A DNA stretch of 64,000 nt from Saprospiraceae bacterium (lineage in GTDB: Bacteria > Bacteroidota > Bacteroidia > Chitinophagales > Saprospiraceae): positions 189,228-253,227 of the forward strand of contig JAHDEC010000002.1 of the NCBI GenBank assembly GCA_020629035.1. Reading direction: 5' to 3'. The number at the start of each line of letters is the position of its first letter. Positions within the stretch are counted from its first letter, which is position 1. Under the pieces are notes generated by a model. The model had not been told where the DNA came from, made no database searches, and worked only from the letters and a program-made list of their open reading frames with translations. This document shows positions 1 through 64,000 of this stretch, piece by piece. The translations under genes and the position numbers were made by a program.

Positions 1-175
1 AAGCATCATTATTTGGAAATTCGATTCGCTCCCACTCATCCTGGACGGATTGCTTTACATATAAAGCTTTGCCTGAATTTAGGAATAATGTTTCGTCCAG
101 CACATCGAAATTTATCATTGATGTACCATAGAGACCTGGTAAGGCTTCGAAACTGATTAGATAAACAATACTCAT
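1..175 (-). CDS. Partial hypothetical protein, cut by left edge
   Basis: An open minus-strand frame runs from an ATG at 175 off the left edge, giving 58 residues with no stop. The start reads MSIVYLISFEALPGLYG and has no signal peptide. Later residues alternate in a beta-strand-like way (NFDVLDETLFLNSGKALYV). The ATG lies immediately after the T-tract of the receptor terminator, so there is almost no room for its own promoter or leader. It might depend on readthrough, start further downstream, or be spurious. I recognise no family. Confidence 0.4.
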   Translation of the reverse strand, partial: MSIVYLISFEALPGLYGTSMINFDVLDETLFLNSGKALYVKQSVQDEWERIEFPNNDA

Positions 176-176
176 T

Positions 177-200
177 AAAAAAGGGGAGCACTGCTCCCCT
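177..200 (-). terminator. Intrinsic terminator of the TonB receptor gene
   Basis: A perfect 9-bp inverted repeat (AGGGGAGCA / TGCTCCCCT, one-base spacer) is followed on the minus strand by a run of T. It lies 36 bases after the receptor stop codon. Confidence 0.85.
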
Positions 201-235
201 ATCACTTGTCACTCTCTTAAATCAATAGATCAATT

Positions 236-2620
236 TTAAAATTCAATTCGATAATTTATAAATGGAAACAGACCAGTTTGGCTTATAATTTCTTTGTCAA
301 GCGTTTCGTCATTATAATCGAAACCGAATACGTTTTGTCGATTAGTGGCATTCTGAACATCCAATCGTATCGAATGAGTTGTTTTTTCACGGTTAGTAGT
401 CAAATTAATACCTAAATCGAGTCTTCCATAAGGCATTGCCTTTTCAGCGTATAATTGATCTGGGTCTTTCTTTGCTTCCCCTTCTAAAAGAGATCTTTCT
501 AAATCTAAAGGTGTGTACCTTCTTCCTCCAGCTACAACAAATCTTCCATTCACACCAAGGGTTCTATCTTTTGTTCCTCTTAGTTGCCATTCTTTACCAG
601 CTACTGTATTTAAAGTGAAATTGCCATTATATATAGTGTTGTATTTAGTCCCATTAGGGGCGACAAATTTAGAATCATAGAGTGAACCAGTTAACATATA
701 ATAGTTGCCATTAGATAGAAATTTTTCAAAAGTTAGATCAATTCCTACGTTATAACCTTTGCCAGTTTCTTGAGCATTTTCAAGTCCAATATAGTCCCAG
801 ATGGTTCCGGCGTTCAACATTGAAAAAGTGGAACTCTCGTCAGATGCTTCTGCAATATTGTATAAATATTGGTAATAGAGTTCTGTTTTAATCCGCATTT
901 TGGGATTGATAAATACATCATATGCCAGCACATTATGCCAAGACTTTCTTAATCCTAATTGATCTTTGTTGTCAACAGGATTCCCGCCGTAAGATAGTCC
1001 CTCAAAAAAATAGAATCCCATATGTTCCATCTTACTATGCAAGCCTGTAGAAAAGGTTAAACTACTTTTTGGGGTCATTTGATATTGTGCTGATGCTCTT
1101 GGTTCAATGCTGTTTTTAGTATTAAAAATTAGTTGAGAGTAATGTAAGCCACTATTAAAACTAAATCTTTCATTGACTCTATGATTCAACTGGAAAAATG
1201 ATTGAAATAAACCACCTGTTGCCTTATTATCATAAAAGGTAAAAAGCGAATTAAGGCTATCTATTCTTTCAATACTACTGAACGAAAAGTCTTCTACACC
1301 ATAGACCATACCCGCTCTAAAATTGTTTTTAGCATTGATCTTTCGGCTATAGGTCATTGAACTTCTGATTGTATGCTGCTTTGATAAATCTTTAAATGCA
1401 TCTATACGCTGGTAGTTATTTAGGGTGTCAAGATAATATGCTTCGACATCATAATTCTGTCTTGCACCAAGCACCACAGTCCTTAAATAGCTTTTGTCAT
1501 CAAGTAGTATCTTATGGGAAATTCCCACGGTTTGCATTGCTGTATATTGACTGAAACCTTCATTATCGTCTTCTGACTCCCATTCTGAAGTGTCTGGAAC
1601 AATATCTCCAGTCGCAAGATTGGACCCTCCAAGGCCAAACACTGCAAAGTTTCCAAATTTCTGACTTGGAAAATTTAGTTTAAAGGATAAGTCGCTATAG
1701 CTCGGAAGGACATCACCTGTGGGACTAAGACCTATTTTTTGCAAGATTCCCAATGTCGCATACCTGTAATTTAACAAATAAGATGCTTTACCACCTTTTT
1801 TAAATGGACCTTCCGCCGCTGCTTCAATTCCCATAACGCCAGCCATAAAAGCATATTCACGCTGTTGATTATTTCCGGTCCTTAGATTTAAATCAAAGAC
1901 AGCTGCATTGGCATTTCCAAATTCCGCAGGAAAAGCTCCAGTGTAAAAATCAGAATTACTCAAAGTACTACTACTTAGCATACTAATTCCCCCTCCAGAA
2001 TTCCCTAATTCCCCAAAATGATTAGGACTAGGTATTTCAATTCCTTCAAGTCTCCACAATACACCTGCCGGTGAATTACCTCGAACCACGATTTGATTAC
2101 TCAGATCATCAGTCGCACCTACCGAAACACCCGCATAATTAAGTGCCATTCTAGCTGGATCATAAGCTGCTGCCGCATAACGTGAAGTTTCTTCCACACT
2201 AAACGTTCGAGCACTTACTGAAGCAAATTCATTCAAAGCTTTCCTTTTATCTATTTGTTCACTCGCTATGATGGTTACTTCTTCAAGCATTTCCAAAGAT
2301 TCCACCAAACCAATTTCTAAGACTAATTCTTTACCGGCACTTAAATTAATGCCATTAAGAAATCGAGATTCGTAGCCTAAATAGCTTACCTCTATGTCAT
2401 GTCGACCCACTGGCACATTAGAAAATTTAAAATCTCCATCTAAACCCGAAGAAATACCCATTTTAGGATCTGTTGTATGGATGATGATGTTTGCACCTGG
2501 CAAAGTAGTCAAGGAAACTTGGTCTATAATTTTACCTCTAATATTTTGGCTTATTTCCTGAGCTATCATCGAAGGGCATAAAAGTATACACAGTAATAAA
2601 GTCAGTGATATTGTTTTCAT
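236..2620 (-). CDS. TonB-dependent receptor with carboxypeptidase-regulatory-like N-terminus
   Basis: Outer-membrane TonB-dependent transporter of 794 residues. The chosen ATG at 2620 opens a signal peptide (MKTISLTLLLCILLCPSMIAQ); the longer frame back to 2683 adds a polar stretch unlike a leader. After the signal comes a carboxypeptidase-regulatory-like domain (about residues 25-110: GKIIDQVSLTTLPGANI, then DGDFKFSNVPVGRHDIEVSY). A plug domain (about 120-260, with NQIVVRGNSPAGVLWRLEG) and a long beta-barrel follow, ending in the aromatic residue F. It is not obviously SusC: no SusD partner is adjacent and the plug lacks typical SusC signatures. The substrate cannot be told from sequence. 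The gene is monocistronic or first of a short unit, with a strong terminator after it. Confidence 0.9.
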   Translation of the reverse strand: MKTISLTLLLCILLCPSMIAQEISQNIRGKIIDQVSLTTLPGANIIIHTTDPKMGISSGLDGDFKFSNVPVGRHDIEVSYLGYESRFLNGINLSAGKELVLEIGLVESLEMLEEVTIIASEQIDKRKALNEFASVSARTFSVEETSRYAAAAYDPARMALNYAGVSVGATDDLSNQIVVRGNSPAGVLWRLEGIEIPSPNHFGELGNSGGGISMLSSSTLSNSDFYTGAFPAEFGNANAAVFDLNLRTGNNQQREYAFMAGVMGIEAAAEGPFKKGGKASYLLNYRYATLGILQKIGLSPTGDVLPSYSDLSFKLNFPSQKFGNFAVFGLGGSNLATGDIVPDTSEWESEDDNEGFSQYTAMQTVGISHKILLDDKSYLRTVVLGARQNYDVEAYYLDTLNNYQRIDAFKDLSKQHTIRSSMTYSRKINAKNNFRAGMVYGVEDFSFSSIERIDSLNSLFTFYDNKATGGLFQSFFQLNHRVNERFSFNSGLHYSQLIFNTKNSIEPRASAQYQMTPKSSLTFSTGLHSKMEHMGFYFFEGLSYGGNPVDNKDQLGLRKSWHNVLAYDVFINPKMRIKTELYYQYLYNIAEASDESSTFSMLNAGTIWDYIGLENAQETGKGYNVGIDLTFEKFLSNGNYYMLTGSLYDSKFVAPNGTKYNTIYNGNFTLNTVAGKEWQLRGTKDRTLGVNGRFVVAGGRRYTPLDLERSLLEGEAKKDPDQLYAEKAMPYGRLDLGINLTTNREKTTHSIRLDVQNATNRQNVFGFDYNDETLDKEIISQTGLFPFINYRIEF

Positions 2621-2845
2621 TGATTCTAATTTTGAATGTTTAAATCTTTTTCCCCGAGGATAAAATTTAGCGCTTAGAATCAAGGTATTCTTTTTTCCAG
2701 TTTTGTTGCAAAAGAAAAAACATTCTCTTTAAAAAAGAACATAAAGGATAGATTATCAGGTTTTTAGCAATATAAAAAAATATAATAAAGAATCAGTTAA
2801 GGTCTTTTCGATATCTAAAGAGCAAGACTATATAAGAACAGACAT

Positions 2846-2874
2846 AAAAAAAAGGGAGTCAAAAAACTCCCTTT
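2846..2874 (-). terminator. Intrinsic terminator after pruA
   Basis: Stem AAAGGGAGT / ACTCCCTTT with a six-base A-rich loop, followed on the minus strand by a long T-tract. It ends the coaD-pruA unit. The rest of 2621-2890 shows no gene and presumably contains the promoter of the TonB receptor. Confidence 0.85.
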
Positions 2875-2890
2875 AAATTCTAGTAAATAT

Positions 2891-4522
2891 TTATTCACTT
2901 TCTAGCCAAGGATATCTATAATCCTTAGCGGCAACGAAACTCTCTTTTATGGTTTGAGGAGAAATCCATCGATAAAGATTAAGCTTACTTCCTGCTTTAT
3001 CATTGGTTCCAGACCCTCTGGCTCCACCAAATGGTTGTTGGGCAACTACTGATCCTGTAGGCTTATCATTAATGTAGAAATTTCCTGTTGCATGCCTTAA
3101 TTTTTGGCTTGCATGAGCAATGACGTCTCTGTGCTTAGCAAATATAGAACCTGTTAGTGCATAATCAGAAGTATTATCCACGATGTCAAGCATTTCGTCA
3201 AACTTATCGTCTTCATACACATAAATACTTAAAACAGGTCCAAATATTTCTTCACACATAGTTTTAAACATAGGATCCTTAACCTTAATAACAGTTGGGT
3301 CTATGAAGTATCCTTCTGACTTGTCATAGCCTCCTCCAATTAAAATATCAGCATCATTACTTGATTTTGCATGGTCTAAGTATGAGGCTATATTATCGAA
3401 TGATTTTTCATCAATTACGGCATTTATATAGTTTCCAAAATCTTCTGTGGTTCCCATTTTAAAACTCTCTATATCAGCTTTAAGGTAACTCCAAACTTCA
3501 TCCCACATCGAAGCAGGAATATAAGCTCTAGAAGCCGCAGAACATTTTTGACCTTGATATTCAAATGAAGCTCTTGTTAATGCCGTGGCAACCATTTTTG
3601 CATTAGCTGAATGGTGGGCTACTACAAAGTCTTTTCCCCCAGTCTCCCCTACTATTCTTGGATAAGCACGATAAGTATGTATATTTTCGCCTATTGTCTT
3701 CCATAAATGCTTGAATACTCCAGTACTTCCTGTAAAGTGTAATCCAGCTAAATCTCGGTGTTTAAACACAACATCTCCCATAGCGGGGCCATCTCCCATA
3801 ACCATATTAATGACTCCATCTGGTAAACCTGCCTCTTCAAAAATTTCCATGATAACTGCTGCTGAATACACTTGTGAGTCTGCTGGCTTCCATACGATGG
3901 TATTTCCTAGCATGGCTGGTGCACTAGATAAATTACCTGCAATCGCTGTAAAATTAAATGGAGTAATCGCAAAAATAAACCCCTCTAGTGGGCGATATTC
4001 TATCTTATTCCAAACACCGGGTGTATTAATTGGCTGGTCTTTATATATCTCAGTCATGTACTGAACATTAAATCTCAGAAAGTCCGCAAATTCGGCAATC
4101 GCATCCACCGCAGATTGATAAACATTCTTTGATTGACAAAGCATAGTTGCCGCATTCATTTTATCTCTGTAAGGGCCACATAACAAATCTGCAGCTTTTA
4201 AAAATATAGCGGCTCTATCTTGCCAAGGCATTGCCTCCCAAGCTGGTTTTGCAGCTAAAGCAGCATCAATAGCCATCTGAAAATGAGATGAATCCCCATT
4301 ACTAAATGTACCTAGGACATGGTTTAATTCATGTGGAGGTCTCATAGTTGATTTATTATCAGTATGAATCTTCTTACCTCCGATGGTCAATGGAATATCC
4401 ACTTGTTTGGACTTAGCTTCCTGAATGGCAGCCGTGATTCCTTTACGTTCAGAACTACCTTTTAAATAAGCGTAGATTGCTTCATTTTTTGCAACTGGAA
4501 CAGTTAAAAATGAGTTAGACAT
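2891..4522 (-). CDS. pruA: 1-pyrroline-5-carboxylate dehydrogenase (L-glutamate gamma-semialdehyde dehydrogenase)
   Basis: Aldehyde dehydrogenase of the proline-catabolic type, oxidising glutamate semialdehyde to glutamate with NAD. At 543 residues it matches the free-standing ALDH4A1-like form, not the bifunctional PutA. Visible motifs are the NAD-binding ITPFNFTAIAGN segment, the glutamate region VGETGGKDFVV, and the catalytic cysteine in YQGQKCSAASRAY (Cys327). The C-terminal PTGSVVAQQPFGGARGSGTN signature of this family is present. It lies 14 bases downstream of coaD on the same strand and is probably cotranscribed. No proline dehydrogenase is in the window, so putA must lie elsewhere. 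Confidence 0.95.
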   Translation of the reverse strand: MSNSFLTVPVAKNEAIYAYLKGSSERKGITAAIQEAKSKQVDIPLTIGGKKIHTDNKSTMRPPHELNHVLGTFSNGDSSHFQMAIDAALAAKPAWEAMPWQDRAAIFLKAADLLCGPYRDKMNAATMLCQSKNVYQSAVDAIAEFADFLRFNVQYMTEIYKDQPINTPGVWNKIEYRPLEGFIFAITPFNFTAIAGNLSSAPAMLGNTIVWKPADSQVYSAAVIMEIFEEAGLPDGVINMVMGDGPAMGDVVFKHRDLAGLHFTGSTGVFKHLWKTIGENIHTYRAYPRIVGETGGKDFVVAHHSANAKMVATALTRASFEYQGQKCSAASRAYIPASMWDEVWSYLKADIESFKMGTTEDFGNYINAVIDEKSFDNIASYLDHAKSSNDADILIGGGYDKSEGYFIDPTVIKVKDPMFKTMCEEIFGPVLSIYVYEDDKFDEMLDIVDNTSDYALTGSIFAKHRDVIAHASQKLRHATGNFYINDKPTGSVVAQQPFGGARGSGTNDKAGSKLNLYRWISPQTIKESFVAAKDYRYPWLESE

Positions 4523-4536
4523 ATATGGTTAAATTT

Positions 4537-5028
4537 TTATGATGGTTTAGTATTAAGTTCTTCGGATATAGTGCTAGGAACAAAAGCACTAACATCTCCA
4601 TTTCCTTTTATAATTTCTCTGACTATAGTACTACTAATGTGACTATATGCTGGTTTACTAATAAGAAATACAGTCTCCACATTATCACCAATAATAGAGT
4701 TTAACTGACTTATGGTTTTTTCATAGTCAAAATCACTTGCATTTCTTAAACCTCGAAGGAGAAAATGGGCATTGACTTCTTTACAATAGTTTACGGTAAG
4801 ACCTTCAAAATGTCCTATCGCTACCTTTTCATTATTTGCAAAAACATCCTGTAACCAGTTAAGTCTTTCTTCAAGAGAAAAAAGGTATTTCTTCTGTGAG
4901 TTAATGCCAATGGCAACATAAATTTTATCAAATACTTGGGATGCTCTATTAACCAAGTCAACATGTCCCTTTGTAATTGGATCGAATGACCCTGGGAAGA
5001 CAGCAATTTTTTGTTGATTTGTATTCAC
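4537..5028 (-). CDS. coaD: Phosphopantetheine adenylyltransferase
   Basis: Catalyses the penultimate step of coenzyme A synthesis, adenylating 4'-phosphopantetheine to dephospho-CoA in the cytoplasm. The 163-residue length is normal for the family. The nucleotidyltransferase signatures are clear: FPGSFDPITKGHVDLVNRA with the T/HxGH motif near the N-terminus, LLRGLRNASDFDYE in the middle, and ISSTIVREI near the C-terminus. The start codon is GTG; an in-frame TAA lies directly upstream, and no later start would keep the first nucleotide-binding motif. It leads a two-gene unit with pruA. Confidence 0.95.
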   Translation of the reverse strand: MNTNQQKIAVFPGSFDPITKGHVDLVNRASQVFDKIYVAIGINSQKKYLFSLEERLNWLQDVFANNEKVAIGHFEGLTVNYCKEVNAHFLLRGLRNASDFDYEKTISQLNSIIGDNVETVFLISKPAYSHISSTIVREIIKGNGDVSAFVPSTISEELNTKPS

Positions 5029-5085
5029 TTATGTACCTAAATTAATACGATAAAGGTAAGTGTACTCAATTTAAAAATGGATGAT

Positions 5086-5601
5086 TTAGAGTTCTTTTAA
5101 ATGTAAACTTTTAAAATACTTCTTAGCAGCTTGAGATAAGAGTTGTCTAGCATCTGCACTCACCTGCTGAATGATCATTTTGTCAACAAGCAATATAGCC
5201 CTGCCTTTTTGAAAATAGGCATCATTTAATTTAATTCTAAATGCTACACTGGGAATACCCCCAAAGGTTTCAATACTTGCATATTCCACTGAGGTTCCAT
5301 TCTGAATAGCTATATTATCGGGAATAGAAAGTAATAATGAGTCTACCAAATCTGGAAACTCATCTAACACATCCAAGACTTCAGATGGGTATGTATAATG
5401 ACTGAAGGAATACTCAATACCTAGGTCTTTAGCAGAAGATCTATACGTTGCAATGGTTAACTCACCTACTGAAGTCAAGGCTTCATCAATACTTAGTTCC
5501 ATAACCTGAGGGCATTCAAAAGAACAATATTTGCCAATGTCATAATGGTTCCAAACATCTTGGCTCCAAATTGAAAATATTGCTAGTAATAAAAGCGGCA
5601 T
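5086..5601 (-). CDS. Small secreted protein of unknown function
   Basis: A 171-residue protein beginning with a short hydrophobic leader (MPLLLLAIFSIWSQ) that looks like a signal peptide lacking the usual basic n-region. An in-frame stop lies just upstream, so no longer start exists. The mature part has an early cysteine pair (CSFECP) and a mixed alpha/beta pattern; the C-terminus (ARQLLSQAAKKYFKSL) is helical. I do not recognise the family. Its start is only 23 bases from that of the divergent WG-repeat lipoprotein, so the two must share or overlap promoter sequence. Confidence 0.65.
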   Translation of the reverse strand: MPLLLLAIFSIWSQDVWNHYDIGKYCSFECPQVMELSIDEALTSVGELTIATYRSSAKDLGIEYSFSHYTYPSEVLDVLDEFPDLVDSLLLSIPDNIAIQNGTSVEYASIETFGGIPSVAFRIKLNDAYFQKGRAILLVDKMIIQQVSADARQLLSQAAKKYFKSLHLKEL

Positions 5602-5624
5602 ATTATATATCTTCGTTTATAACT

Positions 5625-6788
5625 ATGAAGCTAACCAGATTATTGCAACTTTGTTTTTTTAGCATCCTTCTTTTTGCTTGTCAAGAAGATTCTACTAACC
5701 TTCCCCCTTCAGAAGCAGATTATTTTAATGATTATGAACCAGATGCTATGAAATGGGGATTGGTCGATGCTAATAATCATATCATTGTTGATAATGTTTA
5801 CGATGATTTGTTAGATCCCATCAACGATCAATTAATAGCAGCAAATCTTAAGGGGAAATGGGGTTTTATTAATAAAGATGGAAAAACTATTATCCCATTT
5901 AGTTATAAGACAGTTAAGAACTTCTCAGACAATTATGCTTTTGTGCAATTGTTTGATAATTCCTGGAAATTAATTAACCAATCTGACAAGGTCATCCATG
6001 AAGTAAAAGGTCAAAGCTTTACTCAGGTTCAAGAAGACATGTTTGCCGTAAAGAGTATCAAAGGATGGCAATTTATCAATGCCGCAACCAATGATTCCAT
6101 TGATCAGGCCTTTTTTAAAGTCAATGATTTTAAAAACGGATTATGTATTGTTAAAAACCATGAAAATTATGGTGTAATAAACAAGTCTGGTGATGCAGTC
6201 CTGGAATTTAAATATGATAAAATAACTCATGATACAGAGGCTGGTAGATTTATAGGAAAAGTAGGAAAGCAATACGTACTAATTAATGAAAGTGGAAAAA
6301 GGCTGGATCCACTTGCTTATGATAAAATCACTAGCTCTCAAGAAAGTACATTTGCTTATAAAAAAGATGATAGTTGGTTTTTAAGCAGAGCCAATGCACC
6401 AGTTACTAAGATTGAGGGGTCAAAAATAATGAATGCTTCGGATGGTTTTTGGTTGGTAAAAAAGGATAACTTATTTGGTGTCTATAATAACCAGGCTAAA
6501 GAAATCCTCACTCCAACATATCCAATGATTCAGCAATTTCAAGACAGCATCGCAGTGGTAATGAAGGATAAATCAAACTGGAATTATATAAATGCTGAAG
6601 GACAGGAGCTCCTTCCATTTGATTTACCAATTGCCTTTGATTTTAAAAACGGTTACGCAAGAATAGCCACGCCTGATGGTGTAATGTTTCTAAATAAATC
6701 AGGAAAATTAATGAAGAATTTAGTATTTCCAGAGATTAAGGATTTTCATAACGGTCTAGCCAGATTTCAAGACTATCCTAAATCATAA
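5625..6788 (+). CDS. WG-repeat lipoprotein
   Basis: A 387-residue predicted lipoprotein. The ATG at 5625 opens a type II signal peptide (MKLTRLLQLCFFSILLFAC) with Cys19 as the lipidation site; an upstream in-frame start would add a leader that spoils it. The mature protein is a series of WG (KWG-type) beta repeats, for example KWGFINKDGKTIIPFSYKTV, YGVINKSGDAVLEFKYD and FGVYNNQAKEILTPTYPMI. Such repeats are common in cell-surface proteins of Bacteroidota and are usually taken as binding scaffolds; the ligand is unknown. It is transcribed divergently from the small secreted protein. Confidence 0.85.
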   Translation: MKLTRLLQLCFFSILLFACQEDSTNLPPSEADYFNDYEPDAMKWGLVDANNHIIVDNVYDDLLDPINDQLIAANLKGKWGFINKDGKTIIPFSYKTVKNFSDNYAFVQLFDNSWKLINQSDKVIHEVKGQSFTQVQEDMFAVKSIKGWQFINAATNDSIDQAFFKVNDFKNGLCIVKNHENYGVINKSGDAVLEFKYDKITHDTEAGRFIGKVGKQYVLINESGKRLDPLAYDKITSSQESTFAYKKDDSWFLSRANAPVTKIEGSKIMNASDGFWLVKKDNLFGVYNNQAKEILTPTYPMIQQFQDSIAVVMKDKSNWNYINAEGQELLPFDLPIAFDFKNGYARIATPDGVMFLNKSGKLMKNLVFPEIKDFHNGLARFQDYPKS

Positions 6789-6806
6789 TTTATATAGAAA
6801 GCTGTG

Positions 6807-6814
6807 TATATTTG
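6807..6814 (+). promoter_or_regulatory. Candidate Bacteroidota -7 promoter element for lpdA
   Basis: The sequence TATATTTG matches the Bacteroidota -7 consensus TAnnTTTG exactly and lies 38 bases before the lpdA start. I could not see a convincing -33 TTTG partner. Confidence 0.5.
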
Positions 6815-6852
6815 CGCCTCTTAAAATGAATTAATCCAAGTAATAAATAGAT

Positions 6853-8250
6853 ATGAATTTTGATATAATAATTATAGGTAGTGGACCCGGTGGATATCCA
6901 GCAGCTATTCGAGCAAGCCAATTAGGTAAAAAAGTAGCAATCGTAGAAAGAGAAAAACTAGGTGGCATCTGCTTAAACTGGGGCTGTATCCCTACAAAGG
7001 CACTTATTAAAAGTGCTCAAGTATTTAATTATATACAACATGCAGATGATTATGGAATTTCAGTAGGAAACTCTAAAGTTGATTTCAAAGGCGTTATTGG
7101 TCGAAGTCGTAATGTGGCAGAAGGCATGAGTAAAGGGATTAGTTTTTTAATGAAAAAGAACAAAATCACTGTAATCGAGGGGGAAGGAAAATTAGCTAGA
7201 GGGAAAAAAGTGGTGGTTACCAATAATGCAGGTGAAAAAGCAGAGTATACCGCAGATAGTATCATTTTAGCAACTGGAGGAAGAGCTAAAGAACTTCCAA
7301 TGTTACCGATTGATGGTAAAAAGATTATTGGCTATCGAGAAGCAATGACACTTCCAAAACAACCTAAGAGCATGGTGGTAGTCGGAGCTGGAGCTATCGG
7401 GACGGAATTTGCTTATGTGTATTCTTCGATGGGCACTCATGTAACTGTGGTGGAATATTTAGATCAAGGGCTTTTACCTAGAGAAGATAAGGATGTTTCC
7501 CAAGAACTAAACAAAGTATTTAAGAAAGCAGGTGTTGATGTCTTAGCTGGTTCTGCTGTAGAAAAAGTAGAAACGAAGGGTAAAACTTGTAAGGTCCACA
7601 TAAATAACAACAAGTCAGGTGAAAATAGTGTCATAGAGTGTGATGTAGTTCTTAGTGCCGCAGGAGTGAGTCCTAATACTGAAAACATTGGATTAGAGTT
7701 GCTAGGGATTAAAACCAATAGAGGTTTGGTAGAAGTTGATGAATTTTACAAAACTAATGTAAACGGTATTTATGCAATAGGTGATATTGTTCCGGGTCCA
7801 GCTTTAGCGCACGTTGCTACTGCAGAAGCCATCATATGCGTAGAAAAGATTTGTGGACACCACCCTACTCCGATTGATTACAACAATGTACCTTCTTGTA
7901 CATATTGTGTGCCTGAGGTGAGCAGTGTAGGCTACACAGAAGCTGCTGCTAAAGAAGCTGGATATGAAATTAAAGTGGGTAAATTTCCGTTTTCAGCATC
8001 AGGTAAAGCCAGTGCCGCTGGTGCTAAAGAAGGTTTTGTTAAAGTCATTTATGATGCTAAATATGGAGAATTACTAGGAGCTCACATGATCGGAAGTAAT
8101 GTAACAGAGATGATTGCAGAAATGGTAGCTGCAAGAGCATTGGAAACAACAGGTCATGAAATCTTGAAAGCAATTCATCCTCATCCAACTATGAGTGAGG
8201 CTGTGATGGAAGCAACGGCTGCGGCTTATGGTGAAGTAATTCACCTCTAG
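6853..8250 (+). CDS. lpdA: Dihydrolipoyl dehydrogenase
   Basis: The E3 flavoprotein of 2-oxo-acid dehydrogenase complexes and the glycine cleavage system, reoxidising dihydrolipoamide with NAD. All diagnostic features are visible in 465 residues. These are the FAD-binding IIGSGPGGYPAAIRA, the redox disulfide in GGICLNWGCIPTKA, the NAD-binding VVVGAGAIGTEFAYVY, the second FAD motif NGIYAIGDIV, and the C-terminal His-Glu active site HPHPTMSEAV. It stands alone between a TAnnTTTG motif and a strong terminator, with no E1 or E2 genes nearby, so it probably serves several complexes. Confidence 0.95.
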   Translation: MNFDIIIIGSGPGGYPAAIRASQLGKKVAIVEREKLGGICLNWGCIPTKALIKSAQVFNYIQHADDYGISVGNSKVDFKGVIGRSRNVAEGMSKGISFLMKKNKITVIEGEGKLARGKKVVVTNNAGEKAEYTADSIILATGGRAKELPMLPIDGKKIIGYREAMTLPKQPKSMVVVGAGAIGTEFAYVYSSMGTHVTVVEYLDQGLLPREDKDVSQELNKVFKKAGVDVLAGSAVEKVETKGKTCKVHINNNKSGENSVIECDVVLSAAGVSPNTENIGLELLGIKTNRGLVEVDEFYKTNVNGIYAIGDIVPGPALAHVATAEAIICVEKICGHHPTPIDYNNVPSCTYCVPEVSSVGYTEAAAKEAGYEIKVGKFPFSASGKASAAGAKEGFVKVIYDAKYGELLGAHMIGSNVTEMIAEMVAARALETTGHEILKAIHPHPTMSEAVMEATAAAYGEVIHL

Positions 8251-8275
8251 TCAAAAGTCAGAAATAAATATATTG

Positions 8276-8306
8276 GCCAGTCAAGAGTCCTTGACTGGCT
8301 TTTTTT
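8276..8306 (+). terminator. Intrinsic terminator after lpdA
   Basis: A 10-bp stem (GCCAGTCAAG / CTTGACTGGC) with a four-base loop, followed by seven T. Confidence 0.9.
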
Positions 8307-8385
8307 ATGCTTATTTTTAAAATATTGGTAAATGATTGCAGCACTTTTAATTTGCTAAGCATTTACCTTATGTAAAATGGCAATT

Positions 8386-10047
8386 ATGAATAAATATATA
8401 TGCTTAGTACTAGTCGGTTTTTCCTGCATTTTTAGCGCCTGTTATACTGATCAGGATAATACAGAAACTGAAGTTACCACAAGCTACCCTGAAGTAGATA
8501 GTGATACTTGGTTGATAGCTAATACCTCGGATATGGATTTAAATGGTGGAGAATTTTCTTTACAAGTTGGAGAAAACACAGCAGAAATTACCGAGGATCA
8601 AACCATTCTAAGGCTAGAAAACGTATCAAAGTATAACCCTCTAGTTATCATTAAAAAAGCCAACGACATCATTTCTTTTGCAAAACCATTTCTGCTCGAA
8701 TTTGATGTGAATTTAGTTAGTTTTTTACCATTTCCAAATAGTGAACTTATCCCTGAAATATCGGGCTTGCACCAACTTTCAACATTAACCAACATTGAAC
8801 TAAACAATCTTAATCTTGTCGACAAAAATGACAATACCAATAGTGAGGCAGTCATTGAAACTAAGTTGATTTCAGACCCAGATATATTAAACCAAACAGG
8901 TAAGCATGGTTATGATAGATTAGGTAAGCTACAGTTTCTAATCCCTATTGAATTAATCTATCTCCAAGCCAAGTCGCAGAGTGGTGAATTTTTGTCAATA
9001 AAATCTGGTGAACTGCATATCAATACAAATATCACAGAAGAGCAGACCTTATTTTATTTAGATCAGTCTAGTGGACAATGGCAAGAAATTAATGCAGCTA
9101 ACGAATCAGTAAATAAGTTTGGATTCTTTCTCCTTGCTAAAAAATCAGATGGGACTTTTATAGAAGGAACTATGAAAGCTAAAGGAAAATTCGTAGCGTT
9201 CGAACCATTCAATATCAAATATGAGCATTGCAATTATCAAGCTTCAAGTACCTCCAAGGGAAAATATCTTGCGATTTCGCCCCTTGATAAAGTATCAGAA
9301 TTAGAACTTAAAAATCCTTGTAATGAAGTGACACAGCAAATAATCATAACTGCTGGGAGTGAGTATTTAAGTTATAACAACATTGAGCTACTAAATGATG
9401 AAGCCTACACCGAAATAGACGCGCAAATAATCGATTGTAATGGGAATATTACCGAACAAGCATTAATAAATGTAATACAAGAGGACGAGAGCCAATCTTT
9501 ACGATATTTTATTGATAAAGACATTGATGTAGTCATTTCCTCCTGTGCTGAAGATTTTAAAATCCAAGCCTTAGATTTAAATAGTTCAGAGCCAGGTCCG
9601 ACCATAGCATGGAATAAAGCTTGGAATGAGGAAATCGCTAATTTGTCAAGTTGCGCTGATCATAAACAAGGCTATACCTATATAAAAATACGAGATGACA
9701 TAAAGGTTCTCGATCCATTTATTGTGGAGATAGAGGATGGAAAAATATTTTTTAGAGAGACCAATAATACAATTGGTTTAGTGATTGATGGAACAAGTAG
9801 AGGTGATTATCTTAATGAAGATGTGCATATAGTGATCGATGACCCAAATTTCGGTGAGCAGGGCTATGCTATCGATTGTGCAGATTCTGCGTTTGGATGC
9901 AATATCGAAACTTGCTATTTAAGTCATGATGGAACTGGAGAAGATGGATGGAGTCGAATACGATTTGCAGGTAATTTATGGATGCAAACCATTAATCCTG
10001 CGAGTGTAGGAAATTTTGAAGTAGAAGGAATCATCTTAACCAAGTAA
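8386..10047 (+). CDS. Lipoprotein of sigma/anti-sigma-barrel module 1
   Basis: A 553-residue predicted lipoprotein. The ATG at 8386 (MNKYICLVLVGFSCIFSAC) gives a normal lipobox; an ATG nine bases upstream is also possible. The body is beta-rich. Its middle segment (about residues 195-245: GEFLSIKSGELHINTN, then LFYLDQSSGQWQEI) resembles in layout the lipoprotein of the second module at 57606. Several later cysteines (CNYQ, PCNEV, CNGNI, SSCAED, SSCADH) suggest disulfides. It ends 20 bases before the sigma-factor gene on the same strand, so cotranscription is likely. The function is unknown. A role as sensor or ligand of the neighbouring barrel-type anti-sigma factor is my inference. Confidence 0.7.
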   Translation: MNKYICLVLVGFSCIFSACYTDQDNTETEVTTSYPEVDSDTWLIANTSDMDLNGGEFSLQVGENTAEITEDQTILRLENVSKYNPLVIIKKANDIISFAKPFLLEFDVNLVSFLPFPNSELIPEISGLHQLSTLTNIELNNLNLVDKNDNTNSEAVIETKLISDPDILNQTGKHGYDRLGKLQFLIPIELIYLQAKSQSGEFLSIKSGELHINTNITEEQTLFYLDQSSGQWQEINAANESVNKFGFFLLAKKSDGTFIEGTMKAKGKFVAFEPFNIKYEHCNYQASSTSKGKYLAISPLDKVSELELKNPCNEVTQQIIITAGSEYLSYNNIELLNDEAYTEIDAQIIDCNGNITEQALINVIQEDESQSLRYFIDKDIDVVISSCAEDFKIQALDLNSSEPGPTIAWNKAWNEEIANLSSCADHKQGYTYIKIRDDIKVLDPFIVEIEDGKIFFRETNNTIGLVIDGTSRGDYLNEDVHIVIDDPNFGEQGYAIDCADSAFGCNIETCYLSHDGTGEDGWSRIRFAGNLWMQTINPASVGNFEVEGIILTK

Positions 10048-10067
10048 ACCTAACGTAAAAGAAGCTT

Positions 10068-10646
10068 TTGACTGAAGCACTTATCATACAAGCCTGCCAA
10101 CGAAAAGACCCACTAGGCCAACGAGCTTTTGTGGACACATACAGTAGATATCTGCTGGGTGTATGCTATAGATATGCGGGTAATAGTGATTTTGCTAAAG
10201 ATTGTTTACAAGAGAGTTTAGTCCATATTTTAAACAACATTGATAAATATAAAGATCAAGGAAGGTTTAAATCTTGGATCGGAATGGTAGCAGCCAATAA
10301 GTGCTTAGAAATCATAAGAAAAGAGAAAAAACATCGCTTTACGGATATGGATCAATTACACGAACCGTCCATAGGAGAAACTAGTAGTTACAGATTAGAA
10401 AAGGAAGATGTTATGCGCTACATCGAAGCACTTCCAGATAATTATAGAATAGCTGTAAACATGTATTTAGTGGAAGGTTACAGCCACAAAGAAATCGGTG
10501 TACAGTTAGGAATAACAGAAAGTAGTTCACGGTCTTTAGTATCTCGCGCAAGAAATATGATAAAGACCAATTTTGAAAAAGAAAACTTAAAACTTGTCCA
10601 TAAAAAGCGAATGCGCAATGAGACAGGATTAACAAGATTAAATTAA
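10068..10646 (+). CDS. ECF RNA polymerase sigma factor (module 1)
   Basis: A 192-residue extracytoplasmic-function sigma-70 protein. Region 2 is visible near residues 15-80 (AFVDTYSRYLLGVCYRYAGN, then GRFKSWIGMVAANKCLEIIR). Region 4 is near 125-175 (LPDNYRIAVNMYLVEGYSHK, EIGVQLGITESSSRSLVSRA). The start is TTG at 10068; no ATG lies at a usable position, and this start aligns with the normal ECF N-terminus (LIIQACQRKDPLGQRAF). Only five bases separate its stop from the anti-sigma-barrel gene. It is 55% or less similar by eye to the second sigma factor at 55578, so the two probably have different targets. Confidence 0.92.
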   Translation: MTEALIIQACQRKDPLGQRAFVDTYSRYLLGVCYRYAGNSDFAKDCLQESLVHILNNIDKYKDQGRFKSWIGMVAANKCLEIIRKEKKHRFTDMDQLHEPSIGETSSYRLEKEDVMRYIEALPDNYRIAVNMYLVEGYSHKEIGVQLGITESSSRSLVSRARNMIKTNFEKENLKLVHKKRMRNETGLTRLN

Positions 10647-10651
10647 ATATT

Positions 10652-12067
10652 ATGGCTAATAATCTTAACCATCAAGAAGAGAAACTCAAACACATTCTAG
10701 AAAATCTAGAAATGGATATTGATACCTCTTTACTTTGGGATTCTATCGAATCTCGAGTAGAAAAACCTAAGAGACGATTTGGTTTTCTATGGCTAAGTCT
10801 ATTAACAGGGGTCTTCCTTGTTGGTGGATTTCTTGCCACTTACTGGTTTAAGAGCCATAATGTCCCGCAAGATCAAGTGGCTGCTAAACTAGCAACAAAT
10901 GAGCATATAACAGCGGCAGAAAAACCGGTGATCACGGCTAATTCATCTGAAGCAATAGTGTATAAAACTGATACCAACGAAACGTTAGATAAACATGTAA
11001 ATAAGCCTAAATTAGTACCTACAAAAAATGTAAATAAAAAAGCAGCAACAAATCAATCTACTTTAAATCAAGCATACAATACACTTAATTTAACTACTAT
11101 ACATAGAGATAACTTAAGTAAAAATTTAACAACAATATCAGAAAAAACTGAAAAAGCAAACAGCCTCAAAACGCATAACAACAGTTTTACAAATACGCTT
11201 AATTCCGCAAATGATTTGGTCACCACATTGAACAAGCTTAATAGATTACATTTAAGACCTCTTAGTTTAGATGATCATGTTTTTCTTTTGTCAAATGATC
11301 ATATTGATCCAATAGATGTTAAGCTTGCAGCGCTCAAAAAATCGCTAATTCCTCAATTTTTTATAGCTATAAAATCAGGGGCTAATATCAGCTTCACTGA
11401 TCCTAATTTAACTAGAGATGTAGAATATTTTAATGCAAAGGAATTTACTAAAGAAGAGGGTTTAGTAGGTTATGATTTCAATGTTCAACTTGGAAGGTAC
11501 TTAAACGATGCTTGGAAAATAACCGCTGGGATCGGTTTCAATAATCAGACAGTGCGTTACACAAACCAGGAACAAGTCACCATTGTAGAAGAAGTAGATA
11601 TTGTGGATATCGAGTATGACAATGTAGGTAACGCAACTGAAATTCTATCAAAGGCAGAACAGACAACGACTAATAATTATGATATCCAGTGGCATAGAAA
11701 CCATCAAAACATTAATCTTGAATGCTTAATCGGTAAAGATCTTTTGCATCAAAATAATTGGCGCATTGGTCTTGAAGCTGGTTATATTTTTACCATTGCT
11801 TCTACATCTAAAGGTTATTACTTTAATGATGCCGTTGAGTCGTTTTCAAAAATCATTAATAATGAAGAAAATCCCTATCGAGTAAATGGATTATCTAGCG
11901 CTCAAATTGGGACTTATGTGGAATATAAGCTAGGGAAGATAGACCTAGGTCTCTACCCTTCTTTCAGATATCACCTAAATTCTCTAACAAACAGCCAGCA
12001 CTTCTATAGTCTTAGAAATTCACAATTAGGAGTTCAGGCTTCGGCGAGATATAATTTTGGCAAATAA
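10652..12067 (+). CDS. Predicted dual-membrane-spanning anti-sigma factor with C-terminal outer-membrane beta-barrel (module 1)
   Basis: A 471-residue protein with a striking order of parts. Residues 1-42 are a short cytoplasmic segment holding SLLWDSIESRVEKPKRR, resembling anti-sigma N-termini. Residues 43-66 form one transmembrane helix. Residues 67 to about 235 are a low-complexity N/K/T-rich linker without cysteines. The remainder is an outer-membrane beta-barrel (PQFFIAIKSGANISF, GYDFNVQLGRYL, QLGVQASARYNFGK). There is no signal peptide, so the N-terminus stays inside while the tail should reach the outer membrane. This matches the Dma (dual membrane-spanning anti-sigma) proteins that I recall being described in Bacteroides thetaiotaomicron. 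Its place five bases after an ECF sigma gene supports the anti-sigma role. Confidence 0.8.
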   Translation: MANNLNHQEEKLKHILENLEMDIDTSLLWDSIESRVEKPKRRFGFLWLSLLTGVFLVGGFLATYWFKSHNVPQDQVAAKLATNEHITAAEKPVITANSSEAIVYKTDTNETLDKHVNKPKLVPTKNVNKKAATNQSTLNQAYNTLNLTTIHRDNLSKNLTTISEKTEKANSLKTHNNSFTNTLNSANDLVTTLNKLNRLHLRPLSLDDHVFLLSNDHIDPIDVKLAALKKSLIPQFFIAIKSGANISFTDPNLTRDVEYFNAKEFTKEEGLVGYDFNVQLGRYLNDAWKITAGIGFNNQTVRYTNQEQVTIVEEVDIVDIEYDNVGNATEILSKAEQTTTNNYDIQWHRNHQNINLECLIGKDLLHQNNWRIGLEAGYIFTIASTSKGYYFNDAVESFSKIINNEENPYRVNGLSSAQIGTYVEYKLGKIDLGLYPSFRYHLNSLTNSQHFYSLRNSQLGVQASARYNFGK

Positions 12068-12073
12068 ATATGA

Positions 12074-12109
12074 AGAATGTTGCAGCGTATATAATTATGG
12101 CTGCATTCT
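12074..12109 (+). terminator. Possible 3' hairpin of module 1 transcript
   Basis: An interrupted inverted repeat (AGAATG...CAGC / GCTG CATTCT, three-base bulge) just after the anti-sigma-barrel stop codon. It lacks a T-tract, so it may only stabilise the transcript end. Confidence 0.3.
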
Positions 12110-12172
12110 ATTAATAGTAGGCGAAAACATAGCCAATCAATATTTAATATTAAACAACAACTTTTTTTAAAA

Positions 12173-12217
12173 CTCCCAACTTGGAACAACTAAGTTGTGT
12201 GGAAACCAAGCCGGGAG
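12173..12217 (+). promoter_or_regulatory. Nested hairpin in the leader of the large T9SS gene
   Basis: Three nested complementary segments lie in order: CTCCC (12173) with GGGAG (12213), CTTGG (12180) with CCAAG (12206), and ACAAC with GTTGT around 12186-12198. The fold ends 24 bases before the ATG at 12242. No T-tract follows, so it is not a terminator. It is more GC-rich than the surrounding intergenic DNA. The role is unknown; a translation-control or transcript-stability element is my guess. Confidence 0.4.
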
Positions 12218-12241
12218 CGTCAAAATCTTAAAACTAAAATT

Positions 12242-15200
12242 ATGAAAATTTTTACCAACTGCATGCTCATAATTTGCTCATTCATGTATGGAGTAAATAT
12301 TCATGCTCAAACCATTGCGTGTGTTAACGACACCTATATCTCACTTGATGAAAATGGTGAATTGGAAGTCCTGCCCGAAATGATTTTATTCGGAGGTCCT
12401 TATGATTATGAAGTTATGGAAGTCGTTCCTAGCCAATTTACTTGCGCTGATATAGGATCACACACAGTTAGCGTTACCGATACTGAAGCTGATATTTCGT
12501 GTTGGGCAACTGTAAATATCGAAGATAAACTACCTCCTGTTGCTATTTGTGAACAAAACTCAATCATAGAATTACCTGAAGAAGAGACTGGCATGTATTC
12601 ACTAAATCTAATGGCCATTGATTTAGCATCTGATAGTTGGGATAACTGCACAGCAAATGGGGCTTTACGATATACATTTACGACTGAAAACCCAGCTAAT
12701 GATCCCAATTTTGATACAGCTATAAATTCATCATCACAACTTCTAGTTTATAATGAGGAAGATGGAAAATATTTTCAAGAAACAGTACAAGCATATATCT
12801 GGGATGAAAGTGGGAATTGGAACGCTTGTATAGTAGATATTAATATAGTATTAGGTCCTTGTGAGGATTTTAATTGGGATATAGATGTTTCTACTCCATT
12901 GGAATCTATCACTGTGTCAGAATTTAATGTAGCAGCTAATGATTTGAGTCCTGATTATCTGGCTGCTGAAACTGATTTTCAATATAATGAAGTCTACCCA
13001 GCATCTTCTGTTTGTTTTCCCAATGATTTGTCTGTTTCTTGGGTTGATAGTGTTACTTATCTAACGAATGGTTCATATCTCATCGAAAGAAAATTTACTG
13101 TAGTCAACTGGGTTATTGAAGAAACAAGGATGTTTGAACAAGCGATTACTAACACAAATACACCGGCCCTTTTTTGTAATGAATCGGTAACGATTTCATT
13201 AGATCCTTTAGGTGAGTCTATTTTATCACCAGATATGTTTCTTGAGGGAAATCAAGATGTTCAAGATTTAAGTCTTAACCTCTTCACGGCGAATTGTGAC
13301 GACATTGAAAATAGTCCACTAAGTATTGAGGTAAGTGGGATGCTTGGAAATGAGTCCGTTACGTGCACTTCTCTATTAACTGTCGAAGATAAAACACCAC
13401 CCATACCCATTGCCCACCAAAACAATACTTTAGTACTTGGACAAAATGGAGAGGCTAGCCTTTTTGCGGAAGATTTAAATAATAATAGTTATGATGGATG
13501 TTCAGGTTTTGATCTGAGTTTTACATTATCTCAATACACATTTAATATATCTCATTTAGGAGATAATACTGTATTTCTCAATGTTTGCGATGAATACAAT
13601 AATTGCAACTCCACTTGGACAAACGTGAAAGTTGTGAATGGAAGCACCAGCTTAGCATGTAATGATCATATTAATGTGTCTGTAGATAATGCAGGCGAAG
13701 TGCATTTAACTCCTGATGTTGGTTTAGAGGGAGGACCTTATGATTATGATCTAATGACCATCACTCCGAGTTTTTTAGATTGTAGCAATATTGGTGAAGA
13801 AATTACATATACTGTCACAGATACAGTCAATGAGACTTCTTGCTGGGGAACCTTATTTGTAGAAGATAAATTGGCTCCTATTGTTATCGTGAATAATAAT
13901 GTTGTACTCATGCTTGTTGAAGGCCAAAACGGTGAAGCTCCTATGGGTAGAATTTATGCTGAGCAAATTGATAATGGTTCATTTGACAACTGTACGGCTC
14001 AGGAAGATTTACTTTTTGAACCTGATTTTTATGAGTTTAATTGCTCAGATGTAGGTACTCAGACGATTAGCTTAACTGTAACTGACGAAAGCGGCAATAG
14101 TGCTAGTACGACCCTTAGTGTAATAGTGGAAGCTAATGACGGCAGCGTTACTGAAATTACTTGTCCTGCTGACATTGTAGTTGATTGCGGAATCAATTTG
14201 GATGATGAGAATATTATAAACAACCTTTTAGGGAACCCTAGCTTTGATAATGATCAAGTTTGTGTTGCTTATTCTTATCAAAATGTAAATGGTTTTGATC
14301 AAAATAATGATGGAGATTTAGAAGATAGTTTTATCATAGATGGAACGACAATTTCTGAGAACTATAAACTGGAATGTGGATATGGAACGATAGCTCGTCA
14401 ATGGATTTCTAGTAATGGTTTAGGCTGTACTCAATTAATTTATGTAAAAGCTTCAGATGATCTTTTTGATGGTGATTCAATGATTGATTGGCCTTATTCA
14501 GAAGATTATTTTATTGATATAGATCAAAATGATGGTCAAATTTCTTGCAATACACCAGGTGGTTCATCTTCAGTAAGCATTGTGAGTGTGGATGAAAACC
14601 AAGCCATGGTAAATATAGATTGCATCGATGACATTTGTGAATTACCAGTTTGGCTGGAGCAAGATTGCGAACTAATTGGTTATAATATTGCATCAGACAC
14701 TTTACTTTTTGGAGTGGAATTTTGTGCACAAATCACCAATACCTATACAGTAATTAATTGGTGTGAATACAATGAAGCAACGGGTGCTGGAGTTTGGACT
14801 TACCAAGTGGTTGCCAATTTCACTGATACAAGCGATCCTGCGGTTCAAGTAGAAGATGCTGAAATTTCACTAGTCTGTGATGGACAAAGTTCATTAGGCA
14901 TGTACATCCTTCCTGACGCGGAAGCTTGTGTAAATGCAGATTATCGGCTTGAAATATTTGTAGATTATTTTTCAGATAATAGCATTGACTTAGAGTGGAG
15001 TTCATGGTCACCAGTAGACCTAGGTGTTGCTTCTAGTCCATTATGGGATGATGATGACGGAAATGGTATTCCTGATGTAAGTGTTGGAAATATTGGTGGT
15101 GTAGATAATGCTAGCAGCAATACAGTTCCTAATGATTTTCTTTATACTATAACCCTTCCAGATGATGCTCCGATTACAACTGGAGATGAACAACATCAAG

Positions 15201-17365
15201 TGATTTGGAAAGTTTTTGATTTCTGCGGAAATCTTGTTTCTGATTCTAATATGTTTACCATTCAAGGAGATCTTGATGATGATATAGATCCAATTCCATT
15301 CTGCATAAACAATTCGACAGCTATAATGCAGGAGGATGAAGAAGGTAATGTAGATCTAACGCTTTATGCCATCGATTTTAACTTTGGAAGCTATGATAAT
15401 TGTACGGCTAGTGAGAATTTAAGATTTACGTTTACAGACACTCCACCAGCAGAAGATTCTTTGTACATAAATACCGAAAGAACTTCATCTATAGTGATAG
15501 AATATCCTGGTGCAGGAGTTGAAACTATTACGGTAAATTTAGATATCTACGTATGGGATGAAAATGGAAACTATGACTATTGTGTTGCACAGGTGCACAT
15601 AACCATTGGTGATTGTCTTGATTTTTCTTGGGAAGAAGATGTGTTTTTCCCATTAGAATTAATAGAAATTACAGCCTTGGGTGTCTCACCTGATAGTTTG
15701 ACACCAGAGCAATTAATGGAAAATCATGGATTTACCCTCGCTGAGGTTGAACCGACCTATACAGAGTGTTGGGAGACTAATATGTTTTCTACCTATTCTG
15801 ACATAGTATTTGAAATTGGAAATGGAGCCTATAAAATATTGAGAACTTGGGTGATATTAAATTGGCTTGAAGCTGAGACCTACGAATATTCTCAAATAAT
15901 TAAGAACTACAATGAATTTGATTTCATTTGTGATTTTCTTCCTAGATCCGCAGATGTTATTGATTGTGATTTTGGACACACACTTGCAGATGACGTCGAA
16001 TGGCCAAATGATCTGGACATTCTAGATCACCGTATTACTCCGAGCGAATTAATAGAATTTTCTGATGTTGATCCGCTGGATGCTGAGCCTTCTTTTTACA
16101 ATACTTCTGAGCAGTATGTTGCAAGCTATGTAGATTTATTGGGGACAATATCGCCTGATGCCTTAGTTATCCTTAGGCAATGGACTGCATCTCGTATGGA
16201 CTTTCCTGGTTTAGAGTGGGAATATGAGCAACAAATAACCATAGACTTAACACAGTTTGCCCCAGTGGTAAGTACCCAAACGATAGGTTTAAGACCAATA
16301 CCTAATGTAGAATTAGCTGAAAATATATCGACAGACGAATTTGGATTGGCACAATTCGATGAGACAACAACTTATAATCCTGTGAAGGAAGATGTATCTC
16401 ACAATGGTATTACTGTAAAGGATATTGTACTTCTTGGAAATCATATACTTGGTAATGCAGGTCTTAGTTCGGCGCAAGAACTTGCAGCAGATATATCGGG
16501 TGATACCGAGCTGTCATCCTTTGATCTAGTCTTAATGAGAAAAGCACTAACCGGTGTTGAAGAAATCTATAGTACTGAATGGATATTTAGTGAAATATCA
16601 TCAGGAATAATAAATGATGGAACCAACTCAATTCAGTATTTAGGTATTAAACCTGGTGATTTGGATGATGATGCTTACTTAGTCGAATTTGAGAAGGAGG
16701 ATCCCGTGATGGAAATCAGTATGACGGATATTGTTTTAAATGCTGGTCAAACCTATGAAATAGATATTACAGTAGATCAATCAGTAATTACATCTGGTTT
16801 CCAGGCTTCATACTTCATGGATAAAGACTTAGTAACTATAGTAGATGTCACTGCACCGGTATTTAATGATCCAATAATGAATTTTTTCGTTAATGACTCA
16901 AATGAGTTAACCATGGTTGCTACCAATCTTGATTATAATAAAGTGACAATAGAAGATGGTGAAGCAATATTTACTTTAAGCCTATTTGCAAACCAGAATA
17001 CAACTTTAAATGAGGTTTTTGCTGAAACTGATACCCGGAATTCGTACATCTTAGATGAGGAATACACATTATTAGCACTCGGTACAAACATGGAAAATGT
17101 TATTCCTTCAAGTAATAAAGATTTAGTTGACAACTCAGGGGTAAAGCTTTACCCTAATCCCGCGAGTGAGTTTATTACTTTCGAACTGGAACAGCAGCAT
17201 GAAAAAATACTACAAATAGAATTGTTCAATGTGATTGGAGAAAAGGTATTGGAAAGCTCGACCACTGAATCAATTCGGATCGGTCATTTATCTCCAGGCG
17301 TATATTCATATATGCTACATTTCGAAAACAGTATAATGGCTGGCAAACTACAAATAGTGCGCTAG
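12242..17365 (+). CDS. Giant T9SS-secreted surface protein with dockerin-like and cohesin-like regions
   Basis: A 1707-residue exported protein. The ATG at 12242 opens a signal peptide (MKIFTNCMLIICSFMYGVNI...HAQ); the frame's earlier start would place it inside the leader hairpin. The N-terminal 1200 residues hold HYR/PKD-like beta-sandwich units with recurring VEDKLPPVAIC-type and WDNCTANGALRYTF-type motifs and many paired cysteines. Around residues 1380-1440 is a dockerin-like pair (HNGITVKDIVLLGNHILG; DISGDTELSSFDLVLMRKAL). A cohesin-like beta domain follows (EISMTDIVLNAGQTYEIDIT). The end is a type A T9SS sorting domain (VKLYPNPASEFITFELE, LSPGVYSYMLH, KLQIVR). It is probably a surface adhesin or matrix protein; no catalytic motif was seen. 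Confidence 0.85.
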   Translation: MKIFTNCMLIICSFMYGVNIHAQTIACVNDTYISLDENGELEVLPEMILFGGPYDYEVMEVVPSQFTCADIGSHTVSVTDTEADISCWATVNIEDKLPPVAICEQNSIIELPEEETGMYSLNLMAIDLASDSWDNCTANGALRYTFTTENPANDPNFDTAINSSSQLLVYNEEDGKYFQETVQAYIWDESGNWNACIVDINIVLGPCEDFNWDIDVSTPLESITVSEFNVAANDLSPDYLAAETDFQYNEVYPASSVCFPNDLSVSWVDSVTYLTNGSYLIERKFTVVNWVIEETRMFEQAITNTNTPALFCNESVTISLDPLGESILSPDMFLEGNQDVQDLSLNLFTANCDDIENSPLSIEVSGMLGNESVTCTSLLTVEDKTPPIPIAHQNNTLVLGQNGEASLFAEDLNNNSYDGCSGFDLSFTLSQYTFNISHLGDNTVFLNVCDEYNNCNSTWTNVKVVNGSTSLACNDHINVSVDNAGEVHLTPDVGLEGGPYDYDLMTITPSFLDCSNIGEEITYTVTDTVNETSCWGTLFVEDKLAPIVIVNNNVVLMLVEGQNGEAPMGRIYAEQIDNGSFDNCTAQEDLLFEPDFYEFNCSDVGTQTISLTVTDESGNSASTTLSVIVEANDGSVTEITCPADIVVDCGINLDDENIINNLLGNPSFDNDQVCVAYSYQNVNGFDQNNDGDLEDSFIIDGTTISENYKLECGYGTIARQWISSNGLGCTQLIYVKASDDLFDGDSMIDWPYSEDYFIDIDQNDGQISCNTPGGSSSVSIVSVDENQAMVNIDCIDDICELPVWLEQDCELIGYNIASDTLLFGVEFCAQITNTYTVINWCEYNEATGAGVWTYQVVANFTDTSDPAVQVEDAEISLVCDGQSSLGMYILPDAEACVNADYRLEIFVDYFSDNSIDLEWSSWSPVDLGVASSPLWDDDDGNGIPDVSVGNIGGVDNASSNTVPNDFLYTITLPDDAPITTGDEQHQVIWKVFDFCGNLVSDSNMFTIQGDLDDDIDPIPFCINNSTAIMQEDEEGNVDLTLYAIDFNFGSYDNCTASENLRFTFTDTPPAEDSLYINTERTSSIVIEYPGAGVETITVNLDIYVWDENGNYDYCVAQVHITIGDCLDFSWEEDVFFPLELIEITALGVSPDSLTPEQLMENHGFTLAEVEPTYTECWETNMFSTYSDIVFEIGNGAYKILRTWVILNWLEAETYEYSQIIKNYNEFDFICDFLPRSADVIDCDFGHTLADDVEWPNDLDILDHRITPSELIEFSDVDPLDAEPSFYNTSEQYVASYVDLLGTISPDALVILRQWTASRMDFPGLEWEYEQQITIDLTQFAPVVSTQTIGLRPIPNVELAENISTDEFGLAQFDETTTYNPVKEDVSHNGITVKDIVLLGNHILGNAGLSSAQELAADISGDTELSSFDLVLMRKALTGVEEIYSTEWIFSEISSGIINDGTNSIQYLGIKPGDLDDDAYLVEFEKEDPVMEISMTDIVLNAGQTYEIDITVDQSVITSGFQASYFMDKDLVTIVDVTAPVFNDPIMNFFVNDSNELTMVATNLDYNKVTIEDGEAIFTLSLFANQNTTLNEVFAETDTRNSYILDEEYTLLALGTNMENVIPSSNKDLVDNSGVKLYPNPASEFITFELEQQHEKILQIELFNVIGEKVLESSTTESIRIGHLSPGVYSYMLHFENSIMAGKLQIVR

Positions 17366-17396
17366 TGCCAAGTTTATTTGAACATTTCCTTATGAA

Positions 17397-17430
17397 GAGG
17401 TCGCCCGCAGACAAGGCGACCTCTTTTTTT
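17397..17430 (+). terminator. Intrinsic terminator after the giant T9SS gene
   Basis: A perfect 9-bp stem (GAGGTCGCC / GGCGACCTC) with a nine-base loop, followed by seven T. Confidence 0.9.
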
Positions 17431-17457
17431 GTGCATTACATTATGTATTTTTAGCGG

Positions 17458-18777
17458 ATGAAATCTAGCTTAAAAATAATTTTGTGTTGCTTACTTTTTA
17501 TGTATTCCAATATGACTTTTAGTCAAGTTTGGGAGATCGAAGATTTACAAATAGCACTTCCGGAAGGAGTTGCTAATAATGCGGTAGTAGAAGGGTTTTT
17601 AAATGACAAGCCATACGTTTTTTCCTTTGGCGGCATTGACCAAACAAAAGAACATGGCGGCATACACCTTAAAAGCTTTAGGCTAGATCTTGAAAATCAA
17701 ATTTGGGAATCCATCGATCCATTGCCTGACGATATGGGGAAAATTGCAGCCGGTGCCAGTACTATTGGTGATACTATTTATATCATAGGTGGCTATCACG
17801 TTTTCCCTAATGGAAGTGAATTATCCTCTAATAAAGTACATAGATATAGTATTTCACAAAACCTTTTCTTAGCAGACGGTATGGATATACCAGTACCCAT
17901 AGATGATCATGTACAATCTATATACTTAAATAGATATATCTATATCGTGACGGGTTGGAGCAACACCACAAATGTTCCGGATGTCCAAATTTATGATACA
18001 AAGACCGATACATGGTTATCAGGGACTCCCGTACCTGATAATAATGTCTATAAATCCTTTGGAGCCTCAGGTGCTATTCTAGGCGATACTTTATATTATT
18101 TTGGAGGGGCTTCTTTTGCAGGTTCCTTCCCTATCCAAAATGTAGTAAGAAAATCTCCACTTAATTCTGAAAACCCAACTAGCCTTGATTGGTCTCACGC
18201 TTTTTATTCGGAAGTTGGTTACCGTATGGCAAGCATAGCTACCGAAAATCAAATACATTGGATTGGCGGATCTAATACCACTTACAACTTTGATGGTATT
18301 GCCTATAATGGCACAGGTGGTGTAGCTCCCAATAAACAGATTCTAAGTGCTAATGCTTCCGATGTGTTTAATGATCTGATCAGCTACGATGATTTAAATC
18401 TACCTATGGACCTCAGAGGAATCGCTGCGATTAATGATACAACTTTTATAGTAGCTGGAGGCATGGAAGAGAAACAATTGGTCAGCGATAAAACCATCCA
18501 AATCACTTTCCATAAAGATCAAATTTCATCTAACATTAAGCACATAAAAACGGCAATTACTGCCTACCCAAACCCATGCAAAAACACACTACATATTAGC
18601 GGTGTGCCAATGTCAAATGAAATCCTACAAAGTCTTATTATTCACCAAAATGGTAGTAAAGAGTGGATAGATATTTGGGATAATAAGCTAGATGTTCAAC
18701 ATTTACCGCCAGGTAAATATTTACTCCAAATAACACACGGAAAAAATATTTACACTAGTAAGTTTATTAAGGCTTAG
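17458..18777 (+). CDS. Kelch-like beta-propeller protein with T9SS sorting domain
   Basis: A 439-residue secreted protein. The signal peptide is MKSSLKIILCCLLFMYSNMTFSQ. The body carries kelch-type repeats: AAGASTIGDTIYIIGGYHVF, IYLNRYIYIVTGWSN, SGAILGDTLYYFGGASF and IHWIGGSN, each with the glycine pair that marks a propeller blade. The C-terminus is a type A T9SS sorting domain (ITAYPNPCKNTLHISG, LPPGKYLLQITHGKNIYTSK). The role is presumably surface binding. Its last four bases overlap tail-to-tail with the end of the hslR-like gene, so the two transcripts converge with no terminator between them. Confidence 0.85.
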   Translation: MKSSLKIILCCLLFMYSNMTFSQVWEIEDLQIALPEGVANNAVVEGFLNDKPYVFSFGGIDQTKEHGGIHLKSFRLDLENQIWESIDPLPDDMGKIAAGASTIGDTIYIIGGYHVFPNGSELSSNKVHRYSISQNLFLADGMDIPVPIDDHVQSIYLNRYIYIVTGWSNTTNVPDVQIYDTKTDTWLSGTPVPDNNVYKSFGASGAILGDTLYYFGGASFAGSFPIQNVVRKSPLNSENPTSLDWSHAFYSEVGYRMASIATENQIHWIGGSNTTYNFDGIAYNGTGGVAPNKQILSANASDVFNDLISYDDLNLPMDLRGIAAINDTTFIVAGGMEEKQLVSDKTIQITFHKDQISSNIKHIKTAITAYPNPCKNTLHISGVPMSNEILQSLIIHQNGSKEWIDIWDNKLDVQHLPPGKYLLQITHGKNIYTSKFIKA

Positions 18778-19193
18778 CTTTCATCTTCTAGTTGTTCCCA
18801 CCATTGGTCAGCCTTAAACTCATCGATGGTTCTACGCTCTTTTTTAGTCGGTCGACCTGCTCCTTTTTCTCGGCGTTCTGCAGCTCCTTTGCCGATAAAC
18901 CAAGACTTATATTTATTTAGTTCTTCCTCAGGTGTCAAATCGGTATAATTTTCTGCAGCAATCGTGGCTGAAACCCTAGACTTTAATAAGCCGTCAACTT
19001 TAAAAATTAAATTATATCCATTTTTATGAACGAATAGTTCATCTCCAACAGTCACCAAAGCAGAAGGCTTGAGTATTTTTTCTCCAAGCTTTACCTTTCC
19101 CGCTTTACAAACCTTGGTTGCTAAACTTCTAGATTTAAAAATTCTAACACACCACAACCAGCGGTCAACCCGCATTTTAGCAATATCAGTCAT
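18774..19193 (-). CDS. hslR: S4-domain RNA-binding protein, heat shock protein 15 family
   Basis: A 139-residue protein with an N-terminal S4 RNA-binding domain (MRVDRWLWCVRIFKSRSLAT, KVCKAGKVKLGEKILKPSAL) and a basic C-terminal tail (GAGRPTKKERRTIDEFKADQ). This matches Hsp15/HslR, which in E. coli rescues stalled 50S subunits carrying peptidyl-tRNA after heat shock. The gene start overlaps the end of the PPK2 gene by eight bases, implying translational coupling, and the stop overlaps that of the convergent kelch-like gene. Confidence 0.88.
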   Translation of the reverse strand: MTDIAKMRVDRWLWCVRIFKSRSLATKVCKAGKVKLGEKILKPSALVTVGDELFVHKNGYNLIFKVDGLLKSRVSATIAAENYTDLTPEEELNKYKSWFIGKGAAERREKGAGRPTKKERRTIDEFKADQWWEQLEDES

Positions 19194-19932
19194 TTTCGCT
19201 TACTAAGTCTGGATATTTGAGATCTAAATAGGAGAATGATTTTAAGACTGTTTTTGCGACAAAATAATCACGATACCATCGTTGATCGGCCGGAACAATA
19301 TGCCATGGAATTTCAGAATTATTGATTGCATATTCGTAAGCTTCACGGTAGCTATCCCAATGTTTTCTTTCTTCCCAATCTCCATCATTATGCTTATAGT
19401 GTTTACGCAACACTTCTTTACGCTCAGTTAGTTTTTCTAACTGTCGCTCTGGAGAAATATGCATATAAAATTTCAGGACTATAGTCTCATTATGATGATT
19501 CAGTAATTGTTCGAAGTTATTTATGGCAGTCATTCTAGATTCGACTTTCTTCATATCTATCCACTTATGAACCCTCTGAATCAGTATATCTTCATAATGG
19601 GACCGATTAAAGATGTGTACATGCCCTTTTTGCGGTGTACGCTTATTAACCCTCCAAAGGAAATCGTGGGCAAATTCTTCTTCGGTTGGTTTCTTAAAAG
19701 AAAAAGCATTTAGCATCGTAGGACTAACCTCCGAAAAAACTCTTCTGGTGACTCCATCCTTTCCACTTGCATCCATTCCCTGAAAAACAATGAGAAAACT
19801 GTATTTTTTATTCGCATATAACCGAGTTACCTGATCCATGATCTGTAACTTCAGTTCTTTCGTTTCTTTTTTTATATCATCTTTAACAACGCTCTTCGGA
19901 GCGGTAGTTGACACCTCATTTAACTTAATCAT
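19186..19932 (-). CDS. Polyphosphate kinase 2 family protein
   Basis: PPK2 enzymes transfer phosphate between polyphosphate and nucleotides. This 248-residue protein has the single-domain length. It shows the Walker A-type loop QGMDASGKDG (about residues 51-60), the RVFSEVSPTMLNAFSFKKPT segment, the conserved FLWRVNKRTPQKGHVHIFNR, and the SHYEDILIQRVH motif, then WKHWDSYREAYEYA-type C-terminal helices (seen here as KHWDSYREAYEYA). Whether AMP, ADP or GDP is preferred cannot be judged. It starts one base after the DUF58 gene ends and overlaps hslR by eight bases, so these three form a tight unit. Confidence 0.9.
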   Translation of the reverse strand: MIKLNEVSTTAPKSVVKDDIKKETKELKLQIMDQVTRLYANKKYSFLIVFQGMDASGKDGVTRRVFSEVSPTMLNAFSFKKPTEEEFAHDFLWRVNKRTPQKGHVHIFNRSHYEDILIQRVHKWIDMKKVESRMTAINNFEQLLNHHNETIVLKFYMHISPERQLEKLTERKEVLRKHYKHNDGDWEERKHWDSYREAYEYAINNSEIPWHIVPADQRWYRDYFVAKTVLKSFSYLDLKYPDLVSEND

Positions 19933-20853
19933 CTATATCATCATTTTTTTTCGTTTCACTAAATATCGTTCTAAGATTGGATGGAAACCCTCATTAATAT
20001 CGGCCTCAACAAAGTCGATTTTATATTGTAAACATTTTTGAATCAAAGCATCTTTATATTCTTTGATTTTAGGTAGATAGTGTTCTTTTATTTGATTTGA
20101 TTGTAAGCGGATTTTTTCTCCTGTTTCCATGTCGATAAACTCATGAGGACGGTTTTCAAATTCGAATTCCATTTCTAGCGACTTATCAACGACGTGGAAT
20201 AAAACTACCTCATGCTTATTATACTTTAAGTGTTGCAGTGCCGAAAATAATTGGTCTGCATTGTCGTGCTCAAACATGTCACTAAATATCACAACCAAGG
20301 AGCGTTTGTGGATTTGGTCTGCCACTTGATGCAAGGCATCCGTTGCAGAAGTTGTTTTTTCTAAATCATCTTCTGCGATTAACTTATCTAGATAGCTAAG
20401 TAAAAGTCGATAATGCTTGGTGGAAGATTTTGCGCCCGTATGTATGTGAAGGCTGCTATCAAATAAACTTATTCCGTAAGCATCTCGCTGCTTCTTAAGT
20501 AAATTCATTAGGGATGCAGCAGCAATAGCGGAAAACTGAAGTTTATTCATGCTTTTTCCCTTTATATCTTTAGGGAAATACATTGATGAAGAAGTGTCAA
20601 TAATTATTTGACATCTTAAGTTAGTTTCCTCTTCATACCTTTTGACAAACAGCTTGTCCGTCCTGCCATAAACCTTCCAATCGATGTTTTTAGTGGATTC
20701 ACCAGGATTGTAAATTCGATGTTCTGCAAACTCTACACTGAAACCATGAAAAGGACTTTTATGTAAACCAATAATAAATCCTTCCACTACTTGCTTAGCA
20801 AGGAGCTCGAGGTTTTGAATTTGACGTAAATCAAACTGTTCTAAATAACTCAT
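19933..20853 (-). CDS. DUF58 domain protein (von Willebrand A-like)
   Basis: A 306-residue soluble DUF58 protein. The family signature is plain: HRIYNPGESTKNIDWKVYGR, then TDKLFVKRYEEETN, then a MIDAS-like metal site in IIIDTSSSMYFP. DUF58 proteins usually pair with a MoxR AAA ATPase and are thought to help assemble or chaperone complexes. No MoxR gene is adjacent here, only thioredoxin upstream and PPK2 downstream. The stop codon abuts the PPK2 start with no gap, so they are cotranscribed. Confidence 0.9.
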   Translation of the reverse strand: MSYLEQFDLRQIQNLELLAKQVVEGFIIGLHKSPFHGFSVEFAEHRIYNPGESTKNIDWKVYGRTDKLFVKRYEEETNLRCQIIIDTSSSMYFPKDIKGKSMNKLQFSAIAAASLMNLLKKQRDAYGISLFDSSLHIHTGAKSSTKHYRLLLSYLDKLIAEDDLEKTTSATDALHQVADQIHKRSLVVIFSDMFEHDNADQLFSALQHLKYNKHEVVLFHVVDKSLEMEFEFENRPHEFIDMETGEKIRLQSNQIKEHYLPKIKEYKDALIQKCLQYKIDFVEADINEGFHPILERYLVKRKKMMI

Positions 20854-20862
20854 ACTCTAAAT

Positions 20863-20900
20863 TAAAAAAGCTCTTCTACAAACGTATGTAAAAGAGCTTT
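20863..20900 (-). terminator. Intrinsic terminator after trxA
   Basis: A 9-bp stem (AAAGCTCTT / AAGAGCTTT on the plus strand) with a 16-base loop and T-tract on the minus strand. It separates trxA from the DUF58-PPK2-hslR unit. Confidence 0.8.
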
Positions 20901-20922
20901 AATATACTTTAAACGTTCTTAT

Positions 20923-21240
20923 TTATAAATAAGAAGCAATTTTTTGTTCCAATGATGCTTTAGTAGCAACGCCTACATGCTTATCAACTACTTCACCATC
21001 TTTTATAAACAAGATTGTAGGAATACTTCGTACTCCATATTTCATTGAAGTTTCCGGATTGTGGTCTACATTTACTTTTCCGATAACTGCTTTACCTTCA
21101 TATTCTGCCGATAAGGCATCTATTACAGGAGAAACAAGTTTACATGGACCGCACCATTCCGCCCAAAAATCAACTACTTTTAATCCCGAAGAATCCAATG
21201 CTGTTTCTTGGAAATTCGTATCTGTGAATTCAAAAGCCAT
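20923..21240 (-). CDS. trxA: Thioredoxin
   Basis: A typical 105-residue cytoplasmic thioredoxin with the active site FWAEWCGPCKLVSPVIDAL near residue 30, the cis-proline segment YGVRSIPTILFIKDGEVVD, and the ending SLEQKIASYL. It reduces disulfides in cytosolic proteins such as ribonucleotide reductase. It has its own terminator and a clear gap from both neighbours, so it appears monocistronic. Confidence 0.97.
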   Translation of the reverse strand: MAFEFTDTNFQETALDSSGLKVVDFWAEWCGPCKLVSPVIDALSAEYEGKAVIGKVNVDHNPETSMKYGVRSIPTILFIKDGEVVDKHVGVATKASLEQKIASYL

Positions 21241-21348
21241 AATATTATTAAGTTTATTTATTAATTGTTCTTAAATCTTCAATTGTACAAACCTTAAAAG
21301 TAATAATTAGTTCATGTATCTTTTAACAATTGTCATATTAACTACATT

Positions 21349-22398
21349 TTGAATTTGTCCAAACTTAAATATCCTTTTTATCTTTTGCTTGGGTGTTATA
21401 GCTTTATGGTAATATGGAAACTACTCTCGACTGAGAGTTTTATGCAATTCTATATGCAATACTTCTTTGTGGCCATTAGGAAGCTCAGCAGACTATTTTT
21501 ACATTGGGTTCCTTTTCCGGTAATTTACTTGATTCTTCCTGTCATGGTGAGTTTTCTTCTATTATTAATAGTTAGGCTGATCAAACTTCGCACTTGGAAA
21601 GAACTCAAGTATTTAGCAGCCTACATCTTTGGTTTATACATGCTATTCTTTGTCTCCTGGGGATTTATTTATAACAATCAGACGATTAGTCAGCAATTTA
21701 ATTTAGAACTCCAAGAAGTAAATGAAGAGTCTATTTTTACAAGATTGGAAAGTGAGACTTTTGTGCTTGATTCACTCAACAACATGTTTCACATTAATTC
21801 TAATTATTTATCGCCTTCAGAATTAGAAGATACTGTCCGATTAGCCATCAACCATTTTCTGCAAGACCTGAATTTACAAACCTTTCCAATGGTAAAAATC
21901 AGAGAAGTGCAATCTGGTCTTTTATTAAGGCTAGAAACTTCAGGCATTTATTTTCCCTATGCCTTTGAAGGACATTATGATAAAGGCTTACATCCTATAC
22001 AAAAGCCATTTACTGCTGCACATGAAATGCTTCATGGATATGGGTATGGTCAAGAATCTGATTGTAATTTCTTTGCTTATCTTGCTTGCAATAGAAGTAA
22101 TTCTATTGCGTTAAAATATTCAGCTCAAATGGCTTATTGGAGATATTTAGCTTCTAATTGTAGAAGATTGAATAAAGAGAGATATACCACTTTTTACGCA
22201 ACAGTTTCAAAAGAAATTAAAGACGATTTATTAGCCATTAGAGACAAACAAAGAATATATAAGCCGCTACTTGGCCCCTTTAGAGACCTATTTTATGATT
22301 GGTATTTAAAATCTAATGGTGTGCAAGATGGCTTGAAAAATTATAGTGCTTTCATTAATATGGTAGAATCATGGCGAGAAAAATATCCAGAGAAATAG
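21349..22398 (+). CDS. DUF3810 membrane protein with HExxH motif
   Basis: A 349-residue membrane protein of the DUF3810 type. Three hydrophobic helices fill about residues 8-115 (YPFYLLLGCYSFMVIWKLL, FPVIYLILPVMVSFLLLLIV, LAAYIFGLYMLFFVSWGFI). The C-terminal half is soluble and contains AAHEMLHGYGYG near residue 226, an HExxH zinc-protease-type motif, then ESDCNFFAYLAC. This suggests a membrane-anchored metalloprotein; proteolytic activity is my inference. The start is TTG, since no in-frame ATG lies before the first helix. Its end overlaps the next gene by 28 bases. Confidence 0.8.
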   Translation: MNLSKLKYPFYLLLGCYSFMVIWKLLSTESFMQFYMQYFFVAIRKLSRLFLHWVPFPVIYLILPVMVSFLLLLIVRLIKLRTWKELKYLAAYIFGLYMLFFVSWGFIYNNQTISQQFNLELQEVNEESIFTRLESETFVLDSLNNMFHINSNYLSPSELEDTVRLAINHFLQDLNLQTFPMVKIREVQSGLLLRLETSGIYFPYAFEGHYDKGLHPIQKPFTAAHEMLHGYGYGQESDCNFFAYLACNRSNSIALKYSAQMAYWRYLASNCRRLNKERYTTFYATVSKEIKDDLLAIRDKQRIYKPLLGPFRDLFYDWYLKSNGVQDGLKNYSAFINMVESWREKYPEK

Positions 22399-22961
22399 GC
22401 TTAAGTTGTACAGCATTACTGTTTGCTTGTTCAATGTTGTTTTCTCAAGAAAAGACGATTCCTGAAACAAGTATAAATTTAGTCTTTAACGCGGGCTTGA
22501 CCACAAGTCTTGCAAGCAATGGGTCGACCATTGGAGGTCAATATGGCCTCAGTCTCGACCACAGAATTAACAAGAGATTCGGCTTCTCAGCAGGCATGTC
22601 TTACTGGTTATTAAATATTCCAAGGACTGTAGAATTTCAATCACCAAGTATTGCGGCAAATTGGTCTCTCCTTGAAACCCAGGCGTTGTTTAAGTTCTAT
22701 CCGTTTAATGATTTCAATTTTTCACTTATCGGAGGTCCTTCACACGGAATTATTATTAAGGAAGATATTTATTTAGACGGCTTGCTATACAACACAATTT
22801 GGGCAAATGCTGGCATTGAATACACCTTAAAGACTAAAAGTGCTCTAAATGTGGCCTTTGGAGCGCTAGCTAAAACTGGAAATATTTACGAGATAGAGTA
22901 TGGTCAAATCTTTGTTTTGAACCTATTTGCAAAATTGGGATTATCTAGTTTAAGAACTTGA
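22371..22961 (+). CDS. Small outer-membrane beta-barrel protein
   Basis: A 196-residue protein with a signal peptide (ending about residue 25, ACSMLFSQ) followed by alternating amphipathic strands: NLVFNAGLTTSL, GQYGLSLDHRINKRFGFSAG, LETQALFKFYPF, IWANAGIEYTL and NLFAKLGLSSL. This is the pattern of an eight-strand outer-membrane barrel. The specific function is unknown. Its start lies 28 bases inside the DUF3810 gene and its last 12 bases overlap the convergent xseB gene. Confidence 0.65.
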   Translation: MARKISREIGLSCTALLFACSMLFSQEKTIPETSINLVFNAGLTTSLASNGSTIGGQYGLSLDHRINKRFGFSAGMSYWLLNIPRTVEFQSPSIAANWSLLETQALFKFYPFNDFNFSLIGGPSHGIIIKEDIYLDGLLYNTIWANAGIEYTLKTKSALNVAFGALAKTGNIYEIEYGQIFVLNLFAKLGLSSLRT

Positions 22962-23141
22962 TTTGTCCATCATAGATTTTACTTCCGCCTCTACATTTCT
23001 GAGCTTTTCTTTACAATAATTGACAAGATAATTGGAACGTTTAATACGCTCTGCTAACTGGTCAATACTTGCGTCTTGTTCTATTTCTTGGAGTATTTGT
23101 TGTAGTTCAGCAAATGCTTGGTCGTATGTTATTTCACTCAT
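22950..23141 (-). CDS. xseB: Exodeoxyribonuclease VII small subunit
   Basis: A 63-residue helical protein of normal XseB length (MSEITYDQAFAELQQILQEI, then LAERIKRSNYLVNYCKEKLR). It binds in multiple copies to XseA to form exonuclease VII, which degrades single-stranded DNA. Its start overlaps the xseA stop by four bases (ATGA-type coupling), and its 3' end overlaps the convergent barrel gene by 12 bases. Confidence 0.93.
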   Translation of the reverse strand: MSEITYDQAFAELQQILQEIEQDASIDQLAERIKRSNYLVNYCKEKLRNVEAEVKSMMDKSSS

Positions 23142-24358
23142 TGTTTTATGGTTATTTTCCCATCAGCAAAGGTAATGTCAAAGGCTTCTTTGCTTAGTTT
23201 GGATTTTGATTTTACTAATTTTTTCCCTTGATGCACCATAGAATATCCCTTTTTGAGTAGGTTTTGAGGATTTACTAAATCCAAGATTTTCTCTTGTTGC
23301 TCTAGGTATTTATGCTGCTCCTTAAATTGATAAATCACCAGATTTTCCAATCGATCCATAAAGATGTCTAATTGGTTAAACTGACTTACAATTTTTTCAC
23401 TAAACGAGGCTTGCAGTTTAGGGCCTGTTTCGGCCAAAATTAATTGATGATGAGATAAAGACTGCTTCGCTAATTGCAAAATGGCCTCATGTGTATTTAT
23501 CAGTTCCCCTTCAAAATTCATGTTTCGGTTAATGATAAACTCTGCAGCAGCCGTAGGTGTTTTGACACTTAGTTTTGAAACTTGGTCAGCAATAGTTTGA
23601 TCGATTTCATGACCAATTCCTACGATAACTGGCAATTTGCATTTAGCTATTTGTGCTGCAATATTGTAGTTGTCAAAAAAAGATAAATCAATTTTGGAAC
23701 CACCTCCCCTAATGACAATAACAGCATCGTAATAATCGCTCACCTCCCCTATTTCTTTAAAAGCAGCAACTACATCTCGCTCAGTATTTGCACCTTGCAT
23801 AGAGGCATTAAACAATTGAAATCTAATATCGTATCCAAAAGGGTTATCAACTAATTGTTTGGTAAAATCAGCTAAACCAGCGGCAGTTTCAGAACTAATA
23901 ACTGCGACATTTTGCAATACGGATGGCAAGTGACTTGTTTTATTAACATCAAACAGCCCATCACTCTTCAGTCGTTCAATAATCTTTTGCTTATCGATTT
24001 CCAATTGCCCTAAAGTGTAAGTTGGGTCTACATCTTGTATGTTTAAGTTGAAGCCATAACGTTCAGAAAATTCAACCAGCACTTTGCATTTAATTTTGAT
24101 GCCTTGGTTTAAAATTGAATGATAGACAGCTCCCAATTTATTCTTAATAAAAAGCTTATTACGCATCCAAATGCTCGCCGAAGATTTAGCTATGATCTCT
24201 TGCGTTTCTTCTGATTTTTGGATGAGTTCAATGTAGACATTGCCTCTAACTTCATTTATTTGACTAATCTCACACTCTATCCATACGGCATCCTCAAAGT
24301 TGAGGGCCATAACTCTTTTTATATATTGATTTAATTCAAAAAGTGAATATGCTTCCAA
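23138..24358 (-). CDS. xseA: Exodeoxyribonuclease VII large subunit
   Basis: A 406-residue catalytic subunit. It has the N-terminal OB-fold (VWIECEISQINEVRGNVYIE), the central nuclease core (VAVISSETAAGLADFTKQL, DAVIVIRGGGSKIDLSFFDN, LPVIVGIGHEIDQTIADQVS, KTPTAAAEFI) and a coiled-coil C-terminus that binds XseB. The start codon is TTG at 24358: an in-frame TAA lies just four codons upstream and no ATG precedes the OB-fold. It forms a two-gene unit with xseB. Confidence 0.95.
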   Translation of the reverse strand: MEAYSLFELNQYIKRVMALNFEDAVWIECEISQINEVRGNVYIELIQKSEETQEIIAKSSASIWMRNKLFIKNKLGAVYHSILNQGIKIKCKVLVEFSERYGFNLNIQDVDPTYTLGQLEIDKQKIIERLKSDGLFDVNKTSHLPSVLQNVAVISSETAAGLADFTKQLVDNPFGYDIRFQLFNASMQGANTERDVVAAFKEIGEVSDYYDAVIVIRGGGSKIDLSFFDNYNIAAQIAKCKLPVIVGIGHEIDQTIADQVSKLSVKTPTAAAEFIINRNMNFEGELINTHEAILQLAKQSLSHHQLILAETGPKLQASFSEKIVSQFNQLDIFMDRLENLVIYQFKEQHKYLEQQEKILDLVNPQNLLKKGYSMVHQGKKLVKSKSKLSKEAFDITFADGKITIKQ

Positions 24359-24478
24359 AAATCTAAATTATAAGAGCGTTAAGAAAATATGAAAATAGAA
24401 CTTGCGTTTGAAAATAAGATGCAAATATTATAAATTAAAGGTGTGTTCAGCATAAACAACTTCTTAAAATTATAAATC

Positions 24479-25600
24479 ATGAAAAAATTTCTCCTTTGTA
24501 CGGCTTTATTTGGGATTATGCTCTTACTCAATTCCTGTATAAAAGATCAGCCTAATACAAGTGTAAAATCATTAGAGCTTCCAACAGTGGCTTATGAGTA
24601 CAGCAAGGTATTAGATGATTTAACCATTGATTTACCATTTGATAATTCTCCAGCAAATAATCAGGTTACTGATCATGGAGCAACTTTGGGAAGAGTATTG
24701 TTTTACGACAATAACCTGTCTATAAATAATCAAATATCATGTGGAACTTGTCACAAACAATCACTGAGCTTTGCTGACGAATTTGACAAGAGTCTAGGGT
24801 TTGAAGAAGCCGTTACTACTAGAAATTCTCCAGCAGTACTAAATATGCGATTTTCTAATAAATTCTTTTGGGATATGTCTTCTAGTAGTTTAGAAGAACA
24901 AGTAATACTGCCCATTCAGAATCATATAGAAATGGGTATGGAAGACATGGATTATTTAGCAACTAAACTTTCAAATGTTGATTACTATCCTGAACTTTTT
25001 GAAAATGCATTCGGAAGTCCTGAAGTAAATCCTGATAAAATTTCTAAAGCACTAGCCCAGTTTGTAAGATCTATAAATAGCTTTGATTCTACTTTTGATA
25101 GAGAGAAAGCAAATGATTTTGAAGGGTTTGACCCACTACAGCAGCAAGGTATGACTGTATTTTTAGAATCAGGTTGTAACAATTGTCATACGGTAACAAG
25201 AGCTAGTGAATTAGACGGAGAAGTATTTTTCGAAGAAGACGACACGGGTTATGGAGGAACCGGATTAGAAGGTTCTAACATAGGATTGCAATTAGTATAT
25301 GATGATCAAGGAATGGGTAATGGCATGTTTAAGGTTCCGTCACTAAGGAATTTAGCATTTACTGCACCATATATGCATGATGGAAGATTTAACTCACTAC
25401 AAGAAGTTATTGAACATTATAACTCTGGTGTTGTGGCTCATGAAGAATTAGATTTCAGACTTAAAGATGTAGATACAGGCGAGCCAAAGAGATTAAATCT
25501 AGATCCAATCGAAAAGGTTGCCTTAGAAGCATTCTTAATGACACTAACAGATGAATCAGTCTTAACAGATACTAAGTTTAGCGATCCATTTAGATACTAA
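24479..25600 (+). CDS. Di-haem cytochrome c peroxidase (CcpA/MauG family) lipoprotein
   Basis: A 373-residue predicted lipoprotein (MKKFLLCTALFGIMLLLNSC). It has two c-type haem sites, CGTCH at about residues 88-92 and CNNCH at about 232-236, the arrangement of bacterial cytochrome c peroxidases. The family segment MFKVPSLRNLAFTAPYMHDG and FNSLQEVIEHYNSG follow the second haem. These enzymes reduce hydrogen peroxide in the periplasm with electrons from small cytochromes, though some members of the MauG group modify proteins instead. It stands alone and ends at a strong terminator. Confidence 0.92.
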   Translation: MKKFLLCTALFGIMLLLNSCIKDQPNTSVKSLELPTVAYEYSKVLDDLTIDLPFDNSPANNQVTDHGATLGRVLFYDNNLSINNQISCGTCHKQSLSFADEFDKSLGFEEAVTTRNSPAVLNMRFSNKFFWDMSSSSLEEQVILPIQNHIEMGMEDMDYLATKLSNVDYYPELFENAFGSPEVNPDKISKALAQFVRSINSFDSTFDREKANDFEGFDPLQQQGMTVFLESGCNNCHTVTRASELDGEVFFEEDDTGYGGTGLEGSNIGLQLVYDDQGMGNGMFKVPSLRNLAFTAPYMHDGRFNSLQEVIEHYNSGVVAHEELDFRLKDVDTGEPKRLNLDPIEKVALEAFLMTLTDESVLTDTKFSDPFRY

Positions 25601-25613
25601 AACATATAATTAA

Positions 25614-25640
25614 AAGCCTCCTACCTGGGAGGCTTTTTTT
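25614..25640 (+). terminator. Intrinsic terminator after the peroxidase gene
   Basis: An 8-bp stem (AAGCCTCC / GGAGGCTT) with a six-base loop, continuing into seven T. Confidence 0.9.
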
Positions 25641-25657
25641 ATGCAAGCTATATCAAC

Positions 25658-25969
25658 ATGACACCACTTGAACTATTTGAGCAGATTGGAAGTAGCCATC
25701 CAGGATCAAGCCTTTCACAAATGTTTGGCAAACCTTGTTTTAAATATCAAAAGAAAGCCTTTTGTTGTTTCTTTGAAGACTCGATGGTCTTTAAATTACG
25801 GGATCAAAATCATCATGAAGCCCTGTCGTTAAGTAATGCAGAACTGTTTGATCCTTCTAAAAAAGGAAGAGCTATGAAAGAATGGGTTCAAGTACCTTTT
25901 GAGCAATCTCAACATTGGCAAAAATTCTCAGAAGTAGCTTACAACTACCTACATGATGTGCTTGGATAA
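25658..25969 (+). CDS. TfoX N-terminal-like small protein
   Basis: A 103-residue cytoplasmic protein with the run MFGKPCFKYQKKAFCCFFED, then MVFKLRD and LFDPSKKGRAMKEWVQVPF. This pattern resembles the TfoX/Sxy N-terminal domain as found in stand-alone proteins of Bacteroidota. In gammaproteobacteria TfoX regulates competence; that role should not be assumed here. It is followed after one base by a SAP/DUF6434-type protein, suggesting cotranslation. Confidence 0.65.
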   Translation: MTPLELFEQIGSSHPGSSLSQMFGKPCFKYQKKAFCCFFEDSMVFKLRDQNHHEALSLSNAELFDPSKKGRAMKEWVQVPFEQSQHWQKFSEVAYNYLHDVLG

Positions 25970-25970
25970 A

Positions 25971-26552
25971 ATGGATAAAAGACCAGCCTTAAATAAATAT
26001 ATATCGATAACTGATTTCAAAGATTTTTATTGGTTAAAATCTGAGTTGCAAGAATTTTGTAAAAAGCATAAAATCCCATCCACCGGAGCCAAAATAGAAT
26101 TAGCCAAAAGCATTGAAGAATATCTATTAACAGGAAAAATCCAAACAAAAAAAAGGACAAAAGCTCTATCGACTTTTAATTGGCAAACAGAGGACCTTAG
26201 CTTAGAAACCATTATTACTGATTCTTATAAAAACAGCGAAAACGTAAGAGCCTTTTTCAAAAAACACATTGGTTCGAGTTTTAAATTTAATGTGGGCTGG
26301 ATGAACTGGATTAAAGAAAATACAGGTAAAACATTGCAAGATGCCATTGATGCCTACCATTGTAAAAAACTTGCTAAAGGTCCTAAAACTATAGCACCAC
26401 AATTTGAATTTAATGCTTACATGAAGGCCTGTAAAAAGGAATTTCCATCTCTAAGTCATCAAGAAGTCGTTAAAATGTGGAACACTAAACGTACCATGAG
26501 AGGACAGAAAGTATTTGAGAAAACAGATCTGGCATTTTTAGAATCGAAATAA
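25971..26552 (+). CDS. SAP-like / DUF6434-type protein
   Basis: A 193-residue cytoplasmic protein. I place the start at the ATG at 25971 (MDKRPALNKYISITDFKDFY), one base after the preceding stop; an earlier ATG at 25953 would overlap that gene. Residues about 20-55 form a SAP-like helix-turn-helix (LQEFCKKHKIPSTGAKIELA). The rest (FNWQTEDLSLETIITDSYKN, VRAFFKKHIGSSFKFNVGWM, TGKTLQDAI) resembles DUF6434. SAP motifs often bind DNA, so a nucleic-acid role is possible but unproven. Confidence 0.75.
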   Translation: MDKRPALNKYISITDFKDFYWLKSELQEFCKKHKIPSTGAKIELAKSIEEYLLTGKIQTKKRTKALSTFNWQTEDLSLETIITDSYKNSENVRAFFKKHIGSSFKFNVGWMNWIKENTGKTLQDAIDAYHCKKLAKGPKTIAPQFEFNAYMKACKKEFPSLSHQEVVKMWNTKRTMRGQKVFEKTDLAFLESK

Positions 26553-26600
26553 AAATGAAACTAAGATTGGACTATATATGTTATCATATAAAACAAGATT

Positions 26601-26810
26601 ATGCTTATTAAGACACTATATGCTATTTCAAAAGCAACATCTATTCTTGCAAAAACACTAGAACGTAGCTCGAAGGCTACGGATACTCTGATTGAAAAAG
26701 AATACATTTTTAGAGCATTAGAAGGTGTGAAATCTGCTACTGGTAAAGTGGTAGAAAAAGTAGGATACACAATCGGTCAAGTGGAAGAAACCTTGGCTAC
26801 TAAAAAATAA
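26601..26810 (+). CDS. Small amphipathic helical protein
   Basis: A 69-residue protein starting MLIKTLYAISKATSILAKTL and continuing as alternating K/E and A/V/L residues (GVKSATGKVVEKVGYTIG), consistent with amphipathic helices and no membrane anchor. The composition loosely recalls the LEA-like protein at 54641. It follows the SAP-like gene by 48 bases and its stop directly abuts that of the convergent nuclease gene. An overlapping minus-strand frame is less plausible. I do not recognise the family. Confidence 0.5.
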   Translation: MLIKTLYAISKATSILAKTLERSSKATDTLIEKEYIFRALEGVKSATGKVVEKVGYTIGQVEETLATKK

Positions 26811-27713
26811 CTATTGATTGTTCCAATGTTTTAGCCTTTGCTGAAATTTAGATTCATCTACTTTCCATGCGCTAGGATTATTCATGGCTTCTAAGCTTGC
26901 TTCTTCCTCTTCACTTAGTAGATTATGGAAAAAATCAAAGCCTGTCAGTGATTCAATTTCATCGATACTCACTGAATAATCTCTCAGATGTTTGTCGCTT
27001 GTTTCATGCGGAATTAAAAAAGCAACTGCCTTTTGTTGCTTTGATTCTATATCTAAGATTATTTTATAAAAATGGCTAGGCACATCGACTCTAGATCTAC
27101 CGATTTCCTTTGGGTTTTTGTCAAAAATTGGCCCGCTAACCAAATAAACCTCACCAGCTTTATAGGCCCAATCTCGAACATTTTCTTCCAGTTCTCGCCA
27201 AATACCATTATTAAAGGTTCTTATCTGCGGTGACATATTGCTCATTAAGAAAGATTGCTCCATCGCTGTTAGACTAAAAGCCATATCCCCAGCAGGCGCC
27301 ATATGGCCTCGAGTATAACCACTCCCCTTGTAATCCCCATGATGTGCAGATTTTCCTATCACCTTTTTATCCTGCTCAAACCAATCGGTTCTTTTTACAT
27401 TTTTTTCGGCTAATTCTTTACGTGTTAACGGATAAGCAACCCAATCCGCCTGCTCTCTATCTTCATTATAGGCTAATGAATAATGTGCATGATGAATAAT
27501 TTGTCCTTTGGAACCATTTGGCAAATAGAACCTTTCACTAGGTTCTTTAGCAGTATCTAAGGGCGAGTCGCTAACTTCAGAAGTGCTGTTATTAGCTAAG
27601 AAAAATGGCAGAAAGACCAGCAGAGCAGCCAGTATAACTAAAATGATAACTATTCGCACTGCATTTTTCCCAAATCCTCTCGTTCTGTTATGGTTCTGTC
27701 GTAGTTTAGCCAA
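26811..27713 (-). CDS. Membrane-anchored DNA/RNA non-specific endonuclease
   Basis: A 300-residue nuclease of the beta-beta-alpha metal (NUC1/EndoG) family. An uncleaved signal anchor spans about residues 19-40 after a basic N-terminus. The catalytic motif GYTRGHMAPAGDM places the general-base histidine near residue 137. Downstream QSFLMSNMSPQIRTFNNGIW supplies the conserved metal-binding asparagine region. The enzyme would face the periplasm, where it could degrade incoming nucleic acid for nutrition. It has no immunity-like neighbour, which argues against a toxin role. Confidence 0.9.
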   Translation of the reverse strand: MAKLRQNHNRTRGFGKNAVRIVIILVILAALLVFLPFFLANNSTSEVSDSPLDTAKEPSERFYLPNGSKGQIIHHAHYSLAYNEDREQADWVAYPLTRKELAEKNVKRTDWFEQDKKVIGKSAHHGDYKGSGYTRGHMAPAGDMAFSLTAMEQSFLMSNMSPQIRTFNNGIWRELEENVRDWAYKAGEVYLVSGPIFDKNPKEIGRSRVDVPSHFYKIILDIESKQQKAVAFLIPHETSDKHLRDYSVSIDEIESLTGFDFFHNLLSEEEEASLEAMNNPSAWKVDESKFQQRLKHWNNQ

Positions 27714-27811
27714 GGCTTAATGTTTATTGATTAATATATACTTGAAAGATATATTAAGTAATATCATTTTGAGCAAAATTCCTTAAGTTTAAACTTAATT
27801 AATTCTCATTT

Positions 27812-28654
27812 ATGTTTAGAAAAACTGCTGTTTTTATCGGTATTTGTTTTGGTCTTTGTGTGCATTTATATGGTCAAAAAGGATCTTCTCATACTTTAGG
27901 AGCTAAAAGTTTAGGCTTAGGAGGAACAGGAGTTGCCGATAATAGTATAAACGGTATGTTATTCAATCAAGCTAGTTTAGCTGATATCGAGCAGACCTCA
28001 TTCATTCTTGCTTCGGAAAGGAAATTTAATTTACCAGAGCTAACCGGTGTTGCAATAGCTGTGGGCTTACCCACAAAGCGTTTGGGTTCATTTGGAGTTG
28101 TACTCTCCAATTATGGTAGTGATTTTTACAGTGAACAAAAAGTTGGTCTAGCTTATGGGCGAAAATTGGCAAAAAAGACCAATATTGGGGCGCAGCTAAA
28201 TCTACTAAATCATAGTATTACCGGTTTTGGTAGTGCTGCAGTAGCTACATTTGAAGCAGGTCTCACCTCAAGTTTAATCGAAAATTTACATTTAGGATTT
28301 CATATATTTTCTCCTGCTCAAATTTCTATTACAGATGATGAGAATATATTGACTCGCTTTCGATTAGGCTTAAGGTATGCACCTTCTGAGAAAGTTGGTA
28401 TCACGGCTGAATTGGATCAATTTATTGACCAAAGACCTAGTTTTAGAGCTGGAGTAAATTACGCCATTTTACAAAATTTACATTTGAGGGTGGGTTATAA
28501 TACTTCAGTAAATGAAGGTGCGTATAGCTTTGGTGCTGGATATAAATGGAAAGAAATATTCGATATTGATATGGCTTTTGTGGTGCATGAATCTTTGGGT
28601 ATTACACCTGTGATTAGTGTTATTTATAGGCGTCCACCTAAGTTAACTGAATAA
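27812..28654 (+). CDS. PorV/FadL-like outer-membrane beta-barrel protein
   Basis: A 280-residue exported protein. The signal peptide ends near residue 21 (VHLYGQ). The next part, SHTLGAKSLGLGGTGVADNS followed by MLFNQASLADIE, is the N-terminal plug-like motif seen in FadL-type and PorV/PorQ-type barrels. Repeated strands follow (GSFGVVLSNYGSD, KVGLAYGRKLAKKTNIGAQL, FRLGLRYAP, LRVGYNTSVNEGAYSFGAGY). It is shorter than PorV, so I do not assign it to T9SS. It precedes mqnB by 96 bases. Confidence 0.7.
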   Translation: MFRKTAVFIGICFGLCVHLYGQKGSSHTLGAKSLGLGGTGVADNSINGMLFNQASLADIEQTSFILASERKFNLPELTGVAIAVGLPTKRLGSFGVVLSNYGSDFYSEQKVGLAYGRKLAKKTNIGAQLNLLNHSITGFGSAAVATFEAGLTSSLIENLHLGFHIFSPAQISITDDENILTRFRLGLRYAPSEKVGITAELDQFIDQRPSFRAGVNYAILQNLHLRVGYNTSVNEGAYSFGAGYKWKEIFDIDMAFVVHESLGITPVISVIYRRPPKLTE

Positions 28655-28656
28655 TA

Positions 28657-28730
28657 AAAGAACAATATTTTCCTCTCAAAAGGGTTATTGTACTAGTTTC
28701 CCCAACTAATGTTCTTTGCAGATTAAGAAC
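28657..28730 (+). promoter_or_regulatory. Candidate alternative-pairing leader upstream of mqnB
   Basis: The segment GTTCTT (28711-28716) can pair with AAGAAC upstream (28658-28663) or with a second AAGAAC downstream (28725-28730), but not both. Between the first two lies a clean small hairpin, TAGTT-TCCCC-AACTA. The layout resembles a switchable leader, though short pairings are easy to find in AT-rich DNA. Confidence 0.3.
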
Positions 28731-28750
28731 TATTTTATCAAAACACACAC

Positions 28751-29422
28751 ATGAAAAGGATTTTATTGGTTTCGGCCACGCCTTATGAGATTTCCCCTAT
28801 TATAAAACATTTAGAAGAGAATGGACAGAAACTGGCCTACAGTCGTTTCAGTCTTGGTGAATATGAAATTGATATTCTTATTTCAGGCGTTGGGATGGTA
28901 TCCACGATGTTTGCGCTTTGTAGATATCCTCACATTGAAAAAATAGATCTTTTACTACATCTTGGAATTGGTGGTAGCCTTGATAAAAATATTCCCTTAG
29001 GTTCACTGGTAGAGCTGGTTAAAGATACTAATGCCGATTTAGGAGTAGAAGAGGCTGATGGTTCTTTTACAAGTGCTTTTGATTTGGAATTAACTGATGG
29101 AAATATGTTTCCCTATCAGGGCGGATGGCTTTCTAATGATTTTGATGCAAAGCTAGGATTACCGAAGTGTGTCGGTATTAGCGTGAACAAAGTTTCAGGT
29201 TGTACGGAAAGCATTGAACGACTAAAAAGTAAGTACCCAGAAGCTCAAGTAGAATCAATGGAAGGCTTTTCGCTCTTGTACTTTAGTAAAATGATGCATA
29301 TAGACTGTATTCAGTTAAGGGCTATTTCAAACTATGTGGAACCAAGGAACCGCAATAATTGGCAAATAGATAAAGCTATTTCTCAATTAAAAACTGGGTT
29401 TCTTAGTGCTTTAAATATATAA
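28751..29422 (+). CDS. mqnB: Futalosine hydrolase
   Basis: A 223-residue nucleoside-phosphorylase-fold enzyme that removes adenine from futalosine to give dehypoxanthine-type intermediate in the alternative menaquinone pathway. Evidence is the family-like start MKRILLVSATPYEISPIIKH, the core ILISGVGMVSTMFAL, LLLHLGIGGSLDKNIPLGSL, and the catalytic region VESMEGFSLLYFSKM with QLRAISNYVEPRNRNNW. No other mqn genes are in the window. Its presence implies that the organism makes menaquinone by the futalosine route, not the classical Men route. Confidence 0.9.
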   Translation: MKRILLVSATPYEISPIIKHLEENGQKLAYSRFSLGEYEIDILISGVGMVSTMFALCRYPHIEKIDLLLHLGIGGSLDKNIPLGSLVELVKDTNADLGVEEADGSFTSAFDLELTDGNMFPYQGGWLSNDFDAKLGLPKCVGISVNKVSGCTESIERLKSKYPEAQVESMEGFSLLYFSKMMHIDCIQLRAISNYVEPRNRNNWQIDKAISQLKTGFLSALNI

Positions 29423-29469
29423 TTTTTTAATATTTGTTATTATTCTATACCTAGGCAACTAAACGTTAA

Positions 29470-32400
29470 ATGAAGTTAAGCATTCACTCAATATTGGCCA
29501 TCTGCACTTGGTGTATACTTATACCGAGTAGTATGTATGCCCAACAGTATTTGTCGCACAATGGATATCATCAGTATAATCAAGAAATCACCTTTAATGA
29601 TGCTGCAATTTTTTCAAATGAAGGAATTGGAGAGGAGGTCAAAATTACGGTGCCAGACATTGACCAAAAACCATTAGATTTAGTACTTATTGCCAATGAT
29701 TTTCTATCTAGTGAATATCATGAGCTGGGCTATACATCATATGACATTTCAAGAATAAATGACCAATTTTCTTCAGGTCGTTGCATCATAACTCCTGCGG
29801 GTATTTTTTATTCCATTTACACTGAGCATGGACTAATCAGTTTTGCCCCTCATCCGACTAAGGAAGGGATTTATCAGTTTGGAAATGGACAGGATGCTCA
29901 GGGTGTGCATCACCATGCGACATGTGGGAACTCTGCAGAACAAGATCAAGCCATCTTAAAAGCAAATGCTCATCTTTTAAACAACAGTAAGAAATCCTCG
30001 ACAGAAAATGGGGATATTATACGTACCTACCGAGTTGCTATAGCATGTACCTATGAATTTTTTACCTATCAAGGTGCACAATCAGAAGCTTATGCATTAG
30101 CCATCTTAGATGGAATATCATTGATTTTTAGTCAAGAAATGTCCATTAATCTTGTGCCAGCAGCTATGCCTTTTGTGTATACCAATGTTGCTGATCCATT
30201 TACTCCCGATAATCTTGGAGGTGATAATCGACCTAATCAAGCTTCAGAAGTAGTGGCTTCATTATTTGATAATAACTCTTTCGACATTGGACATGTTTTT
30301 CATCTTTATTCAGATCCAGCGGCTGAAGGTTGGTCTGGAGGTGGAGTTGCCTTACTGCAATCAGTCTGTAGTGAGCAAACCTATGCTTCCAATGAATCTC
30401 CTGATGATGGTATTGTGGGAATAAATAAAGCCGCAGGTTGGAGTGGAAATTTCGCGGCTAACTCACTAAATAGATTTATCCGTCTTGCAAGCCATGAATT
30501 TGGTCACATGTTTGGTGCGACTCACACATTTAAAGGATCTGGAAGTTCATGCGATGGCGCATATACGGCCGAAACAGCCTACGAAATTGGTTCAGGTACA
30601 ACCATTATGTCGTACCGAGGCATTTGTGAGGCTTCTCAAAATATACCAAGTACTACTGAAGCTGATGACTATTTTCACTCGGCTAGCCTAATGCAAATGA
30701 TCGATTTTGTGGAAAGCAGTATTCCCGATTGTTCAAATGACCAACTAAGTGGTAATACTATCCCTGAAGTCGATGCAAACCCATGTGGAGTTAACAATAT
30801 TAGATTACCAAGGTCCACACCATTTATCCTAACCGGTGAAGCAACTGATGCTGATGGGGATGCCTTAAGACATTGTTGGGAGCAATTCGATAATGGAGGT
30901 CCACAAGGATTTATTTCTACCAATGCTGCGAATAATTTTTTCTCACCCATTTTCAGAAGTTATCCTCCTACAACAAGTTCCGCTAGATATTTTCCAAAGT
31001 TGTATGAAGTGGTAAATAATATCCCTAATGATTTCGATATTCTTTCAAATGTTCCAAGAGAATTAGATTTCCATTATACAGTAAGAGATGGAGCGGCCAT
31101 TTCTACGGACAGCATTGATGTTACTATTGATGATGATGGACCTCTATTAGTTACTTTCCCTACCGGTGTGGAAGTATGGGATGTAGGTGGTGAGGCGAAG
31201 GCAAATTGGGATATGAATGGATCGTCTCTGCTTTGTGATGAAGTAGATATCTTACTTTCTACCAATGGAGGTTTTAGTTTTGACTATGTGTTAGCCTCAG
31301 GCGTAAATTATATAAATGAAACCTATTTCGGTACACTCCCATTATCTGTTCCTCCGACTGATAAGGCAAAAATCATGGTGAAATGTACGGACAATGACTG
31401 CATACAATTCTATAATGTAAGTGATGGTTTTTTTACGATTAATTCATCATGTGTAGCTACTGATATGGTGGTTTGTGATACGGAGACAGTCATAGGTGAT
31501 GCGGGTGATCCTGTTTTTGCACTGGATCCGATTGGAATAGTTGCAGATGTCTCGTTTGAGTTAGACATTAATATTGATACCAACGATCCAATTATTGATT
31601 TTTATGGCATCAATGAGAATGATGATTGTGGAGTTTGGATAAGTAGGAGAACTGAGTTAGATACATTTCAAGTAACACAAGACGGTTTATATACTTTTAG
31701 CAGATCACAATCAGATGAATTTATGAGTATTTTTACTTTGTCTGGTTTAGATTTCGTAAATGCTTGTCCTAACCTTATTGCGACAAATTTAAGTTTATTG
31801 TCTACAGGCGGATACTACCTTTCATCGGATTTAGAGGTTGAATTAGATCATTGCGAAACTTATGTCATAGCCACTGCAGGAGCTCAACAAGGAACTAATT
31901 TCACCATGAATATCATCCCTAATGATGGTGGACAGTTATATACACTCACGAATCACGCCCCTGAATATAGCACGGGTTATATAGCCATAAATAATGTCAC
32001 AGGACTTATAGAAGAAGCAAATGTAACGGCAGATTTTACCACACTACCTGCCGGTGAATTTAATGTACACGCAATTACTTATAAATCTTCGGGTGCTGAA
32101 CCACCTGCAAATATTGATTTAGCAACGTTAGTCGGTAGTGATTTACAAACCATTCTTGATAATGGATCTTGTATCTTACCATCAGATGAATTCAAGTTGT
32201 TAATAATTAATGAGATTATGGCCTGTTCTATTGATTCCATAGTTCCATTTCCAGAATCCTCCTGCTTAAATACAGAAACATACAATCAAAATTTCATCGT
32301 CTATTATTCAGATTTTCCGAATGATCAATCAAATATCATCGTTAATGGAATGACCTTTCCTGCCTCTGGTTCCCAAACGTTTATAACCTTGCTAAATTTA

Positions 32401-35400
32401 CCTGCAGATGGTTCGACCATGAATATTGATGTTGAGGTAGAGAACGTGCCTGAATGTATGAATACATTTAGTTACACAAATGCTAGCATGAGCACAGGTA
32501 TAGAAGTTTCAATGCCTGGTGTGTTCAATATCTGTGAAGGTCAACAAATTATGGCTACCAGTGAATTAGCCACCAGCTTTAAATGGACTGTCTTAGGTAG
32601 TGCTACCACTTATGAAGGTAATCCAATCACCCCAACTGAAAGTGGTACATACTTTTTAACGGTTTGTGATGATGTTGGATGTTCTGATATGGCGGCAGCC
32701 GAAGTTGTTTTAACTCCGGCACCCACGGTTAACTTTACGGAAGAAGAACCATTTATGGTTTGTTCATCACCAGTTTACGAACTCATGCCTGATCAAACCG
32801 GTGCTTTATTTTATGAATGGCAGATAATAAATTTTGATCAAAGTGATACAACTTTTATAGATGCAAGTCCACTAAATACCTTTGTGGAAGTAGAAATAAC
32901 TGGAACTTATATCGTCACAGTCGGAAATGTGGGTTGTACTTCTTCTGATACAATAGAAGTCATCGTCACTCCATCTCCTGAGTTACTTGTTCCTACAAAT
33001 GATACAACAGTTTGTGGCATTGATTTTATAAGCATCACCGCTGAATCAAGTTCTGCGCTTCCCCTCGAAGATATTAGTTGGACTGACTCTGTAAATAATG
33101 AAATTTCTTCAGCTTTAGAAGCTTCAATTTTCGATAATGGTTTATATACCTTAACCGTCATTGATCAAAATCAATGTTCTGCTCAAGAAGTAATAAATGT
33201 AGATTTTCAAGAATCTATTGAAGTAGTTATAGACGGTGGATTAGATACCAGTGTTTGTATTGGTTCATCGTTAATTATAGAAGCAGATACCGATGTTTCT
33301 ATCAATGTGGGTTGGTTATTTGATAATGGTGTAGACGGTCTTGATACTCTCCCAGTTTTAGGCCCAGTAGATGTAACTGAAGCTGGTAAACTAATAGCCT
33401 TTATAGAAAGTAATGGCTGTGTAGGAAAAGATACAATTTGCATCAATGAAGTAGACCCACCAAATTTTCTATTACAAACAAGCACCGACCCGAATCAGGA
33501 TTTGTGTGAAGGCGATTTAGTGACCTTAACTGCTAACACTGCAGAAGTCGGTGTCCAATATGAATGGATTGGCCCTAATCTTTTTGACGAAACAAACTCA
33601 ATTGATGTGTTTGAGTCCGGAACATATACTGTCGATGTTATTAATCCTACAACGGGTTGTACTGCTACGGATTCTGTTGCATTGAATTTCTTGTTAGCAC
33701 CTTCTTTTGAAACTGATAATATTTTAGAAATATGTGCAGGAACAAGTGACACCATAATAACCACATCCGTATCCGCCAGTAATATAGCTTGGTTTTATTG
33801 CGAAACATTACCTTGTTCAAATGGGCCGTTTGAAGTGGGTTCTTACTCAGATTTAAAGGATTTAATCGTTTCGGAAGCTGGTTTTTATATTGGAGAAACA
33901 GCCCACCCGAATATCAATGACTGCTTTTTTAGAGATACCATAGAAGTTATAATAACGCCGGCTCCAAACGTTGATTTAGGTGATCAATTCCAAAGAGCTT
34001 GTGAAGGTGAAGACTATATTCTGTCGACCGGCGAAGATCCCGAGGATGGGGTGACTTACTCTTGGTATCAAAGTGACCCTAACAATCCTATTCCTGGAGA
34101 AGAAACCAATGAATATACTGCTACTGAAGATGGCAATTATGGCTTAATTGCAAATGATGGTAATTGTGAGGTAAGCACAGAAGTTACACTAGATTTTGTG
34201 GATTTTAAGTTCTGCTTAAATGATGATATTGATACGCTTTTTGGTTGTCTATCGAGTGGTAATGGCATAACTATCATATATTCTCAATGTGATGGCGAGG
34301 GATTCCCTAACAATATATCTTGGTATAAAGTAGGCGAGACAGAGCCATTTGAAGTTGATGCAGTGAGCGTAAATGTAACAACGCCTGGAGTATACTATAT
34401 GGAAGGTTATGAGCCAGTTGCCAACTGTTTCTATTCCGATAGTATCACAGTGGTATTTAGCGATCCACCGATGGTAGATTTAGGAATTGATACAACTGTT
34501 TGTGGAGGAAATGTAGTAGAATTGACCACAGGCATCGAAGGGTTTACACATGAATGGACCGTGGGTTCAGAGATACTCGTGGGTGAAAATGGCAACACAA
34601 TTTCATATACGACAGATGAGTCAATCAATTTCATTGATATAACGGTAAAGATTTACCAAGGGGATGAAGACTGTTTTACTTTCGATACGAAAACTATATT
34701 TATTGCGGATACGCCCGAAACACTCGGATGGGTTGATTCACTTGCCATTTGTAGTGGAGAGTCTCTAGAATTAATTGCCTTTGCAGATTTTCAAAATTAC
34801 AGTTATCAGTGGTTTTTAGACGATAATCTAATAGATGGAGCTGAAGATGATTCTTATTTAGCTGAAGTAGGTGGCGAATATACCGTCATAGTTTCTAACC
34901 AAATTTGTGCTGATACTTTAGTGGCTTTTGTGGATGAAGGTATGGTCGACCCGCTTGATCTAGGAGATGATGTTTTAATTTGTCCAGGAGATCCTGTTGT
35001 CATAGATGGATCAGGAAATTATGAAGAATACCTATGGTTTCCAAACAGCTCACTTGATCCAACTATAACCCTCGAGACGGGTGGGATTTATGAAGGAGAG
35101 GTCGAATTTGTATTACAAGTTAAAAATGATGGATGCATCACAAAGGATACAATTCTTGCATTCTTTTCAACGCCAATTACGGAAGCTGAAATTTTCCCAA
35201 GTCAAACGGAAATATGCTTTGGTGACTCGCTATTGTTACAAGCAGTAGGTGGTCCAGATTTCAGTTGGAGCAATGCCAGTACATTAAGTTCTGATAGTAT
35301 TGCAAATGTGATTGCTCATCCTACAGAAACTACCACTTACGGTGTAACTGTTTCAGATGATTGCCCTAACAATGAAGCAAGTACTGAGATAACTATTACT

Positions 35401-35925
35401 GTCTTCCAACCTGTGGAATTTGGAGTTATGCCCGATACAACCGTCGTGTCTGGGGTTCCATTTACTCTGAGAGCTTTTGGAGGTGTAGAATATTTCTGGG
35501 ATCATATAGCACTTATTCAAGGCTCCAATGAAATAGCTCAGCCGACAGCGGAAGTCACTGATTCTACGACCTTTGGTGTGTTAATAATTGATGAGAATGG
35601 TTGTGAATACAATGACTCTATCCGTGTAAATGTATTTATTAATCCAGAAGACTTAGTAAAGGCTATATCTATTATTACACCCAATGAAGATGGGATTAAT
35701 GACCAACTCATTTTTGATGGTTTGGAAGCCTTTTCAGATAGTAAACTTGTCATATTTAACAGATGGGGAAATATAGTTTATCAACAAGATAGATATCAGC
35801 TAGATGGAGAATTATGGGATGGAGCAAATGGTGGAGTAACTCTACCGGCGGATGTTTACTATTATATTTTAGAATTTGGAGAGTATTCGATAAAAAACAC
35901 CATTACTATAACCAGAAATAATTAG
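29470..35925 (+). CDS. Giant reprolysin-like metallopeptidase with gliding-type C-terminal domain
   Basis: A 2151-residue secreted protein, largest in the window. A signal peptide (ending ...PSSMYAQ) leads to a metzincin zinc-protease domain at about residues 190-420, with the site HEFGHMFGATHTF at His342 and a following Met-turn-like TIMSYRG. A PKD/cadherin-like segment (GEATDADGDALRHCWEQ) and a long array of Ig-like units with cysteine pairs (motifs such as GCTATDSVALNF and GTYTVDVI) follow. The end is a gliding-motility-associated (type B) sorting domain: ITPNEDGINDQLIFDGLEAF, LVIFNRWGNIVYQQD, LPADVYYYILEFG. The next gene is its likely PorP/SprF partner, 22 bases away. Confidence 0.92.
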   Translation: MKLSIHSILAICTWCILIPSSMYAQQYLSHNGYHQYNQEITFNDAAIFSNEGIGEEVKITVPDIDQKPLDLVLIANDFLSSEYHELGYTSYDISRINDQFSSGRCIITPAGIFYSIYTEHGLISFAPHPTKEGIYQFGNGQDAQGVHHHATCGNSAEQDQAILKANAHLLNNSKKSSTENGDIIRTYRVAIACTYEFFTYQGAQSEAYALAILDGISLIFSQEMSINLVPAAMPFVYTNVADPFTPDNLGGDNRPNQASEVVASLFDNNSFDIGHVFHLYSDPAAEGWSGGGVALLQSVCSEQTYASNESPDDGIVGINKAAGWSGNFAANSLNRFIRLASHEFGHMFGATHTFKGSGSSCDGAYTAETAYEIGSGTTIMSYRGICEASQNIPSTTEADDYFHSASLMQMIDFVESSIPDCSNDQLSGNTIPEVDANPCGVNNIRLPRSTPFILTGEATDADGDALRHCWEQFDNGGPQGFISTNAANNFFSPIFRSYPPTTSSARYFPKLYEVVNNIPNDFDILSNVPRELDFHYTVRDGAAISTDSIDVTIDDDGPLLVTFPTGVEVWDVGGEAKANWDMNGSSLLCDEVDILLSTNGGFSFDYVLASGVNYINETYFGTLPLSVPPTDKAKIMVKCTDNDCIQFYNVSDGFFTINSSCVATDMVVCDTETVIGDAGDPVFALDPIGIVADVSFELDINIDTNDPIIDFYGINENDDCGVWISRRTELDTFQVTQDGLYTFSRSQSDEFMSIFTLSGLDFVNACPNLIATNLSLLSTGGYYLSSDLEVELDHCETYVIATAGAQQGTNFTMNIIPNDGGQLYTLTNHAPEYSTGYIAINNVTGLIEEANVTADFTTLPAGEFNVHAITYKSSGAEPPANIDLATLVGSDLQTILDNGSCILPSDEFKLLIINEIMACSIDSIVPFPESSCLNTETYNQNFIVYYSDFPNDQSNIIVNGMTFPASGSQTFITLLNLPADGSTMNIDVEVENVPECMNTFSYTNASMSTGIEVSMPGVFNICEGQQIMATSELATSFKWTVLGSATTYEGNPITPTESGTYFLTVCDDVGCSDMAAAEVVLTPAPTVNFTEEEPFMVCSSPVYELMPDQTGALFYEWQIINFDQSDTTFIDASPLNTFVEVEITGTYIVTVGNVGCTSSDTIEVIVTPSPELLVPTNDTTVCGIDFISITAESSSALPLEDISWTDSVNNEISSALEASIFDNGLYTLTVIDQNQCSAQEVINVDFQESIEVVIDGGLDTSVCIGSSLIIEADTDVSINVGWLFDNGVDGLDTLPVLGPVDVTEAGKLIAFIESNGCVGKDTICINEVDPPNFLLQTSTDPNQDLCEGDLVTLTANTAEVGVQYEWIGPNLFDETNSIDVFESGTYTVDVINPTTGCTATDSVALNFLLAPSFETDNILEICAGTSDTIITTSVSASNIAWFYCETLPCSNGPFEVGSYSDLKDLIVSEAGFYIGETAHPNINDCFFRDTIEVIITPAPNVDLGDQFQRACEGEDYILSTGEDPEDGVTYSWYQSDPNNPIPGEETNEYTATEDGNYGLIANDGNCEVSTEVTLDFVDFKFCLNDDIDTLFGCLSSGNGITIIYSQCDGEGFPNNISWYKVGETEPFEVDAVSVNVTTPGVYYMEGYEPVANCFYSDSITVVFSDPPMVDLGIDTTVCGGNVVELTTGIEGFTHEWTVGSEILVGENGNTISYTTDESINFIDITVKIYQGDEDCFTFDTKTIFIADTPETLGWVDSLAICSGESLELIAFADFQNYSYQWFLDDNLIDGAEDDSYLAEVGGEYTVIVSNQICADTLVAFVDEGMVDPLDLGDDVLICPGDPVVIDGSGNYEEYLWFPNSSLDPTITLETGGIYEGEVEFVLQVKNDGCITKDTILAFFSTPITEAEIFPSQTEICFGDSLLLQAVGGPDFSWSNASTLSSDSIANVIAHPTETTTYGVTVSDDCPNNEASTEITITVFQPVEFGVMPDTTVVSGVPFTLRAFGGVEYFWDHIALIQGSNEIAQPTAEVTDSTTFGVLIIDENGCEYNDSIRVNVFINPEDLVKAISIITPNEDGINDQLIFDGLEAFSDSKLVIFNRWGNIVYQQDRYQLDGELWDGANGGVTLPADVYYYILEFGEYSIKNTITITRNN

Positions 35926-35947
35926 ACCTATCATAAAAGTAAATAAT

Positions 35948-36886
35948 ATGAAAACGATCAAAATAATGATTCATGTTTGCTTTCTTTTAGTGATAGCAAA
36001 TACCGTTAAAGCCCAGCAATTTCCTTATGCCAGTGCATTTACGGATACTAAACACATTTGGAACCCTGCGTTCACTGCTACAGGAGATGAAATGATAGGG
36101 AGTGTATACTTTAGACAACAATGGTTAGGCATAGGAACAAAAAAAGCGCCTAGGTTAATGTTCGCTAGCATACAGTATCCATTTAGAAAACAAAATATGA
36201 GTTTAGGAGGCGCTTTATATTCAGATAAAGCAGGCCCCATAACGAACAACAGTGTAGTTATTAATTATAGCTACAAATTAAAATCGCTACTCTTCAGATA
36301 TGATCAATTAAGTATCGGAATAAAAGCAAGAGGAACTCAATTTAGTTTTAATGCGACGGAAGAGATTTATAGAGAAGGTGGTGATCCATTGCTCCTGGTA
36401 AATAGAAATTCAAAGTTTTATCCAGCTGCCGGTGCTGGGTTTTCTTATATTTCTAATCAACGAGAATATCAGGGGAATTCATTTTTTGCCGGTTTAGCCT
36501 TCATGCAGGCAGTTTCAACTAATCTATTGATACAGAATAATGATTTTGCTAGACAGCTCCATCTGTTTGGACATATAGGAACCAAACTTTACAATAGAGC
36601 AAGCTTTTGGGAATTATCAGCTTCTGTAAACTATACTGCCCCTCAATTACTTGATATTATATTAACAGCAAATTATGACTATAACGATTCATTTTGGGCA
36701 GGTCTCTCCTATTCGACCGTGAATGATTTATTCTTCCAATCTGGATTTTATGTTCGTGACATTGGAAATAATAATTCGTATATGAAAATTGGAGTGGCTG
36801 GTAATCTTAATGTGACTAAAGAATTAGTTAATGCTGGGCCAGGGTTCGAATTAATCTTAACCTATCATACTGATTTAAGTTATTAG
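35948..36886 (+). CDS. PorP/SprF family T9SS outer-membrane protein
   Basis: A 312-residue outer-membrane barrel. After the signal peptide (ending VKAQ) it carries the PorP/SprF opening QFPYASAFTDTKHIWNPAFT, GSVYFRQQWLGIGTKKAPR and strands such as MSLGGALYSDKAGPITNNSV. It ends in an aromatic residue. Family members help secrete and attach T9SS proteins with type B sorting domains and are typically encoded right after their substrate, as here. This makes it the dedicated partner of the giant metallopeptidase, with which it is probably cotranscribed. Confidence 0.93.
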   Translation: MKTIKIMIHVCFLLVIANTVKAQQFPYASAFTDTKHIWNPAFTATGDEMIGSVYFRQQWLGIGTKKAPRLMFASIQYPFRKQNMSLGGALYSDKAGPITNNSVVINYSYKLKSLLFRYDQLSIGIKARGTQFSFNATEEIYREGGDPLLLVNRNSKFYPAAGAGFSYISNQREYQGNSFFAGLAFMQAVSTNLLIQNNDFARQLHLFGHIGTKLYNRASFWELSASVNYTAPQLLDIILTANYDYNDSFWAGLSYSTVNDLFFQSGFYVRDIGNNNSYMKIGVAGNLNVTKELVNAGPGFELILTYHTDLSY

Positions 36887-36918
36887 TATAGTATGTTCCC
36901 AATTTCATGGCACTAAAT

Positions 36919-36962
36919 AAGCCTGCTATCTTATTTACTCTTTTCTATGCTGCGGGCTTTGT
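36919..36962 (+). terminator. Possible terminator after the PorP/SprF gene
   Basis: An 8-bp stem with one G-T pair (AAGCCTGC / GCGGGCTT), a long 25-base loop, and a short T run. The downstream arm runs directly into the candidate lepB promoter. Confidence 0.4.
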
Positions 36963-36969
36963 ATATTTG
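36962..36969 (+). promoter_or_regulatory. Candidate Bacteroidota -7 promoter element for lepB
   Basis: TATATTTG, an exact match to TAnnTTTG, 29 bases before the chosen lepB start. No clear -33 element was seen. Confidence 0.5.
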
Positions 36970-36998
36970 ACCTAAATAATTTTTAGATAGTGGTTGTA

Positions 36999-38627
36999 AT
37001 GATATTCTTATTAGTAATGTTATTAGGTATTTCAATAACATTATATATGCTTTTTCCTAAGGCAAATAAAGATGCCAAGCTAGGATTAATTCCCGGGTTA
37101 AATTTCGCAGAAGTCAATGACATTATAGGTAGACCTAAATGGAGAGCTTGGTTACTGCTTATTCCGATAGTTGGTATTTTTGTCTATGCCGGTTTAATGA
37201 TACATTTAGTTCGCTCCTTTGGCAGGTATTCATGGTTTGATAGTTTTCTAGCTGTAGTATTCCCACCTGTAATTCTATATCTAATTGCAAAGAATCCAAA
37301 GGATAAATATCTCGGGAAGAATTTTGTGTTAGAATCGGAATACAAGGAGAAGATTAAAGAGGCTGTAGACACGAAGAATGATCGTCTTTATAAAAGATTA
37401 GTAAAGGAAAATCCTTATAAAAAATCAATTTTAAGAGAGTGGTCAGAGTCGATTATTTTCGCTGTATTTGCAGCGGCTTTTATTAGAATGTTTCTGGTAG
37501 AGGCTTATGTAATCCCCACTCCTTCCATGGAGGGATCTCTGTTAGTTGGAGATTACCTTTTTGTTTCAAAGGCCTCGTATGGTATAAGAACACCTATGAC
37601 CATTGCTATGATACCATTACTTCATAACAGAATACCCGTGGTTGGTGGTGAATCATACTTAAAGAAACCAAGTCTAGACTATCATCGTCTTCCAGGTTTT
37701 GAAAAAATTGATAGAAATGATTTAATTGTATTTAACTGGCCAGTGGGTGATAGTATATATGTAGCTCCTGATCGAACCTGGGCGGTGGGACAGATACGAC
37801 GTAATCCTGAAATGCTAAAAGGAAATCCATATGAGGACAGATATAGAAAAAATAATCGTTTGTCACTGAAGAAGATGGTTGACAATGAAGACTACATTGT
37901 CCGTCCTATAGATAAAAAAGACCATTATATTAAAAGATGTGTAGCAATTGCAGGAGATAGTCTTGAAATTAGAGACCGACAATTATATGTAAATGGAAGT
38001 CCCGCAAAGAACCCAGAACATTTACAATATTCGTACAATTCTAATTTTAAAATAGATCAACTAAATCTTAAAAAATTAGACAAAATAGGAATTCTTGAAA
38101 CTGATTTAGGATTTGCAGATAGTCAACGAAATATTTCTTTTTTCATTGATCAAGAACAATTAACTAAGCTTAAAGAGTACTATCCTTCTATAGTATTAAC
38201 ACCAAGAGATTATAAATCTGAAGATATAAAGTTGTTCCCTCATTCGAAATCAATATCTTATAATTGGACAGTTGATAACTATGGGCCTATTTGGGTACCT
38301 AAAAAGGGAGCGACTATCAAACTTACCAAAGACAATCTAAAGACTTACGATCGAGTTATCTCTGTCTATGAGTCAAATGATTTAGAAGTTAAAAATGGCG
38401 TTGCTTTTATCAATGGTGTAAAGAGTGATAGTTACACATTTAAACAAGATTATTATTGGGCAATGGGAGATAATCGGCACAATTCGGAAGATTCTAGAGC
38501 ATGGGGTTATGTACCACATGACCACATAGTCGGTAAACCTAAAATAATTTGGTTCTCAACTAAAAATGCGAGTATTTCTAATGGTATAAATTGGAATCGT
38601 ATCTTTCGTAATCCTAATAAGATGTAA
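36999..38627 (+). CDS. lepB: Signal peptidase I
   Basis: Cleaves signal peptides from exported proteins at the outer face of the inner membrane. I use the ATG at 36999; a GTG nine bases upstream is possible. Hydrophobic helices near residues 1-20 and 47-70, plus one just before the catalytic site (SIIFAVFAAAFIRMFLVEAY), anchor the protein. The Ser-Lys dyad is Ser176 (VIPTPSMEGSLLVGD) and Lys312 (HYIKRCVAIAGDSLEI), and the box MGDNRHNSEDSRAWGYVP is intact. At 542 residues it is longer than E. coli LepB, with a large insertion between the two catalytic boxes, as is usual in Bacteroidota. Confidence 0.95.
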   Translation: MIFLLVMLLGISITLYMLFPKANKDAKLGLIPGLNFAEVNDIIGRPKWRAWLLLIPIVGIFVYAGLMIHLVRSFGRYSWFDSFLAVVFPPVILYLIAKNPKDKYLGKNFVLESEYKEKIKEAVDTKNDRLYKRLVKENPYKKSILREWSESIIFAVFAAAFIRMFLVEAYVIPTPSMEGSLLVGDYLFVSKASYGIRTPMTIAMIPLLHNRIPVVGGESYLKKPSLDYHRLPGFEKIDRNDLIVFNWPVGDSIYVAPDRTWAVGQIRRNPEMLKGNPYEDRYRKNNRLSLKKMVDNEDYIVRPIDKKDHYIKRCVAIAGDSLEIRDRQLYVNGSPAKNPEHLQYSYNSNFKIDQLNLKKLDKIGILETDLGFADSQRNISFFIDQEQLTKLKEYYPSIVLTPRDYKSEDIKLFPHSKSISYNWTVDNYGPIWVPKKGATIKLTKDNLKTYDRVISVYESNDLEVKNGVAFINGVKSDSYTFKQDYYWAMGDNRHNSEDSRAWGYVPHDHIVGKPKIIWFSTKNASISNGINWNRIFRNPNKM

Positions 38628-38639
38628 AAAAATATATCT

Positions 38640-39515
38640 ATGCTGAATTGGAAGTTATTTATAGTATTTATGCTAATTGGCAACGTTGGTTTTTCGCAGG
38701 ATTTACCAAAAACTAATGTTTATCTATTTTCTTTCATCAAGGATGCAGAGCGACTAAAAATCAAAGAAGGCAAATTACTTACCGGCTTCAATAAATCTGG
38801 TTATAATAATCAACCTTGCTTTGTAGATGATAATGCAGTTTTAATAACAAGTAATTACTTTGAAGGTAATAATGAGATTCTGAAATTAGATTACTACGAA
38901 AACATAATTTATAGAATTACAAAAACCCCCGAAAACGAATACTCTCCTACTCTATCACATGATTTCAATAATTTCACTGTTGTTAGAGTAGATAAAAATG
39001 GCATTGACCAAAACATACATAGATATCCTATGGATTTATCTGATAAAGGAAAAACCCTTTTTCCAGATATTGATAATGTAGGTTATCATTGTATAGATCA
39101 CTTTGGAAACACCTATGCATTTTTAGTAGATGAACCCCACAAACTAGCATTCATAGACAAAGACACCAAGCAGTCGAAAGTACTTTTTGATAATATTGGA
39201 AGAACATTAAAAACCGATAAATACAATAGTCTTTTGTTTGTACATAAGATCGGTGATAAAATGGTAATCAAAAATTATAATCCTAATACTCAAAAAGCAA
39301 GCGTTGTCCATCCTACTTTAGGCGATAGTGAAGATTTTGAATATTTATCATCAAACGAAATTGTCATGTCTGAAAATGGCAAGCTATATAAATTGAATAT
39401 TAGTAACAATATTGGTTGGAGAGAATATGTTGATTTAAGTGAGTATGGTCTGAAAAATATTACTCGGATAGTAATCCGAAAAAATAAGCTCTTAGTTGTA
39501 GAACAAGACATTTAA
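38640..39515 (+). CDS. Secreted beta-propeller-like protein of unknown function
   Basis: A 291-residue exported protein with a signal peptide (ending GNVGFSQ). The body contains repeats such as NNEILKLDYYENIIYRITKT followed by NEYSPTLSHDFNNFTVVRVD, and HKLAFIDKDTKQSKVLFDNI, which resemble WD40/PD40-type propeller blades. There is no sorting domain, lipobox or catalytic motif. It follows lepB by 12 bases and precedes the subtilase by 39, so the three may be one transcript. The function is unknown. Confidence 0.7.
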   Translation: MLNWKLFIVFMLIGNVGFSQDLPKTNVYLFSFIKDAERLKIKEGKLLTGFNKSGYNNQPCFVDDNAVLITSNYFEGNNEILKLDYYENIIYRITKTPENEYSPTLSHDFNNFTVVRVDKNGIDQNIHRYPMDLSDKGKTLFPDIDNVGYHCIDHFGNTYAFLVDEPHKLAFIDKDTKQSKVLFDNIGRTLKTDKYNSLLFVHKIGDKMVIKNYNPNTQKASVVHPTLGDSEDFEYLSSNEIVMSENGKLYKLNISNNIGWREYVDLSEYGLKNITRIVIRKNKLLVVEQDI

Positions 39516-39554
39516 AGTCTTCAGAAATTCGTTTATTTGATTGAACTTTTAAGC

Positions 39555-41174
39555 ATGAAGAATATTTTTGCAGTTTGTATTTGTTTCTTGTTAATTCAAC
39601 CATTATTTAGTCAGAAAAGTGATTGGATATTGGAATCAGCCATTTCGATGACCGATAGGGATTGGAACAATTTAGAAGAATACGCAGAAGCAAAAATCAT
39701 CACGGCCGAATCATTGTCTAGAAGAATTAATCTCTACTCAGTTTCGTTTGATAAGCCCTTAAATAAACAACAGTTAGATAGATTTAATGATGGCTTAGTT
39801 TTTTATCGAGACAAAGAAATTCAACAAAGAGAGACTGTTCCTAATGATCCAGAAATTGGTTTACAATGGGCATTGCCCAAAATTGGATTGTTTGATGTTT
39901 GGGATGAAACAGTTGGAGGTATAGATGCCCTAGGGAGAGAAATTGTGGTTGCTGTTATCGATGATGCGTTTCAGATTAATCATGAGGACTTTGATGGGCA
40001 AGTTTGGACAAACGATGCCGAAATCCCAGATAATGGCCTAGATGATGATAACAACGGATATATTGATGACTATTTTGGTCTAAATCTAGCAACCAACACT
40101 GATAATCATCCATCACTTAATTCCCATGGAACAGCCGTTGCAGGAGTTATTGGAGCTAAGGCTGATAACGGTCTAGGAATAGCAGGGGCCAACTGGAATA
40201 TAAAAATTATGTTTCTAAGTGAGGGAACACAAGTAAGTAAGATCATTAAAGGATATGAATATGTTTATGAACAGCGAAAATTATTTAATGACACAAATGG
40301 TGCAGAGGGCGCATTAGTAGTTGCCACTAATTTTTCTGGAGGTATACCGGATGTAGGACCCGATTCTTTTCCAGCTTGGTGTGATGTTTATGATGCATTA
40401 GGAGATGTAGGTGTGTTAAATGCAGGAGCAGTTCCTAACGCTAACGTTGATCTTGAAATATCATTGGATATGCCAAGTGATTGTCCTTCTGACTTTACTA
40501 TAATGGCTACGAATACAAATAGCGCAGATTTTAAAGTGGATCAAGCAGGTTTTGGATCCACGGTTGTTGATCTAGGAGCACCAGGTGAAGATATTTATAC
40601 TTTGAAGCCAAATGATGAGTATAGGTATTTTAGTGGAACTTCTGCATCATGTCCTTATGTTGCATCAGCTATTGCCCTTATATGTAGTATGAATTGCGAG
40701 GAAATGGCGAACAATTTTACAGAAAGGCCTAGAGAAACTGCCCTAGAGATCAAGTCATTAATTATGGACAATGTTGATAAATTCCCGTTTTTAACTGATC
40801 TATCTGTATCTGGAGGTCGACTAAATGTGTTTAAAGCGATGAATGCCCTTGCTGCAGGCCAGTCAAATCCTGATGAAAATACCTTATGTAATTCTTCTGT
40901 CAATGAGCTTGATATCATTAGTGAAAGTGGCAACGCCATAGGTATTACGAATTTATCTTTCGCTTATTCTACTGACAAATCAGAAAATCATCGTGTAATA
41001 TTTAGTGATGTGCTTGGACGAGTTATTTATTCATACGTAGATAATCCAAGTATTTTCAGTCTTAATACTATTGATGTAAATCAAGCCTTAGACCGATTAA
41101 CTACGGGGTTGTATTTTGTGAGTGTATCTAATTCAGATGAAACAGCTTCTTACAAATTCTTCTTGAATAATTAA
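39555..41174 (+). CDS. T9SS-secreted subtilisin-like serine protease
   Basis: A 539-residue S8 family peptidase. The ATG at 39555 opens the signal peptide (MKNIFAVCICFLLIQPLFSQ). The catalytic triad is complete: Asp136 (VVAVIDDAFQINHEDF), His191 (NSHGTAVAGVIGA) and Ser363 (FSGTSASCPYVASAIAL). A short N-terminal propeptide-like region precedes it. The C-terminal 75 residues (VIFSDVLGRVIYSYVDN, LTTGLYFVSVSNSDETASYK) match a type A T9SS sorting domain, though the usual YPNP motif is missing or degenerate. It probably acts outside the cell in protein degradation or in processing of other surface proteins. Confidence 0.92.
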   Translation: MKNIFAVCICFLLIQPLFSQKSDWILESAISMTDRDWNNLEEYAEAKIITAESLSRRINLYSVSFDKPLNKQQLDRFNDGLVFYRDKEIQQRETVPNDPEIGLQWALPKIGLFDVWDETVGGIDALGREIVVAVIDDAFQINHEDFDGQVWTNDAEIPDNGLDDDNNGYIDDYFGLNLATNTDNHPSLNSHGTAVAGVIGAKADNGLGIAGANWNIKIMFLSEGTQVSKIIKGYEYVYEQRKLFNDTNGAEGALVVATNFSGGIPDVGPDSFPAWCDVYDALGDVGVLNAGAVPNANVDLEISLDMPSDCPSDFTIMATNTNSADFKVDQAGFGSTVVDLGAPGEDIYTLKPNDEYRYFSGTSASCPYVASAIALICSMNCEEMANNFTERPRETALEIKSLIMDNVDKFPFLTDLSVSGGRLNVFKAMNALAAGQSNPDENTLCNSSVNELDIISESGNAIGITNLSFAYSTDKSENHRVIFSDVLGRVIYSYVDNPSIFSLNTIDVNQALDRLTTGLYFVSVSNSDETASYKFFLNN

Positions 41175-41228
41175 GGAATATGAACTTAATTCTTTTATTG
41201 TTCTATTAGCTTAGCAATAGCATCTTAC

Positions 41229-41465
41229 TCACATTTCCATCGTTTTCGTAATCACATAGCTTTTGCCTTTATAATCAATCACATGAAGAGTATTTAATTC
41301 TAAATACAAATCATCTATCATTTTAAGTTCGATGCTGTTTTTGTGAATATGAAGTAACTCTTTCAGTTGAAGTTGATTATAACTAAAAGATTCTTCACTT
41401 GCTACGATGGTCTTTTTATCAATGTAAAGGCCATTAATGATTAACGATGAGGTCCTATAATTCAT
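41229..41465 (-). CDS. Small hypothetical protein
   Basis: A 78-residue frame (MNYRTSSLIINGLYIDKKTI, then LHVIDYKGKSYVITKTMEM) with an ATG start and no signal or membrane segment. It lies 85 bases downstream of the sensor kinase on the same strand, so it could be cotranscribed. Composition is that of a soluble beta-rich protein. I do not recognise it, and it may be spurious. Confidence 0.4.
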   Translation of the reverse strand: MNYRTSSLIINGLYIDKKTIVASEESFSYNQLQLKELLHIHKNSIELKMIDDLYLELNTLHVIDYKGKSYVITKTMEM

Positions 41466-41550
41466 ATGGTCATTTAACTATAAGACGATTTTTGCAGAGG
41501 AAAAACTACATGGGTACAACATATTAACATTTAATTAATATATACCTGTC

Positions 41551-44433
41551 TTATATAGGTATGTGGATTTCTACTTTTGTTCCTTTAGGGTATCTTGAAA
41601 CAAGATTAACTTTTCCACCAAGATGGGAGGTCCGATTTTGAATTGAATTTAGACCATTTCCACTTGAATCATTTGTGGATTCGTCCTTTAAGCCGATTCC
41701 ATTATCTTGAACGGTGAAAATTATTTCATTGTCATATTTCATGGCGGTTAATCTCCCTGATTTTGCTTTAGAATGCTTTAATATGTTGTTATAACATTCC
41801 TGTATTATTCTGTAAATATGATGCTTCTGCGTATTAGTAAATAAATGATCAATCTCTACCAGATCGTGAGAAAATAAAATAGAGGTGTTTGCATCCAATT
41901 TTTCGGTTAGTCTTTCTAAGGCTTTTTTAATACCAATTTTATCAATATCAGCTGGTCGTAAATCATTAAGGAGGCTCCTCATTTCTACAATTGCCTGGTC
42001 AACCATGTTAACATACTCGTTATCATTTCTTAGAAGCGCTTTATTTTTCAAAAGTATAAGACTTTGACCCAAACCATCATGAATTTCACTGCTTATTCTC
42101 TTCTTCTCTTCTTCTTCAGCAGTCATAGCAATGGAAATAAGCTCTGATTCTCTTTCCAGTTTATTTTGAACTTTTTTCCGATATCTTTTAAAATATAAAT
42201 GGATAAGAAGAGCAGCTAGACCAACTAATAAAAGATAAAACCACGGGTTGTAGATAAGGGGTCTCCGAACTTTAATAACATTTACATCAGTTATGCTACA
42301 ATTCCCATCAATATTACAAACACGAATTTCGAATTCATTATTTCCAAAAGGCATTCTGTCAATAATGATTTTACCATCTTCCGGAACTGTAACCCATTCA
42401 TCAGATATACTTTTAACTCGATATTGATAGCTTATTCCTAAACCCTTTTCAAACTTTAAAGGATCGAGTTCTATAGTGACATCTTTACTTGTTTTACTTA
42501 GAGTTTTGAATGGTTGAGACGATTTAGAGCTATCTTTATTTGAATTTTCCAAGATATTGAAAGAAGCTAATACTGAATTATTCTCAAGTCTACTTTTTTC
42601 AGTCAATAGCTTGTTATCAAATTTGAGTAACTTTTTACCATTATACAGCCAAAGTATTCCATTTTTATCATGATCAACTCTCAGCTCTTTTTGATACTCA
42701 GGGAAATCAATTACATAATTTGATTCAAATTTATCGACAAAACACAGTGAGTCAAGGTTGTATCCTACCAAGTTTTTATTGGTGCCAACCCATAACTGAT
42801 CCTTAAACTGAGAGATATCCAATACATTATGCAATCCATTGAGTACATTCAAGGCCTTTACTTTTAAACCGTCTTTTGGATGATTATTCAAGACTTGAAC
42901 ACCTTTGTCATAGGCTATTATTAGACACTCATAATATGAAATAGCTTGTGTTGGTATCGAGGCTAAATTTTGCTCAGTGCCTTCAATTAAATCCAGCTTA
43001 AGATTCCCCTCAAGTTCATAGTTCACCTCAAAAATACCTGCATTACTATGTAGTATAATTTGATTATTAAACAGGTTTAAACCATAAGGTACAAGTTGTG
43101 TGACTATCGAATTATCCGAAAGACTTATATCTTTATAATAGAGAGAAGATGACTCATTGCCACTAATTTTTAATTTTTCGTGATCTAAAACTATGGCTTT
43201 CTCAGAATTTGGAATATGTAAGTAATCAACAACATATTGTTCTTGAATTGCTAGATTTTTAGATAAATTATGAGAATTTAACTCATATGAACTTTCCTTA
43301 CCTTTAGAATATACTTTGATCTCTTCTTTATTATATAGATACTTTTTTAAATAGGGAGCTTTTCCAACTGCTTGTTTTTTTAATTGAATGTCTTTATCTA
43401 CGTTAAATAGATAAACTTCCTTTTTCTGCGAAAGAAATTTGTCATCATTTAAACAAAAGAATTGCTTTCTAAATTTTTTGTTCGGTGCCCCATCTAAACT
43501 GTAGAAAGAAATTGCTGGACCTGGATGTGAATACAAACCCTGATTTGAGGCAATCCAAATTTTGTCATCACTAGCTATTGTAAAATCATTTACTACCAGA
43601 TTAGTAAAATCCTTATTGTTGAAAATTGACTTTATTTCAAAAGTAGTTGGATGAACAAAACTCAGGGTTCTACTTTTTAACCAAAGAACATTATTCTTAT
43701 CCTTTAGTATCTTTGTTACTTTATCCAGATTTTTTGTGGGTATCCTATGCTTAATGGAATCATTTTGGACACCCAGTATTAAATTATCGAAGCTAATCCA
43801 AATTACATCTTCATCATCAATAAATAAAGCATGAGCGTATTTGCTTTCATAAATGGATCTATACCTGATGGAGGATAAATTTTTATCAATTATATAGATC
43901 CCTCCACTACTATTAATTAACCAAATCCGTCCATTACTTTCAATATCATATGACCAAATATCTTTTTTGTTGTAGCTTTTCCAATTTACAGGCAAAACAT
44001 TACCCGACTTAACATCTAGAATTCCTTCCTCGACTACTAAAAGAGTATTTTCTTTTAAATCATTAAAAATGAAAGTATAATCTATGTCGGGCTGAATCTG
44101 CACATCTCTTTCGTCATAGATTTTTCCTTCTTTTATAAATTTTGATTGCTTGTTTACAGTTCTATACCAATGAAAGTTACCAGCTGCATTGGATTTTGAA
44201 TATTGATTAATTTGCTCATTTAAACTTAAACCTTGAGCAATACAATTATTCTCTTCTTGTTTAAATAATTCATCAGGAGTGAAAAACCAGATATTATCTC
44301 CATCTTCAAAAACTGAGTTTATCTGTGATGTATTATTACACTGGTTTGGATAGACTAAATCAATAAAATAAGATTGGGCATCTATTTCTGAAATAGTTAA
44401 TAAAATAAAAAATATAGGAAATGAAAATTTCAA
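41551..44433 (-). CDS. Sensor histidine kinase with periplasmic propeller domains
   Basis: A 960-residue membrane kinase. A signal peptide (MKFSFPIFFILLTISEIDAQ) leads to a periplasmic two-component-regulator propeller with blades such as DEDVIWISFDNLILGVQND and IASDDKIWIASNQGLYSHPG. A Y_Y_Y-type domain (YRVKSISDEWVTVPEDGKII) follows, then one transmembrane helix (WFYLLLVGLAALLIHLYF). The cytoplasmic part has a HisKA_3-type dimerisation domain with His785 (SSEIHDGLGQSL) and an ATPase with N box (IIQECYNNILKHSKA) and VQDNGIGL. The start codon is TTG; TGA lies two codons upstream. No response regulator or fused receiver/AraC domain is present, so it is an orphan kinase of the NarX/LytS-like class. 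Confidence 0.92.
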   Translation of the reverse strand: MKFSFPIFFILLTISEIDAQSYFIDLVYPNQCNNTSQINSVFEDGDNIWFFTPDELFKQEENNCIAQGLSLNEQINQYSKSNAAGNFHWYRTVNKQSKFIKEGKIYDERDVQIQPDIDYTFIFNDLKENTLLVVEEGILDVKSGNVLPVNWKSYNKKDIWSYDIESNGRIWLINSSGGIYIIDKNLSSIRYRSIYESKYAHALFIDDEDVIWISFDNLILGVQNDSIKHRIPTKNLDKVTKILKDKNNVLWLKSRTLSFVHPTTFEIKSIFNNKDFTNLVVNDFTIASDDKIWIASNQGLYSHPGPAISFYSLDGAPNKKFRKQFFCLNDDKFLSQKKEVYLFNVDKDIQLKKQAVGKAPYLKKYLYNKEEIKVYSKGKESSYELNSHNLSKNLAIQEQYVVDYLHIPNSEKAIVLDHEKLKISGNESSSLYYKDISLSDNSIVTQLVPYGLNLFNNQIILHSNAGIFEVNYELEGNLKLDLIEGTEQNLASIPTQAISYYECLIIAYDKGVQVLNNHPKDGLKVKALNVLNGLHNVLDISQFKDQLWVGTNKNLVGYNLDSLCFVDKFESNYVIDFPEYQKELRVDHDKNGILWLYNGKKLLKFDNKLLTEKSRLENNSVLASFNILENSNKDSSKSSQPFKTLSKTSKDVTIELDPLKFEKGLGISYQYRVKSISDEWVTVPEDGKIIIDRMPFGNNEFEIRVCNIDGNCSITDVNVIKVRRPLIYNPWFYLLLVGLAALLIHLYFKRYRKKVQNKLERESELISIAMTAEEEEKKRISSEIHDGLGQSLILLKNKALLRNDNEYVNMVDQAIVEMRSLLNDLRPADIDKIGIKKALERLTEKLDANTSILFSHDLVEIDHLFTNTQKHHIYRIIQECYNNILKHSKAKSGRLTAMKYDNEIIFTVQDNGIGLKDESTNDSSGNGLNSIQNRTSHLGGKVNLVSRYPKGTKVEIHIPI

Positions 44434-44550
44434 ATCTCAGGAATTGGGCTTAAATGTTTAAATCTGGTTTTCTCTTATAATATACTAAGAAGACACAAAA
44501 TTGTTAGCTAACCACTATTTATAATGTATAATAAGCAGAATATCAGTCAT

Positions 44551-47295
44551 TTAGTTTAGACTTTGAATAGCCAGAATCAAGGTTATCACTGTTACCGCTT
44601 GTGATACTGTATCTTGTAACACCTTACTCCAATCAGTCGTTATTTCTTTGTCTTCTTCAGCTTCAGAAACTTTTTTGCGCACTTTAATGGTAGAACCCTT
44701 TCTTATTTTGGGTGTGTTTATAAAGAATAGGAATGCTTTCGATTTCTTTATTTCACCATTTGGGTATTCAACAAATATACTTTTTCGATCAGCATTTTCT
44801 CCTAAGCCACCTGCATATTCGTCAATATAGAACATAGCTCTTTTATTTGACTGGAAAGGTACATGGATACGATTATTCAAATTTATTGCATCGTCAGACA
44901 ACATTGTTTTCGCGCGAGTTGCACCTTCAATAGTTACAAATTCTTGCTGTTTAGGAATAACGATTCTATCACCATCTTTCACTACAAAGTTAAATTCAGA
45001 ATTTTCATCCTCGAAAATCTCATCTAATTTAATGACTACTGCACCTAGATTTTCATCTTTTCGATTCAATGTTGCTCCTGCAGGGAAGGCTTCTGAAGTC
45101 AAGTTTCCTGTTCGTCTAAGAATATTGGATATCTTTTCATTATCATCCAGAATAGTGTAAGGTCCCGGATATTTTACCTCACCTAAAACGTAAACCGTTT
45201 TTTGAACCTCAAATTCAGGCACATAGCGAACTGTTATTACATCATTTGGTTCTAGTGTAAAATCACTTTCACCTTGAATGATGTTAAAGTCCCTGTCCAT
45301 TTCTAAATTCGAAACTACAACTGTTGTTGGTTTATTATTGGTAATTATAACTCTTGAAATTTCGATTCTATCAGTTGCAGCACTAATCTTGAAACCTCCC
45401 GCCAAGGTAAATATATCCTCAATTTTCATGTCCAAACCAAATTGAAATTGACCTGGATTATTGACGGCACCTCTTATGGTTACAAATGCATCCTCAAGAA
45501 ACTCATTTTGAGAATATATAAATATTGAATCAAAAGGCTCAACGAATATATTTTTTTCAGAGCTTGGATTCTCTATTAAGTTTTCTAAATCATTGACTGT
45601 ATAATAACGTTTTAGCTTATCATTTAAAGGATCTTGTCGATGAATGATGAGTACTGAAGAAGCATCTCTTCTCAATCCACCACCAAGCATAATTGCATCA
45701 GTTATTTTGAGATTGTCTATTGCACCAAACTCAAAAGCTCCTGATTCTCTAATAGCTCCGTCAATAACAAAACTTGAGTTATCTGCAAATCGATTTAAAT
45801 ACCAAACCGTTAATTCATCTTGATTTTTAAGATAAATATTTTCACTACTTCCAGGATTGGATAAAACTTGTTTTAAGTTTATTGGTACATATGAAATGCT
45901 GCTATCTAGGCCTACCCTCTTTATAAATGCAACATCAAGTCTTGCTTCTTCTTTGATGCCAGACTTTTTAATCAAGTCTGATACCTTTAACCTTTCAGTG
46001 AGTTCGTAATATCCCTCTTGACTAACCGCCCCACTTACAAAAACATAATTTTCTAGATTTCTTTCAATGCTGTTTACCCTTACGAGGTCTCCATTTTCAA
46101 GTTTAAACTGTTTTTCAGCAGGCCAATTAACATCAATTATTTTTTTACTATCCAATGAATTTCTGGTGACCTTTAAAATATTTGACTGTGCGTTTATATC
46201 AAATCCTCCAGCAAAGTTTATTAGATCCTCTATTGTTTCTGATGGTATCAGTTCATATTTATAAGGCCTGTTAATACCTCCTTCAATCTCAATTAATGAC
46301 TTTACAGGACTAACAAATATCACGTCATTATCTTGGAGATAAATTTCATTTTCTGATGATGGATTGTTAATGTATTTGTACAGGTCAGCAGAGTTTCTTG
46401 TTCCATCTGAGCGTATAATTTCAATCTCCCTTACCGTTCCAATTTTTGTTACTCCACCAGCTTCTGCAACAATAGAAAAAACATGATTCACTGCAGGAAC
46501 GCTTTGGATTCCAGGCGTCTCTACTTCACCGTATACTTTTACTTGAACAGTTCGCGCGTAGCTAAGGGTTACATCAAATTCACCAGAATTAAATTTGTAA
46601 AATTTTGAATATGCGTCCCGCAATTTTTCTTTTGCTTTAGCAATAGTCAAGCCCTTTAGAAAAACTCTTACTGATCCATTAAGAATTTTAATGAAACCGT
46701 CATTATTTATCTCATGTAAATCGTCCACTTTAGAAGCTCCCCAAACAGAGATTGCTAACTCATCTCCCACTCCCAAGATGTAATTTGGAGGTGCTTTAAT
46801 TTTATAAGGATCAGTAGATGAACTTATAGCTCCTCCTTGAAGTATCATTCTTCCGTAGCGCTCGTACTCGATTTCTTCTTCTAATTCATTCTGAATTTCT
46901 ACGGAATCAATTTCTACATCTAATTCTTCTAATGGCTCTATTGTTTCATCAATTATCTCAGGAGGTATTGTGTCATTTGTTGTGACCAGCTTATCTCTTT
47001 CAAGTTCTAATATGATTGACTGAAATTGATTAATTTTTTGAGGTGAATAGTATTCGACACTATCAATATTTAGGTTGTTTTCAGCTAGGATTTGGTTGAA
47101 CTCTGATTCTGTGATTCCTCTTTTTTGTAGTTCTCTTGTCACATCTGCCTTAGATATACCTGAAGTGTTCTGTGAGCTCAGGTTTGTTGCGATACTTGAG
47201 CATATTAAAAAAAATGCAATAAACTTAAATGAAGTCCATCTCCTTAGCGATTTAAACCTACCAGCTTTAATTATGAAGGGTTTAAGATTATGCAT
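44551..47295 (-). CDS. SLBB-domain polysaccharide export protein
   Basis: A 914-residue Wza-like outer-membrane or periplasmic export protein. After an N-terminal hydrophobic leader without a good lipobox comes a Poly_export domain (YILGVGDELAISVWGASKVD). Six or seven SLBB beta-grasp repeats follow, recognised by VYGEVETPGIQSV, VSGAVSQEGYYEL, IDGAIRESGAFEF, IRGAVNNPGQFQF and VLGEVKYPGPYTI. The C-terminus has a single hydrophobic helix (AVTVITLILAIQSLN). It would form the channel for capsule or exopolysaccharide export. The adjacent sugar aminotransferase supports this; no Wzc-like kinase or glycosyltransferase is nearby. Confidence 0.9.
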   Translation of the reverse strand: MHNLKPFIIKAGRFKSLRRWTSFKFIAFFLICSSIATNLSSQNTSGISKADVTRELQKRGITESEFNQILAENNLNIDSVEYYSPQKINQFQSIILELERDKLVTTNDTIPPEIIDETIEPLEELDVEIDSVEIQNELEEEIEYERYGRMILQGGAISSSTDPYKIKAPPNYILGVGDELAISVWGASKVDDLHEINNDGFIKILNGSVRVFLKGLTIAKAKEKLRDAYSKFYKFNSGEFDVTLSYARTVQVKVYGEVETPGIQSVPAVNHVFSIVAEAGGVTKIGTVREIEIIRSDGTRNSADLYKYINNPSSENEIYLQDNDVIFVSPVKSLIEIEGGINRPYKYELIPSETIEDLINFAGGFDINAQSNILKVTRNSLDSKKIIDVNWPAEKQFKLENGDLVRVNSIERNLENYVFVSGAVSQEGYYELTERLKVSDLIKKSGIKEEARLDVAFIKRVGLDSSISYVPINLKQVLSNPGSSENIYLKNQDELTVWYLNRFADNSSFVIDGAIRESGAFEFGAIDNLKITDAIMLGGGLRRDASSVLIIHRQDPLNDKLKRYYTVNDLENLIENPSSEKNIFVEPFDSIFIYSQNEFLEDAFVTIRGAVNNPGQFQFGLDMKIEDIFTLAGGFKISAATDRIEISRVIITNNKPTTVVVSNLEMDRDFNIIQGESDFTLEPNDVITVRYVPEFEVQKTVYVLGEVKYPGPYTILDDNEKISNILRRTGNLTSEAFPAGATLNRKDENLGAVVIKLDEIFEDENSEFNFVVKDGDRIVIPKQQEFVTIEGATRAKTMLSDDAINLNNRIHVPFQSNKRAMFYIDEYAGGLGENADRKSIFVEYPNGEIKKSKAFLFFINTPKIRKGSTIKVRKKVSEAEEDKEITTDWSKVLQDTVSQAVTVITLILAIQSLN

Positions 47296-47390
47296 TTAAT
47301 GATCTATTTAAGCTTATAAACATCAAATTTAAAACCATATTTTGAAATCTTGCAGAATATTGGGGTTTTATATGTGTAATTAGTAGATAT

Positions 47391-48500
47391 TCAATTACTT
47401 GTGTAAAACTTCTTTATTTCTGAACAAATGTAGGATTGCTCTTCTTTTGTAATTTCGGAGTGCATAGGGAGAGATAGAACTTGTTTTGATAAATGCTCAC
47501 TAATTGGATAATCACCTTCCCTGTTTCCAAGGTATGCAAAAGCGCCTTGGAGGTGAAGAGGAACAGGATAATAAATCATAGACGGTATTCCTCGCTCCTT
47601 AAGATAGTTCTTTAATTCATCTCTTCTTTTACACTGAATTGTATATTGATGGAATACATGGGTCCCATATTTTCTATTTGGAGTTTTTAACTCTGCAATT
47701 TCACTTAATTCAGCATCATAATAGTTAGCTGCGCCTAAACGGTGAGCATTAAATGTATCAAGGTGCTTCAATTTGACTCTTAAAACAGCCGCTTGAATGG
47801 CATCTAGTCTGCTATTGACCCCAACAATTTCGTGATAGTACTTCACTTTAGACCCATGCTTACAAATCATCCTCATTCTTTCAGCAAGGTATTCATCATC
47901 TGTGGTAATAGCTCCTCCATCACCATAACAACCTAAATTCTTTGAAGGAAAAAACGACAATGTTCCTATGTTGCCAATAGTACCGGTTCTTTTAAGTTTG
48001 CCCGTTTTTTGTTCAAGCATAGCTCCAATTGATTGAGCATTATCTTCTATGACATAGAGTGAATGCTCTTGAGCAATCTCCATGATTACATCCATATTGG
48101 AGCTTTGCCCAAACAAATGAACTGGCAATATAACTTTTGTTTTCTCATTGATTTTATCTTTCAATTTTTCTGCATCAATGTTAAATGTATCTTGCTCAAC
48201 ATCTACAAAAACTGGTTTAAGCCCTAAAATAACGATTGTTTCGGCAGTTGCTACAAACGTGAAAGGTGTAGTTATCACTTCATCTCCTTCTTTTAGGTCT
48301 AAGGCCATTAAAGCAATCATCAAAGCATCAGTCCCATTTGCGCAGGGAATAACATGCTTGCATGACAAATATTCCTCTAACTCTTTTCCAAGTGATTTAA
48401 CAATCGGCCCGTTTATAAACTGCGTTGATTCAATTACTTCAGCAATAGCACTATCTATTTCTTCTTGTAGTGAAAGGTATTGACCTTTCAAATCTACCAT
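47391..48500 (-). CDS. DegT/DnrJ/EryC1/StrS family sugar aminotransferase
   Basis: A PLP-dependent nucleotide-sugar aminotransferase of 369 residues, most like the WbpE/WlbC group that aminates UDP-3-keto sugars. Visible features are CANGTDALMIALMALDL (cofactor phosphate site), VHLFGQSSNMDVIMEIAQEH, and the PLP lysine Lys187 in SFFPSKNLGCYGDGGAITTD. I choose the ATG at 48500 (MVDLKGQYLSLQEEID) because AAGGAG lies six bases before it, and it aligns with family starts. An ATG at 48527 is possible. It precedes the SLBB exporter on the same strand and likely makes an amino sugar for a surface polysaccharide. Confidence 0.9.
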   Translation of the reverse strand: MVDLKGQYLSLQEEIDSAIAEVIESTQFINGPIVKSLGKELEEYLSCKHVIPCANGTDALMIALMALDLKEGDEVITTPFTFVATAETIVILGLKPVFVDVEQDTFNIDAEKLKDKINEKTKVILPVHLFGQSSNMDVIMEIAQEHSLYVIEDNAQSIGAMLEQKTGKLKRTGTIGNIGTLSFFPSKNLGCYGDGGAITTDDEYLAERMRMICKHGSKVKYYHEIVGVNSRLDAIQAAVLRVKLKHLDTFNAHRLGAANYYDAELSEIAELKTPNRKYGTHVFHQYTIQCKRRDELKNYLKERGIPSMIYYPVPLHLQGAFAYLGNREGDYPISEHLSKQVLSLPMHSEITKEEQSYICSEIKKFYTSN

Positions 48501-48580
48501 TCTTATCTCCTTCACGATATTTCCCATAAGTTTGTGTTCACTGCAAAGAACTGCAAATTTTTAATGTTTATTTTAGCTGC

Positions 48581-49339
48581 ATGAATAATTATATCAATTC
48601 TTTTGGACTATCTATTTTATTTATCTGCTGTACCTTCAGTATCTGCAGTCAAGACGAATTTAAAATTAATAGCAACATAACTATTAGTTTAGAATATGGT
48701 TATGCTATTCCATCTCAAGATTTAGCACTACGATTTGGTAATCATTCGCTGGCTGGAACTGGTTTGTATTGGTATAATGCTCCATTAAATTTAAGATACG
48801 GTATCAGTGCTAATTATATGTTTGGTATAAAAATTAAAGAAGATGTGATTTCATCACTTAGAAATGAAAATCAAGTATTGTTAGGCGTTGATAATAATTT
48901 CGCAAATGTTCTATTGAGACAGAGAGGCTTCTTAATTGATGCTGTATGCACAAAAACTTTTGGACTTTTCAAGAAAAACAGATCAAGTGGAATCGAGCTT
49001 GGAATAGGTGTAGGTTTAATGCAACATAAAGTCAGAATTCAGGTTGAAACAAATAATGTTCCTCTTCTGTTGGGTGATGCTGTAAAAGGCTATGACCGAA
49101 ACTCAGTTGGCCCATCACTAAAACAAATAGCGGGTTTTAGATGGAGGTCTATTAAAACCAATGCCAATGTTTCTCTTTTGTTAGAAGTTACAGAAGGTTT
49201 TACTAGGCCCACACAAGCGCTTGATTTTAATTCATTACAAGTTGATAATGAGAGACGATTTGATGTAGATTTTGCCATAAAATTAGCCTATTACTTACCC
49301 TTAAAGACAAGGGTGCCAAGTGAAGATATATTCTACTAA
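48581..49339 (+). CDS. Outer-membrane beta-barrel-like protein upstream of kdtA
   Basis: A 252-residue exported protein with a signal peptide (ending FSICSQ). Alternating strands such as ISLEYGYAIPS, NLRYGISANYMFGIKI, GIELGIGVGLMQHKVRIQV and DVDFAIKLAYYLPL suggest an outer-membrane barrel. It precedes kdtA by 13 bases and is divergent from the aminotransferase gene. A link to LPS assembly or modification follows only from position. No family is recognised with confidence. Confidence 0.65.
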   Translation: MNNYINSFGLSILFICCTFSICSQDEFKINSNITISLEYGYAIPSQDLALRFGNHSLAGTGLYWYNAPLNLRYGISANYMFGIKIKEDVISSLRNENQVLLGVDNNFANVLLRQRGFLIDAVCTKTFGLFKKNRSSGIELGIGVGLMQHKVRIQVETNNVPLLLGDAVKGYDRNSVGPSLKQIAGFRWRSIKTNANVSLLLEVTEGFTRPTQALDFNSLQVDNERRFDVDFAIKLAYYLPLKTRVPSEDIFY

Positions 49340-49352
49340 TTTTCATTAAAAT

Positions 49353-50561
49353 ATGCTACAAAAGCTATATACCCTTTCTATATTTCTATATTATTCCTTT
49401 ATCAGAATCTTGGCGCCATTTCATGCTAGAACATCACAATTCTTAAAAGAAAGAAATAGTCAAAAACAATTAAACGAAAAAATCAGCGCCAAGCATAGCA
49501 TTTTGATTCACTGCTCCTCATTGGGCGAATTTGAAATGATTAGCCCTATTTTGCCACAATTACAGAAGCTTGGCAAACCAGTCGTAATAAGTTTTTATTC
49601 TGATTCTGGTTATAATAATGCAGATTTATCGACTTATCCAAATATCAAAAAATTGTATTTTCCATTTGACAAACCTAAAAAGGTACGTTCCTTTTTTGAA
49701 CGAATAAATCCTTCCCTGGTAATATTTGTAGCCTATGAATATTGGTTTAATTCACTCAAATATTTATATCAAAAAAATATTCCTTACCTATTTATCAATG
49801 TTCGGTTTAGAAAAAAAACTTGGTTTTTCAATCCCATTTTTAAATCTTTTGAGAAACTTATCAAGGAAGCAACATATATTTCTGTCAGGGACAAAGATGA
49901 TAGATCTAAATTGTTAGAAAGAAACTATAAAAATGTAGGATTTCAAAAAGATTTAAGATATGTACAAGCTGGAGTTAATGCTCAGTTTAAATTTACTGGA
50001 ATACCATTACAAACAAACAGGCTCTGTGTCATATATGGGAGTACCTGGCCTGAAGATGAAAGAATAATTGAACCCTTTGTCAAGAACCATTCTGAGATTT
50101 TACATGTAATTGCACCCCATGATGTTTCAACTGAGAACATCAGTCGAATTGAGAATATTTTTAAAGACCAGCATACTATCACTTATAGTCAACTAGTAAA
50201 TACTGAGATGCATAATGTGATCATTATTGATTCCATTGGTCAATTAAAATATCTATACAAATATGGCAATCTATGCTATGTGGGTGGCGGCTTTTCAAAC
50301 GGCCTTCATAATATTATTGAACCTTTAGTTTTCAAAAAAAATGTAATCATAGGCCCTAATTATGGTAATGACCCAGAAGCCGAAAATTTAATAAATGATA
50401 AAATTGTCTACTCAATTTCGAATTATTCTGAATTAGCATCTACTTTTAATGTTCTTAAGGATAAGGATTTCAAGGTCTTTCCAAATGATTACCATTATGA
50501 TTTCGAAAATGAAATTGAATTACTAATTAATAAAATTGAATCAATTATTGTTGGAAAATAA
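49353..50561 (+). CDS. kdtA: 3-deoxy-D-manno-octulosonic acid transferase
   Basis: Transfers Kdo from CMP-Kdo to lipid A precursors at the inner membrane, the first step of LPS core assembly. The 402-residue protein has an N-terminal hydrophobic anchor and the family motifs HCSSLGEFEMISPILPQLQ, VISFYSDSGYNNADLSTYPN, INPSLVIFVAYEYWFN, VIYGSTWPEDERIIEPFVK and YVGGGFSNGLHNIIEPLVF (GT-B glycosyltransferase C-terminal donor site). It overlaps the next gene by 26 bases. Confidence 0.93.
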   Translation: MLQKLYTLSIFLYYSFIRILAPFHARTSQFLKERNSQKQLNEKISAKHSILIHCSSLGEFEMISPILPQLQKLGKPVVISFYSDSGYNNADLSTYPNIKKLYFPFDKPKKVRSFFERINPSLVIFVAYEYWFNSLKYLYQKNIPYLFINVRFRKKTWFFNPIFKSFEKLIKEATYISVRDKDDRSKLLERNYKNVGFQKDLRYVQAGVNAQFKFTGIPLQTNRLCVIYGSTWPEDERIIEPFVKNHSEILHVIAPHDVSTENISRIENIFKDQHTITYSQLVNTEMHNVIIIDSIGQLKYLYKYGNLCYVGGGFSNGLHNIIEPLVFKKNVIIGPNYGNDPEAENLINDKIVYSISNYSELASTFNVLKDKDFKVFPNDYHYDFENEIELLINKIESIIVGK

Positions 50562-51540
50562 ATTGGACTTTTCTCAATGTAGTGTTTTAGTGGTCGGAGA
50601 TATTATGCTTGATAAATATGTTTATGGGCAAAGCACCCGAAAATCTCCGGAGGCACCAATACCTATTCTAGATTTCGAAAACTCAGAAACAAAACTGGGT
50701 GGAGCAGCTAATGTGGCTCTTAATGCAGGGGCTTTGGGAAGCAAAGTTCATTTGGTTGGAATAGTTGGAGAAGATTTCGAAGGTAGTCAAATCGATAAAT
50801 TATTAACTGAAGACCCTTTAATCACAACTCATTTCCTTGCAAAAATAAAAGATCGCTATACCACGGTAAAAACAAGGTTTATTTCGGATAAAACACACCT
50901 ACTAAGAGTCGATAAAGAACATAAAATTGACATTTCTACAGAGCAATCAATTTTGTTGTTTGAGCGAATTAAGACCATTATAAACGATAATAAAATAACC
51001 ACAATAATATTAGAGGACTACGATAAAGGATTACTAACCCCCAAATTAATCGAACAAATAATTAGCTATTCAAACTCTTTGAAAATTCCAATTTGCATTG
51101 ATCCAAAATTCAAAAATGCATCCATCTACAGCGGAGCAACTCTCTTTAAACCCAATTTAAAAGAGCTAAATAGTAGTCTAAATTCAAATTTCCACAAAAC
51201 GCAAATAGAACAAATTATAGTAGAATGCAAAAAATTAGTAATAAACAACCATTTTGAACAATTATGGGTAACGCTTGGGAGTGCTGGAATACTCTATGTA
51301 GATAATCAGTTGGAGTCTAAACATTTTAAAAGCGAATATATTGAAGTTGCAGATGTCTGTGGAGCTGGAGATGCAGTAATAGCCTTTTTATCTTTAGGGA
51401 TCACCATTTCATTAAACCCGAATGAATTAGGTAAGCTAGCTAACTATTCAGGAGCTCTTGTATGTAAAAATGTAGGTGTTTACAGTATTTCCATTCAAGA
51501 AATAAACCAAAAAATAAATTTAGACTTAAAAAATAATTAA
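50536..51540 (+). CDS. PfkB-family heptose 7-phosphate kinase (HldE N-domain-like)
   Basis: A 334-residue PfkB sugar kinase resembling the N-terminal (RfaE1/HldE1) domain, which phosphorylates D-glycero-beta-D-manno-heptose 7-phosphate for LPS heptose synthesis. Motifs are VLVVGDIMLDKYVYG, KLGGAANVALNAGALGSKVH, and the catalytic DVCGAGDAVIAFLSLG. The cytidylyltransferase half is absent, so it is a split form. No ATG lies before the first motif; TTG at 50536, 50551 or 50563 are the candidates, and the first two lie inside kdtA. The kdtA neighbour supports a heptose/LPS core role. Confidence 0.85.
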   Translation: MNQLLLENKLDFSQCSVLVVGDIMLDKYVYGQSTRKSPEAPIPILDFENSETKLGGAANVALNAGALGSKVHLVGIVGEDFEGSQIDKLLTEDPLITTHFLAKIKDRYTTVKTRFISDKTHLLRVDKEHKIDISTEQSILLFERIKTIINDNKITTIILEDYDKGLLTPKLIEQIISYSNSLKIPICIDPKFKNASIYSGATLFKPNLKELNSSLNSNFHKTQIEQIIVECKKLVINNHFEQLWVTLGSAGILYVDNQLESKHFKSEYIEVADVCGAGDAVIAFLSLGITISLNPNELGKLANYSGALVCKNVGVYSISIQEINQKINLDLKNN

Positions 51541-51636
51541 ACTAGAATGTCAGCTAAGTTCAATGTTGGAACTAAAACTTTATTAATTTAGGAGTTCAAT
51601 TAAAAATTATCAAAATCACTTATAATTAATTTGACT

Positions 51637-53562
51637 ATGAAAAGAACATTTACCACTTTATTAAGTCTTTCTTTATTTGTCTGTTTTGCAATAACTGGAG
51701 CCAATGCTCAAGTTGTTTGGGGTGCAAATGGAGAAGGAGAATTTGATGGCGGTCTTGGTGACTGGTATACCATCGCTGCAGATAGCGCGGATGTATGGGT
51801 GTGGGAAGCAGATGCTACAGCAAATTTTAGACAGGCTATGATTCAATCACCATCAGCAGCAAATGGCTGTGCACACATTGATTTAGCTGGATTAACTTGC
51901 GCAATTATTGATTGTGCAAATGCAGGTCCTCCACCATACCCTCAACATACAGCAATCTTAGCATCACCCGTGATGGATTTATCAAGTTCAGCTACACCAG
52001 TCCTAAAGTATAGCCAACTCCTTGATGATTTAAATGGAGATGCAAATGGAGGTTACTTTGTTCTACTTAGTGATGATGGTGGCGCAACCTGGGGTGATAC
52101 CATGAGATTAGCTATTGTTAACGAAACAAATGGGGATGTTATTAATACTGAAGATATATCATTACCAATTGATTTTCTTGCAAATAAAGCAAACGCTACC
52201 ATTGGCTTTAGTGTAGTTTTAGCAGACTTTTATGCGTGGATGATAGATGATGTACAAGTTGTAAATGAAACAATTTCAGATGGTGTGGTGCCTGAAGGTT
52301 GGTTCACCACTGCTCCAAACTGGAGAACTCCAGCTTCACAAGTTGACTTAGTACCACTTATGGCTGACGTAGAAAGTAGAGGAAATGTTGGCGTGGAGAA
52401 TGCTATTTTGAATGCAACTATTCAAGGTCCTTCCGGATTGGAATTTGAAGGAAGTTTAGAATATGGAAATCTTGAACCGACAACTAATTATTGGAATGTA
52501 GTTTGGGATGAGTTTTATACCATGTCAGATGAAGAAGGTACTTACACGATAAGTTATGAATTAGTTTCTGATAGCGAAGATGCAGAACCATCTAATAATA
52601 GCGTTTCAGCAAATTTTGTAGTGGGTGGTAATACGTTTAATAAGGTAATTCCTGAATCAGAAGCGGGAGCTAACTATTTAGTAGGTCTTGCACCAGGTGG
52701 TGGAAATGTTTATAACTCATATGCAAATGCATACTATATTCCTAATGGTGAAGGCTTCCAAGCTACTACCATTAGTACTGGATTTGAGTTTACAAGTAAC
52801 GCAACTATACAGCCTGCTACAATTATTGCTCATCTTTATCTATGGATAGACGATGGAGATGGAATAGCAGCAGCTACCAATGAAAAATTCTTGGTTGCTA
52901 GTGGTGAGTATTTTATGGACCCAGACGAAGTTAATTTCTTTGAACTAAGAAATATTGATATTGAATTAACACCAGATGGTGCTGAAACTCTTGAGTTAGC
53001 TCCAAACTCTCAATACATTGCAACGGTGCACGTTAATCCATTAACACCTGGTGATTTCAATGATCCAATTAGACAATTAGGAATGTTTGTTGACACCAAC
53101 AGAGATTTCTCTTATGGACCAATGCAATTTGCATTTGAAAATTCAGGTACACAAGTAAGAAGATATGGTTCGATGTGGGCTCCAGATGGTGTAGATGGGA
53201 CACCTTCTGACAACTTAAACAGAACATTAACTTCAGGTATTACTACTCAAGCAACATGGTATATACCTTTAGAAATTGCTATATTCTCAGATGCTGATGA
53301 TATAAACAACAACTTAAATGTATCTGTTTATCCGAATCCTGCGGATACTGATGTTTCTATAGAACTAGCTTTGGAAAGTATTTCTGAAAAAGTTAATATA
53401 ACTATTCTTGATATTCAAGGAAAAGAAGTAATTAGAGAAAATAGAGAAAATCTTCAAAATGGAGTAATATCTATAAATGTAGAAAACTTATCATCTGGAG
53501 TTTACTTTGCTAATATAGCTACCGATGAAGGCACAATATCAAAAAGAATTATAATTCAATAA
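51637..53562 (+). CDS. T9SS-secreted surface protein of unknown function
   Basis: A 641-residue secreted protein. The ATG at 51637 starts the signal peptide (MKRTFTTLLSLSLFVCFAIT...NAQ). The N-terminal half resembles a jelly-roll binding domain (VLKYSQLLDDLNGDANGGYF, VLLSDDGGATWGDTM, AWMIDDVQVVNE). A beta-sandwich middle and a second domain follow. The C-terminus is a clear type A T9SS sorting domain (VSVYPNPADTDVSIELALES, ILDIQGKEVIRE, LSSGVYFANIATDEG). No catalytic motif was found; an adhesin or binding protein is likely. It ends at a bidirectional terminator. Confidence 0.85.
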   Translation: MKRTFTTLLSLSLFVCFAITGANAQVVWGANGEGEFDGGLGDWYTIAADSADVWVWEADATANFRQAMIQSPSAANGCAHIDLAGLTCAIIDCANAGPPPYPQHTAILASPVMDLSSSATPVLKYSQLLDDLNGDANGGYFVLLSDDGGATWGDTMRLAIVNETNGDVINTEDISLPIDFLANKANATIGFSVVLADFYAWMIDDVQVVNETISDGVVPEGWFTTAPNWRTPASQVDLVPLMADVESRGNVGVENAILNATIQGPSGLEFEGSLEYGNLEPTTNYWNVVWDEFYTMSDEEGTYTISYELVSDSEDAEPSNNSVSANFVVGGNTFNKVIPESEAGANYLVGLAPGGGNVYNSYANAYYIPNGEGFQATTISTGFEFTSNATIQPATIIAHLYLWIDDGDGIAAATNEKFLVASGEYFMDPDEVNFFELRNIDIELTPDGAETLELAPNSQYIATVHVNPLTPGDFNDPIRQLGMFVDTNRDFSYGPMQFAFENSGTQVRRYGSMWAPDGVDGTPSDNLNRTLTSGITTQATWYIPLEIAIFSDADDINNNLNVSVYPNPADTDVSIELALESISEKVNITILDIQGKEVIRENRENLQNGVISINVENLSSGVYFANIATDEGTISKRIIIQ

Positions 53563-53585
53563 TTCTTTAGATGTTCTAAAGTAAT

Positions 53586-53617
53586 AAAAAAGGGATGCAG
53601 ATTGCATCCCTTTTTTT
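53586..53617. terminator. Bidirectional intrinsic terminator
   Basis: A 9-bp stem (AGGGATGCA / TGCATCCCT) with a three-base loop, flanked by A-run on one side and T-run on the other, so it works in both directions. It serves the T9SS gene on the left and the convergent coiled-coil gene on the right, whose stop codon begins within the T-run. Confidence 0.9.
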
Positions 53618-54569
53618 ATTCTGCATATAATAGTTCATCCTTATGGATGATTAAACTGTCATATTCAATTTGTAACTCTCCATATTTCTTTCCCAAGTAT
53701 TCCTTTATTTCTTGGATGTTATTTCTGATTATTTGCACCGATTTAAGCGAATTGACAATTTTCTGCTGAACTAGCCAATCAGAAATTATATTATCAAAAA
53801 ACACATTAGAAAAGCTTTTTAACTGATCTAAATTTATGGTTAATTGATTTCCATCAATTCCTACATCCAAAATTTCCTGTCTAAAAATGTTAATTCGGTG
53901 TTGTGCTGTTGGCACATGGCTTTTTGCGCGGTCTATTGCTTGATACTTTGCGTATTTTCCACTGCTTCCTCTATTTTGCATCATATCCCACTGACCCCAA
54001 TCTTGTGCCTTTTTTAAATGATGTATGATGTAGTTTAATTCGCTCAGGGACTTTTTTGCTGCATCTAGAGCTTGGGTGTATTCATTTCTATGGAGGATAT
54101 TATTCTCAAGTGATTTAACCACTCCATTCATTTGATTTTTCAATTTCGCTGAACCAAGATTCATTATTTCCACTTCACGTTTTTTCTTTAATTGATCAAG
54201 TTCTTTTTTTAAACTTGGCAATTCAAGTAATTTCTTCTCAAGAATGTCTTTTTCAAATTCCAGGAGTTCAGCAGCGCTACTGCTTTCATTATATTTAAGA
54301 CTTGCTTCTAAATATTCTTGACGTTTAATGTCAAGTTGCTTTTCTTTGTCGCCTAGAATATTACGAAACATTGAGGTTAATGTCCGATTCTCTAATTTGT
54401 CTATACCTTTTTCCCCTTCCTTGACAGAATCACCCAACATTGACAAAACCTCATAATGCTCTTTCAACGTTTCTTTAACTACTTTTAAATGTGAACTCAC
54501 ATGTTTTAAGTTATCAATGCCAAGTGTTACTTCTCTTAGCCTTTCTAATACCGGTGACAGTTTTTTCAT
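53616..54569 (-). CDS. Coiled-coil protein of unknown function
   Basis: A 317-residue cytoplasmic protein without signal or membrane segments. Long stretches are predicted coiled coil by heptad-like spacing (about residues 25-60, 75-190 and 245-300; for example LEFEKDILEKKLLELPSLKK and ELDQLKKKREVEIMNLGSAK). The ATG at 54569 is preferred over a GTG six bases upstream. It is divergent from the LEA-like gene, from which it is separated by about 70 bases. I do not recognise it. Such divergent pairs often share a regulator or stress signal, but there is no direct evidence. Confidence 0.75.
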   Translation of the reverse strand: MKKLSPVLERLREVTLGIDNLKHVSSHLKVVKETLKEHYEVLSMLGDSVKEGEKGIDKLENRTLTSMFRNILGDKEKQLDIKRQEYLEASLKYNESSSAAELLEFEKDILEKKLLELPSLKKELDQLKKKREVEIMNLGSAKLKNQMNGVVKSLENNILHRNEYTQALDAAKKSLSELNYIIHHLKKAQDWGQWDMMQNRGSSGKYAKYQAIDRAKSHVPTAQHRINIFRQEILDVGIDGNQLTINLDQLKSFSNVFFDNIISDWLVQQKIVNSLKSVQIIRNNIQEIKEYLGKKYGELQIEYDSLIIHKDELLYAE

Positions 54570-54575
54570 ATACAC

Positions 54576-54583
54576 TATTTTTG
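54576..54583 (+). promoter_or_regulatory. Candidate Bacteroidota -7 promoter element for the LEA-like gene
   Basis: TATTTTTG, an exact match to TAnnTTTG, 57 bases before the ATG at 54641 and only six bases beyond the start codon of the divergent coiled-coil gene. No clear -33 element was seen. Confidence 0.45.
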
Positions 54584-54640
54584 ACTATGCAAGTCCTTAA
54601 AAATATATCTATCTTAGAATAAAATTAAAATTATATATAA

Positions 54641-55498
54641 ATGGGGCTTTTAAGCGGATTAAAAAAATTATTTTTTGCAGGAGAATCAGTTGTTAAATCA
54701 GCATCAGAAAAGGCTGGAGATATGATTGTGGATCAAGGTGCAGAATTACTAACAAAAGGAAAAGATCTATCAGAATCAATTGGTAGCACCGTTATGGATA
54801 AAACATCCGGCTTGAAGGATGCTATTTTAGATGGATCAGGCAGTGTCTTAGAAAGTGGTAAAGGTATACTGGATAAGGGAATAGATTCTGTTACCAATAA
54901 CGAAACATTGAATAAAGGGCTTAATTCCATGGAAGACATTGGAAAGACTCTTATGGAAAAAGGTAGTGAAGGACTCGATAAACTTAGTAGCACTGCCGAA
55001 GATCTAGGTGGAATAATTAAAGAAAAAGGAGGTGAAACACTTGAGAAATTTGGAAATCTTTCGGAAAAGGTTGGCAGTGAAATCATTGACAAAGGAGGAG
55101 ACTTAAGTGAAAAAGTGGGTTCAACTGTTTTAGATGCCAAAGAGAAAATGGTTGAAAAAGCAAAGGAAGTAGGCGGTCAAATGAAAGAAAAGTTTGATCA
55201 AACTATGGAAAAAGCCGAAGCTATGGCTGCAGAAGAAAAACTAAACCCTAAAAAGGAATTTGCAGATGACACTTTAGATGCTTCAGGAAGTCTGTTAGAG
55301 GGAACTGATGACTTCTTCAGCAAGGCTTCTAAATTCGCCGATGGAGATTACGACGCAATGTCTGAAGGTAAAATAGTAGTAGATGAAACAATCAAAGAAT
55401 TACCGAAGCAGGACGTTAGTCCAGCCGCTGGATTTTTGGATCATGATGGTGATGGTAATGAACTGATCGATGATGCAATAATCAGCGAAGAAGAATAA
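54641..55498 (+). CDS. LEA-like amphipathic repeat protein
   Basis: A 285-residue protein made largely of degenerate K/E/G/S-rich amphipathic repeats over residues 20-200, such as DLSESIGSTVMDKTSGLKDA, DLSEKVGSTVLDAKEKMVEK and LEKFGNLSEKVGSEIIDKGG. This is the style of group 3 LEA or apolipoprotein-like proteins, which protect cells from drying or bind membranes. The N-terminus (MGLLSGLKKLFFAGESVVKS) is basic and amphipathic, not a signal peptide. The acidic tail has LDHDGDGNELIDDA, an EF-hand-like calcium loop. It is 64-79 bases upstream of the second sigma gene on the same strand, so it might share the transcript. The function is unknown. Confidence 0.7.
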   Translation: MGLLSGLKKLFFAGESVVKSASEKAGDMIVDQGAELLTKGKDLSESIGSTVMDKTSGLKDAILDGSGSVLESGKGILDKGIDSVTNNETLNKGLNSMEDIGKTLMEKGSEGLDKLSSTAEDLGGIIKEKGGETLEKFGNLSEKVGSEIIDKGGDLSEKVGSTVLDAKEKMVEKAKEVGGQMKEKFDQTMEKAEAMAAEEKLNPKKEFADDTLDASGSLLEGTDDFFSKASKFADGDYDAMSEGKIVVDETIKELPKQDVSPAAGFLDHDGDGNELIDDAIISEEE

Positions 55499-55577
55499 TC
55501 AAATATCAGGCAGCTTTTTTGGAACTTCCTGTATCTATATAACTGAAAACAAATTTAATCCTGTGTCTCCTTTGCAT

Positions 55578-56123
55578 ATGCATGGTCTATCAGAAAAAGA
55601 GCTAATAAAGCAATGTCTTGCAAAAGATCATTTTGCTCAGAAACAGCTATTTGATAGATTCTCTATGAAAATGCTTAGTGTCTGTAAGAGATACACGGGT
55701 AAAATGATTGAAGCTGAAGACTTACTCCAAGAAGGCTTCATTAGAGTTTTTAAAAATTTGCATCAATTCAAGTTCCAAGGTTCTTTAGAAGGATGGATTA
55801 GGCGTATTATTGTACACTCATGTATTAAGTACGTAACCAAGAAAATTAATCGTCAAGAATTAGTCGAGTTTACTCAAGAAAATGAGCAAGTGGAAAAGGC
55901 CTTAGCTTTTTCAAATTTATCTGCTGAGGATTTATTAAAACTAATTCAAGCTCTTCCAATTGGTTATCGAACAGTCTTCAATATGTATGCAATTGAGGGA
56001 TATAGCCATACTGAAATTGCTGACCTCCTTGGAATCAAAGCAAGTACCTCTAGATCACAACTTGTAAAAGCAAGAAAAATGTTACAGAATAATTTAGCTA
56101 AACTTCAAAAGCTCGTAGGATGA
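55578..56123 (+). CDS. ECF RNA polymerase sigma factor (module 2)
   Basis: A 181-residue ECF sigma factor. Region 2 lies at about residues 20-90 (FDRFSMKMLSVCKRYTGKMI, EAEDLLQEGFIRVFKNLHQF, LEGWIRRIIVHSC). Region 4 is at about 125-175 (LPIGYRTVFNMYAIEGYSHT, EIADLLGIKASTSRSQLVKA). I use the ATG at 55578; a GTG at 55563 is an alternative. Its stop overlaps the start of the anti-sigma-barrel gene by four bases (ATGA), a sign of translational coupling that keeps the pair in balance. Confidence 0.92.
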   Translation: MHGLSEKELIKQCLAKDHFAQKQLFDRFSMKMLSVCKRYTGKMIEAEDLLQEGFIRVFKNLHQFKFQGSLEGWIRRIIVHSCIKYVTKKINRQELVEFTQENEQVEKALAFSNLSAEDLLKLIQALPIGYRTVFNMYAIEGYSHTEIADLLGIKASTSRSQLVKARKMLQNNLAKLQKLVG

Positions 56124-57580
56124 ATATAGATGATATTTTCAAGCAGTCACTTGAACATCACGAGAGTGAAGTGAATCCTAATATTTGGGAAAATATAAGC
56201 GGAGAAATCAATCAAGTTGACAAAACTCCTATATGGAGCTTTGGTTTTACTAGCAAGTTATTAACCAGTCTCATAGTTTTAGGTTCAATTTCTCTCATTG
56301 GATATTTATTATTGAATAATAATCATGAATCAACAACAGAACAACAGTCATCCAGCGAAGAATCAATAATAATAGCTCAAAACAATGAAAAATCTCACAG
56401 CTCAGCTGCAGTTAACCATGAAATCAAAGACAGTCAGGCGTTAAACGCAATAGACCGAGAGACGGCACCTGAAAAGTATATAAAAAGTAACTTAAAGACT
56501 TCAGAACAAGTCTTAGACTCAGCACTGTCTGCTAATTCAACTAAGATTAAAAAATCTGTAAAGAAATCAAGTCAATCAAGTTTTACAACTCAAAGTCCTA
56601 ATAAGCAACAGACAAATACAAAATCAATTTCGAAAAGTATAACACCGCTGACAAGCGATGAAAAAGATGAGTCATTAAACCTTTTTGGAAACCTAATATT
56701 AAACAAAGAACATAAAAACTCATATGTATCAATTGGTACTAGAAATCATTTGAGGAATGAAGTTGATCTTCCAACTAATGCAATTAGCCCCCTTAAAATT
56801 GAACCTTTTGAAATAAAAAGAAAAGCTCAAGAATGTCCTAGTTTTTATAAAAATGTTTGGGTACCATATATGTGGGCAGAATACGGAAGCATCTTTCCTC
56901 AACGAACTCTTTCAAGTGAGGAAAGTTATTCAGACTACCTAGATTTACGCAATCAATATGAAATGCCTGAATATTCATTTGATTTTGGCGCAGGTTTCGG
57001 ACTTATGACACCATATGGTGTCTATGGTGAAATTGGTTTACAATATTCGCAAATACAAGAAAAGTTTTCGTTTACCGATCCTGAAACTGTAAAAAAGACG
57101 CAAATTATTACCCTAGACACGCTATTTATGAATGGTCAGATTATCACTAATTCTGATACATCATATATTGATATTCCAGGTGCAGTTACCATTGTTACTC
57201 ATAATAAATATAAGTTTTTCAATTTCCCAATCATGCTCGGTTATGATCATGCCCTCAATACCAATTTTAGTCTTGGAGTTAAAGCTGGAGCTATCCTTAA
57301 TTTTAGTTTTAGGCAAAAAGGTAGATTTGTAGACGAAGACAATAATCCTGTTTGGTTTTCATCAAACACTCCAGGACGTGCATTAGCATTTCCAGATAAA
57401 ATAGGAATGAGTTTTATGACCGGACTTCAGGCAACTTATCATTTTGGTGATCTAATCAGCTTATATTTTTCACCACAGATTAAATTTATACCAAAATCTA
57501 TAACATTGGATGATTATGTCATCCGACAAACGTATTTAAATCCATCACTAACTATCGGAGTTAAATACTCGATCCTATAA
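56120..57580 (+). CDS. Predicted dual-membrane-spanning anti-sigma factor with C-terminal outer-membrane beta-barrel (module 2)
   Basis: A 486-residue protein with the same plan as the one at 10652. The cytoplasmic segment of about 44 residues carries VNPNIWENISGEI, matching the LWDSIESRV of module 1. One transmembrane helix (about 45-65, LLTSLIVLGSISLIGYLLL) follows. A low-complexity S/N/K/E-rich linker runs to about residue 215. A beta-barrel fills the remainder (YSFDFGAGFGLMTPYGVYGE, FNFPIMLGYDHALNTNFSLG, FMTGLQATYHFGDLISLYFS, LTIGVKYSIL). It has no cleavable signal peptide. Its place four bases inside an ECF sigma gene argues for anti-sigma function. Ligand and trigger are unknown. Confidence 0.8.
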   Translation: MNIDDIFKQSLEHHESEVNPNIWENISGEINQVDKTPIWSFGFTSKLLTSLIVLGSISLIGYLLLNNNHESTTEQQSSSEESIIIAQNNEKSHSSAAVNHEIKDSQALNAIDRETAPEKYIKSNLKTSEQVLDSALSANSTKIKKSVKKSSQSSFTTQSPNKQQTNTKSISKSITPLTSDEKDESLNLFGNLILNKEHKNSYVSIGTRNHLRNEVDLPTNAISPLKIEPFEIKRKAQECPSFYKNVWVPYMWAEYGSIFPQRTLSSEESYSDYLDLRNQYEMPEYSFDFGAGFGLMTPYGVYGEIGLQYSQIQEKFSFTDPETVKKTQIITLDTLFMNGQIITNSDTSYIDIPGAVTIVTHNKYKFFNFPIMLGYDHALNTNFSLGVKAGAILNFSFRQKGRFVDEDNNPVWFSSNTPGRALAFPDKIGMSFMTGLQATYHFGDLISLYFSPQIKFIPKSITLDDYVIRQTYLNPSLTIGVKYSIL

Positions 57581-57605
57581 AACCCATATCCAAATTAAGT
57601 GACCA

Positions 57606-58583
57606 ATGACGAATAAATTAAATATAATAATTACGCTTTTTTTGCTCATTTTGATATCAGCTTGTAGTAAAGATTCAGAGAATTTTGAGCCTAATATAAA
57701 TCAGGAGAGTTTGACTAAGCTGTTTGATGAAATTCAAGATTTTCAAGAATCAACAACATTCGATGCAACTCAACCTTTTGATATTGTTACAGAAAATAGA
57801 ACTATAATTTCCATTCCTGGAGGTATCTTGATTGATGGGTCAGGAACAGAAGTTTCAGGAATTGTCGAGGTTGAGTATATTGAAATTTTAGATAAGTCCT
57901 TAATGGCGGTTTACCATCTTGAAACAGAATCAGAAGATAAGTTATTAGAATCTAACTTCAATTATCACCTAAAATTTACTCAGAACGGAAATGATTTAGT
58001 TCTAGAACCTAATGCTAAGGTAATATTCAGAGTTCCCTTCGATGATGTTCCAGCAGATCATTACCGTTTTTATGGAAATAACACAAATGAAGTACTTAGT
58101 TGGGATTTAGATGGAAATTATAACGGCGGCAATATCGATGCTGATTTGATTAATTATACAGATTGGGTTTATGAGGATATAAGCGGACAAAATTGGAGTG
58201 ATTTTGGCTATCAATTTACAGTAGATAGATTGGGTTGGATCAGTATTTCTAGCTATTACGGAAATGATGCATTAGAAAATACCAATATATGTGTTGAAAT
58301 TCCAGATGAAATAGGTAGTGCTAATACAAAAGCCTTTATAATCTACAAAAATTTAAATTCGGTTCAAGAGTTAAAATTTAATTCTGATAATTCGCTATTT
58401 TGCGAAAATTTAGGACTAACACCACTTAATGAAGAGGTTACCATAATAAGCATAAGTGCCTTAGCTGATGAGAATTATTACCTTGGTATGAAAGAGGTCA
58501 TTGCAGGAGAGCAAGAAAGCTTTAACATTATTCTACAAAAAAGAAGCAAAGAAGAAATATTAGACATTCTAGGAATGTTATAA
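57606..58583 (+). CDS. Lipoprotein of sigma/anti-sigma-barrel module 2
   Basis: A 325-residue predicted lipoprotein (MTNKLNIIITLFLLILISAC). The mature part contains ISIPGGILIDGSGTEVSGIV followed by EVEYIEILDKSLMAVYHLET, a beta-rich pattern I have seen in many Bacteroidota surface lipoproteins. FKFTQ-type strands then lead to NGNDLVLEPNAKVIFRVPFD and RFYGNNTNEVLSWDLDG, comparable in layout to the module 1 lipoprotein. It begins 25 bases after the barrel gene and ends at a terminator, so the three genes form one unit. A role as ligand or plug of the barrel is inference. Confidence 0.72.
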   Translation: MTNKLNIIITLFLLILISACSKDSENFEPNINQESLTKLFDEIQDFQESTTFDATQPFDIVTENRTIISIPGGILIDGSGTEVSGIVEVEYIEILDKSLMAVYHLETESEDKLLESNFNYHLKFTQNGNDLVLEPNAKVIFRVPFDDVPADHYRFYGNNTNEVLSWDLDGNYNGGNIDADLINYTDWVYEDISGQNWSDFGYQFTVDRLGWISISSYYGNDALENTNICVEIPDEIGSANTKAFIIYKNLNSVQELKFNSDNSLFCENLGLTPLNEEVTIISISALADENYYLGMKEVIAGEQESFNIILQKRSKEEILDILGML

Positions 58584-58612
58584 AGAAGTATTTTTATTCG
58601 TAAACGGGAGTC

Positions 58613-58646
58613 GCCTGTCTAGATTTGTCTGGGCAGGCTTTTTTTA
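58613..58646 (+). terminator. Intrinsic terminator after module 2
   Basis: A stem of five perfect pairs extended by wobble pairs (GCCTGTCT / GGGCAGGC), a ten-base loop and eight T. The T-tract touches the stop codon of the convergent thioesterase gene. Confidence 0.8.
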
Positions 58647-59162
58647 TAGACTACCGAAATAGTCCTTAATTAAAACAGCATCTTTTGCTTCTAATCTTCC
58701 AGCAAGTATCAAACGTAATTCTCGACGTCTAGGGGCAGACTCAAACAATGCTAATTCCTCCTTACTTGATGGTTTAACCTTGGGTACTTTCTTAGGTTTC
58801 ATGCTCTCTTTATCTAGAGCAACAAAAGTTAAATAAGCATGATTAGTTTTTCTATTATTGGATCCATCTGTGCTACATGCATCTACCTCAACATATACCT
58901 CGACTGATGTCGTAAAAGCTTTAGTCACCACAGCCTTTAATGTAATAACATCTCCCAAATAGATTGGGCTTTGAAAAGTGACATGATCTACACTAGCCGT
59001 AACGACATTGGCTTCGCAATGCTTTCCTGCACAAATGCCTCCAATAATATCCATCCATCGCATCAAATTTCCACCCATTAAATTGCCAAGTGGATTCGTA
59101 TCATTGGGCATTATTAATTCAGAACTAAACGAGATAGACTCACTTACTAGTTTTTCATTCAT
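58644..59162 (-). CDS. Acyl-CoA thioesterase (hotdog fold)
   Basis: A 172-residue hotdog thioesterase of the YciA/ACOT7 type. The N-terminal core NDTNPLGNLMGGNLMRWMDI contains the catalytic Asn/Asp-type region, and VVTASVDHVTFQSPIYLGDV the second conserved segment. It hydrolyses acyl-CoA to the fatty acid and CoA in the cytoplasm. It overlaps the lipB stop by eight bases, so the two are cotranscribed. This links it to lipid or lipoate metabolism, though the exact substrate is unknown. Confidence 0.88.
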   Translation of the reverse strand: MNEKLVSESISFSSELIMPNDTNPLGNLMGGNLMRWMDIIGGICAGKHCEANVVTASVDHVTFQSPIYLGDVITLKAVVTKAFTTSVEVYVEVDACSTDGSNNRKTNHAYLTFVALDKESMKPKKVPKVKPSSKEELALFESAPRRRELRLILAGRLEAKDAVLIKDYFGSL

Positions 59163-59862
59163 AGTTTTCTACTTGAATTAAATTAAAAGTCTGACAGAAA
59201 ATTTCTTGCAGTTTTTGTTGGACATCCATCATATTTACTTCTTCTGACAATATACTCCCCAAAGAACATACTTCTTTATCCTTATCATTAATACCGCAAG
59301 GCACAATGCCTTTAAAAAAATCGAGATCAGTATTAATATTTAATGCCAGTCCGTGCATACTCACCCACCTAGACATATGGACCCCTATTGCGCAAATCTT
59401 TTTATACCTTAAACCATCCTTTATCCACACGCCTGTATACTCCTTAATTCTTAATCCCTCAAGCTTATATAATTTTAATAACTTAATGACACATTCTTCT
59501 AATAGCCGTATATACTTATGTAAATCTCGAAAGAGTCGCTCTAAATTCAAGATTGGATATATAGTCCATTGTCCTGGTCCATGGTAAGTAATATCTCCAC
59601 CTCTATTAATTTTATAAAGATCTATTCCTTTTTCTTTCAATGTCTTTTCACTATAAAGCAAATTTTCAATGCTACCACTTTTCCCAATAGTATATACTGG
59701 ATTATGTTCGCAAAAAATAAGATGATGCACAAATGGATATTCAGCTAATTTTCGCTTTGATTGGATTAATTTTTGCACTAAATGTCCTTGAAAATCCCAA
59801 ACATTCTGGTAGTCTACCTTGCGAATGGTGTGAATTTGTACGTAATTAGTGGTGTTTTGCAT
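59155..59862 (-). CDS. lipB: Octanoyltransferase (lipoate biosynthesis)
   Basis: Transfers octanoyl from acyl-carrier protein to lipoyl domains, the first step of lipoate synthesis. The 235-residue protein has the family motifs FCEHNPVYTIGKSG, INRGGDITYHGPGQWTIYPI, YTGVWIKDGLRYKKICAIGV, LALNINTDLDFFKGIVPCGI with the catalytic cysteine of the PCG motif, and the conserved lysine in the KKICAIGV segment. The lpdA enzyme at 6853 acts on lipoylated complexes. It is first in a unit with the thioesterase. Confidence 0.95.
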   Translation of the reverse strand: MQNTTNYVQIHTIRKVDYQNVWDFQGHLVQKLIQSKRKLAEYPFVHHLIFCEHNPVYTIGKSGSIENLLYSEKTLKEKGIDLYKINRGGDITYHGPGQWTIYPILNLERLFRDLHKYIRLLEECVIKLLKLYKLEGLRIKEYTGVWIKDGLRYKKICAIGVHMSRWVSMHGLALNINTDLDFFKGIVPCGINDKDKEVCSLGSILSEEVNMMDVQQKLQEIFCQTFNLIQVENYE

Positions 59863-59937
59863 CGAAATGTAGCTAATTTTCGTTCATCTACTGGAATAAA
59901 GCACTAAAATGCTTAATATAATTAAAACCAACACATT

Positions 59938-60951
59938 ATGAAAAGGATTACTTTTCTCTTAGCTTTAATAATCTGTGCATCCTTAAATTTAAAAGCACAA
60001 AATGCTCCCAACTTTATAATTACTGATACTCATAATCAAGAACATAACTTATACGAAGACTATTTAGATCAAGGAAAAACAGTACTCATCGATTTTTTCT
60101 TTGTGAGTTGTCCTCCTTGCCAATCATTTGCTCCTACCCTTCAAGACCTTTATGAAGAATGGGGAGAAGGAGAAGAAGATGTACAATTCTTTAGCTTTAG
60201 CACAAGACAAAGTGATTCGAATGCTTCAGTTGCTGGTTTTGATAACAATTTTGGAATTACATTTCCTTCAGCAGGTAATGATGGAGGTGGATATGATGCA
60301 ACTAGACCATATGTAAATGGTGAGTTTGGCCAATTTTGGGGAACACCTTCCATTGCTGTTATTTCGCCCGATGGCTCTGTAAATTATAATGTCGGCACAA
60401 ACCCTGCTAATATAAATGCAGCTCTTCTCGAGGCGACTAGCTCAACTAGTGACCCTGAGCCAGCCATCATAGAAATACACATTATAGATAAATATGGAAA
60501 TGAAATCGAAATGGTGGATATTAATTTAACCTCTGATGATATAGGATCTCCTAATTTTCCACTAACGCTTGATGAAAACAATCAAATTTCTTTTGAGGAT
60601 TTTGAAGCACAATTTGGAAATTTTTCAAACCACTTGATTGTACCTTCTAAACTGGATAATTCTTCATCAGGAATTACAACACAAGATATTACTTTGACAC
60701 TTTGGCATATCTTAGGTATTAAACATTTTGATTCAGCATTCAATGTATTGGCCGCAGATGTAAATAGTGATGATAAAGTGACGGCTTTTGATCTTGTACA
60801 AACAAGACAGTTGATCCTGGGGATAATAGATGAATTCCCAAATAGTCCATCTTATAAGTTTGTTCCTGAAATGCATGAAATTGATCCTCAACCAGGAACA
60901 ACAACAATAGTAGAATTTGTTGCTGTTAAAATGGGTGATACCAGTTACTAA
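59938..60951 (+). CDS. Secreted thioredoxin-like protein with C-terminal dockerin-like module
   Basis: A 337-residue exported protein. A signal peptide (MKRITFLLALIICASLNLKA) leads to a redoxin/thioredoxin-like domain (about residues 25-165) with the active site FFFVSCPPCQSFAPTLQDLY and a later WGTPSIAVISPDG. The C-terminal half holds a dockerin-like pair (GITTQDITLTLWHILGI; ADVNSDDKVTAFDLVQTRQL) then EFVAVKMGDTSY. The same module occurs in the giant T9SS protein at 12242. No sorting domain is visible, so its final location is uncertain. It may be a disulfide enzyme tethered to a surface complex. Confidence 0.8.
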   Translation: MKRITFLLALIICASLNLKAQNAPNFIITDTHNQEHNLYEDYLDQGKTVLIDFFFVSCPPCQSFAPTLQDLYEEWGEGEEDVQFFSFSTRQSDSNASVAGFDNNFGITFPSAGNDGGGYDATRPYVNGEFGQFWGTPSIAVISPDGSVNYNVGTNPANINAALLEATSSTSDPEPAIIEIHIIDKYGNEIEMVDINLTSDDIGSPNFPLTLDENNQISFEDFEAQFGNFSNHLIVPSKLDNSSSGITTQDITLTLWHILGIKHFDSAFNVLAADVNSDDKVTAFDLVQTRQLILGIIDEFPNSPSYKFVPEMHEIDPQPGTTTIVEFVAVKMGDTSY

Positions 60952-60985
60952 AAATAAAAAAGGGGGCCCGTCTCAAAGGCCGCCC
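60952..60985 (-). terminator. Intrinsic terminator after the SPOR-tailed PorE-like gene
   Basis: A GC-rich hairpin (GGG-GGCC / GGCC-g-CCC, one bulged G) followed on the minus strand by an almost continuous T-tract. Confidence 0.6.
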
Positions 60986-61015
60986 ATATAAACCAATCTC
61001 ATGAATCTTTTGCTA

Positions 61016-63217
61016 TTAATGGGAATTAATAGTCTCTAAAATACCATTTCTATCGAGCACAACCTCAGCATCGGAAAATCCTCTGTTGAGCGCTCTTATC
61101 TTAGCATTATTTGCATCTTCAAATGAGTTATACCCACTCAATACAAATATTGTCCAATCTCTTTTTGACCACTGTTCAATCATCCCTAAATCTTTTACTT
61201 TATTTACATCGAACCAAATCGGGTCTTCATAGGCAGCTAATCTTACTTTGTACTGATTACCTGTTGTATATCCTCCTGAATAATTTGACCCAAAATCGAC
61301 ATTGTTTTGTCCATTAGATACCATTAGTTCTAACTCTGAACTACTCATCGGTTCATGAGTAATAAATGCATCCGTGAAACCCATATTTTTTATCTGAGCC
61401 AATATTTGAGATGCCTGATTCGAATCAGAAAAGTAGCCTAATTTTATTTTAGTAACACTTTGTTGATTAGTCTTATAAATATTTCCGTATTGAACTAATT
61501 TTTTAAACGGTAGAATATTCCCTTGAGACTTGTACAGCGCTGCAAGTTGAATAAAATACACTTTGCTTGGGTTTGTAATTACTTCACCATAAGCAACCTT
61601 ACGTATTCCTGACAAAGACTCTAAAGCTGTTGTGACAGATGTTCCAAAGGCCTTATTTGTTCTACTCATTTCTTCTAAAGAAACTGCAGGTGGTGGAACA
61701 CTTGATTGTTCTACTTCAATTACTTGTTCAGCTTGATTTGATGTTGTTCCGTTGGAAATTGCTTGCTCATCTAAGTTAACATTTTCAACAGTTGTCGTAT
61801 TATTAACCAAGGTAACATTAGACTCCTGAGGGATAGCTTCAGCTTGAGGAGCTTCCATAAAATCCTCTAAACTAATGGCAGCTGGTATCTCAGCATCTGC
61901 AACATCTTCAGTCTCAAATGATGGGTTTATAACTATAACCTCATGTTCCACAACTTTGATCGCCATGTAAATATCATGTTCTCCCCTACCTCCCAATCTA
62001 TTTGATGTTAAATATAAGGTGTTTGCCTCCTCATCAAATGCAGGATAAAAGTCGTCTTCTGGAGAATTTACACCATTACCCATATTCGATGGATAATCCC
62101 ATTCCCCATCGATCACTTTAGAAGTAAAAATATCAAAACCTCCCATTCCATGATGGTAATCAGTAGCAAAGTATAAATTACTTTCCTGAAGGAATGGTGT
62201 TATCTCATTGCCCTCTGTATTAATACGATCACCTAAGTTTTCTGGATATGTCCAAATTCCATCTTTTAAATAGCTGACATATAAATCATATCCACCAAAT
62301 CCACCAGGTCTGTTACTAGCAAAATACATGGCTTTACCTTCATAATTTAAACTCGGGAAACCTGTTGAGTACCCTATTTCATTATATTCAAATGCTTGTT
62401 CAAATATCATTCTTCCAGTCTGATCAACCTCAGCAATGTATATATGCATGTCTTGATCATCTGCAAAAATCTCCATTCCAGCATGTGTATAATTATTCTT
62501 AGTGTAGGCACATGTCTTACCTGATTTGGCGTATGATATAGCTCCAATATTATATTTTTCAGCATTATCGGGTAATAAGTAATCGGTGTTAGCAGTCTTA
62601 CCGATTCTCCCTTTTTTAGCTTTAAATAACTGGCTGCCATTTTTATTGATTTTGCTCTGATCATTTCTATTGTAATCTCTCACAAAATCATTTCTGAAAG
62701 AAGCAAAAACTATTTCATCATTAAAGAAACCTACTCCGTAATCTGCTTGATCTGAACTAGGCTTGTAAAGTGACAATCTAAATTTCTCATCTTCAGCTAA
62801 TAATACTTTTGCATAATCACAACTTAAACTAAAGTGTTCACCTCTTTCAGGGTTAAACTGCTGATACATCGCAAAATTCTCTTGAGCCTTATCATATTGA
62901 CCCATCTTCTTAAGAACTTGGCCATAATTATAATAGAACTCTTGAGGTACATTTTTTGCATTTTCTAATTGACTAAACCATATCGCTGCATCAATACTAT
63001 TGTTTTGATGGCGATAAGCCTCAGCAATCATATACTTACACTCGTTACAATCAGGATTCGTCTCGAGCTCCTTTTTGAAATTATCTATAGAAAGATCATA
63101 AGCTTTTAAATCAAATTGCTTTTGAGCTTTCGTATACAAAGTCTGGCTTTGAATGGGATAATGTAATGCACATAAAACAAGTGCAAAGATGGTAATTCGT
63201 AACAGCCTTAAATTCAT
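61016..63217 (-). CDS. TPR/PD40-propeller protein with C-terminal SPOR domains (PorE-like)
   Basis: A 733-residue exported protein. The signal peptide (MNLRLLRITIFALVLCALHY) lacks a lipobox. TPR repeats cover about residues 28-125 (YDLSIDNFKKELETNPDCNE). A PD40-type propeller with blades such as GFFNDEIVFASFR, YEGKAMYFASNRPGGFGGYD and EANTLYLTSNRLGGRGEHDI spans about 150-410. After a low-complexity linker are two SPOR-like domains (KVYFIQLAALYKSQGNILPF; WTIFVLSGYNSFEDANNAKI). This resembles the T9SS subunit PorE but ends in SPOR where PorE has an OmpA domain. Both bind peptidoglycan, so anchoring to the cell wall is likely. Confidence 0.85.
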   Translation of the reverse strand: MNLRLLRITIFALVLCALHYPIQSQTLYTKAQKQFDLKAYDLSIDNFKKELETNPDCNECKYMIAEAYRHQNNSIDAAIWFSQLENAKNVPQEFYYNYGQVLKKMGQYDKAQENFAMYQQFNPERGEHFSLSCDYAKVLLAEDEKFRLSLYKPSSDQADYGVGFFNDEIVFASFRNDFVRDYNRNDQSKINKNGSQLFKAKKGRIGKTANTDYLLPDNAEKYNIGAISYAKSGKTCAYTKNNYTHAGMEIFADDQDMHIYIAEVDQTGRMIFEQAFEYNEIGYSTGFPSLNYEGKAMYFASNRPGGFGGYDLYVSYLKDGIWTYPENLGDRINTEGNEITPFLQESNLYFATDYHHGMGGFDIFTSKVIDGEWDYPSNMGNGVNSPEDDFYPAFDEEANTLYLTSNRLGGRGEHDIYMAIKVVEHEVIVINPSFETEDVADAEIPAAISLEDFMEAPQAEAIPQESNVTLVNNTTTVENVNLDEQAISNGTTSNQAEQVIEVEQSSVPPPAVSLEEMSRTNKAFGTSVTTALESLSGIRKVAYGEVITNPSKVYFIQLAALYKSQGNILPFKKLVQYGNIYKTNQQSVTKIKLGYFSDSNQASQILAQIKNMGFTDAFITHEPMSSSELELMVSNGQNNVDFGSNYSGGYTTGNQYKVRLAAYEDPIWFDVNKVKDLGMIEQWSKRDWTIFVLSGYNSFEDANNAKIRALNRGFSDAEVVLDRNGILETINSH

Positions 63218-63280
63218 TTTTGAATAATTTTACTTTATATAATAAATTATTCTAATATCAATCTTGTTGGTAATATTCAA

Positions 63281-63288
63281 CAAATATA
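63281..63288 (-). promoter_or_regulatory. Candidate Bacteroidota -7 promoter element for the PorE-like gene
   Basis: On the minus strand TATATTTG matches TAnnTTTG exactly, 64 bases before the ATG at 63217, in a strongly AT-rich stretch (63218-63336). The AT-rich context raises the chance of a random match. Confidence 0.4.
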
Positions 63289-63336
63289 TATATAAATTTT
63301 TATATATAAAGTATTTATAATATAAAAAATATGAAT

Positions 63337-64000
63337 TTATTTTTTTGAATCTGAAGAATCAAAGTTCCATAATAAAAAAACCACAGCCACTCCTGCTATA
63401 CTTGCAAGTATGCAAAATACAAGCAAGCTGTCACCAATATAACTCATGGGACCTACCAATTTTTCACTTAAAACTTTATACTGCTCATTATGTAAAATAG
63501 ATAAATCTAATGTTTCAGCACTTATGGATGTTGTCTTTCCAGTTAACTTATCAAGTACTTCAGATGGATGACGCCATGGCCATATTTTATACAAAGATCC
63601 TAGCATAAAGCCACTAAGTAGAGCCAAGGTTTGATCATGGTAATGCTTGAATGTCCAACTTAGCACTCGACTAAAAAGAGCTAAACCTATTATACATCCA
63701 ACAGCAAAAAATCCAACAATCTTGATAGAACCCATCGAAAAGTCAAATACTAAAAGATTTTTTAGAGCAGGGATAACTAAACTATACATACCTAATATAA
63801 GTAGCATAAAACTCCCAGAGATGCCTGGTAATATTAATGCTGATATTGCTATTGAACCTGCTAAAACTAAATACAAAGGATTAGCACTACCATCAATTGG
63901 ATTCAAGATACAGATACCCAAGGCCACAATTACACCCAGTATAAAGATTAAAATTTGAAAAACATTTCCTTGCTTGCGTTTAGAGAGGATATAAAATACA
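63337..64000 (-). CDS. DUF368 membrane protein, N-terminus beyond the right edge
   Basis: At least 221 residues of a DUF368 membrane protein. Its frame stays open to base 64000. The internal GTG at 63927 is probably not the start, because upstream codons continue the protein (ILSKRKQGNVFQILIFILGV). Hydrophobic helices include LYLVLAGSIAISALILPGIS, FMLLILGMYSLVIPALKNLL, IVGFFAVGCIIGLALFSRVL and LLVFCILASIAGVAVVFLLW. The motif LPGISGSFMLLILGMY is characteristic of the family, whose members are thought to act as undecaprenyl-phosphate flippases. No neighbour helps to refine this. Confidence 0.88.
   Translation of the reverse strand, partial: VFYILSKRKQGNVFQILIFILGVIVALGICILNPIDGSANPLYLVLAGSIAISALILPGISGSFMLLILGMYSLVIPALKNLLVFDFSMGSIKIVGFFAVGCIIGLALFSRVLSWTFKHYHDQTLALLSGFMLGSLYKIWPWRHPSEVLDKLTGKTTSISAETLDLSILHNEQYKVLSEKLVGPMSYIGDSLLVFCILASIAGVAVVFLLWNFDSSDSKK

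Follow-up and report, generated by a model that had tools for sequence, protein, structure and literature searches.

A predicted sigma factor, trans-envelope anti-sigma and lipoprotein operon in Saprospiraceae

Genes and proteins of the locus

The window analysed here, a 64,000-nucleotide stretch from a Saprospiraceae genome, contains two gene modules, each of which encodes an ECF sigma factor, a protein that joins anti-sigma, transmembrane and barrel segments, and a lipoprotein (Table 1). Module 2, the main subject of this report, is probably a three-gene operon with the order sigma factor, trans-envelope anti-sigma protein and lipoprotein. The sigma and barrel genes overlap by 4 bp and their adjacency is kept in orthologs; the lipoprotein gene follows after a gap of 25 bp. 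All three genes had been recognized in a first-pass annotation and all three were found, with the sigma start moved. This start is most likely the GTG at 55563 and not position 55578, because the start region (MSPL/MAPL...) is conserved in genomes G001 and G002 and in the more distant L177/L178. The closest named records with the trio are Saprospiraceae metagenome-assembled genomes.

Table 1. Features of the two modules, in positions of the window
Feature	Position	Strand	Evidence
Module 2: ECF-type promoter, putative autoregulation site, AGGCAGC-16 nt-GTATCT	55508..55539	+	matrix scan, ortholog conservation
Module 2: ECF sigma factor gene, 186 aa	55563..56123	+	Pfam PF04542, PF08281; TIGR02937
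Module 2: predicted Dma/Reo-like dual-membrane-spanning anti-sigma protein, 486 aa	56120..57580	+	AlphaFold2, Foldseek OmpA, weak Pfam OMP_b-brl
Module 2: lipoprotein gene, 325 aa	57606..58583	+	lipobox Cys20, two beta domains, profile homology
Module 2: intrinsic-terminator-like hairpin closing the operon, 11-bp stem, then TTTTTTT	58613..58645	+	hairpin 58613-58638
Module 1: GCAGC core of likely promoter, upstream of lipoprotein gene	8338..8342	+	TTGCAGC, also in G001, G002
Module 1: lipoprotein, 556 aa, remote homologue of module 2 lipoprotein	8377..10047	+	hhalign, intermediates
Module 1: ECF sigma factor, 192 aa	10068..10646	+	Pfam, comparison with module 2 sigma
Module 1: anti-sigma/TM/barrel protein, 471 aa	10652..12067	+	Pfam, comparison with module 2 barrel protein
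Module 1: fourth gene, large secreted protein	12197..17365	+	conserved place after barrel gene

The module 2 sigma factor matches the Pfam domains Sigma70_r2 (E 8e-15) and Sigma70_r4_2 (E 3e-15) and scores 91 bits with TIGR02937, over the cut-off of that model; matches to TIGR02985 and NF058625 are under the cut-off. It is about 35-36% identical to the module 1 sigma factor.

AlphaFold2 modelling of the module 2 barrel protein predicts helices at residues 3-12 and 20-30, carrying W23-E-N-I26, a helix at 45-66 that is the predicted membrane span, an unstructured segment at 66-244 and strands at 248-484. Confidence in the model is low (mean pLDDT 51.9), with most strands at 70-88. The parts are thus a W-x-x-I domain (1-44), a transmembrane helix (45-66), a disordered tether rich in Ser, Asn and Lys (67-247) and a barrel (248-486), an anatomy that agrees with the layout of W-x-x-I core, one helix, linker and barrel read earlier from the sequence. 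The top PDB match found by Foldseek is the transmembrane domain of OmpA (probability 1.00, TM-score 0.72 on the OmpA side). In orthologs the N-terminus and the barrel are conserved and the tether is variable. The barrel proteins of the two modules align with each other at E 8e-5, and the two Pfam outer-membrane barrel models give 10 and 6 matches, respectively, among 21 aligned barrel proteins of the own genome (E <=0.01).

Dma proteins have an N-terminal anti-sigma domain, a TM helix, a long disordered tether and a C-terminal barrel (PMC13088901), and Reo has the same trans-envelope layout, from cytoplasm to surface (PMC9308784). The structure model and the analogy with Dma1-3 and Reo, a likeness of layout only, suggest that the module 2 protein is an anti-sigma protein with a cytoplasmic N-terminal domain and that it would span both membranes.

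Module 1 has the order lipoprotein, sigma factor, barrel protein and large secreted protein, and this order recurs in seven genomes. A large secreted protein of at least 763 aa lies 3′ of the barrel gene at 7/7 orthologous module 1 loci; the locus in G014 has a gap without a called sigma gene.

Lineages and lipoprotein homology

Over 77 modules, the lipoprotein gene comes first in 38 and last in 15. The module 2 order is found in 11 other genomes (G001, G002, G004, G006, G009, G014, G019, G027, G032, G034 and G036). On the sigma tree there are 15 changes of gene order, compared with 34 in shuffles, which means that the orders cluster strongly, and the two modules of the window fall into separate groups. 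The clustering and the separate groups argue against a rearranged duplicate as the source of module 2. Origin of module 2 by recent duplication of module 1 is likewise rejected, by the tree and by the C59 sigma factor, which is the nearest relative of the module 2 sigma factor in its own genome (43%, compared with 36% for the module 1 sigma factor). Judged by the sigma tree, modules 1 and 2 are two old lineages, each with its own fixed gene order. The description of module 2 in the first-pass annotation, as a ‘rearranged copy’ with ‘shuffled order’, is replaced by one of separate lineages, split in the sigma tree, with the order fixed in the 11 other genomes.

The module 2 lineage shows some variation in its lipoprotein gene. 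In three genomes (G003, G016 and G022) the gene lies apart from the sigma/barrel pair. Five more, all 99-100% complete (G020, G025, G030, G031 and G033), have the pair and, by profile search, no full-length lipoprotein ortholog.

The lipoproteins of modules 1 and 2 (lip1 and lip2) give no BLASTP alignment (E 1.3), but profiles built from 17 lip2-type and 15 lip1-type proteins match with hhalign at 98.6% (E 9.5e-16, 206 columns); a control of lipoprotein against barrel-protein profiles gives 0.5%. It should be pointed out that the homology depends on intermediates, since a narrow profile of the five closest lip1 orthologs matches the lip2 profile weakly (31%, E 5e-4). Two intermediates, L073 gene 3 (lip2 HMM 111-254, lip1 HMM 3-454) and L081 gene 6 (lip2 HMM 126-289, lip1 HMM 1-441), match both lipoprotein profiles over the same region and are lipoproteins of the own genome encoded upstream of sigma/barrel pairs. 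Iterated searches that start from lip1 or from lip2 end with a near-identical set. The aligned core consists of FYGNNTNEVLSW, with the invariant W166, and FYLDQSSGQW, with the invariant W235, and equals the ‘FY...W’ segment noticed earlier as common to both proteins. Chance resemblance of lip1 and lip2 is ruled out by the profile comparison and by the intermediates that match both profiles. On these alignments the two lipoproteins are remote homologues in one FAM171-like, previously unnamed family. Of the pairwise comparisons proposed in the first-pass annotation, the one between barrels succeeded directly and the one between lipoproteins failed by BLASTP and succeeded by profiles, so the alternative raised there, of two unrelated lipoproteins, does not hold. 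A narrower scan of the genome contigs with the lipoprotein alignment finds only four loci, all in Saprospiraceae.

The structure model of lip2 (mean pLDDT 66.5) suggests a FAM171/ZU5-like domain at about aa 46-158 and a second beta domain at about 184-313. Its best fold match in the PDB is UNC5b (ZU5-UPA, PDB 3g5b), which is weak (E 0.006, probability 0.92). PF10577 (FAM171 N-terminal) matches 6/15 lip1-type members, at best with 7e-7, and 0/17 lip2-type members, and the lip2 family has no Pfam match at all. Lip1 relatives also match the CarboxypepD_reg model and, weakly, the FAM171A1/A2 structures in the PDB (E 0.01-0.02). Kinship with FAM171 therefore appears distant, and for lip2 alone it is not significant. 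FAM171 (PF10577; PDB 9y63, 9y6n) and UNC5b, unlike the Saprospiraceae family, are animal proteins and not lipoproteins. NigD identity was rejected, as none of the 17 lip2-type and 15 lip1-type members has a match to the NigD domain in Pfam.

The lipid cysteine of lip2 is followed by SKDSE, which resembles the Bacteroidota surface export signal. That signal is C-X-K-(D/E)2 (PMC5080379). The K-D-S-E of lip2 departs from it, but most family members are close to it: K or R at +3 with D or E at +4 past the lipid cysteine is present in 20/26 family members, compared with 10/37 other lipoproteins. The lipoprotein may lie at the surface.

Promoters

Counts of k-mers upstream of the first genes of modules single out GCAGC and GCAACG. 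The GCARCG motif lies at most 140 bp upstream of the first gene in 36/75 modules and in 12/301 other genes (p 2e-19, a value in which related modules among the 75 are not independent); its reverse complement, taken as a control, is present in 1/75 modules. In the module 2 lineage the promoter is extended to AGGCARC, 16 nt, GTATCT. The site at 55508 has the top score of the 64 kb on both strands, 19.9 bits compared with 11.5 for the next site, and was scored with a matrix whose training left out the own genus. G001 has the promoter as well, and orthologous sigma genes are preceded by it with the 16-nt spacing unchanged.

The training sites of the matrix were first chosen by eye after k-mer enrichment, so that independence is limited to the lipoprotein sites and to the own genus, which was held out. 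The relocated lipoprotein genes are outside the training set and hence provide an independent test of the promoter. All three have the module 2 promoter upstream: in G022, where the gene is on a different contig from the sigma/barrel pair, the score is 25.0 at -139, in G016 it is 17.2 at -46 and in G003 it is 16.6 at -128. As background, 0/357 unrelated regions reach 25 and one reaches 16, which gives 0, 1 and 1 regions that equal or exceed the G022, G016 and G003 scores. G032 has an extra promoter between the barrel and lipoprotein genes (26.7 at -79). That the promoter stays with relocated lipoprotein genes argues for the lipoprotein as an output of this sigma factor.

In other lineages GCARCG is retained and is followed by a conserved element specific to the lineage; the C39 module, in three species, has for example GCAACGTTTT with GGTAA.TA. 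Such lineage-specific -10 elements would predict parallel channels that are autoregulated and insulated from one another.

The exact pattern of module 2 is found in the own genome at G000:C51:244736-244763. The idea that the module 2 sigma factor has a wider regulon in this genome was rejected, as the lone other exact match, C58:404, has no gene that it could serve. Matches with one mismatch number 30, compared with 16 in a backward control, and are mostly noise. Over 37 whole genomes the exact pattern is near background overall, with meaningful matches confined to sigma and lipoprotein genes. Sigma-70 consensus promoters show no excess over shuffled sequence.

Partners of the sigma/barrel pairs and signalling models

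The first-pass annotation had proposed that this family has many members in the genome, and the numbers bear this out. The module 2 sigma factor has 37 matches in its own genome, of which 23 precede a gene for a protein with one TM helix and an extended C-terminal part of barrel type. For this count the gene after each sigma gene was read and a membrane helix near residue 40-65 was required; one of the 23 pairs ends at a contig edge and one is broken by a frame break. The counts for the own genome are drawn from searches and fetched stretches. The lipoprotein family has 12 members there (11 found by the lip1-type profile, and lip2), and 11/12 are in sigma/barrel clusters. A genome search for pairs with a lipoprotein neighbour, as had been suggested, thus recovers the 23 pairs, but a family lipoprotein in just 10; the other 13 have no partner or one of another kind, either a different lipoprotein or a different secreted protein. 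The lipoprotein had been called a ‘constant partner’, and with these 13 pairs and the five genomes that have no full-length ortholog this is too strong. From gene content and promoters it is a frequent, sigma-controlled partner and not an obligatory one.

We consider it likely, from sequence, structure models and analogy, that module 2 belongs to the EcfO-Reo/Das-Dma type, as an operon that signals across the envelope and regulates itself. The cytoplasmic N-terminal domain of the anti-sigma protein would bind and restrain the sigma factor. The protein would cross the inner membrane once and continue through the disordered periplasmic tether to an OmpA-like outer-membrane barrel, and the sigma factor would be freed when the barrel is disturbed or meets a ligand. 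The freed sigma factor would then transcribe its own operon from AGGCARC-N16-GTATCT, giving more sigma factor, more of its brake and more lipoprotein, and the lipoprotein, as the output, would travel to the cell surface. About 23 such channels may be present in this genome, with the -35 core GCARCG in common and a lineage-specific -10.

The main alternative assigns another role to the lipoprotein, i.e. that of a working part of the sensor. Situated at or near the surface barrel, it would gate the anti-sigma protein by its binding state, as a receptor cap or as negative feedback. Barrel-capping surface lipoproteins such as SusD and BtuG are familiar in Bacteroidota, and the co-occurrence with sigma factors is strong. 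Among 52 family members from 37 genomes, picked by homology alone (E 1e-30 or better), 44 lie at most 3.5 kb from an ECF sigma gene, a proximity that fits the output model as well; about 3% would be expected within 1.5 kb. In addition, the sigma factor of a divergent lineage (G047, G018 and G017) is followed by a one-TM protein in which a lipoprotein-family domain replaces the barrel (E 2e-15, 7e-15 and 1e-11), which suggests that a presumed anti-sigma protein can have this domain as its outer portion and speaks against a pure output role. However, five complete genomes keep the sigma/barrel pair without the lipoprotein, which argues that the lipoprotein is an output and not an essential sensor part; moreover, three genomes carry it elsewhere, and more than half of the own pairs (13/23) have a different partner or none. 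We therefore regard the sensor role as unlikely, though it is to be taken seriously. A combination of the two roles, with two dozen insulated channels in which each barrel is matched with its own FAM171/ZU5-like surface lipoprotein, which the sigma factor produces and which in turn gates the barrel or reads its ligand, seems to us rather improbable from the sequences. If true, each channel would sense and rebuild its own surface receptor.

Signalling of the FecI-FecR type, by way of a TonB-dependent receptor, is brought to mind by an ECF sigma factor and a one-TM anti-sigma protein beside outer-membrane genes, in a phylum where such systems abound; it is very hard to reconcile with an anti-sigma protein that has no FecR domain in Pfam and is itself fused to a barrel, and no TonB receptor was noticed among the module 2 neighbours. 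A chance neighbourhood, in which an unrelated lipoprotein gene happens to sit after the pair, would fit the several genomes that have the pair without it, but is most improbable given an order kept in 12 genomes of different genera and an adjacency of family and sigma genes far over expectation, and the sigma promoter at relocated genes excludes it in practice.

The proposed autoregulated operon with the lipoprotein as output is of a kind already known from EcfO-Reo and Das-Dma; new are the different lipoprotein family, the strong expansion and the readable promoters. Das-Dma of B. thetaiotaomicron, with Dma1-3, is an autoregulated operon (PMC13088901; 2024 PNAS 121:e2321910121, as given in a citing paper), and a further operon gene, bt_1557, has a log2 change of 6.00 in the dma2 mutant (PMC13088901). 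Loss of the anti-sigma protein induces the operon in EcfO-Reo and Das-Dma and, for EcfO, also NigD surface lipoproteins (PMC13088901, PMC9308784, PMC13114119). The NigD surface lipoprotein is made only upon anti-sigma removal or stress (PMC13114119). EcfO-Reo responds to oxidative stress, to toxins or to stress at the outer membrane, and a lipoprotein of its regulon, M0N98_03762, is numbered beside the pair M0N98_03761-03760 (PMC9308784, PMC13114119).

Module 2 resembles Das-Dma in the adjacent ECF sigma factor, in the succession of anti-sigma domain, TM helix, tether and barrel, and in an operon that has a further gene. It differs in that B. thetaiotaomicron has Dma1-3 whereas the Saprospiraceae genome has 23 sigma/barrel pairs, in a partner that is a FAM171-like lipoprotein and not NigD or DUF4943, and in the promoter sequence described here for Saprospiraceae modules. 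With EcfO-Reo of Bacteroides fragilis and Phocaeicola vulgatus it shares a sigma factor with a predicted cytoplasm-to-surface anti-sigma protein and, putatively, a surface lipoprotein in the regulon, but the lipoproteins there are NigD proteins, a domain for which the Saprospiraceae family gives no match.

The first descriptions of dual-membrane anti-sigma factors are recent and come from a few gut Bacteroides, with a handful per genome. The Saprospiraceae genome, with about 23 pairs, belongs to a lineage that is not part of Bacteroidales, and has a lipoprotein family that is tied to the pairs in most occurrences. Since the promoter code, a common -35 core with a lineage-specific -10, appears readable, the regulon of each channel should be predictable from sequence. 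The proteins in which a lipoprotein domain replaces the barrel are natural domain swaps, and might serve to locate the sensing part.

The module neighbourhoods

Directly 3′ of module 1, the window's first lipoprotein/ECF sigma/barrel set, lies a gene for a large secreted protein of 1722 aa with a T9SS-type C-terminal end. The same position in orthologous module 1 loci is occupied by a large secreted protein, and module 1 therefore looks like a four-gene unit that includes it. Just 5′ of module 2 are genes for a coiled-coil-like protein and an apolipoprotein-like amphipathic-repeat protein (285 aa); the position of both is conserved in the same genus (G001, G002).

Locations of genes and loci (G000, own genome; L, locus stretch; C, contig)
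Feature	Location	Strand
Large secreted protein	window 12197-17365	
Coiled-coil-like, amphipathic-repeat proteins	window 53616-55498	minus, plus respectively
Tandem lipoprotein locus	L070 (G000:C23:29776-34568)	
Tandem lipoprotein locus	L200 (G018:C63:75459-79696)	
Two-barrel locus	L162:1093-6766 (G025)	
One-TM protein	L112:6399-7961	minus
One-TM protein	L227:3561-5351	plus
One-TM protein	L228:2890-4617	minus
Lipoprotein, no nearby sigma gene	L210:3170-4594 (G000:C36:107226-108566)	
Interrupted lipoprotein	L065:3040-5070 (G000:C26:82539-83621)	
Interrupted sigma	L073:5179-5580 (G000:C48:5011-5526)	

Variant layouts

Two loci, L070 and L200, have a tandem pair of family lipoprotein genes 5′ of a single sigma/barrel pair. 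L162 carries an additional barrel protein 3′ of its sigma/barrel/lipoprotein set; this protein has 464 aa, matches the module 2 barrel at E 2e-16 and lacks its own sigma gene. A divergent ECF sigma lineage has a one-TM protein gene after sigma, in which the barrel is replaced by an outer lipoprotein-family domain that carries the WNCD motif; in L112 a family lipoprotein gene comes next.

Isolated and interrupted genes

The L210 lipoprotein is the sole family member in its own genome without a nearby sigma gene. It is preceded by a multi-TM protein gene (614 aa), and G001 (L192) has the same arrangement. An in-frame TAA breaks both the L065 family lipoprotein gene and the L073 sigma gene; these represent either decaying modules or assembly errors.
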